Of a stretch of 34,039 bases of DNA, positions 1-34,039 are shown one piece after another. The notes beneath the pieces are model-generated. The model saw only the letters and a program-made list of their open reading frames with translations. It was not told the DNA's origin and searched no databases. The stretch is from an uncultured Gammaproteobacteria bacterium. Its GTDB lineage: Bacteria > Pseudomonadota > Gammaproteobacteria > SZUA-152. Positions within the stretch are counted from its first letter, which is position 1; each line of letters starts with the position of its first letter. The position numbers and the translations under genes are program-made. The stretch covers positions 1-34,039 of the forward strand of contig CAJVYS010000024.1 in assembly GCA_913009875.1 (NCBI GenBank), written 5' to 3'.

Positions 1-39
1 AGATCTACACTCTTTCCCTACCCGACGCTCTTCCGATCT
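1..39 (+). other. Illumina TruSeq universal adapter remnant (not genomic)
   Basis: These bases match the 3' part of the Illumina universal adapter, ending in CTCTTCCGATCT, with one mismatch near base 22. They are library sequence left on the contig end. Any reading frame that crosses base 39 is artificial. Confidence 0.97.
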
Positions 40-163
40 GTTGGATGTAGGCAATGCCGAAGTCCTCGACCAGCTGCTCCGGCGGCACCTCGTCGCAGGC
101 CGTCAGTACCAGCACGCCGGCAACGGCAAGGCTGTATATCAAGGGGCGGCTGGCTTTATGCAT
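40..163 (-). CDS. Lipoprotein, N-terminal fragment cut by contig end
   Basis: The gene starts at an ATG on the minus strand (163-161) preceded by a good GAGGATGAT ribosome site. It begins MHKASRPLIY, then has a hydrophobic stretch ending in the lipobox LTAC, so Cys is lipidated after signal peptidase II cleavage. About 41 residues are present before the gene runs into the adapter. The mature part (DEVPPEQLVEDFGIAYIQQ) is too short to assign a family. It diverges from the glycine cleavage operon. I do not recognise the function. A secreted, membrane-anchored lipoprotein is well supported by the signal alone. Confidence 0.7.
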
Positions 164-422
164 ATCATCCTCGTGTCGTGCTGGCTCGTGCGGAAGTAGG
201 CAAGTTTGCGCACTTGCCCCGGACATTACTACGGCAGCGGCACATATTTTGCCGAGACCCGGATCACAAAGCGCGCATTCTAGCCAATTTAGGCCCCCTA
301 GCCCTATCGGTAATGACGCCCATAGCCTTGATGGCACATCGATCTGCCGGCACCGCGGAGTGCATAGTCTTGGCCGTGGCAATCCGGTATAGTTCCGCCC
401 TCAACCACCCGTGCACCGACGG
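164..422. promoter_or_regulatory. Divergent promoter region of lipoprotein gene and gcv operon
   Basis: This gap of about 260 bases separates the divergent lipoprotein gene and the glycine riboswitch and holds no convincing gene. A TATAGT -10 candidate lies at 388-393 on the plus strand, about 30 bases before the first aptamer. I see no strong -35 hexamer at the right distance, so the site is tentative. The open reading frames crossing it have no ribosome site and no family resemblance. Confidence 0.35.
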
Positions 423-660
423 TGCACTGACTCTCTGCGGGAGAGAGCAGCCACCGATGGTGGGCTGCCGCCGAAGGCGCAACCGCCCGGAATCGCTCAG
501 GCAAACGAACCGCAGACGACAGGTTGACTCTGGAGAGCGGCCGGCGCGACCGGCCCACCGAAGGGGTAAAGGGCATTTCTATTCATTGCTTGTGAACTCT
601 GCGCAAGCCAAGCAATGAATAGAAACGTCCTAAAGCTCTCAGGTAAACGGACAGAGGGGC
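423..660 (+). ncRNA. Tandem glycine riboswitch upstream of gcvT
   Basis: Two consecutive glycine aptamers precede gcvT. The first (about 423-522) has the paired GGGAGAG region, the GCCGAAGGCGCAA core and CTCAGGCAAACG. The second (about 526-660) has CTGGAGAGC, CACCGAAGGGGTAAA, GCTCTCAGGTAAACGGACAG and closes at AGAGG. A short linker around 518-525 joins them, as in known cooperative tandem glycine switches. The family normally turns on the glycine cleavage genes when glycine is abundant, which fits the genes downstream. The second aptamer carries an unusually long stem (576-625). Confidence 0.93.
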
Positions 661-690
661 AGCAGGCATGTGCCTGCCAACCCTTTTCGT
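656..690 (+). terminator. Candidate expression-platform hairpin of the glycine riboswitch
   Basis: A stem GCAGGCA/TGCCTGC (662-677) with a two-base loop follows the second aptamer. Flanking GGGG (656-659) can pair with CCC (681-683), and TTTTCGTT follows. This looks like an intrinsic terminator of modest strength sitting between the aptamers and the gcvT ribosome site (AGAGG near 699-703). Part of the stem overlaps the closing sequence of the second aptamer, so mutually exclusive folding is plausible. Confidence 0.5.
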
Positions 691-712
691 TCTCAAACAG
701 AGGCCTGACGCC

Positions 713-1816
713 ATGCCCCAGCATACCCCCCTGTATCAGCAACACCTTGCGGCCAAGGCCAAGATGGTGGATTTTGCCGGTTGGGAGATGCCTGTCCACT
801 ATGGCTCGCAGCTGGAGGAGCACCACCAGGTGCGCCGCGACGCCGGCATGTTCGATGTCTCCCATATGGTGGTGCTGGATCTCGCCGGCCCTGCGGTCAG
901 CGATTTCCTGCGCCGCCTGCTGGCCAACGACGTGGCACGCCTCAACGCCACCCCCGGCCGGGCCCTCTATTCCTGCATGCTCAACGAGCGTGGCGGGGTC
1001 ATCGACGATCTCATCGTCTATTTTATGAACGACAATGGGTACCGCATGGTGGTCAACGCCGCCACCCGCGACAAGGACCTGGCCTGGATCGCCCAGCAGG
1101 CCACGGCCTTTGAGGTGAGCATCCGCGAGCGCGACGATCTGGCCATGATTGCCGTGCAGGGGCCCAACGCCCGCGACAAGACCCGCACGGCACTGGGCGA
1201 GGCACTGGCCCCGGCGATGGCGCTGAAACCCTTCTTTGCGACTGAGTGCAGCGACGAGCTGTTCGTCGCCCGCACCGGCTACACCGGCGAGGACGGCTTC
1301 GAGATCATGCTGCCCGCCGCGCAGGCAGGCGGCGTGTGGAAGGCCCTGCTTGCCGCCGGCGTTGCCCCCATCGGCCTCGGCGCGCGCGACACCCTGCGTC
1401 TGGAGGCCGGTATGAATCTCTACGGCCAGGACATGGACGAAGACACCAGCCCGCTGGAGGCCGGACTTGCCTGGACCGTGGCCTTTGAGCCCGCCGGACG
1501 TGACTTCATCGGCCGCGCCGCTCTCGAGGCCCAGCACGAGGCCGGCCCCGCGCGCAAGCTGGTGGGATTGCTGCTGGAAGGCCGTGGCGTGCTACGCGCC
1601 CACCAAAAAGTGGTCACCACCGCCGGTGAGGGCGAAACCACCAGCGGCAGCTTCTCCCCCACCCTCGGCCAGGCCATCGCCCTGGCCCGCGTGCCGGCCA
1701 CCGCCGGCCAGACCTGTGAGGTGGAGATCCGCGGCAAGCGCCTGCCCGCCCGTATCGTAAAATATCCCTTTGTGCGCCATGGCCAACCATGCATCACCTA
1801 CACTCAAACCCTGTAG
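713..1816 (+). CDS. gcvT: Glycine cleavage system T protein (aminomethyltransferase)
   Basis: This 367-residue protein moves the methylene group from aminomethyl-lipoyl GcvH to tetrahydrofolate, giving methylene-tetrahydrofolate and ammonia in the cytosolic glycine cleavage complex. The sequence shows the family start [22 protein letters not shown] (21-30), DVSHM (48-52) and the [10 protein letters not shown] segment that holds the catalytic Asp (98/99). YTGEDGFEI and the C-terminal barrel follow. Length is normal for the family. The ATG at 713 is chosen because the family begins there and AGAGG precedes it; the frame stays open upstream to 668 inside the riboswitch hairpin, which is unlikely to be coding. 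It is the first gene of the gcv operon, under the tandem glycine riboswitch. Confidence 0.97.
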
Positions 1817-1833
1817 CAACGGCATTAAGAATA

Positions 1834-1900
1834 TTGTGGGAGCGGCTTTAGCCACAAAGAATGGCGCCAACCTTCTTCGCAGCTGAAGCCGCTCCCACAA
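1834..1900. repeat. REP-like palindrome, family 1 (between gcvT and gcvH)
   Basis: Arms TTGTGGGAGCGGCTTTAGCC and the complement ending GAAGCCGCTCCCACAA form a hairpin. The same unit occurs at 28576-28644 and 33840-33902. It is a Pseudomonas REP-like intergenic palindrome, here inside the gcv operon. Confidence 0.85.
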
Positions 1901-1940
1901 GCAGACTTAATGGGCTACTAGATCAATCAAGGAGAATCCC

Positions 1941-2336
1941 ATGAGCAATATCCCCAGCGAACTGAAATACACCAAGTCCCACGAGTGGGTGCGTATCGAA
2001 GGCGATGGCACGGTCACCGTGGGTATCAGCGACCATGCCCAGGCATTGCTGGGCGACATGGTTTTCGTCGAACTGCCCGAGCCCGGCACATCGCTGGATG
2101 CCGGTGAAGAGTGCGCGGTGGTGGAGTCGGTGAAGGCCGCTTCCGACGTCTATGCCCCGATGACCGGCGAGGTGTTGGCGGCCAATGAGTTGCTGGAAGA
2201 TGCCCCGGAGACTATTAACACGGATGCTTACAATGACGGCTGGCTGTTCCGCATCAAGCTGGCAGACGAGGCCGAGCTGAAGGAGCTGCTGGATGCCGAG
2301 GCCTACGCCGAATTGGTCGCCGAAGAGGATCACTGA
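1941..2336 (+). CDS. gcvH: Glycine cleavage system H protein
   Basis: This 131-residue protein is the lipoyl shuttle of the glycine cleavage complex. It carries the aminomethyl group from the P protein to the T protein and returns reduced lipoate to the L protein. The lipoylation motif [10 protein letters not shown] is intact, with the modified lysine at residue 65. The N-terminus ([13 protein letters not shown]) and C-terminus (NDGWLFRIK, then an acidic helix) are typical. AAGGAG at 1929-1934 supports the start. It lies about 125 bases after gcvT, separated by a palindromic repeat, and its TGA overlaps the ATG of gcvPA by one base, suggesting translational coupling. Confidence 0.97.
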
Positions 2337-3691
2337 TGCCCTTCATTCCCCATACCGAGGATGATACCCGGGCCATGCTTGCGGCCTGCGGAGTGGACAG
2401 CATCGAAGACCTGTTCGACGAGATCCCACCGGAGTTGCGCGCAGATGCTCTCGACGGCATTCCCCCGGGCCGCGACGAACTGGCCGTCAGCCGGCTGCTG
2501 CACGCACGCGCCGCGCAGGATGCCCAGCCGCTGTGTTTCACCGGTGCAGGCGCCTACGAGCATCATATCCCGGCGGCGGTGTGGGAGATCACCACCCGTG
2601 GCGAATACTACAGCGCCTACACTCCCTATCAGGCCGAGGCCAGCCAGGGCACCCTGCAACTGTTGTACGAATTCCAGACCATGATGTCCGAACTCACCGC
2701 CATGGAGGTGGCCAATGCGTCGCTGTACGACGGCGCCACGGCGCTGGCCGAGGCGGTGCTGATGGCGGTGCGCGCCAACCGCAAGTCCAAGGCCCGGCGC
2801 ATCCTCATGCCGCGCACGGTGCACCCGCGCTACCGCGGCGTGGTGCAGGCCATCGTGCACCATCAGGGCATCACCCTGGAACTGCTCGATTACGACACCG
2901 CCGGCGGCCACATCAATCCCGCCAGTCTGCCCACTACACCCGGCGACATCACCGCGCTGGTGATTCCCCAGCCCAATTTCTTCGGCGCGCTGGAAGATGC
3001 CGATGCCCTCACCGACTGGGCCCACACCCACGGCGCACTGGTGATCGGCGTGGTCAACCCCACCGCCATGGCGGTGATCACTCCACCGGGAGAATGGGGT
3101 GCGGCAGGTGCCGACATCGTCTGCGGTGAGGGCCAGCCGTTGGGCATTCCGCTGGCCTCCGGCGGCCCCTATTTCGGCTTCATGTGCTGCAAGCAAAAGA
3201 TCGTGCGGCAGATGCCGGGGCGTATCATCGGCGCCACCGTGGATCTCGAAGGCAAACGCGGCTACGTGCTGACCCTGCAGGCCCGCGAGCAGCACATTCG
3301 TCGTTCCAAGGCCACCTCCAACATCTGCACCAACCAGGGCCTGATGACTACCGCCGCCACCATCTACATGGCGGTGATGGGTCCCGCGGGGCTGGAAGGT
3401 GTGGCGCGCCAGTGCCATGCCAACACCCGGGCGCTGGTGCAGCAGCTCGGCGAGATCGACGGTGTCGAGACCGTATTCGACCGTCCCACCTTCCACGAAA
3501 CCGTGCTGCGCCTGCCGCGCCCTACCGCCGAGGTGTTGGCAGGCTTGAGTGAGCGCGGCATCTTTGGCGGTTTCGATTTGTCGGCCGATTATCCCGAGCT
3601 GGATAACACCCTGCTGGTGTGCGCCACCGAGACCCGCAATGAGACCGACATGGACGCCTATGCCGCGGCCCTGCGTGAGGTGCTGGCATGA
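2336..3691 (+). CDS. gcvPA: Glycine dehydrogenase (decarboxylating) subunit 1
   Basis: This is the N-terminal half of the split P protein, 451 residues long. With GcvPB it forms the pyridoxal-phosphate enzyme that decarboxylates glycine and loads the aminomethyl group on GcvH. It starts [15 protein letters not shown] and contains family segments such as [46 protein letters not shown] and [10 protein letters not shown]. It lacks the cofactor lysine, which is on the other subunit. The P protein of enterobacteria is one long chain; the two-gene form is common in other lineages and many environmental gammaproteobacteria. The stop overlaps the start of gcvPB by 4 bases. Confidence 0.97.
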
Positions 3692-5166
3692 CACAGCGTG
3701 CGGTTTGTGAACCCCTGATCTTCGAACACTCCCGCCCCGGCCGCGTCAACCGCGCCCAGTCGGCCCACTTGGGCGGCGAGTTGAACGGCATCCCCGAGTC
3801 CCTGCGCCGCAAGCATCCGCCACGCCTGCCCGAGGTCTCGGAGCTGGACGCCGTGCGCCACTACACGCGGCTGTCGCAGAAGAACTTCTCCATCGACACC
3901 CACTTTTACCCGCTGGGCTCCTGCACCATGAAATACAACCCGCGGGCCTGTAATACCCTGGCCTCGCTGCCCGGTTTCCTCGGTCAGCATCCGCTGAGCG
4001 CGGCAAGAGACTCACAGGGTATCCTCGCCTGTCTGTGGGAGTTGCAGGAGATGCTGAAAGAGGTCACCGGCATGAGCGCCGTGTCGTTGACCCCCATGGC
4101 CGGGGCACAAGGCGAGTTCGCCGGCGTGGCCATGATCCGCGCCTATCACGACGCCCGAGGCGACGACGCGCGTACGGAAATTCTCGTGCCCGACGCCGCC
4201 CATGGCACCAATCCCGCCACCGCCACCATGTGCGGCTACACGGTGCGTGAAATCCCCACCGACAATCAGGGCGACGTGGACGAGGAGGCGCTAAAGGCCG
4301 CCGTGGGGCCACATACGGCGGGCATCATGCTCACCAACCCCTCGACCCTGGGCGTGTTCGAGCGCCGCATCCACGAGATCGCACGCATCGTGCACGAGGC
4401 CGGCGGGTTGCTGTATTACGACGGCGCCAACCTCAATGCCATCCTCGGCAAGGTGAAGCCGGGTGACATGGGCTTCGACGTGATTCACATGAATCTGCAC
4501 AAGACCTTCTCCACCCCCCACGGCGGTGGTGGACCGGGCGCCGGACCGGTGGGCGTAAGTGAGCACTTGCAACCATTTATGCCCATCCCGGTGGTGGGAC
4601 GCGATGACAGCGGCGCCTTCCGCTGGCTGGACGAACATGATCTGCCGCAAAGCATCGGCCGCCTATCGGCACACATGGGCAACACCGGCATCCTGCTACG
4701 CGCCTACATTTATGCCCTGATGCTGGGCCGCGAGGGTATGGTGCGCATTGCCGACTACGCCACCCTGAATGCCAACTATCTGATGGCGCGCCTGCGCGAT
4801 GCCGGTTTCGACATGGCCCTGCCCGGGCGCCGCGCCACCCATGAATTCATTCTGACCCTCAAGCATCAGGCCAAAGAGCCGGGCGTGACGGCCATGGATT
4901 TTGCCAAGCGCCTGCTCGATTACGGCTTCCACGCACCCACCACCTATTTCCCATTGATCATCCCCGAGTGCCTGCTCATCGAGCCCACGGAGACGGAATC
5001 CAAACAGGCGCTGGACGCCTTTGTCGAGGCCATGACGGCGATACAGGCCGAGGCGGAGAAAGACGTCGAGACCCTCAAGGGTGCACCCTATTCCCTGCCG
5101 GTGCGGCGCCTCGATGACGTAAAGGCAGCGCGCGAGCTGGATCTGCGCTGGCAAGCGAAGGCATGA
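3688..5166 (+). CDS. gcvPB: Glycine dehydrogenase (decarboxylating) subunit 2
   Basis: This 492-residue chain is the C-terminal, cofactor-bearing half of the split P protein. The motif [18 protein letters not shown] is present and its lysine (residue 272) is the expected Schiff-base site for pyridoxal phosphate. Other family marks are [21 protein letters not shown] and the AHGTNPA segment. ATG at 3688 overlaps the gcvPA stop (ATGA). No lipoamide dehydrogenase (L protein) gene is in the window; it is normally shared with the 2-oxoacid dehydrogenases and encoded elsewhere. Confidence 0.97.
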
Positions 5167-5170
5167 TGCC

Positions 5171-5530
5171 ATGAGCAAGCCCGGCAATACCGGCATCAAG
5201 CGCATCATCAAGGCTGGCGGTTATTCGTGGGCCGGGCTGCGCGCGGCGTTTCGCCATGAGGCGGCCTTCCGTCAGGAGCTGGCGCTGTGCGTGGTATTGA
5301 TCCCGCTCGGCCTGTGGCTGGGCGAAGACGGCGTGGCACGCGCCCTGCTGGTGGGCAGCCTGCTGCTGGTGCTGATGGTGGAGCTGCTCAACTCGGCCAT
5401 CGAGGCGGTGGTGGACCGCATCGGCGCTGAACAGCACGAGCTGTCCGGTCGCGCCAAGGACATCGGCTCGGCGGTGGTGCTCGTTGCGCTGGCCAATGTG
5501 GTGCTGGTGTGGGTCTTGGTGCTGCTGTGA
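5171..5530 (+). CDS. dgkA: Diacylglycerol kinase (prokaryotic DgkA type)
   Basis: This 119-residue inner-membrane enzyme phosphorylates diacylglycerol to phosphatidic acid with ATP, recycling lipid released during periplasmic glucan or LPS modification. Length matches E. coli DgkA (121). An amphipathic N-terminal part is followed by three membrane helices (about 33-50, 56-75 and 98-119). The signature VELLNSAIEAVVDR holds the catalytic Glu71 and Asn74 equivalents of E. coli Glu69 and Asn72, and RAKDIGSA follows. The start lies 4 bases after gcvPB, so it is probably cotranscribed with the glycine operon, although no functional link is known. Confidence 0.95.
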   Translation: MSKPGNTGIKRIIKAGGYSWAGLRAAFRHEAAFRQELALCVVLIPLGLWLGEDGVARALLVGSLLLVLMVELLNSAIEAVVDRIGAEQHELSGRAKDIGSAVVLVALANVVLVWVLVLL

Positions 5531-5573
5531 ATTCTTGCTACAGAGGCGCGGCATTCGCGGCGAAAATGAATAC

Positions 5574-5643
5574 GTAGGAGCGGACCCCCGGGCCGCGATG
5601 ACAATGCCTGGTCATCCATCGCGGCCCGGGGGTCCGCTCCTAC
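5574..5643. repeat. REP-like palindrome, family 2 (GTAGGAGCGGACCCCCGGGC)
   Basis: Two arms of about 29 bases (GTAGGAGCGGACCCCCGGGC and complement) are nearly perfect inverted repeats around a short loop. It sits between dgkA and the kinase gene. Related arms (GTAGGAGCGGGCC type) occur at 28526-28716. Just after it, CTCTGTGCCTCTGTGG (5685-5700) resembles the family-6 arm at 33915-33930. Confidence 0.85.
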
Positions 5644-5730
5644 AGAATGAAAAGAGGCTGGGTAAATGGAATACCTCGGTATTCTCTGTGCCTCTGTGGT
5701 GAACAATCAAAAGCAAATAAAGGAAATCCA

Positions 5731-6663
5731 ATGTCTGCACTGATCTGCGGCTCTTATGCCTACGACACCATCATGGTGTTCCACGACAAGTTCAAGAATC
5801 ACATCCTGCCGGACAAGGTGCACATGCTGAATGTCTCCTTCCTGGTGCCGGACATGCGCCGCGAGTATGGCGGTTGCGCAGGCAACATCGCCTACAATCT
5901 CAAGCTGCTGGGCGGCGATCCCCTGCCCATGGCCACGGTGGGCAGCGACTTCGACCTGTACGCCAGCTGGATGGACCGCTGCGGCATCCCGCGCACCCAC
6001 ATCAAGGTCTACACCAGCACCTTCACCGGCCAGGCCTTCATCACCACCGACGAGGACGACAACCAGATCACCGCCTTCCATCCAGGCGCCATGAGCCTGT
6101 CGCACGAGAACAAGGTGTCGGACGCCGAGGGCGTGAGCATCGGCATCGTCTCCCCGGACGGCCGCGAGGGCATGATCGAACACGCCGAACAGTTCGCCGA
6201 GGCGGGCATCCCCTTCATCTTCGATCCCGGCCAGGGCATGCCCATGTTCAACGGCGACGACCTGCTGCGCTTCACCGAGCAGGCCACCTGGATCACCCTC
6301 AACGACTACGAGGCGCAACTGTTCGAGGAACGCACCGGGCTGTCGCCACACGAGATCGCCGAGCGCGTCGAGGCGCTGATCATCACCCGCGGCGGTGAGG
6401 GCTCTCATATCTATACCCGAGAGCACCGGCTGGAGATCCCGGCCGTGCCGGTCACCGCCATCAATGATCCCACTGGCTGCGGTGATGCCTATCGCGCCGG
6501 TCTATTGTATGGGCTGATGAATGACATGGACTGGAAGACCACCGGCCGCATCGCCTCCCTGCTGGGGGCCATCAAGATCGAAAAGCACGGCACGCAGAAT
6601 CACCAGTTTACGCGCGATGAATTCGACCACCGCTTCCAGGAGGCCTTTGGCCGCAGCCTGTAA
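5731..6663 (+). CDS. PfkB-family carbohydrate/adenosine kinase
   Basis: This 310-residue protein belongs to the ribokinase/PfkB fold and transfers phosphate from ATP to a sugar or nucleoside hydroxyl. An N-terminal ICGSYAYDTIM strand, YGGCAGNIAYNLKLLGG (PfkB signature 1 region) and the C-terminal DPTGCGDAYRAG motif (246-257) are visible, with Asp252 as the expected catalytic base. Proteobacterial relatives of this length are often named adenosine kinase. The sequence alone does not fix the substrate. The ATG at 5731 is chosen for the AAAGGAAAT site just upstream and the family start; the longer frame would read through repeat-like DNA. It stands alone between a palindromic repeat and a candidate terminator. 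Confidence 0.85.
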   Translation: MSALICGSYAYDTIMVFHDKFKNHILPDKVHMLNVSFLVPDMRREYGGCAGNIAYNLKLLGGDPLPMATVGSDFDLYASWMDRCGIPRTHIKVYTSTFTGQAFITTDEDDNQITAFHPGAMSLSHENKVSDAEGVSIGIVSPDGREGMIEHAEQFAEAGIPFIFDPGQGMPMFNGDDLLRFTEQATWITLNDYEAQLFEERTGLSPHEIAERVEALIITRGGEGSHIYTREHRLEIPAVPVTAINDPTGCGDAYRAGLLYGLMNDMDWKTTGRIASLLGAIKIEKHGTQNHQFTRDEFDHRFQEAFGRSL

Positions 6664-6701
6664 GGGCTGCCTGGAGCCTGATTACGCATCTTATTACAGC
6701 C

Positions 6702-6774
6702 AAGGATGGCGGCAAAGCAGTGCCCTGGATAACTTGCACGCTCAAGACACCCGCCATCTTCAGAGAGTTTTTTT
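6702..6774 (+). terminator. Candidate intrinsic terminator after the PfkB kinase gene
   Basis: AAGGATGGCGG (6702-6712) can pair with CCGCCATCTT (6751-6760), and seven T residues follow at 6768-6774. The long loop and the spacing to the T-run are not ideal, so the strength is uncertain. It lies between the kinase gene and the diguanylate cyclase gene. Confidence 0.4.
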
Positions 6775-6830
6775 CAGGCCGCTAGTGCTCTTTGGGGTAG
6801 GCTCTGGGAAACGCTTGGAGATGATGCAAT

Positions 6831-8564
6831 TTGGAGAACGCTAAATCCCGCGCACATTCCCTGTTGCGCGGACAATCGATCAACATCCTGCTGATCCTGA
6901 GCTTTGTCATCGTGGCCCTGCTGCCGGTGAGCATTCTGGGAATCAACAGCTACCATGCGGCCTGGGAAAACGCCTGGCGTGAAGTCCGCGAGAAACATCA
7001 GACGCTGGCGGAGAACCTGTCGGCACCCATCACCCAGTATGTGAACAACCGCCGTATTGCCATCTCCCTGCTACGGGAGGAAATGATCGCGCTGGAGGAT
7101 GCCGCAGACCTGGCCCAGAATGCTGCTGTGCTGGCCAAGGGGCTGGACTATCTGCACGGCTTTCGTGCCGTTTTCCTGCTCGATGACCATCAGCGAATCC
7201 TCAGTATGGCGACCAGCTATCCCATCGGAGAGCGCCCCGCCGCGCAGCTTAACCTCGGCCCCGAGGACTTTATCAACACCTTGTTCGTGTCCAGCCGAAC
7301 CTTCCTCAGCCCGGTAGTGATTAACCCCTTTACCGGCAAGACAACGCTGATGATGGGTACCTTGCTGCATGGTGCGGGCGCCATGAGTTCACCATTGCTG
7401 CTGGTGGGGGAGCTGAAGCTCGATGCCATCGAGGCGCTGCGTCAGGGTATTCATTTTGGCGAGCAGGGGCATGCGGCCATCGTTGACCCGTTGGGGCGGG
7501 TGATCGCGCATCCAAATCCGGACTGGACGAATGAGCGTATCAAGAACCTGTCCCACCTGCCTATTGTGCAAAAAATGATGGCCGGAAAGACCGGTGTCAC
7601 CGAGTTCTATTCCCCCTACAAAAAGGCTGAGATGGTGGCTGGTTACACCTCGGTGCCCAAGGTGGGCTGGGGCATCATGGTGCCCCAGCCGAAGGCGGAA
7701 ATCGAGGTGCAGATCGCGCGGATTCGCGGCTCGGAACTGGCCTGGGCGCTGGCGGGTATTGCCCTGGCGCTGGCCTTCAGCCTGTCACTGGCACGCTGGA
7801 TTACCCGACCACTGAACACCCTTGCCCACGCCGGTCAGCGCTTGCACGACACCAACTTCAAGAGTGACCTGCCGAAGATAAGCCCCAGCGCACCGCTGGA
7901 AATCCGCCAGCTGGCGAATAGCCTCGGCGGCACTGTTGATGAACTGATTGCCTCGCGGGCCGAATTGGCCAGACTCAATGATTCGTTGCAGGAACGTGTA
8001 CATATCGCTACGCGCGAGCTACGCAAGAGTAACCAGCAGTTGGAACACCTGGCGCAGAGCGACCACCTCACCCAGCTGGCCAATCGACGTCACTTCGAGC
8101 AGGTGCTGGCGAGCCTGGATGGTCGCCGGCAGAGCGACAGCCAGGGCATCTGCATTCTGCTGCTGGACGTGGATAAGTTCAAGAACATCAACGACCATTA
8201 CGGACACGCCGCCGGCGATGAGGTACTGATACAGATTGCCAACATCCTGCGCCAGGGCCTGCGCAATACGGACCTGGCGGCCCGCTATGCGGGGGACGAA
8301 TTCGTGGTGTTGCTACGTGCCGGACTGGAGACGGGCCGACAGCGTGCATGGGGTCTGCGCGACGCCATCGACGAACACCACTTCCAGTTTGACGGCCAGA
8401 CCCTGCATACCACGGTCAGCATCGGTCTGGTGTATTGCCACAGCGTCAATGCTTGTGCCGCCCCCGACGATTTGCTGCATCAGGTCGATGTCGCCATGTA
8501 CAAGGCCAAACGCCAGGGGCGCAACCGGGTGGTCGAGGTGGAACAGGGACACACCTGGGCATAA
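6831..8564 (+). CDS. Membrane diguanylate cyclase: Cache-like sensor, HAMP, GGDEF
   Basis: The 577-residue protein makes cyclic di-GMP from two GTP. It has a first membrane helix (about 19-41), a periplasmic sensor of about 260 residues with Cache-like features (LDDHQRILSMATSYP, AAIVDPLGRVIAHPNP, VGWGIMVPQ), a second helix (about 303-320), a HAMP segment starting ARWITRPLNTL, a short coiled coil, and a GGDEF domain. The active loop reads AGDEF (487-491), a common active variant, with LDVDKFKNIND before it. The inhibitory I-site RNTD (478-481) lies at the correct spacing, implying product feedback. The start is TTG with GGAG ten bases upstream; no ATG fits. The ligand of the sensor cannot be told. 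Confidence 0.93.
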   Translation: MENAKSRAHSLLRGQSINILLILSFVIVALLPVSILGINSYHAAWENAWREVREKHQTLAENLSAPITQYVNNRRIAISLLREEMIALEDAADLAQNAAVLAKGLDYLHGFRAVFLLDDHQRILSMATSYPIGERPAAQLNLGPEDFINTLFVSSRTFLSPVVINPFTGKTTLMMGTLLHGAGAMSSPLLLVGELKLDAIEALRQGIHFGEQGHAAIVDPLGRVIAHPNPDWTNERIKNLSHLPIVQKMMAGKTGVTEFYSPYKKAEMVAGYTSVPKVGWGIMVPQPKAEIEVQIARIRGSELAWALAGIALALAFSLSLARWITRPLNTLAHAGQRLHDTNFKSDLPKISPSAPLEIRQLANSLGGTVDELIASRAELARLNDSLQERVHIATRELRKSNQQLEHLAQSDHLTQLANRRHFEQVLASLDGRRQSDSQGICILLLDVDKFKNINDHYGHAAGDEVLIQIANILRQGLRNTDLAARYAGDEFVVLLRAGLETGRQRAWGLRDAIDEHHFQFDGQTLHTTVSIGLVYCHSVNACAAPDDLLHQVDVAMYKAKRQGRNRVVEVEQGHTWA

Positions 8565-8771
8565 CGGACACCCTGCATCGTACAATTTTCTGCAGGCAGG
8601 CTATTCATCCGAAGCCCATCAATACGAACACAAATGTCTATGTGATGCATGACTCGCCCTTCGAGATCGACGAGAATGGATATATTCTGGGCAAAAAGAA
8701 GAAACCGGAGGAGTCATGGTGAACACTAATGGGAAAAGAATAGCCAGTTTGGCTTATCACGGATAGAACGG
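8565..8771. other. Gap before hsdR with a 25-residue orphan frame
   Basis: This gap marks the left edge of the restriction island. A short plus-strand frame (ATG 8645 to TGA 8722) encodes MHDSPFEIDENGYILGKKKK and a short tail. It has no ribosome site and no family I recognise, and could be the end of a deleted gene. A small palindrome TAGCCA-GTT-TGGCTTA lies around 8741-8756, just upstream of hsdR. No clear promoter is seen. Confidence 0.3.
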
Positions 8772-11700
8772 ATGCCTGACTCAGTCAACTTCCATTTTCT
8801 GCATGAACATGACCCGGTATTTCTGCCGCTCGCTGCTGCGGCAGAGCGGGCTTTTGCGAGCGACCCCAACACGACACTGATCAAACTCCGCCAGCTAGGC
8901 GAGGCACTGGCACAAGACCTCGCCGCCAGATCGGGGATTGCTTTTGACGAAACCACCACCCAGGCCGATCTGCTCTGGAAACTCCATCGAGAGATTCACC
9001 TCGACCCGACGATTCGAGAGATTTTTCACACCCTGCGCATCGAAGGAAACAGGGCGGCGCATCAATTCAGCACACAACACAAGGAAGCGATGGCTGGCCT
9101 GAAAATGGCCCGCGCCCTGGCCGTGTGGTTCCACCAAAGCTTCGGTAGGCAGGGAACCCGATTCAAGCCCGGACCTTTCACACCACCGCCAGACCCCAGC
9201 CATCAGCTTTGCAGCCTGCAAACGGAAATCGATCGGCTCAAGGCGCAATTAATCGATTCAAGCCAACAGGTGGAATCCAACCAGCAGCTGGCCGAACTGA
9301 TGGCCCGCGAGAAAGAGGAATACGCCGAACTCGCGGAGCAAATGGATGCCGAGGCGCGGACCTATGAGCAATTGGCAATGGACGCCGAGGCTGAGCTGAA
9401 TAGGCAGAAAACAGCGTTTGAACACCGTCTCGCGGAGCTTCAGTCCCGTCAAAAAGAAACGCCGCCCGATACCGGCAAGGTCATCAAGGAAACCCGGCAG
9501 GCCTCAGCCTCCTTTACCTTGAATGAGGAACTGACCCGCATCCTGATTGATCAACAGCTGATCCAGGCCGGCTGGCAGGCCGATTCGCAGACGCTGACCC
9601 ACAAGAAAGGCGCGCGTCCTGAAAAAGGCAAAAACCTCGCCATAGCAGAATGGCCCACCGTGGGCCGGCAATCGGCCGATTATGTGCTGTTTGCCGGTCT
9701 GACGCCCCTCGCCGTCGTCGAGGCCAAACGCGAAAACAGCAACGTCGCAGGCAAAATACGCCAGGCCGAACGTTACGCCGCCGGTTTTTCGCCCAGTGCC
9801 AACATGACACCCGCCTGGGCCGTGGAAGACCGCACCATCGCCTGGCCCTCAGGCGAAGAGGGACACTACCAGATACCCTTTGCCTACTCCTGCAACGGCC
9901 GGCCGTTGATCAAACAACTCGCCGAACAATCGGGCACCTGGTTTCGTGACCTGCGCAGCCCCGCCAACCTGGCCCGGCCACTGCAGGACTTTCATTCCCC
10001 CGCAGGTCTGCTCGACCGCCTCACGCGCAGCCGCGCGGCCGCGGAAGAAAAGCTCAACGCCGAAGGCTTCGGCTACCTCAAGTTGCGCGACTACCAGATC
10101 AGGGCCATCCAGCATGTTGAACAGGCGCTGAGCCACAACCAGACAAACTGCCTGCTGGCCATGGCCACCGGCACCGGCAAGACCCGCACCATCATTGGCC
10201 TGATGTATCGCTTTCTCAAGGCCGAGCGTTTCAGGCGCATCCTCTTTCTGGTCGACCGCACCGCCCTCGGCCAACAGGCCCTCGATACCTTCAACGACGC
10301 GCCGCTGGAGCAGAATCAGACCCTCTCGAAAATCTACAACGTCGCCGAACTGGGCGACATGGCCGCCGAGGCGGAGACCCGCATCCAGGTCGCCACCGTG
10401 CAGGCCATGGTGCGGCGCATCTTTCAATCCGACCAGCCGCCACTGGTGGATCAGTTTGACTGCATCATCGTCGACGAGGCCCATCGCGGCTACACCCTCG
10501 ATCAGGAAATGACCGAGGGTGAACTGGCGGTGCGCGACCAGAGCCAGTACCTCTCCAGCTATCGCCGCGTGCTCGACTATTTCGACGCCGTGAAAATCGG
10601 CCTCACCGCGACGCCGGCAAAACAGACCACCGAGATCTTCGGCAGGCCGGTCTACACCTATTCCTACCGCGAAGCAGTGGCCGACGACTGGCTCATCGAC
10701 CACGAACCGCCCATCCGTTACGAAACCCTGCTCAGCAGGCACGGCATCAAGTTCGACAAGGGAGAGGCGGTCAGCGTCATCGACACCCGCACCGGCGAGG
10801 TGGACACCGCCGAGCTGGATGACGAACTGAATTTCGAGGTGGGATCCTTCAACCGGCGCGTGATTACCGAAGGCTTCAACCAAGTGATCTGCGAACAACT
10901 GGCCCAGGAGCTGGACCCGGCGGGCGACGAAAAGACCCTGATCTTCTGCGCCACCGACCTGCACGCCGACATGGTCAAGCGCCTGCTCGACACCGCCTTC
11001 AAGGATCTCTACGGCGACGACTACGTTGAAGCCGCCGTGCGCAAGATTACCGGCGCCAGCGACAAAGTGGACCAGCTCATCCGCCAGTACAAAAACGAGC
11101 GTTATCCCTCCATCGCCATTACCGTCGATCTGCTCACCACCGGCATCGACGTGCCGCCCATCTGTCACCTGGTATTCCTGCGCCGGGTGTGCTCGCGCAT
11201 TCTTTACGAACAAATGGTCGGCCGTGCCACCCGCCGTTGCGACGACATCGGCAAGACCGTGTTCAAAATCTACGATCCGGTGGATATCTACGCGGCCCTG
11301 CAGGACGTCAGCACCATGAAGCCGCTGGTCAAGGACGCCAATATCCCGATGGAACAGCTGGTGCGGGAACTCGGCGACCCGAAAAGTTTCAAGACCCCCG
11401 GCAGCCAGCCCGACACCCGCCATGCCGACGACGTGCTCGACGCCCTCGGCCAGCGCGTCATGCGTACCCTGCGCAAGGCCACCCACCTGGCCGAAAAACG
11501 TCCCGAGCTGAAGCAGAAGCTCGACGAACTGGAACAACTCTGGGGCGTGGAGCCGGGCAAGCTGCACAGCCACCTGCACAAAATGGGCGCGAAAAAGGCA
11601 CAGGCCTTCGTCGCCACCCACCCGAACTTCGTCAATCAGATCGACGAGGTGAAATGGTTCATCGGTTCCGAGCGCCGGCCGCCGATCTACGAAGGCAAAG

Positions 11701-12254
11701 ACAAACTCATCAAACGCACCCAAAGCTACGGCGTCAACGAAAAACCCGCCGACTACCTCGACAGCTTCAACACCTTCATCCGCGACCAGCTCAACCAGTC
11801 AGCCGCGCTATCGGTGGTGGTTAAACGGCCCAAAGACCTCACCCGCGAACAGCTCAAAGAGGTGCGCCTGCTGCTCGACCAGCACGGCTACAGTGAGGCC
11901 AGCCTGCGCAGCGCCTGGCGCAACCAGGCCAACCACGAAATCGCCGCCAGCATCATCGGCTACATCCGCCAGGCCGCCCTGGGCGAAGCACTGATCCCGT
12001 TTGAACAGCGAGTGCAGAATGCCATGGGCAACATCTACGCCCAGCACGACTGGACGCCCATTCAGCGCAAATGGCTGGCACGCCTGGCCAAGCAGCTCAC
12101 CCACGAGGTGGTCATCGACCACGACTTCGTGAATCGTGCCTTTGCCGCCAACGGCGGAGCCAAACAGCTGGACAAGATCCTCGGGCAGCAGCTCGACGAA
12201 GTGGTGGAGCGGCTGTCGGAATCGCTGTGGGAGAGTGATAGGTCGACGGGGTAA
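8772..12254 (+). CDS. hsdR: Type I restriction endonuclease subunit R (EcoEI/type IB-like)
   Basis: This 1160-residue motor and nuclease subunit of a type I restriction system translocates DNA and cuts it far from the recognition site. Order of domains: an N-terminal DUF4145-like helical domain (about 30-125); a charged coiled coil (about 145-225); a PD-(D/E)xK nuclease with Asp303, Glu317 and Lys319 (SADYVLF...VVEAK); and a superfamily 2 helicase with Walker A MATGTGKT (464-471) and DEAH (568-571). Then come the second RecA-like domain (LLTTGIDVPP, QMVGRATRR) and the C-terminal EcoEI_R_C-type region that docks on the methylase. All catalytic motifs are intact, so restriction is likely active. 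The ribosome site is weak. It is the first gene of the island and is separated from hsdM by an AlbA_2 gene. Confidence 0.95.
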   Translation: MPDSVNFHFLHEHDPVFLPLAAAAERAFASDPNTTLIKLRQLGEALAQDLAARSGIAFDETTTQADLLWKLHREIHLDPTIREIFHTLRIEGNRAAHQFSTQHKEAMAGLKMARALAVWFHQSFGRQGTRFKPGPFTPPPDPSHQLCSLQTEIDRLKAQLIDSSQQVESNQQLAELMAREKEEYAELAEQMDAEARTYEQLAMDAEAELNRQKTAFEHRLAELQSRQKETPPDTGKVIKETRQASASFTLNEELTRILIDQQLIQAGWQADSQTLTHKKGARPEKGKNLAIAEWPTVGRQSADYVLFAGLTPLAVVEAKRENSNVAGKIRQAERYAAGFSPSANMTPAWAVEDRTIAWPSGEEGHYQIPFAYSCNGRPLIKQLAEQSGTWFRDLRSPANLARPLQDFHSPAGLLDRLTRSRAAAEEKLNAEGFGYLKLRDYQIRAIQHVEQALSHNQTNCLLAMATGTGKTRTIIGLMYRFLKAERFRRILFLVDRTALGQQALDTFNDAPLEQNQTLSKIYNVAELGDMAAEAETRIQVATVQAMVRRIFQSDQPPLVDQFDCIIVDEAHRGYTLDQEMTEGELAVRDQSQYLSSYRRVLDYFDAVKIGLTATPAKQTTEIFGRPVYTYSYREAVADDWLIDHEPPIRYETLLSRHGIKFDKGEAVSVIDTRTGEVDTAELDDELNFEVGSFNRRVITEGFNQVICEQLAQELDPAGDEKTLIFCATDLHADMVKRLLDTAFKDLYGDDYVEAAVRKITGASDKVDQLIRQYKNERYPSIAITVDLLTTGIDVPPICHLVFLRRVCSRILYEQMVGRATRRCDDIGKTVFKIYDPVDIYAALQDVSTMKPLVKDANIPMEQLVRELGDPKSFKTPGSQPDTRHADDVLDALGQRVMRTLRKATHLAEKRPELKQKLDELEQLWGVEPGKLHSHLHKMGAKKAQAFVATHPNFVNQIDEVKWFIGSERRPPIYEGKDKLIKRTQSYGVNEKPADYLDSFNTFIRDQLNQSAALSVVVKRPKDLTREQLKEVRLLLDQHGYSEASLRSAWRNQANHEIAASIIGYIRQAALGEALIPFEQRVQNAMGNIYAQHDWTPIQRKWLARLAKQLTHEVVIDHDFVNRAFAANGGAKQLDKILGQQLDEVVERLSESLWESDRSTG

Positions 12255-12294
12255 CCCTAGATTCAATACGTATAGAAAACCGGAAAATCTATAC

Positions 12295-12339
12295 ATGACG
12301 AGGGTGATCTACCAAGAAAATGGAGATTTTTATGTTTGA
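12295..12339 (+). other. 14-codon frame in hsdR-AlbA_2 gap
   Basis: ATG 12295 to TGA encodes MTRVIYQENGDFYV. It lies in the 97-base gap after hsdR. AAAACCGGAAAATC precedes it but is not a good ribosome site. It may be a leader, a remnant or chance; I cannot assign a function. Confidence 0.15.
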
Positions 12340-12351
12340 AGAAGAATCAAA

Positions 12352-13818
12352 ATGACGATTGACCGATCCGCCGAATACTTGCTCGGTCTGCTCCATGAGT
12401 TACGCAAACTACCGCGTGAAACCGAATGGGTTGAGTTTAAACATAACAACAAAAAGCCGGATGAGATTGGCGAATATCTCTCTGCACTCGCCAACGCAGC
12501 CGCGTTGATGGGAAAGGTACATGCCTATCTGGTGTGGGGTGTGGATAACGATACCCATGAGATCATCGGCACAACATTTAATCCAGATACGACAAAGGTT
12601 GGCGGCGAAGAGTTGGAAAATTGGCTACTGCGGCTATTGAGTCCGAAGATCAATTTTCGTTTCTATCCTCTGCAAGTCGATAGCGTTTCTGTTGTTCTAC
12701 TAGAGATTGGTGCTGCCTTTCGTCATCCAGTGCAGTTCAAAAATACCGAATTTATTCGGGTTGGCTCCTATAAAAAGAGGCTCAAGGATTTTCCCGAAAA
12801 GGAACGGGATTTGTGGCGGGTATTTGATCGGATACCCTTTGAACGGGAAATTGCAGTAGAAAACGTAGCCGTTGACAACGTCCTGAAACTGCTCGACTAC
12901 CCCTCCTATTTCGACCTGCTCTCCCTGCCATTGCCCGATGCTCGGGAAGGCATACTGGCTGCCCTGGTTGCCGATGAAATGATAACCCCGGGTAGAGGTG
13001 GAAAGTGGGATATCACCAATTTGGGCGCCGTGCTTTTTGCCAGGCGGCTCGATGATTTTCGGTTCCTGAGACGCAAGGCGGTACGGGTTGTTCTGTACAA
13101 GGGCGAAGGACGGGTCGAATCGACGCGCGAGCAAGAAGGTAGCAGGGGTTATGCGGCAGGTTTTGAAGGGCTGATTGGTTATATCACCAATCTGCTGCCT
13201 ACCAATGAGGTGATCGGCCAAGCCTTGCGTAAGGAGGTGCCGATGTTTCCAGAGTTGGCTATCCGTGAACTGGTGGCCAATGCCATCATTCATCAGGATT
13301 TTCACCTCGCTGGTACTGCGCCGATGGTAGAAATCTTTTCCAACCGCATGGAGATTACCAATCCCGGCCTGCCCCTGGTAAGCATCGACCGCTTTCTGGA
13401 CAGCCCACCGAAATCACGCAACGAGTCTTTGGCTTCATTCATGAGGCGCATTGGCGTATGCGAGGAGCGTGGCAGCGGTATTGATAAGGTCGTCTTTCAA
13501 ACCGAACTCTATCAACTTCCTGCCCCGCTGTTTGAGACGACAGATGAGCATACCCGCACAGTGCTCTTTGCTCACCGTAGCTTTCGGGAGATGGACAAAG
13601 AGGATAGACTCCGCGCCTGTTATCTGCACGCCTGCCTGCGGTATGTGCAACGGGATTTTATGACCAATACCACCCTGCGGAAGCGGTTTGGAATTGAAGA
13701 GAAAAACAGTTCTATGGCCTCCCGAATTATCAGGGATACGATCGATGCTGGCCTGATCCACTGTCACGATGAAACTGTCGGTAACAAGGCCAGAAAATAT
13801 CTACCCAAGTGGGCATAG
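12352..13818 (+). CDS. AlbA_2 (Schlafen-like) DNA-binding/ATPase-fold protein in hsd locus
   Basis: The 488-residue protein has an N-terminal AlbA_2 domain (about 15-140; ETEWVEFKHNN start, VWGVDNDTHEIIGTTF). A GHKL/HATPase-like C-terminal part follows, of the type annotated as RecG-like or HATPase_c_4, with ELVANAIIHQDFH (306-318) and the late GVCEERGSGIDKVVF segment. The last 90 residues look like a winged helix. Such genes are frequently found inside type I restriction loci, where a regulatory or protective role is suspected but not established. It lies between hsdR and hsdM, all in the same direction. Its codon use and A+T content are higher than in hsdR and hsdM, suggesting separate arrival. 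The start has only a weak GAAGAA site. Confidence 0.85.
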   Translation: MTIDRSAEYLLGLLHELRKLPRETEWVEFKHNNKKPDEIGEYLSALANAAALMGKVHAYLVWGVDNDTHEIIGTTFNPDTTKVGGEELENWLLRLLSPKINFRFYPLQVDSVSVVLLEIGAAFRHPVQFKNTEFIRVGSYKKRLKDFPEKERDLWRVFDRIPFEREIAVENVAVDNVLKLLDYPSYFDLLSLPLPDAREGILAALVADEMITPGRGGKWDITNLGAVLFARRLDDFRFLRRKAVRVVLYKGEGRVESTREQEGSRGYAAGFEGLIGYITNLLPTNEVIGQALRKEVPMFPELAIRELVANAIIHQDFHLAGTAPMVEIFSNRMEITNPGLPLVSIDRFLDSPPKSRNESLASFMRRIGVCEERGSGIDKVVFQTELYQLPAPLFETTDEHTRTVLFAHRSFREMDKEDRLRACYLHACLRYVQRDFMTNTTLRKRFGIEEKNSSMASRIIRDTIDAGLIHCHDETVGNKARKYLPKWA

Positions 13819-14000
13819 AGGTCGGTATGACTTTGTTTGAGCGTTGTTTGACTGGCGCGGCTCCGTTCTGGAGGTTGTTTTATAGATATACTTAAGAATC
13901 AGTCAGTTATGTTGCTGTTTTTGTTTGACTGGTGTTTGATTTCACAAAAATGACACGGCAATAATCAAAATAAGCTACCCGATCAATAAATAGAGAGTCT
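13819..14000 (+). promoter_or_regulatory. A+T-rich gap upstream of hsdM with 12-base direct repeats
   Basis: TTGTTTGACTGG occurs twice, at 13844-13855 and 13921-13932 (77 bases apart), and GTTTGAGCG is a partial third copy just before the first. The region between is A+T-rich (TTTTATAGATATACTTAAG) and could hold a promoter for hsdM-hsdS. Direct repeats of this kind could bind a regulator. Confidence 0.4.
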
Positions 14001-15614
14001 ATGAAAAACACCCAAATCGTCCAGAAACTCTGGAACCTCTGCGATGTGCTGCGCGACGACGGCATCAACTACTCCGACTACGTCACCGAGCTGGTGCTGT
14101 TGTTGTTCATCAAGATGGAATACGAACAGGCGCAGGCGGACGTAAAGTTCGACCACAAGCTGCCCGCGGGCTGCCGCTGGCCCGATTTGCGCGATCAGTC
14201 CGGCCTCAACCTGCTCAACGCCTACCGGCAGATACTGCTGGATCTGTCCAAGAGCGACGACCCGCTCATCGCCGCCATCTACGCCGATGCCCAGACCCGC
14301 CTGCGCGAGCCGCGTCATCTGGAGCAGTTGATCAAAAGCCTCGACGCCATCGATTGGTTCAGCGCCCAGCGCGATGGCCTTGGCGATCTCTACGAAGGGC
14401 TGCTGGAAAAAAACGCCAGCGAGACCAAATCGGGTGCCGGCCAATACTTCACTCCGCGGCCGCTCATCGACAGCATCATCCACTGCATCAAGCCTCAACC
14501 ACTGGAAAAAATTCAAGACCCGGCCGCCGGCACCGCCGGTTTTCTCATCGCCGCCGACCGCTACATCAAACAGCACACCGACGAACTGTTCGATCTCAAG
14601 GAGAAGGACCGCAAGTCCCAGATCTACAAGGCCTTCATCGGCATGGAGCTGGTGCCCGGCACCCGCCGCTTGGCGCTGATGAACTGCCTGCTGCACGGCA
14701 TGGAAGGCGATGACGAAGGCGTGGTGCTTCTGGGCAACACCCTCGGCCTGCCCGGCACCCGACTGCCCCGTGCCGACGTGATCCTCACCAATCCGCCCTT
14801 CGGCACCGCCAAGGGCGGCGGCGGGCCAACGCGGGACGACTTCACCTACAAGACCAGCAACAAGCAGTTAGCCTTCCTGCAACACATCTACCGCAGTCTC
14901 AAACCCGGTGGCCGTGCCGCCGTGGTGCTGCCCGACAACGTATTGTTCGAGGCCGGTGTTGGCACCGAGATCCGCCGCGACCTGATGAACAAGTGCAACC
15001 TGCACACCCTCCTGCGCCTGCCCACCGGCATCTTTTACGCCCAGGGCGTCAAGACCAATGTGTTGTTCTTCACCCGCGGCACCGCGAAAAACCCCGAACA
15101 GGAAGAAAACTGCACCAAAAATGTCTGGGTCTACGACCTGCGCAGCAACATGCCCAACTTCGGCAAACGCACCCCCTTCGGCGCGCAACACCTTAAGCCG
15201 TTTGAAAAGTGCTACGGCAGAAAGGCCGACGGCACCAGCAAACGCACCGAAGGCGAATGGAGCTTTACGAATACCAACAAAGCCAAAAATAACCATTCCC
15301 TCTCCCTTGAGGGAGAGGGCCAGGGTGAGGGTGAAAGCCCAACCGAAGAAACCTCACGCTGGCGCTGCTTCACCCGCGGTTACATTCGCGAACAAAAAGG
15401 CGACTCCCTCGACATCAGCTGGATCAAGGACGAAGACAGCATCGACACCGCCAACCTGCCCGAACCCGAGATCCTCGCCGCCGAAGCCATGAGCGAACTC
15501 ACCGAAGCCCTGCGTGAACTGGATGGATTGATGCTGGCGCTGGGGGCCGGGGATGAGGCCGAGGCGCAGCGGGGGGTGTTGGTTGAGGCGTTGGGGCTTG
15601 GAAATGACAAATAA
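14001..15614 (+). CDS. hsdM: Type I DNA methyltransferase subunit M (N6-adenine)
   Basis: The 537-residue modification subunit methylates adenine in the site chosen by HsdS, protecting host DNA, and is also part of the restriction complex. It has the N-terminal helical HsdM_N domain (IVQKLWNLCDVLRDDGINYSDY), the AdoMet motif DPAAGTAGF (173-181) and the catalytic motif NPPF (264-267). YFTPRPLIDSI precedes the AdoMet site. At residues about 432-446 the sequence HSLSLEGEGQGEGESP is encoded by a genomic palindromic repeat inserted in frame (15298-15333). It sits in a loop region before the C-terminal part (FTRGYIREQKGDSLDISWIKD), so the protein may still work. The gene overlaps hsdS by 11 bases. 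Confidence 0.95.
   Translation: MKNTQIVQKLWNLCDVLRDDGINYSDYVTELVLLLFIKMEYEQAQADVKFDHKLPAGCRWPDLRDQSGLNLLNAYRQILLDLSKSDDPLIAAIYADAQTRLREPRHLEQLIKSLDAIDWFSAQRDGLGDLYEGLLEKNASETKSGAGQYFTPRPLIDSIIHCIKPQPLEKIQDPAAGTAGFLIAADRYIKQHTDELFDLKEKDRKSQIYKAFIGMELVPGTRRLALMNCLLHGMEGDDEGVVLLGNTLGLPGTRLPRADVILTNPPFGTAKGGGGPTRDDFTYKTSNKQLAFLQHIYRSLKPGGRAAVVLPDNVLFEAGVGTEIRRDLMNKCNLHTLLRLPTGIFYAQGVKTNVLFFTRGTAKNPEQEENCTKNVWVYDLRSNMPNFGKRTPFGAQHLKPFEKCYGRKADGTSKRTEGEWSFTNTNKAKNNHSLSLEGEGQGEGESPTEETSRWRCFTRGYIREQKGDSLDISWIKDEDSIDTANLPEPEILAAEAMSELTEALRELDGLMLALGAGDEAEAQRGVLVEALGLGNDK
15298..15333. repeat. CCCTCTCCC-family palindromic repeat inside hsdM
   Basis: CCCTCTCCCTTGAGGGAGAG followed by GGCCAGGGTGAGGG matches the intergenic repeats at 19595-19632 and 19658-19696. 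It is read in frame within hsdM. Confidence 0.85.
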
Positions 15615-16962
15615 AAATACCGTAGGTTGGGTTGTTACAATATTTACGGATGTGCTTGATGTTCAGGGAGGCACTCAACCACCAAAATCACAATTTATCT
15701 CGGAACCAAAAGACGGCTACGTGAGGCTGCTACAGATTCGTGATTTTGGTAAAAAACCCGTCCCCACCTATGTACCCGATACAACAAAACTGAAGAAGTG
15801 TTCTTCCGATGATGTGCTTATCGGAAGATATGGGGCATCGCTTGGTCGAATCTGTTCTGGAATGGAAGGGGCATACAACGTTGCTCTGGCTAAGATAATT
15901 GCGCCGACTGAACTCGATACATCTTTTATTCGATATTATCTGCTTGGAGATTTGTTTCAGCACCCATTGAAATTACTATCACGTTCCGCCCAAAATGGCT
16001 TCAACAAAAAAGATTTGGGGAGCTTTGATTTTGTGCTCCCACCCCTAGCCGAACAAAAACAGATCGCCGCCAAACTGGATCAACTGCTGGCGCGGGTGGA
16101 GCGCCTCAAAACCCGCCTCGACACCATCCCCACCATCCTCAAACGCTTCCGCCAATCCGTCCTCGCCGCCGCTGTCAGCGGGCGGTTGACGGAGGAGTGG
16201 CGGGGAGAAAATGGTTTAGACAATCCAGATTTAACACCAATTAATGAGTTTTCTCAGCTTGTAACAAAAGGAGCGTCTCCGAAATGGCAGGGCATTAGCT
16301 ACGTTGAAGACCCATCTCAAACACTATTTGTTACAAGTGAAAATATAGGAACTATGGATCTTCTTCTTTCTAAAAGAAAATATGTACAAGATGAGTTCAA
16401 TGAAAAACAGAAACGTTCTGTACTTCATTGCGGCGATGTTTTAACAAACATTGTGGGAGCATCAATTGGCAGAGCAGCTGTTTGGAATAGAAGTGACAAA
16501 GCAAACACAAACCAAGCTGTATGCATAATCCGACCAATACGGAAAAAGTGTTTAGCGCAATATCTTTGTTTTTATCTAAATAGCCCGGCTGGTATAGACA
16601 AACTTTTAGGAAATAAAGTTGATGTTGCAAGAGCAAATGTTAGTTTGCGCTCCGTGAAAGAATTACAAGTTCTCTTGCCAGAACTGAAAGAACAAACCCA
16701 AATCGTCCACCGCGTCGAACAGCTCTTCGCCTTCGCCGACCAGATCGAACAGCGGGTCAAGGTCGCCCAGTCGCGCGTCAATCACCTCACCCAGTCCATC
16801 CTCGCCAAAGCCTTTCGCGGTGAACTCACCGCCGAGTGGCGCGCACAGAATCCGCACCTGATCAGCGGCGAACATTCCGCCGAGGCGTTGTTGCAACGTA
16901 TCAAGGCGCAACGCGAATCCGCCCCCGCCAAAAAACGCCGCCGCAGGAAAAGCCCGGCCTGA
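15604..16962 (+). CDS. hsdS: Type I restriction-modification specificity subunit S
   Basis: This 452-residue subunit recognises the bipartite DNA site for both methylation and restriction. There are two target-recognition domains (about 1-145 and 200-357). Each is followed by a conserved helical spacer: PPLAEQKQIAAKLDQLL with FRQSVLAAAVSGRLTEEW (about 146-199), and ELKEQTQIVHRVEQLF with LTQSILAKAFRGELTAEW (about 358-430). The recognition domains are visibly A+T-rich, while the spacers are G+C-rich like hsdM, a sign that recognition domains were exchanged. The start ATG at 15604 overlaps the end of hsdM by 11 bases. The recognised sequence cannot be deduced. A basic tail KKRRRRKS ends the protein. 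Confidence 0.95.
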   Translation: MTNKNTVGWVVTIFTDVLDVQGGTQPPKSQFISEPKDGYVRLLQIRDFGKKPVPTYVPDTTKLKKCSSDDVLIGRYGASLGRICSGMEGAYNVALAKIIAPTELDTSFIRYYLLGDLFQHPLKLLSRSAQNGFNKKDLGSFDFVLPPLAEQKQIAAKLDQLLARVERLKTRLDTIPTILKRFRQSVLAAAVSGRLTEEWRGENGLDNPDLTPINEFSQLVTKGASPKWQGISYVEDPSQTLFVTSENIGTMDLLLSKRKYVQDEFNEKQKRSVLHCGDVLTNIVGASIGRAAVWNRSDKANTNQAVCIIRPIRKKCLAQYLCFYLNSPAGIDKLLGNKVDVARANVSLRSVKELQVLLPELKEQTQIVHRVEQLFAFADQIEQRVKVAQSRVNHLTQSILAKAFRGELTAEWRAQNPHLISGEHSAEALLQRIKAQRESAPAKKRRRRKSPA

Positions 16963-17010
16963 TACCGCCGTGTAGCATGCAGCCAAACAGCCCGGAAAAT
17001 CTCCCTAGTC

Positions 17011-17060
17011 ATATGCGCGATGCTTGCCATTGCGTCGACTTACGCATATAAATGGGGCAT
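17011..17060 (+). promoter_or_regulatory. Promoter and inverted repeat of the AbiEi gene; probable leaderless start
   Basis: A -35 TTGCCA (17024-17029) and -10 TATAAA (17047-17052) are separated by 17 bases. The expected first transcribed base coincides with the ATG at 17059. An inverted repeat ATATGCG (17011-17017) / CGCATAT (17043-17049) brackets the promoter and covers the -10, a plausible autorepression operator for an AbiEi antitoxin. Confidence 0.5.
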
Positions 17061-17877
17061 GGCTTCACTTGACCACTATATCGACGAGTTGCTCTCCCGC
17101 GGCCGGGCCTGGTTCTCCCGGGAAGAGGCGCTGGATGCTCTGGGTGTGGGCTCCGCCGCCTTTATCGCTGCGGCCCGCCGGTTGTGCAAAAAACAGCGGC
17201 TGGTGAGTCCCCGCCGTGGCTTTTATCTGATTCTGCGACCGGAGGATCGAGTGGCAGGGGCGCCTGACCCGGTGCGCTGGATCGACCCGTTGATGCATTA
17301 TCTCGGCCTCGACTATCGTATTTCCCTATTACGGGCAGCGGCTTTTCATGGCTCTTCACACCAGGCGGCGATGATCTTTCAGGTGATCGTCCCGAAGCAG
17401 TTACGGTCATTCGAGATTGGCCGTCATCGGCTCCAGTTCATTTATCAAACCCCCCTGATTTTTGCCAAAACCAATTTGCCCGAGGCACTTGCGCAAGTGA
17501 AAAGCGAGGCGGGCTTTGCCAGGGTGGCAGGCATAGAGCTGACGCTTCTGGACTGCACCCGTTATTTCCATAAGGCCGCCGGCATCAATAACGTAGCCCA
17601 GATTGTTCAGGATCTCGGTGCCAGGGCCGAGCCACGCATATTGGCAAAAGCCGCCGCAGCCTATGAGAATTCGGCTGTGCGCCGGCTTGGATATCTGCTG
17701 GAGCACGCAGGGCATGCATGCCAGGCCAAAGCCTTGGAACCGTATGCCAGGAAGGCCAAGTCCATGAAGCCACTGGATCCTTCTGCCAAACCGCTGAGCG
17801 AATCAATTGCAGAAATTCACGAAAAAGATGCCAAGTGGCTGCTGGTGATCAATGAACCCGTGGAGATCGACTTTTGA
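17059..17877 (+). CDS. AbiEi-type antitoxin
   Basis: The 272-residue protein belongs to the AbiEi antitoxin family of type IV toxin-antitoxin/abortive infection systems. Family members have an N-terminal winged helix that represses their own promoter and a C-terminal domain that counters the AbiEii nucleotidyltransferase toxin. The winged-helix part is visible (MASLDHYIDELLSRGRAWFS, then SAAFIAAARRLCKKQRLVSPRRGFYLI), followed by the family core (WIDPLMHYLGLDYRISLLRAAAFHG, GIELTLLDCTRYFHKAAGI). The frame is open up to 17020, but the start at 17059 fits the family and the promoter. It overlaps the toxin gene by 4 bases (TTGA). The gene looks intact although the toxin is truncated. Confidence 0.85.
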   Translation: MASLDHYIDELLSRGRAWFSREEALDALGVGSAAFIAAARRLCKKQRLVSPRRGFYLILRPEDRVAGAPDPVRWIDPLMHYLGLDYRISLLRAAAFHGSSHQAAMIFQVIVPKQLRSFEIGRHRLQFIYQTPLIFAKTNLPEALAQVKSEAGFARVAGIELTLLDCTRYFHKAAGINNVAQIVQDLGARAEPRILAKAAAAYENSAVRRLGYLLEHAGHACQAKALEPYARKAKSMKPLDPSAKPLSESIAEIHEKDAKWLLVINEPVEIDF

Positions 17878-18239
17878 TTCCTGCCTCATTTATTCAAGAG
17901 TGGCGCAGCAGATCGCCCTGGCCGGATGCGAGACAGGTGGAACAAGACCTGATCATCTCCCGTGCCTTGTGCGACCTGTTCAATTCACCCGCCTTGGCGG
18001 GCAAGATTGCTTTTCGTGGCGGGACCGCGATCAACAAATTGCTTTTCCAGCAACCCTTGCGCTATTCGGAAGACATCGACTTGGTGCAGATACAGGCGGA
18101 GCCTATCGGCACCGCAATCGACGCCATGCGTGAGGCCCTTTCATGGTTGGGTAGTTGCAGTCGGTCTCAAGCAAGCCCGGATGTAATGAAATCCGGGGGT
18201 GTGGAATGCGCGCCTACGTGTTTGATGATGTCGTTGTAG
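17874..18239 (+). pseudogene. AbiEii toxin (nucleotidyltransferase), truncated
   Basis: This is the N-terminal third of an AbiEii nucleotidyltransferase toxin, starting at TTG overlapping the antitoxin stop. The first 93 residues match the family: FRGGTAINKL (47-56) and RYSEDIDLV (63-71) hold the GG and DxD motifs of the nucleotide-binding site. After WLG (about 18152) the family match ends. The remaining 28 codons are unrelated and run through two palindromic repeats (18177-18197, then 18236 on). Full-length members are near 300 residues, so the later catalytic motifs are missing. The toxin is most likely inactive, leaving an orphan antitoxin. Confidence 0.85.
18177..18197. repeat. Small palindrome CCCGGAT...ATCCGGG in the truncated toxin tail
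   Basis: CCCGGAT (18177-18183) and ATCCGGG (18191-18197) flank GTAATGA. It belongs to a repeat type often seen between genes of proteobacteria and begins about 25 bases after the point where AbiEii similarity is lost. Confidence 0.6.
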
Positions 18240-18309
18240 GTTGGTGGTGAGCCTGCGAACCCCAACGTCGCCGGTGGTGTTGGGGTTCGCAGGCTCACCA
18301 CCAACCTAC
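18236..18309. repeat. Large palindrome GTAGGTTGGTGGTGAGCC between abiEii remnant and nrdB
   Basis: Perfect 31-base arms (GTAGGTTGGTGGTGAGCCTG... and complement) surround a 12-base loop. It lies between the convergent toxin remnant and nrdB and could act as a two-way terminator. It marks the right edge of the defence island. Confidence 0.9.
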
Positions 18310-18329
18310 GGAAGGTAAATCCAACAACA

Positions 18330-19511
18330 TCACCAACTCAGGCCACCGCCGGTCTGGTATTCCGTCACGCGCGTTTCAAAAAAGTTCTTTTCCTTGCGGA
18401 TGTTGGACTGTTCGTCCAGCCACGGTAACGCGCATTGCGCGCCGGGGAAGGGTTCGTCGACGTTGAGCTGGCGGGCGCGGCGGTTGGCGATGAAGCGGAA
18501 TTGTTCGAGGTGATCTTCAGCGTTGTAGCCGAGGATGGGCCCGCGCAGGATGTATTGGGCATAGGCCTTTTCGGCCGCTTCGGCTTCGTCCCACATGTGG
18601 CGCAGGGCTTCTGGGTCGGGGCTGATATTTTCTTCCTGCATCAGTTGTTTGACGGTGCGGATGCCGAAGCCGCAGTGCATTACTTCGTCGCGCATGATGT
18701 ATTGCAATTGTTCGGCAGTGCCTTTCATCAGGCCGCGGCGTTGCAGGGCGAAGATGGGGCTGAAGCCGTTGAAGAACCAGCAGCCTTCGAACACGGCGGC
18801 GAAGAAGATGTACGCCATGAGGAATTCCTGCAGGTCGTCGCGGTTGGTCAGGTCCATGTCAGAGCGCAGCACGGAGTTCAGGCGGCGGTTGGCGATTTTG
18901 ATCTTGCCGTAGATCTCCGGCACCACGCGATAGCGGTTGTAGATTTCGCCCTGATCCAGGCCGATGGTTTCGATGCAGTGCTGGTAGGTCCAGGTATGCA
19001 GGGCTTCTTCGTAGACCTGTCGCGCCTGGTAGATCTGCAGTTCCGGCGCACTCATTTTTTCCATCACCGCCAGGCCGACATTGCGCATGGCGAGGATGTC
19101 GGAGGTGGTGAGGTAGGCCAGCACGTTTTCGTAGACGTGGCGTTCGTTGTCGCTGAGTTTGTGGTGGTAGTCCTGCACGTCCTGCGCCATGTTGATGTCC
19201 AGCGGCGTCCAGTGGTTCTTGTTGGCGTTGAGAAAATAATTCCACGCCCACGGGTATTTGAACGGTGCGAGCTGGTTGACGTCGGCCAGACCGTTGACCA
19301 CGCGCTTGTCTTCGGCGCGCACGGGTTCCAGCTTGCTGCTGTCGTCATCGGCCATCCCGCTGAGCATGGCCTGCACCACGGGTTCGAGGGTTTCCTGTGT
19401 TTGCGTTTGTTCCGGCGCGACTTGCGTCGTCGTTTGCGGCGTGGTCTCAACGGCCTTTTCAGGCTCGGGCTTGCGGGGCTGTGTTTGCAAGGGGTCGTCC
19501 CAGTTCAGCAT
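18330..19511 (-). CDS. nrdB: Ribonucleoside-diphosphate reductase class Ia, beta subunit
   Basis: This 393-residue radical-generating subunit pairs with NrdA to make deoxyribonucleotides aerobically. The di-iron ligands and radical site align with E. coli NrdB: Asp138, Glu169, His172 and Tyr176 correspond to Asp84, Glu115, His118 and Tyr122, and the later ligands are in RDEVMHCGFG. The radical tyrosine is present, so this is not the tyrosine-less class Ic type. An extra Gln/Thr/Pro-rich N-terminus (about 1-60) precedes the core. The C-terminal tail binds NrdA. The ATG at 19511 is preceded by AAAAAGGAG. It lies 260 bases after nrdA and shares its direction, so they are likely cotranscribed through a repeat-filled gap. 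Confidence 0.96.
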   Translation of the reverse strand: MLNWDDPLQTQPRKPEPEKAVETTPQTTTQVAPEQTQTQETLEPVVQAMLSGMADDDSSKLEPVRAEDKRVVNGLADVNQLAPFKYPWAWNYFLNANKNHWTPLDINMAQDVQDYHHKLSDNERHVYENVLAYLTTSDILAMRNVGLAVMEKMSAPELQIYQARQVYEEALHTWTYQHCIETIGLDQGEIYNRYRVVPEIYGKIKIANRRLNSVLRSDMDLTNRDDLQEFLMAYIFFAAVFEGCWFFNGFSPIFALQRRGLMKGTAEQLQYIMRDEVMHCGFGIRTVKQLMQEENISPDPEALRHMWDEAEAAEKAYAQYILRGPILGYNAEDHLEQFRFIANRRARQLNVDEPFPGAQCALPWLDEQSNIRKEKNFFETRVTEYQTGGGLSW

Positions 19512-19594
19512 GATGATCTCCTTTTTTACTCGCCGGCCTGTATTTTTCAACAGGGGTTTCGGAATCCATATCTCGGCGGCAATGTTGTTTTACT

Positions 19595-19696
19595 CCCTCG
19601 CCCCTTGGAGGGGAGAGGGCTGGGGTGAGGGGTGACAAGCTCCGTGGCTTATTCTTGAACCCTCACCCTAACCCTCTCCCAGTTTTGGGAGAGGGG
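19595..19696. repeat. Pair of inverted CCCTCTCCC-type repeats in the nrdA-nrdB gap
   Basis: CCCTCGCCCCTTGGAGGGGA plus GAGGGCTGGGGTGAGGGG (19595-19632) and an inverted relative (19658-19696, AACCCTCACCCTAACCCTCT...) form a large hairpin. The same family occurs within hsdM. The nrdA-nrdB gap (19512-19771) holds this and no gene that I can see. Confidence 0.85.
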
Positions 19697-19771
19697 ACAG
19701 TCAGACATTTAGCGAATTAAGAAGCTTTAGTCGCATGCACAAGTCTCCGGTTTTACCCAGTGAAAGATTCA

Positions 19772-22576
19772 CTACTGACAGGCTTCGCAGTCGGGGTTGT
19801 CGATGGAGCATACCTTCGGCGCGTCGTCGCTGACGGCATGGGCGGCGCTCTTTTCGACGTGGGTCGCGCCCAGCGTGCGCAGGTAATAGGTGGTCTTGAG
19901 TCCGCGTACCCAGGCCAGTTTGTAGAGGCTGTCCAGCGTCTTGCCATCGGGTTCCGCCAGATACAGATTCAGCGACTGCGCCTGATCCAGCCATTTCTGC
20001 CGGCGGCTGGCGGCCTCGATCAGCCAGCGGGAATCGATTTCAAAGGCCGTGGCATATTTTTGTTTCAGGGCCTCGGGAATGCGCTCGATACCGCTCACGG
20101 AACCGTCGAAATATTTCAGGTCGTTGACCATCACTTCATCCCACAGGTTCAGCGCCTTGAGGTCGGCGACCAGGTAGGGATTGACCACGGTGAACTCGCC
20201 CGACAGGTTCGATTTCACGAACAGGTTCTGATAGGTCGGTTCGATGGATTGCGATACGCCGCAGATATTGGAAATGGTCGCGGTGGGCGCGATGGCCATA
20301 CAATTCGAGTTACGCATGCCGACGCCCTTGACACGCTCGCGCAGGCTGTCCCAGTCCAGGGTGGTGGTTTCATCGGTATCGAGAAAACGTCCGCGTTCTT
20401 CGCGCAGCTTGTTCAGCGAATCGTAGGGCAGGATGCCCTGGCTCCACAGCGAGCCCTCGAAGCTCGAATAGCGGCCACGTTCCTCGGCCAGCTGGCTGGA
20501 TGCGGCAATGGTGAAGTAGGACACGGCCTCCATGCTTTGATCGGCGAAGGCGACGGCCTCCGCGGAGGCGTAGGGCAGGTCGAGTTTGTACAAGGCGTCC
20601 TGAAAACCCATGATGCCCAGGCCCACGGGGCGGTGACGCAGGTTGGAATTACGCGCCTGCGGCACGGCGTAATAATTGTATTCGATGACGTTGTCCAGCA
20701 TGCGCATGGCGGTGTTGATGGTGCGCTGCAGCTTGTCCCTATCGAGGCCGTTTTCCGTGACGTGGGCGGCCATATTGACGGAGCCGAGGTTGCACACGGC
20801 GATCTCTTTTTGCGAGGTGTGCAGGGTGATCTCGGTACACAGGTTGGAGCTGTGCACCACGCCCACGTGCTGGTTGGTGTAACGGATGTTGCAGGGGTCC
20901 TTGAAGGTGATCCACGGGTGGCCGGTTTCGAACAACTGGCCGAGCATCTTGCGCCACAGGGTCACGGCGGGGATGCGCTTGAACAGCTTGATCTCGCCGC
21001 GGTCGGCCATGGCCTCGTAGGCCTCGTAGCGTTCGCGGAAGGCTTGCCCGGTGAGGTCGTGCAGGTCCGGGGTTTCGTTAGGTGAGAACAGCGTCCACTC
21101 GGCTTCGTCGGCGACGCGTTCCATGAACAGATCCGGTACCCAGTTGGCGGTATTCATATCGTGGGTGCGGCGCCGTTCGTCACCGGTGTTCTTGCGCAGT
21201 TCGAGAAATTCCTCGATGTCGATGTGCCAGGTTTCCAGATAGGCGCACACCGCGCCCTTGCGCTTGCCGCCCTGATTGACGGCCACGGCGGTGTCGTTGG
21301 CGACTTTCAGGAACGGCACCACGCCCTGCGATTCACCGTTGGTGCCCTTGATGTGTGAACCGAGGCCGCGCACGGGCGTCCAGTCGTTGCCCAGTCCGCC
21401 AGCAAACTTGGACAGCAGGGCGTTGTCCTTGATGGCGTTGTAAATGCCCTCCAGCGAGTCCGGCACGCTGGTGAGATAGCAGGACGACAGCTGCGGACGC
21501 AGGGTGCCGGAATTGAACAGGGTCGGCGTCGAACTCATGAAATCGAAGGACGAGAGCAATGTATAGAATTCGATGGCACGTTCTTCGCGGTCGATTTCGT
21601 TGATCGCCAGGCCCATCGCCACGCGCATGAAAAAGGCCTGCGGCAGTTCCAGGCGTTGGCTGTTGCTGTGAATGAAATAGCGGTCGTAGAGGGTTTGCAG
21701 ACCGAGGTAGGTGAATTGCAGATCGCGCTCGGGCTGGATGGTCTGGCCGAGGCGGGCGAGGTCGAAACGGGCCAGCTCGGGGTCGAGCAATTCCAGTTCG
21801 ATGGCGGCGTGGACGTAGTCGGCAAAATAGTCGCCGTACTGCGCATTCATGGCCTGCTGGTCGATGTGCGGCAGGGGCGCCTTGTGCAGGAATTGCAGGG
21901 CTTCCTGGCGCATGGCGTCCAGCAGCAGGCGGGCGGAGACGGCGGAATAATTCGGCTCGCGTTCGATCTGTGTGCGCGCACTCATCACCAGTGCAGTGGC
22001 GACATCGTTTTCGGCAATGCCGTCGAACAGGTTGCGCTGGGCGTCGTGCAGGATCAGCTCGGCATCCACATCGCTGAGACCGGCGCAGGCGGCGTCGATG
22101 ATGCGCTTCAGCAGCGTCATGTCCAGCGCCTGACGCTCGCCGTTGTTCAGGGTAACGTGAATTGGCTGTTCCGCGCTCTCGACCACGGACTCGCTGCGCT
22201 GGCGGGCGTGTTCTTCGCGGTACAGCACATAGGCGCGGGCTATTTTGTGATGACCGTTGCGCATCAACGCCAGTTCGACCTGATCCTGAATGTCTTCGAT
22301 GTGCACGGTGCCGCCATCGGGCAGGCGGCGGAACAGGCCGTCGCTGACCTGTTGCGTGAGCTGCGTGGCGATGTCGCGGATGCGGTGGGAATCCGCCGCG
22401 TGGCTGCCTTCCACGGCGAGAAAGGCCTTGGTGACGGCGACCTGAATCTTCGCCGCATCGAAGCCGGTCAACTGACCGTTGCGGCGAATGACCTGGTAGT
22501 GACCGTAGTCGTTTTGTGCCTTGGATGTGTGGTCGGCGGTGTGCGTGGCAGCAGCTAATGACGCGTTAGTGTGCAT
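19772..22576 (-). CDS. nrdA: Ribonucleoside-diphosphate reductase class Ia, alpha subunit
   Basis: The 934-residue catalytic subunit reduces ribonucleoside diphosphates. It has an N-terminal ATP-cone (HYQVIRRNGQLTGFDAAKIQVAV...) followed by a second cone-like region, giving the long form known from Pseudomonas (usual E. coli length 761). The catalytic cysteines are in SSCYLTS, SSNLCTEI and IAVCNLGSVN. The radical-path tyrosine pair is in TTYYLRT, and the redox tail ends DNPDCEACQ. The ATG at 22576 has GAGG upstream; the frame stays open further but only into the leader. A B12 riboswitch lies 190 bases upstream on the same strand. Because ATP-cones sense dATP/ATP, the enzyme is also controlled allosterically. 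Confidence 0.96.
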   Translation of the reverse strand: MHTNASLAAATHTADHTSKAQNDYGHYQVIRRNGQLTGFDAAKIQVAVTKAFLAVEGSHAADSHRIRDIATQLTQQVSDGLFRRLPDGGTVHIEDIQDQVELALMRNGHHKIARAYVLYREEHARQRSESVVESAEQPIHVTLNNGERQALDMTLLKRIIDAACAGLSDVDAELILHDAQRNLFDGIAENDVATALVMSARTQIEREPNYSAVSARLLLDAMRQEALQFLHKAPLPHIDQQAMNAQYGDYFADYVHAAIELELLDPELARFDLARLGQTIQPERDLQFTYLGLQTLYDRYFIHSNSQRLELPQAFFMRVAMGLAINEIDREERAIEFYTLLSSFDFMSSTPTLFNSGTLRPQLSSCYLTSVPDSLEGIYNAIKDNALLSKFAGGLGNDWTPVRGLGSHIKGTNGESQGVVPFLKVANDTAVAVNQGGKRKGAVCAYLETWHIDIEEFLELRKNTGDERRRTHDMNTANWVPDLFMERVADEAEWTLFSPNETPDLHDLTGQAFRERYEAYEAMADRGEIKLFKRIPAVTLWRKMLGQLFETGHPWITFKDPCNIRYTNQHVGVVHSSNLCTEITLHTSQKEIAVCNLGSVNMAAHVTENGLDRDKLQRTINTAMRMLDNVIEYNYYAVPQARNSNLRHRPVGLGIMGFQDALYKLDLPYASAEAVAFADQSMEAVSYFTIAASSQLAEERGRYSSFEGSLWSQGILPYDSLNKLREERGRFLDTDETTTLDWDSLRERVKGVGMRNSNCMAIAPTATISNICGVSQSIEPTYQNLFVKSNLSGEFTVVNPYLVADLKALNLWDEVMVNDLKYFDGSVSGIERIPEALKQKYATAFEIDSRWLIEAASRRQKWLDQAQSLNLYLAEPDGKTLDSLYKLAWVRGLKTTYYLRTLGATHVEKSAAHAVSDDAPKVCSIDNPDCEACQ

Positions 22577-22734
22577 GATGGCCCTCGTGAGCGAAGTAAG
22601 CAGAGGGGCCGAACGCAGGACAGGAACAGAGGGCGGCAGGTGTGGCAACGGGGGATGTGCTAAAAACAGTCCGCAATAACAAGCCGCCACGGCAGTGCGC
22701 TCAACCTGTGACCTTTACGCGAGGCCCGGTTTAC

Positions 22735-22761
22735 GAATGCACACAATAGGCAAGTGCATTC
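22735..22761 (-). promoter_or_regulatory. Hairpin just after the B12 aptamer (expression platform candidate)
   Basis: GAATGCAC (22735-22742) and GTGCATTC (22754-22761) form a perfect 8-base stem directly 3' of the aptamer on the transcribed strand. No T-run follows, so a simple intrinsic terminator is not evident; it may act with other sequences in the 190-base leader. Confidence 0.45.
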
Positions 22762-22765
22762 ATCA

Positions 22766-22976
22766 CTCCGGTCAGGTATTCGGACTTAGGGGCGAGGGTG
22801 CCGGCCTTCCTGTGATAAAAGACTCAACCCACCTACGGCTACGGCTTCCCATCCCTTCGGACAGTGCCTGTGCTGAGCACCTGTAGCCTTCGTTCCCCAA
22901 TACCGCTGCGCGACAGTCCCGGATTCACACCGGGTTCCCTTTTGGCCTACCCCAAGGGATTGGGGTGGCACCGGAG
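22766..22976 (-). ncRNA. Adenosylcobalamin (B12) riboswitch upstream of nrdAB
   Basis: On the minus strand the P1 stem CTCCGGT (22976-22970) pairs with ACCGGAG (22772-22766). The conserved core reads AAAAGGGAACCCGGTGTGAA then TCCGGGACTGTCGCGCAGCGG, followed by a GGGAAGCC region and the B12-box-like AAGTCCGAATACCTGACCGG. About 211 bases. Family knowledge: binding of adenosylcobalamin normally lowers expression of the downstream gene. The gene here is the B12-independent class Ia reductase. Confidence 0.96.
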
Positions 22977-22981
22977 CTGTG

Positions 22982-23014
22982 GCACAAGATAATGTGGTTT
23001 GACGGGGAATGCAA
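22982..23014 (-). promoter_or_regulatory. Promoter of nrdAB with a NrdR-box-like palindrome
   Basis: On the minus strand TTGCAT (23014-23009), a 17-base spacer and TATCTT (22991-22986) form a good promoter, and transcription would begin just before the riboswitch P1. The -10 lies inside CCACATTATCTTGTGC (22997-22982), which matches 12 of 16 positions of the NrdR-box consensus acaCwAtATaTwGtgt. I found only one such box; NrdR usually uses two. Confidence 0.5.
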
Positions 23015-23197
23015 GACCAACTTTTCCGTCAGAAATGGCGGACTTGTCCGTACATGGGCGAAAAACCATGGCACAATACCGCACTCCACAACACGGATTA
23101 ATCTACCGTCTACCTTGCTTGGCCGCATTGCTATTCGGATGCGGCTGCCCTTTCTTGTTTTGTCTATATCTGCATCGAGTATGAGGCACTACACCTA

Positions 23198-23758
23198 ATG
23201 ACCCGAACGTTTATCACCTTCCGCCTTGCTGCACTGGCTTTGTTTCTGATGCCACTGCTGCTGGCGGCAAGCGAAGCGGAATTTCCCGGGCGCAAGATCT
23301 ATCCCAATATCTATGCCTACGATGCCGGCATCATGGACTGGGCCAAGGCCTACCCCGAGGCCGCCAAACTGCTGGGTGAAACCCTGAACAACCCCAACAA
23401 GCTGATCAGCAAGGATGATTTTAGGGGACGCCTGATCAGCCCGGGAACCTTTGGTGAACGCGTGGCATCCTCCAATGCCTATGTACTGGATGTCCGCGAT
23501 CGTTTTCAGCGTGACTCGCTGGGCCTGTTCCCGGGGCGCGAGCGGCGCGTCTTTCTCGACAACAGCAAGAAACTGGATCGCTATATCCACAAGAGCCTGA
23601 GAGAGGGGCGGGAGCTTCTAATTTATGACGCGGCCGGCAAACAGGTGCGCTGGCTGCAGTATTATCTGCAAAGCAAGGGCGTACACAATTATTCTTTCAT
23701 GACAGGTGGCGCACGTGCCTATTATAAGGAGATGACAGATGAATTCCTGGCACGCTAG
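23198..23758 (+). CDS. Exported rhodanese-like protein without catalytic cysteine
   Basis: The 186-residue protein starts with a signal peptide (FRLAALALFLMPLLLAAS, likely cut after the Ala-Ala-Ser region near residue 26) and continues with a rhodanese-like fold. SNAYVLDVRDRFQRDSLGLFPG resembles the usual first rhodanese segment, and LLIYDAAGKQVRWLQYYLQSKGVHNYSFMTGGARAYY the active-loop segment. In active enzymes the residue after the I-Y strand is Cys; here Asp-Ala-Ala stands there. It is therefore probably a non-catalytic binding protein of the periplasm. The start has no strong ribosome site, and a short unexplained stretch separates it from the B12 riboswitch. Function unknown. Confidence 0.75.
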   Translation: MTRTFITFRLAALALFLMPLLLAASEAEFPGRKIYPNIYAYDAGIMDWAKAYPEAAKLLGETLNNPNKLISKDDFRGRLISPGTFGERVASSNAYVLDVRDRFQRDSLGLFPGRERRVFLDNSKKLDRYIHKSLREGRELLIYDAAGKQVRWLQYYLQSKGVHNYSFMTGGARAYYKEMTDEFLAR

Positions 23759-23805
23759 ATATTTGTTGGAGCAGAGAATAATCGGCGACCCTGCCGAGGT
23801 ACCCG

Positions 23806-24237
23806 ATGATGCGCAACTATATTCGACATCCCTCTGATATCCCCATCGATTTCCAGCCGGCGGATTTGACGGAGGCGCATTCAGATCGCCTGAAAAATAT
23901 CAGCCAGGGCGGACTCGCCTTCCAATCCTCGACAAGCTTGGCACCGGGCAGCGTCATTCGCGTCAAGATCCCACTGGTTACCCCGGTATTCCAGGCGGTG
24001 GGACGTGTGATGTGGTGCCATGCCAGCGGCGATCAGTTTGAAATCGGCATCGAGTTTCTGGATCATGACGATGTGTTTCGTGCACGTATGGTAGAGCAGT
24101 TGTGCCATATCGAGCATTACCGGCAACAGATCCTCGAACAGGAGGGCCGCCAGCTCAGCAGTGAACAGGCAGCGGCGGAGTGGATTCAACGCTTTGCACC
24201 GGACTTTCCCGACCCGGATGACGACAGCCGGGACTGA
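23806..24237 (+). CDS. PilZ domain protein (cyclic di-GMP receptor)
   Basis: This small cytosolic protein of 143 residues carries a PilZ domain that binds cyclic di-GMP. Both binding motifs are present: RxxxR at 3-7 (RNYIR) and NxSxxG at 31-36 (NISQGG). The domain is followed by an acidic C-terminal helix region (EHYRQQILEQEGRQLSSEQAAAEWIQRF) and an Asp-rich end. GAGGT about ten bases upstream supports the start. With the diguanylate cyclase elsewhere in the window it suggests cyclic di-GMP signalling in this organism, but no link between the two genes can be read from the sequence. It lies 47 bases after the rhodanese-like gene on the same strand. Confidence 0.85.
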   Translation: MMRNYIRHPSDIPIDFQPADLTEAHSDRLKNISQGGLAFQSSTSLAPGSVIRVKIPLVTPVFQAVGRVMWCHASGDQFEIGIEFLDHDDVFRARMVEQLCHIEHYRQQILEQEGRQLSSEQAAAEWIQRFAPDFPDPDDDSRD

Positions 24238-24396
24238 TTCCGGGTTGCTTGCGGGGCTTTTTCGGCGCAAAAAAATGGCGCCGATAATGGCGCCAAAGGT
24301 TGCCCGCGGTGCGGGAGGGAGGGAACGGAGTACCGGTATCCTGAAATTACGAATTCAGGTGTATATTAATGATGTAATGGCGCCCTGTGGCCGCCG
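24238..24396. other. Convergent gap between PilZ gene and Sel1 gene
   Basis: Two copies of ATGGCGCC lie at about 24286-24306, and an imperfect stem TGTAATGGCGCC/GGCCGCCGTTACA (24373-24401) overlaps the Sel1 stop. The latter could terminate the minus-strand transcript. No gene is seen. Confidence 0.35.
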
Positions 24397-25191
24397 TTAC
24401 ATGGCCAGGGCGATATCGGCCTTGCCAGAGCGTTTGATTTCGCTCAACAGCACCTCAGCCTCGTGCAGACCCTGGGCAGCGGCCAGATCCAGCCAGTAGG
24501 CCGCCTGATAGGTACTGCGAGGTACGCCATGACCACTGGCATACAGGCGGCCCAGATTCAGTTGGGCCAGGGCATAACCCTGATGTGCCGCCGCGTCATA
24601 CCATTTGGCCGCCATTTTGATATTCTTGCCCACGCCCTGGCCCTTTTCATACATCCCAGCCAGGGTGTTTTGTGCCGTGGCATTACCCTTCTGGGCATGC
24701 ACATCGAATTCGGAGGCGGCAATACTGAACAGGTGACGGCTTTCACGGCGATCCGCACTGACGCCCTCGGCGCCTTTTTCCAGTAGCTGGCCCAGTTTAT
24801 AGTAGGCACCGTAATGGCCCTGGGCGATGGCCTTGCGGTACCAGGTAACAGCGGATTTGGCATCACCGCGCTTGCCGTACAGCTCACCCAACGCAAATTG
24901 CGCCTGGGCGATGCCTCGTTCAGCGGCTTTGCGTGTCCATTTAAGCGTGTCATTATCGAGGTTGGAAGAGTACAGTTTATTTTCGGAGAACAACCGCATC
25001 AGCATGTGTTCGGCACCGGCATTGCCTTCATCGGCACTGTTCATGAACAGGCGGCCCGCTTCCTGAAAATTGCCCACGGCAAAGGCCATCAGACCGTCTT
25101 CATAATTGTCGGCCTGTGCACTGAAGGCGCTGGCACCCAGCACCAGGCCGCAGATCAGGTGGGTGGTAAAACGGGGTTTGAAGTTCATCAT
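24397..25191 (-). CDS. Exported Sel1-repeat protein
   Basis: The 264-residue protein has a signal peptide (MMNFKPRFTTHLICGLVLGA..., cut after SAFSAQA) and then Sel1-like helical repeats (for example AQAQFALGELYGKRGDAKSAVTWYRKAIAQG, ATAQNTLAGMYEKGQGV, ALAQLNLGRLYASGHGV). Such repeats bind partner proteins, often in the periplasm or outer membrane. No enzyme motif is seen. AGGAGA is seven bases before the ATG. It is divergent from cysB, with a 285-base gap between. Partner and role are unknown. Confidence 0.85.
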   Translation of the reverse strand: MMNFKPRFTTHLICGLVLGASAFSAQADNYEDGLMAFAVGNFQEAGRLFMNSADEGNAGAEHMLMRLFSENKLYSSNLDNDTLKWTRKAAERGIAQAQFALGELYGKRGDAKSAVTWYRKAIAQGHYGAYYKLGQLLEKGAEGVSADRRESRHLFSIAASEFDVHAQKGNATAQNTLAGMYEKGQGVGKNIKMAAKWYDAAAHQGYALAQLNLGRLYASGHGVPRSTYQAAYWLDLAAAQGLHEAEVLLSEIKRSGKADIALAM

Positions 25192-25476
25192 CAGGTCTCC
25201 TGTCCTTCGAATGGGTTGTCGCTAAATTAAATATGTGCTGCTACTGCCGAGTACTCCGTTTGGCGACTCGGAAGACTGCTCGCTGAAGGCTGGTTTTCTC
25301 TTTGTGTGATATTGTTCGCAAACATTATGCTTTCCACTGATATTGATTGGTGTGCAAGGGTGTTCAAGTGCTGCCTGATTGCCCCGCTAAGGGTAAAAGA
25401 CTAGACTATTTTCATATAAGATTAAACAATTAATAACCTAGTTATATTCTCAGAATTAGATAAGGAATAATGGGTC
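25192..25476. promoter_or_regulatory. Divergent promoter region of Sel1 gene and cysB
   Basis: This A+T-rich gap holds the promoters of both genes. The last 80 bases before cysB (TTCATATAAGATTAAACA to TTATATTC) are the best promoter candidates for cysB, with TATATT as a possible -10. A small hairpin CGAGT/ACTCG (25239-25270 area) lies on the Sel1 side. No gene is seen. Confidence 0.4.
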
Positions 25477-26436
25477 GTGAAGCTCCAGCAACTGCGTTAC
25501 ATCTGTGAGGTCGCCCGGCGTGGGCTGAATGTGACCACGGCGGCAGAGCGCCTGTTTACGGCACAGTCCGGCATCAGCACCCAAATCCGACTGCTGGAAG
25601 AAGAGCTCGATGTGCAGATCTTCGAACGCCACGGCAAGCGCCTGACCGGTGTGACACCAACTGGCAAGGGCATTATTGAGATGGCCGAGCGCATCCTCAC
25701 CGAGTCGGACAACATTCGCCAGCTGGCCCAGCAGGCCAATGACGACAGTCGCGGCACCCTCTCCATCGCCACCACCCACACCCAGGCCTACCATGTCCTG
25801 CCACCGGTGATCGCCCGCTTCTCAAGGGAGTACCCCGGCATCACCCTGCGTATCCACCAGGGCGATGTAGCACAAATTCACGAAATGCTGTTGTCGCGCA
25901 CGGCGGACGTAGCCATCACCACGGCGACCAAGAACATGCCCAACGAACTGGTCATGCTGCCCTTCCGCGACTGGAACATGGCCGTCATCACGCCATTGGA
26001 TCATCCCCTGACCCGCGAGCCGGAGCTGACCCTGGAGGCATTGGCCCAGCATCCGCTGATCACCTATGACCACAGCGTTTCCGGCCGTTCGGCCATCAAC
26101 CAGGCCTTTACCGATGCCGGCCTGTTGACCACCATCGCACTCACCGCATTGGACGCAGATATCATCAAAAAATACGTCAAGCTGGGACTGGGCGTGGGCC
26201 TGATCGCCGAAACAGCGCTGGATGAAACGGAGGATGGTGAGTTGGCGGTGCTGGAGGCCGGACACCTGTTCAAACCCAGTACCAGTTGCATATGCGTACA
26301 CCGAGGGCGCCACCTGCGCAGTTATGTCTACTCTTTCATTACCTACATCACCCCGCAGCTCACCGAGGATGCCGTGGAAGGTATCCTGCGTTGGGAATCC
26401 TCCAAGGGCGAGAACCGCGCCGTGGAAACACCCTGA
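25477..26436 (+). CDS. cysB: LysR-family regulator CysB (sulfur assimilation)
   Basis: This 319-residue LysR regulator is closely similar to E. coli CysB (MKLQQLRYI start, TAQSGISTQIRLLEEEL helix-turn-helix, STxHTQAYHVLP effector domain start, SGRS, DADIIKKYVKLGLGVGLIA). CysB activates cysteine biosynthesis genes and responds to N-acetylserine/O-acetylserine and to thiosulfate or sulfide. The start is GTG at 25477; a stop precedes it in frame and AAGGA lies ten bases upstream. It is divergent from the Sel1 protein gene. No sulfur assimilation genes are in the window, which is common for cysB. Confidence 0.93.
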   Translation: MKLQQLRYICEVARRGLNVTTAAERLFTAQSGISTQIRLLEEELDVQIFERHGKRLTGVTPTGKGIIEMAERILTESDNIRQLAQQANDDSRGTLSIATTHTQAYHVLPPVIARFSREYPGITLRIHQGDVAQIHEMLLSRTADVAITTATKNMPNELVMLPFRDWNMAVITPLDHPLTREPELTLEALAQHPLITYDHSVSGRSAINQAFTDAGLLTTIALTALDADIIKKYVKLGLGVGLIAETALDETEDGELAVLEAGHLFKPSTSCICVHRGRHLRSYVYSFITYITPQLTEDAVEGILRWESSKGENRAVETP

Positions 26437-26453
26437 CCGGCTGTCGAAGTACG

Positions 26454-27050
26454 TCAATCTACCTTCTGTGCCACCAGCAGGGCCTCATTGCGGAAGCCGT
26501 GCTGCACATTGCCGATGCTGCCTTCCTCACGGTAGACCCGCAGGTGCAGGCCGTCGAACAGCCGCAGCAGCTCATTCTCCGCAAGTAGGAAATCCGGGTT
26601 CGCCGGCCCGCCGGGGACGGCCTTGTCGCGGGTGAAGGCCTGGTAGAACAGCAGCCCGCCGGGACGCAGCGCAGCCATCAGTGCCGGGCATAAATCGCGT
26701 TCGAGGAAACGGCTGACGACAATCACATCAAAACTCAAAGCCGATGGCGGTGCAGCCAGCACATCGCGCACCTCAGCACTCAGCGGCAGCTCGGCGACGG
26801 AGGCTGCGGCATTCAGCCGCTCAATGGCCAGCGGTGAGATATCCCAGGCCCGGGTGCGCAGTCCGGCCTGCGCCAGCAGCAGGGCATTACCACCCAGACC
26901 GCAGGCCAGATCCAGCGCCTCGCCTGAGGCTGGCAGTAGATGGCGGTTTTCCGTCAGCACCTCACTCGCCATGGCGGCCCCCGCCTCGCGGTAGCGAGCG
27001 TCCCACTTGTTGGCCAGCTGGCCGTTTTGCGTAGTGTTTGTCGTCGACAT
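26454..27050 (-). CDS. Class I SAM-dependent methyltransferase (TehB/tellurite-resistance-like)
   Basis: The 198-residue cytosolic methyltransferase has AdoMet motif I (LDLACGLGGNALLLAQAG), the following acidic residue in TRAWDISPLAIERL, and motif IV around DVIVVSRFLERD. The pattern of short length and late VSRFL/YQAFTRD segment resembles TehB-like or SAM-methyltransferases of unknown substrate. The ATG at 27050 is chosen because GGAG stands six bases upstream; a TTG at 27065 is in frame but would include the ribosome site. Substrate unknown. It converges with cysB. Confidence 0.8.
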   Translation of the reverse strand: MSTTNTTQNGQLANKWDARYREAGAAMASEVLTENRHLLPASGEALDLACGLGGNALLLAQAGLRTRAWDISPLAIERLNAAASVAELPLSAEVRDVLAAPPSALSFDVIVVSRFLERDLCPALMAALRPGGLLFYQAFTRDKAVPGGPANPDFLLAENELLRLFDGLHLRVYREEGSIGNVQHGFRNEALLVAQKVD

Positions 27051-27112
27051 TCTGTACTCCGTCAAGGTAATAAATTTGGACGCAGCGCTCCTGTGGTGTT
27101 TCGGTCGTTGGT

Positions 27113-27234
27113 GTAGGGTGCTGGTGAGCGGTAGCGAACCGCACCGTTCGCGTGGACCGGGTGTCGAGCGTTGGTCATTGAGGCGGTCACCGTTCCCGAC
27201 CGATGCGGTTCGCTACCGCTCACCGGCATCCTAC
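27113..27234. repeat. Palindrome GTAGGGTGCTGGTGAGCGGT
   Basis: Arms GTAGGGTGCTGGTGAGCGGT...GAACCGCA and TGCGGTTCGCTACCGCTCACC...CTAC are inverted copies around about 60 bases. It is a repeat unit like those in the other gaps, with GTAG/CTAC ends. Confidence 0.8.
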
Positions 27235-27269
27235 AAGGCTTCTTGAAAATTATTGCAGATTGGGAAAAA

Positions 27270-27338
27270 ACGGGTCTCTCAACCCGTATCCGGACTTTCA
27301 GTCCGTAAAACCAACCCACCAGCTTTAGCCGGTGGTTG
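27270..27338. repeat. Three tandem hairpins, possible IS200/IS605-type end remnant
   Basis: Three stems lie in 70 bases: ACGGGT/ACCCGT (27270-27287), CGGAC/GTCCG (27291-27305) and CCACCAGC/GCCGGTGG (27316-27335). Closely spaced short hairpins, including TTTAGCCGGTGG and ACTTTCAGTCC forms, are typical near the ends of IS200/IS605-type elements and their TnpB-associated RNAs, but no transposase gene is next to it. Confidence 0.4.
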
Positions 27339-27409
27339 TTGAGTACTTGACCCGCCACGGTGATTGCCCAATGATCGCCGGACATTCTAACCAAAAAGCT
27401 GCGCCACGC

Positions 27410-27613
27410 ATGGAATCCCGACTCACCGATCTCGAAATTCGCTACGCCCATCAAGAGGCGACTCTGGAGGCCGTCAATGAGACCCTGTTGTTGCAGCAGC
27501 GCAGTATTGAAGCGCTGCGCGCCGAGCTGGAGCGGATCAAGCAGCAGATGCGCGGTCTGAATAGTGGCGAAATGGCCTCGGCCGCGGAAGAAACGCCGCC
27601 GCCCCACTACTGA
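27410..27613 (+). CDS. slyX: SlyX family protein
   Basis: The 67-residue coiled-coil protein matches SlyX, whose C-terminal AEETPPPHY is conserved and visible here, as is the start MESRLTDLEIRYAHQE. Function of the family is not established. E. coli SlyX has 72 residues. No strong ribosome site is seen; an ATG further up (27371) is an alternative start. It is upstream of the DUF3301 gene. Confidence 0.85.
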   Translation: MESRLTDLEIRYAHQEATLEAVNETLLLQQRSIEALRAELERIKQQMRGLNSGEMASAAEETPPPHY

Positions 27614-27656
27614 TGGTCGCAGCAAATAGTCGAAATGCTTTGATGTCGCACCACCC

Positions 27657-28007
27657 ATGAACGACTGGCTGTGGTTTTTCCCCCTTGCCGGCGGCTTCTG
27701 GTACTGGTGGGACACCCTGCGCACCCGGGAGATCGCCCGCGCCGCCGGACGCCGTGCCTGCGACCAACGGCAGGTGCAGTTTCTCGATGACACGGTGGTG
27801 TGTATCCGCATCCGCCTGCGCCGCAATACCCGGGGACATATGCAGTTCAAACGCCGATACGATTTCGAATTTGCCAGCGATGGCGAGCGGCGCTACCACG
27901 GGCAAATCGACATGATCGGCAGCCACGTCAGCCGTATCGACATGGAGGCCTACCGCCTCCCCGCCGGGGAAGGTGATGCAGACGGCCCCCCCTGGCGAGG
28001 CCAGTGA
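27657..28007 (+). CDS. DUF3301 family protein
   Basis: The 116-residue protein shows the family pattern WLWFFPLAGGFWYWWDTLRTREIA (hydrophobic N-terminus), then VQFLDDTVVCIRIRLRRNTRGHMQFKRRYDFEF and RYHGQIDMIGSHVSRIDMEAYR. Proteins of this family are gammaproteobacterial, short and membrane-associated by the N-terminus. No function is known. It lies 43 bases after slyX and 30 bases before the deaminase gene, on the same strand. Confidence 0.8.
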   Translation: MNDWLWFFPLAGGFWYWWDTLRTREIARAAGRRACDQRQVQFLDDTVVCIRIRLRRNTRGHMQFKRRYDFEFASDGERRYHGQIDMIGSHVSRIDMEAYRLPAGEGDADGPPWRGQ

Positions 28008-28037
28008 CAAGACCGACAACGTGACCCGCATCCACTA

Positions 28038-28505
28038 ATGAACGACCAGGACTTCCTGCGACAGGCCATCGACTTGGCCAACCGCTCCGTTGACGAGGGC
28101 GGCGGCCCCTTTGGTGCGCTGATCGTGCGCAAGGGATTAGTGATAGGCCAGGGGAATAATCGCGTCACCCTCGACAATGACCCCACTGCCCACGCCGAGG
28201 TGCGGGCCATCCGTGACGCTTGCCGGAAAGAGAAAGACTTCAGTTTGAGTGGCGGCGTGCTCTACGCCAGCTGCGAACCCTGCCCCATGTGCATGGCGGC
28301 CATATACTGGGCCCGGCTTGAGCGGGTGGTATTCGCAGCCAGTGGCGAGGACGCCCGTCGCGCCGGCTTCGATGATCGCTGGATTGCACGGGAACTCTGC
28401 CAGCCCTATGCCGAGCGCTCACTACCCGTGGAGCAATGTGCCTGCGAAGGCTTCGACAGCAGCTTCCGCAAGTGGATGGCGCTGGCTGACAAGACGCCGT
28501 ACTGA
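28038..28505 (+). CDS. Guanine deaminase-like cytidine-deaminase-fold enzyme
   Basis: The 155-residue zinc enzyme resembles B. subtilis guanine deaminase (GuaD) along its full length, including PFGALIV, NDPTAHAEVRAIR, CEPCPMCMAAIYWAR and the GFDD and KTPY tail. Zinc ligands are His52, Cys82 and Cys85; Glu54 is the proton shuttle. The reaction would be guanine to xanthine plus ammonia. The related tRNA adenosine deaminase TadA is less likely, as the C-terminal half matches GuaD. It is the last gene of the slyX-DUF3301 row. Confidence 0.82.
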   Translation: MNDQDFLRQAIDLANRSVDEGGGPFGALIVRKGLVIGQGNNRVTLDNDPTAHAEVRAIRDACRKEKDFSLSGGVLYASCEPCPMCMAAIYWARLERVVFAASGEDARRAGFDDRWIARELCQPYAERSLPVEQCACEGFDSSFRKWMALADKTPY

Positions 28506-28525
28506 GAATTTGCCCGGATAATCCG

Positions 28526-28716
28526 GTAGAAGCGGACCATGCCCGCGATGGACAGTGTCCTGTATGTGCATTGTGTGTGGGAGCGGCTTCAGCCGCGAAT
28601 TTGGTAACCCTGATGCACTATTCGCGGCTGAAGCCGCTCCCACAGTTGTTACATACCGATTAGGCCTGACTGGCCTGTGCTCGAGAGGATTCATCGCGGG
28701 CATGGCCCGCTCCTAC
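28526..28716. repeat. Nested palindromes: family 2 around family 1
   Basis: The outer arms GTAGAAGCGGACCATGCCCG (28526-) and its complement ending GCCCGCTCCTAC (28692-28716) differ at two of 25 bases. Inside lies the complete family 1 hairpin (28576-28644, TGTGGGAGCGGCTTCAGCCG). The gap 28506-28742 holds nothing else. Confidence 0.85.
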
Positions 28717-28742
28717 CGAGAATTAGACAGACTCCTGCTACC

Positions 28743-29630
28743 TCAAGCCGCCGGAAATACCGCGCTCGCTTCAAACACCGGTCCATCCACACAGACGCGC
28801 TTCATGGCCGGGCCGCTAAGCGTCTGCACCTCCACCACGCAGCCGGCGCAGCCACCAACACCGCAGGCCATGAACTCCTCCAGCGACACCTGACAGGGCA
28901 GCCGGTATTCCCGCGCCAGGGCGGCCACCGCTTCCAGCATAGGGTGCGGGCCACAGGCGAACACAGCGACTTCCTTGCGTTGCTCGTCATCGAGGGCATC
29001 CAGCCAGGCGCGCGCCAGGTCCGTGACGTAACCCTCAAAGGTGCCGGGATAGCCCTGCTGGCTGGCCAGGCGTGAGGCAATGCCCCAGTCGTCGAGTAGC
29101 GGCATGGCGGCGATCACCCCCTCGGGCATGCCCGGCACCATGATCTGCGACGGCTGCGCCTTGAACGGAAACGGCACTTCGGAACCCATGATAACGAAGG
29201 GCTCATAGGCGCCCTTCACCTCACGCAGGCGGTCGGCGAGGAACACCATCGGCGGCATGCCCACGCCGCCGCCGATGAGCAGCGGGCGGCGGTGAGTCAT
29301 GTGCGATTCGAAGGTCTTGCCGATGGGGCCGAGGATGCTCAGCACCTCGTCCACGCGGCGGGCGGCGAGGCGGCGGGTGCCGACGCCCAGCACCTTGAAG
29401 AGGAAATCCACCCAGCCGGCTCGGGCGTCCACGCGCATGATCGAGATGGGCCGGCGCAGGGGCAGGTCCGGGTCGCACTGGATGTGGGCGAACTGGCCCG
29501 GCTTGGCGCTGGCAGCCATTTGCGGCGCGTGCACGCGGATAATGACCTGGTCGCCGGGATATTCCGCGCGTTCAAGGATGCGGGCATTTTCGGGAAAAAT
29601 AGTGTCGCGGTGGGGTCTCTGGTTCGGCAT
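28743..29630 (-). CDS. PyrK-like dihydroorotate dehydrogenase electron transfer subunit
   Basis: The 295-residue protein has the PyrK layout: a ferredoxin reductase-like FAD domain (FAHIQCDPDLPLRRPISIMR), an NAD-binding domain (RRPLLIGGGVGMPPMVFLADRL, VFACGPHPML) and a C-terminal 2Fe-2S cysteine set CX4CX2CX15C (Cys256, 261, 264, 280). PyrK passes electrons from PyrD1B to NAD. The catalytic PyrD partner is not next to it, so the physiological partner is unclear. Context in the pyrimidine block supports a pyrimidine role. The ATG at 29630 is chosen, with AGGGTG 11 bases upstream; a GTG at 29642 is in frame but has no good site. Confidence 0.8.
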   Translation of the reverse strand: MPNQRPHRDTIFPENARILERAEYPGDQVIIRVHAPQMAASAKPGQFAHIQCDPDLPLRRPISIMRVDARAGWVDFLFKVLGVGTRRLAARRVDEVLSILGPIGKTFESHMTHRRPLLIGGGVGMPPMVFLADRLREVKGAYEPFVIMGSEVPFPFKAQPSQIMVPGMPEGVIAAMPLLDDWGIASRLASQQGYPGTFEGYVTDLARAWLDALDDEQRKEVAVFACGPHPMLEAVAALAREYRLPCQVSLEEFMACGVGGCAGCVVEVQTLSGPAMKRVCVDGPVFEASAVFPAA

Positions 29631-29648
29631 CGGATTATTCACCCTCTG

Positions 29649-29716
29649 GTAGGGTGGGCACCGCCCACCATTTTCGGAAATGCAGGCTGCTCATTGGTGG
29701 GCACTGCCCGCCCTAC
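29649..29716. repeat. Palindrome GTAGGGTGGGCACCGCCCACC
   Basis: GTAGGGTGGGCACCGCCCAC and TGGTGGGCACTGCCCGCCCT (complement) flank about 22 bases. It lies between pyrC' and the pyrK-like gene. A second imperfect palindrome, CGCAAATGGACG/CGTCCATTGGCG, follows at 29748-29804. Confidence 0.8.
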
Positions 29717-29826
29717 CTGCTGCGTGCGGTTTCAGTCCGCCAAAGCACGCAAATGGACGTGAATGTTTTGAAGTGGATTTGCGTTTATTGGCGTCCATTG
29801 GCGCGCCCACCCTCTAGCTGCGGCAG

Positions 29827-31119
29827 TCAGTCGCAGGTGTGATAGGTCAGCTCGCCGGCCAGCAGGGTGCAACTGACACGACCCTTCAGTTCCCAGCCCA
29901 GGAAGGGGCTGTTGTGACCAGCACTTTGTAATTCGTCGGCGCGCAGCTCCCAATAGGGTTCGGGGTCAAACACGCAGACGTCGGCGCGCGCGCCGGTAGC
30001 CAGGGTACCGCCCTCGCCATGATCCAGCAGACCCAGGATCCCGGCCGGGCGCTGGGTGATGCTGGCGATGGCCTCGGGCAGGCTCAGCAGGCCCTCGTCG
30101 GCCAGCCGCAGGGTCAGTGGCAGTAGAGTCTCGAGGCCGCTGATACCTGGCTCGGAGGCCGGAAAGGGCGCCAGCTTGGCGTCCGGGCCGAGGGGCTGGT
30201 GGTCGGAACACACAGCGGCGACGGTGCCCTGTTTCAGTCCCTCGCGCAGTCCTTCGCGGTCGCGCTGACTGCGCAGCGGCGGGCGTACGTGGCACTGGGT
30301 GTCGAAGTAGCCGATATCCATGTCGGTGAGATAAAGCTGATGGACGGCGACATCGGCGCTCACCGGCAGACCGTCGTACTGGGCGCGGGCGATCATACGC
30401 ACCGCACGGGCGCTGGACAGGTGGCAGAAGTGGGCGCGTACACCGGTCTGCTCGATGAGCTGCAACTCACGCGCCACAGCGATGGTCTCCGCCGCCTCGG
30501 GGATGCCGACCAGTCCCAGACGCACGCTCACCACGCCCTCGTGGGCGCAGCCGCCAGCGGCCAGCCACGGATCCTCGGCGTGGAGGAAAATGGTCAGCCC
30601 CTGGCTGGAGGCGTATTCCATGGCGCGGCGCATCACCTGGGTGCTCTCCACCGCCTGCAGCCCATTGCTGACCACCACGCAGCCGGCCTGTTTCAGTGTC
30701 GCCATCTCGGCCAGCTGCTGACCGGCGAGGCCCTGGGTCAGTGCCCCCAGCGGCAATACGCGAGCGTGGCCGGACTGCTTGGCGCGGTGACGGATGAGGT
30801 CGACCAGGGCCGGGGTATCGATGGGTTGCGAAGGATCCGGCGGGCACACCAGGGTGGTGATGCCGGCACTGGCGGCCGCTGCGGTTTCCGTAGCAATAGT
30901 GGCGCGAGACTCACCGCCGGGCTCGCGCAGGCGCGCGCGCAGGTCGATGAGGCCGGGGCAGACGACCTGGCCCTCGGCATTGATGTGGCTGTCGGCGCTG
31001 AAGCCATCCGGCACCTTGCCCACACCGGCAATGACGCCATCGGCGATGTGCAGGTCGGTGTGGCTATCAATGCCGTTGGCGGGATCGATGAGACGGCCGT
31101 GCTGGATGGTGATGTTCAT
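29827..31119 (-). CDS. Dihydroorotase-like protein PyrC' (probably non-catalytic)
   Basis: This 430-residue amidohydrolase relative occupies the pyrB-pyrC' position known from Pseudomonas, where PyrC' is an inactive dihydroorotase homologue that stabilises aspartate transcarbamoylase. The key difference is visible: the metal-binding HxH of the DLHxHLREPG motif reads [10 protein letters not shown] (Arg61 and Arg63). Some other family residues remain (LHAED, HLSSA, SDHQPLG). It overlaps pyrB by 4 bases (ATGA), fitting one complex. A true dihydroorotase should be encoded elsewhere in the genome. Confidence 0.85.
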
Positions 31120-32093
31120 GCGCCCTCTCCCTCCGCCGGCGCGCGGCCCAGGGCCATGGACATCACCGCCATGCGCACGGCGATGCCGTTACTGACCTGC
31201 TCGAGGATTACCGACTGTGGCCCATCGGCCACCGAGGAGGCGATCTCCACACCGCGGTTGATGGGGCCGGGATGCATGACGATGGCATCGGGCTTGGCCA
31301 GTGCCAGTTTCTCCTCGGTGAGGCCGTAGGTCGCGAAGTACTCGGCTTCGCTGGGCAGCATGGCGCCCTGCATGCGCTCCTTTTGCAGGCGTAGCATGAT
31401 CACCACGTCGGCACCGCGCAGGCCCTCATCAAGGTCGTGAAAGACGTGCACACCGAGGCTCTCCACCGCCGCCGGGATCAGGGTCTTGGGGGCCACCACG
31501 CGCAGTTCGGAGACGCCCAGGGTGGTGAGGGCATGGATCAGCGAGCGTGCCACACGTGAGTGCTTGATGTCGCCGACGATGGCCACCGTCAGCGGCGCGA
31601 ATTCACCCTTGCGGCGGCGGATGGTGAACATGTCCAGCAGTGCCTGGGTGGGATGGGCGTGACTGCCATCACCGGCGTTGATGACACTGACGTGCGGTGC
31701 AACGTGCCGGGCGATGAGATGGGCGGCACCGCTATCGGCGTGGCGCACCACGAACATGTCGCACTGCATGGCCTCAAGGTTGTGCAGCATGTCCAGCAGG
31801 CTCTCGCCCTTCACCGTGGCCGAGGTGTTGATATTGATCTTCAATACATCGGCGGAGAGGCGCTTGGCGGCCAGCTCGAAGGTGGTGAGGGTGCGGGTGC
31901 TGGCCTCGAAGAACAGGTTGACCACCGTCTTGCCGCGCAGTAGCGGCACTTTGCGCACCTGCCGGTCGCCCACAGAAACAAAGGATTCGGCGGTGTCGAG
32001 AATGTCGATGATCTGCTGGCGCTTGAGGCCTTCGATGGTCAGCAGGTGGTGCAGGCGGCCCTCGCTGTCGTGTTGCAGGCTATGTCGTCTCAC
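31116..32093 (-). CDS. pyrB: Aspartate carbamoyltransferase catalytic subunit
   Basis: The 325-residue enzyme joins carbamoyl phosphate and aspartate in pyrimidine synthesis. [30 protein letters not shown] (Lys that binds the substrates), [15 protein letters not shown] and MHPGPINRG are present. The usual second Arg of STRTR is Leu here (CTC). It is of the Pseudomonas class with the dihydroorotase-like partner encoded next. GTG start overlaps the pyrR stop by 4 bases. Confidence 0.94.
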
Positions 32094-32596
32094 GGCGCCT
32101 CCAGGATACTCAGGCGCAGGGGCTCGGGACCACTGAGCTTGACGTGCTCGTGCTCGCCGAGGTCGAAGTGACGGCCCACCACATCGGCCTGGATGGGCAG
32201 CTCACGGCCGCTGCGCTCGCCCAGCACGGCCAGCGTGATGGCGGCGGGGCGGCCGTAGTCAAACAGCTCGTTCATGGCCGCGCGGATGGTGCGGCCGGTG
32301 TGCAGGATGTCATCCACCAGCACAATGTGGCGTTCGTCCACCGACACCGGCAGGCGCGAGGGGCGTACCTGCGGGTTCATGCCGATACGCGAGAAGTCGT
32401 CGCGGTAGAAGGAGATGTCCAGCTCGCCCAGGGGCTGTTCGAGGCCGAGCAGTGCATGCAGACGTTCGGCCACCCACAGGCCGCCGGTGTGGATGCCCAC
32501 CATCAGCGCATCGCGCACGCGGGCGGCTTCCAGTCTGGCGCGCAGGTCGTCGGCCATCTGCCGGATCAGTTGTTCGATGTCGTCCTGTTCGGTCAC
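32090..32596 (-). CDS. pyrR: PyrR: pyrimidine regulator / uracil phosphoribosyltransferase
   Basis: This 168-residue phosphoribosyltransferase-fold protein has the PRPP loop [19 protein letters not shown]. In Bacillus PyrR attenuates pyr transcription by binding mRNA and senses UMP; in gammaproteobacteria it lies next to pyrB and has been linked to pyr gene control. GTG start, overlapping yqgF by 4 bases. Whether it binds RNA here cannot be read from sequence; I did not find an anti-antiterminator upstream. Confidence 0.9.
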
Positions 32597-33033
32597 TGGG
32601 TATCCCGGGGTTGTTCGGTCAGCCAGGTCTCGAGGATTACCTGGGCGGCCAGTTTGTCGATATCTTCTTTGCGGCGTGCTTTTTGCCGCGATCTGCCCTT
32701 GAGCAGCGATTCGGCCTCCAGTGAGGAAAGGCGTTCGTCAATGAGATGGGCCGGCAGATTGTACCGCCCGTGCAGTTGATTGCCAAAGCGCCGCGCACGG
32801 CGGCTGAGTTCGTGTTCGCTGCCGTCCATGTTCAGCGGCAGACCGACCACCACGGCGTCCGGTTGCCATTCCTCGAACAGGCGGCTGATGGCCGGCCAGT
32901 CCGGTTTGCCGTCACGCGCGGCGACGGTAGTGAGGGCGCTGGCGGTGCCGGTCAGCTCCTGACCCACGGCCACGCCGATGCGCTTGAGGCCGTAGTCGAA
33001 ACAGAGAAGGGTGCGCGCCGCCATCGCGCTCAC
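32593..33033 (-). CDS. ruvX: Holliday junction resolvase-like YqgF/RuvX
   Basis: The 146-residue RNase H-fold protein contains DYGLKRIGVAVG (first Asp), ADAVVVGLPLNMDGSE-like middle segment (DAVVVGLPLNMDGSE), IDERLSSLEAE and KEDIDKLAAQVILETW (last Asp). Family members process 16S rRNA 5' ends (pre-16S rRNA nuclease) and were first named putative resolvases. The start is GTG, overlapping yqgE by 4 bases; a later ATG (33024) is possible. Confidence 0.92.
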   Translation of the reverse strand: MSAMAARTLLCFDYGLKRIGVAVGQELTGTASALTTVAARDGKPDWPAISRLFEEWQPDAVVVGLPLNMDGSEHELSRRARRFGNQLHGRYNLPAHLIDERLSSLEAESLLKGRSRQKARRKEDIDKLAAQVILETWLTEQPRDTQ

Positions 33034-33596
33034 GCGTGGCCGGCGTCGCCGGTGAGCTGGTGGATGTCCACGCCCACCAGGCGGGCGGCGGCCTCCCAGC
33101 GCTCCTCTACCGGGGTATCGAAAATGATGACCGGATCGGCCGGGCCGCTGAGCCAGGCGTTGTCGAGCATCTCCTGCTCCAGCTGACCGGCACCCCAGCC
33201 GGCGTAGCCCAGGGTAATGAGCACGTCATCGGGACTGTTGCCTTCACTCATTGCGTGAATAATGTCAGTGGAGGTGGTGAGGCCAATGTCTTCGGTGACC
33301 GTCATGCTGGATTCCCACTGTCCCAGCGGGCGATGCAGCACGAAGCCGCGCTCCGGCTCTACCGGGCCGCCGCGGAAGATGGGCCGGGCAGCCTGTTCGG
33401 CATCGTGTGCCTGCATATCCATCTGCTCCATCAGCTCGCCGAGGCCGAGTTCCACCGGCTGGTTGATAACGATGCCCATGGCGCCCTGCTCGTTGTGTTC
33501 ACAGATGTAGGTCACGCTGTGAAAAAAGTTGGGGTCGCGAAGATTGGGCATGGCGATGAGAAACTGGTTGGTGAGATAGGCGTCTTGGTCGCTCAT
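33030..33596 (-). CDS. yqgE: YqgE/AlgH family protein
   Basis: The 188-residue protein begins MSDQDAYLTNQFLIAMPNL, followed by the family pattern FFHSVTYICEHNEQGAMGIVINQP, RPIFRGGPVEPERGFVLH and ITLGYAGWGAGQLEQEM. AlgH of Pseudomonas was implicated in alginate regulation; the biochemical role of YqgE is not settled. It is the first gene of the block. No Shine-Dalgarno is seen before the ATG. Confidence 0.92.
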   Translation of the reverse strand: MSDQDAYLTNQFLIAMPNLRDPNFFHSVTYICEHNEQGAMGIVINQPVELGLGELMEQMDMQAHDAEQAARPIFRGGPVEPERGFVLHRPLGQWESSMTVTEDIGLTTSTDIIHAMSEGNSPDDVLITLGYAGWGAGQLEQEMLDNAWLSGPADPVIIFDTPVEERWEAAARLVGVDIHQLTGDAGHA

Positions 33597-33966
33597 GGAT
33601 TCATAGTAAGGAGGCTGGGCGGCGGGTGCAACCGGGATTGTTGTTCAGTCATTAGCCACAGAGACACGGAGTACACAGAGATTTCTTGGCGTTTCCTTGT
33701 TTTCCTCGTTACACCGTTCTGCGGTGTAACGGCCCTGCGGGATAAATCTGTCACGAGTGAGGTGGCGCTGAGCGCCACAGGATGTGTGACACCGCGGAGC
33801 GGTGTCACAAGCCCAAGAATCCTGGTCAGCAATTATTTTGTGGGAGCGGCTTCAGCCGCGAAGGCTGTTTCACACGTCATTCGCGGCTGAAGCCGCTCCC
33901 ACGAAGATAACTTTCTCCGTGTCTCTGTGGTGGATAATGAATCAGCGCGTGGAAAGGTGATTGCCG
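33597..33966. repeat. Gene-free composite repeat region upstream of yqgE
   Basis: Outer inverted arms CCACAGAGACACGGAG (33656-33671) and CTCCGTGTCTCTGTGG (33915-33930) enclose four smaller hairpins. These are GTTACACCG/CGGTGTAAC (33710-33730), GTGGCGCT/AGCGCCAC (33762-33778), TGTGACACCGC/GCGGTGTCACA (33785-33809) and the family 1 palindrome (33840-33902). I see no gene here; yqgE's promoter must be in its right part. Confidence 0.75.
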
Positions 33967-34039
33967 AGATCGGAAGAGCGTCGGGGAGGGAAAGAGTGTA
34001 GATCTCGGTGGGCGGCGGATCATTAAAAAAAAAAAGAAA
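33967..34039 (+). other. Illumina adapter read-through and poly-A tail (not genomic)
   Basis: AGATCGGAAGAGCGTCG at 33967 starts a reverse complement of the universal adapter with several T-to-G errors, and the sequence ends in poly-A after ATCATT (from 34025). This is the same adapter as at bases 1-39, inverted. Confidence 0.97.

Follow-up and report, generated by a model that had tools for sequence, protein, structure and literature searches.

The window, that is, the entire stretch of 34,039 nucleotides that was analysed, contains a type I locus in which the gene for the modification subunit HsdM is accompanied by genes for the restriction and specificity subunits (Table 1). HsdM can be assigned to type IA from the presence of the HsdM_N and N6_Mtase domains, an NPPF motif, the linked hsdS and hsdR genes and a closest match to the EcoKI M protein, which is also its best solved relative (2y7c/2ar0, E ~1e-202) and the target of the fold match. 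In an alignment of 80 homologues, the linker of HsdM is bounded by the motifs HLxPFE and SRWRxFSR, varies in length from 21 to 71 residues and accounts for 49% of all inserted residues, with most of the others lying around residue 80 and close to the C-terminus. An AlphaFold model based on a 64-sequence alignment has a mean pLDDT of 84, with residues 424-444 as the sole segment below 50; it was used instead of a model from 25 close homologues, which was poor (mean pLDDT 61).

It is this linker that holds a palindromic repeat of the form CCCTCTCCCTTGAGGGAGAGGG-CCA-GGGTGAGGG, made up of CCCTCTCCC (15298-15306), TTGA, GGGAGAGGG (15311-15319), CCA and GGGTGAGGG (15323-15331), with a perfect stem of 10 bp and a loop of 2 nt. 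The original prediction of a genomic repeat that codes in frame inside hsdM is borne out by this 34-nt motif, as are the roughly 12 residues rich in Leu, Glu and Gly that it was said to encode. The predicted start at 15298 is also correct, but the repeat ends at 15331 and not at 15333. Both of the sequence pieces that had been proposed are present; the second, GGGTGAGGG, is not a separate add-on but belongs to a known triplex motif, TM, as its third strand. The claim that the repeat is otherwise intergenic at 19595-19696 agrees with the two copies of opposite orientation found there. A search of positions 14000-20500 against Rfam returned no RNA family matches.

Table 1. Features of the type I locus and its surroundings, and palindromic repeats in the linkers of HsdM homologues
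Feature	Position	Strand	Basis
hsdR restriction subunit, 1160 aa, intact	8772..12254	+	Pfam HSDR_N, ResIII, EcoEI_R_C
hsdM, 537 aa, type IA (EcoKI-like) modification subunit with in-frame repeat	14001..15614	+	Pfam HsdM_N, N6_Mtase; EcoKI M match
Interdomain linker, hypervariable (about residues 403-452), joining catalytic domain and C-terminal segment	15207..15356	+	80-homologue alignment, AlphaFold
Palindromic TM repeat (hairpin with third strand) encoding residues 433-444 SLSLEGEGQGEG	15298..15331	+	sequence, reading frame, genome motif scan
hsdS specificity subunit, intact	15604..16962	+	Pfam Methylase_S
Intergenic TM copy, CTG spacer	19595..19632	+	sequence, genome motif scan
Intergenic TM copy, TTA spacer, inverted relative to the copy at 19595..19632	19660..19696	-	sequence, genome motif scan
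L019: TM, same place as in window	linker		
L021: decayed TM, then second repeat	linker		
L046: decayed TM	linker		
L070: TM, closer to N-terminal end	linker		
L093: TM variant	linker		
L018 (same genus as window): CGTC-tagged palindrome	linker		
L095: GTAG-tagged repeat	linker		
L078: long GTAGGTTGGG hairpin	linker		
L146: decayed TM	linker		
L147: two CCCCCCTTT palindromes	linker		
L156: GTAGGTTGGG	linker		
L158: ATTCCGGCATGGAT	linker		
L160: degenerate TM	linker		

Several further repeats were observed in the window. The AbiEii toxin gene (17874-18239) is cut to 121 aa, with its frame stopping at an inverted repeat (18236-18309, GTAGGTTGGTGG...) that is perfect over 31 bp, and the AbiEi antitoxin gene is intact. 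Another palindromic repeat of the GTGGGAGCGGCTTCAGCCGCGAA type occurs in three copies (1831-1898, 28576-28644 and 33835-33902), and long inverted repeats are found at 5574-5643, with perfect arms of 27 nt, and at 27112-27235, with arms of 39 nt that are 90% complementary. Inverted 39-nt sequences lie at both contig ends (1-39 and 33967-34005), which we take to resemble an Illumina adapter.

Identity and genomic copies of the repeat

Judged by its sequence, the HsdM repeat is a copy of TM, an intrastrand-triplex motif of bacteria (Holder et al. 2015, PMC4666352), as it follows the scheme CCCTCNCCC - loop - GGGAGAGGG - 3-nt spacer - GGGTGAGGG. It differs from copy TMECO no. 2 of E. coli K-12 (CCCTCTCCCTTGAGGGAGAGGGTTAGGGTGAGGGT; PMC4666352) solely in the spacer, which is TTA in E. 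coli and CCA in hsdM. All 23 of the 23 TM copies in E. coli K-12 are intergenic (PMC4666352), a placement that does not hold here, where TM codes for part of HsdM and also lies in the coding sequence of an N6_N4 methylase. Membership of the family by sequence is not affected by this, since intergenic placement is an observation on the E. coli copies, not a criterion of sequence.

The host genome is a draft, metagenome-like assembly of 3.56 Mb in 211 contigs, in which a motif scan gave 16 matches to the perfect GGGAGAGGGNNNGGGTGAGGG core at 13 dispersed sites, compared with none for a reversed control pattern in the same 211 contigs; the repeat in HsdM is therefore not a product of chance. Disordered linkers are frequently of low complexity, which is the one point for reading the segment as a Glu/Gly-rich linker that arose by chance and is unconnected to any genomic repeat. 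Against this stand the match over 34 nt to a defined palindromic motif and the 15 further perfect core copies with none for the control, so that the likelihood of a chance linker is close to nil.

The methylase gene with the second coding copy lies elsewhere in the host genome (contig C134 of G000, L016, 1169-2989), where TM is read on the opposite strand and encodes approximately GTLTPALSQGERG in a 606-aa DNA methylase (PF01555). As the homologues of this methylase (L224 and L225) align poorly at the TM segment, an empty site is not cleanly shown for this gene. On contig C88 of the same genome (L010, 1168-1542), a TM repeat encodes the tail at the C-terminus of a DUF559 protein.

Palindromic repeats in the linkers of HsdM homologues

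Comparison of the window HsdM with its homologues, which had been suggested as a check, showed that the segment is missing from all of them except L019, the only one among 80 with an intact TM copy at the corresponding place; L021, L046 and L146 have copies that have decayed. Recognisable palindromic repeats are nevertheless found in the linkers of eight of the 80 homologues (L018, L019, L021, L046, L070, L078, L093 and L095), and a wider sample drawn from Methylomonas family genomes contributed L146, L147, L156, L158 and L160. By sequence, palindromes of at least six unrelated families have entered the linker in frame, namely TM, CGTC-tagged, GTAG-tagged, the GTAGGTTGGG hairpin, CCCCCCTTT and CCGGCAT. 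The families other than TM were initially spotted by eye; most of these inserts have extra copies elsewhere in the genome of their own host, with the L095 insert being represented only by its own copy among the matches listed for its host genome. TM copies were likewise found in the host genomes of the TM inserts. As relatives carry unrelated repeats in the same loop, it can be regarded as a recurrent and tolerated landing site. The original prediction had held insertion of such a repeat into a functioning protein to be rare; this is not supported, as the same linker was struck repeatedly by several unrelated palindromic families and a second methyltransferase gene of the genome also contains the motif in frame.

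The preference for the linker can also be expressed in numbers. In 620 kb of HsdM loci, chosen regardless of repeats, five TM matches are located in the linker and two in the intergenic region of the window, with none in HsdM outside the linker or in neighbouring genes. The density of perfect hairpins in the linker is 5.9 times that of the remaining hsdM sequence (p = 0.0007, with related sequences counted as independent). The segment could also be read as an artefact of assembly or binning. Imperfect trimming is suggested by what look like adapter remnants at the contig ends, and the window comes from a draft of 211 contigs, but the reading frame is kept, the repeat is nested in HsdM sequence that is conserved on both sides, and this repeat recurs at the equivalent position in L019, from an independent assembly, which makes an artefact very improbable.

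In a tree of HsdM built with the linker left out, sister proteins carry different repeats: TM in the window HsdM and a CGTC-tagged palindrome in L018, TM in L070 and GTAGGTTGGG in L078, and TM in L093 and a GTAG-tagged repeat in L095. L156, with GTAGGTTGGG, is the sister of the repeat-free L085. Sisters with different repeats require several independent insertion events; for the window HsdM and L019, a single ancestral insertion, instead of two, may underlie both copies. Divergence between sisters peaks in the linker and drops again behind it. L156 and L085 are 96% identical upstream of the linker, while the linker block of L156, repeat included, finds its best match in the distant L078 (324 nt, 71%), which suggests, at the level of sequence, that a linker block has moved together with its repeat between distant hsdM lineages. 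Recombination exchanging the entire C-terminus of HsdM was also considered and proved inconsistent across the pairs.

Probable tolerance of the inserts and the state of HsdM

Outside the linker, dN/dS is 0.12 between the window HsdM and L018, 0.10 between the window HsdM and L019, and 0.04-0.16 for other pairs. These values place the HsdM proteins under purifying selection, at present or until recently. Because the surrounding coding sequence is under such selection, the inserts are probably tolerated and the window HsdM is probably functional. Of the predicted coding repeat in a working HsdM, the in-frame coding is shown and the working state probable, given the intact frames of hsdR, hsdM and hsdS, the catalytic motifs and a dN/dS of about 0.1. 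The opposite reading, in which HsdM was damaged by the insertion or the system has lost its activity in some other way, with the frame open by luck in a decaying gene, could draw on the truncation of the linked AbiEii toxin gene; it appears unlikely in view of the same intact frames, conserved catalytic motifs and low dN/dS, and of the intact frames in many homologues with other linker inserts.

The explanation that we consider very probable is that a dispersed repeat of the TM family landed in the flexible linker that joins the catalytic domain of a type IA-like HsdM to its C-terminal segment, and was kept since the frame was preserved and the linker accepts additional residues. HsdM would have remained active, with the 12 encoded residues as near-neutral passengers, and the linker inserts in general are most likely passengers that a disordered linker tolerates. 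The clustering of repeats in the linker would then reflect selection on the site of survival, other parts of HsdM being intolerant. This explanation is supported by the identity of the repeat, its genomic multiplicity, the in-frame reading, its absence or replacement in homologues, the predicted disorder and the recurrence at the linker.

There is some small chance that the linker repeats are functional instead, either through residues that tune HsdM or through repeat DNA that drives local recombination and reshuffles the linker beside the exchangeable hsdS. The association of E. coli TM loci with rearrangement (PMC4666352), the sharp local replacement of linker blocks, as in L156, and the strong difference between the HsdS proteins of the window and L018 (39%) would fit, but the change in divergence across the linker is not consistent between pairs and many homologues have short linkers free of repeats. 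A more specific proposal, equally doubtful, is that the linker of hsdM actively captures repeats. Palindromic and triplex-forming repeats that land there would make it a recombination junction, through which linker blocks would pass from one hsdM allele to another, distant one, and the M subunit would diversify next to the exchangeable hsdS.

Tolerated insertion into the linker, the preferred reading, would mark a loop of type I methyltransferases that accepts foreign sequence. With repeats of at least six unrelated families in a single loop of one protein family, and with sisters that differ in their inserts, it amounts to a natural replicate experiment on the conversion of noncoding repeats into protein; such replicates in one loop make the insertion rate, the frame constraint and the tolerance measurable.

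Comparison with known repeat systems

In the open-access literature, no description was found of repeats in HsdM or of one loop recurrently struck by many repeat families. In-frame palindromic repeats as such are already known from the RPEs of Rickettsia (reviewed in PMC10969869) and the intragenic REPs (PMC3733652), and what is new is a single loop colonised again and again by many families together with a coding copy of a motif that is intergenic in E. coli.

The M subunit of EcoKI (2AR0, 2Y7C) is of the same protein family, with 53-56% identity to the window HsdM in the structural match, but it has a linker of its own that is free of repeats. With TM and its TMECO copies, the window repeat has in common the sequence, the layout of a hairpin plus third strand, the A and B spacer types, the dispersed multicopy occurrence and the inverted A + B pairs. 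Pairs of type A and type B in inverted orientation have been described in E. coli (PMC4666352), and the intergenic pair at 19595-19696 has the same layout. The difference lies in the placement, as TM/TMECO copies are intergenic in E. coli K-12 and one copy is here coding and in frame in HsdM.

A REP is recognised by a terminal GTAG or CGTC tag on its palindrome and by copies that flank a RAYT/Y1 transposase gene. The window repeat starts with CCCTC, and no TM repeats were present near the 16 Y1_Tnp matches of the host genome, within flanks of up to about 1.5 kb or less where contigs end earlier. As TM is missing near all 16 matches in these flanks, mobilisation of TM by a RAYT is not supported here. 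Intragenic REPs are known from several genera, frequently in genes for DNA synthesis and repair, with no mention of restriction or methylase genes in the main text of that account (PMC3733652). They are alike in lying inside genes, and the inserts of L095 (GTAG) and L018 (CGTC) resemble their types, but they carry the tag that the window repeat lacks.

A close parallel in behaviour is offered by the RPEs, palindromic elements that lie in frame within protein-coding genes of Rickettsia and are apparently tolerated there (PMC10969869, PMC3733652). The HsdM repeat behaves in the same way, being a dispersed palindrome that is read in frame in a conserved protein, missing from most homologues and apparently tolerated. 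The RPEs of those accounts, however, are about 150 bp long and occur in many unrelated proteins, whereas here one loop of one protein family has taken up many families of repeats.
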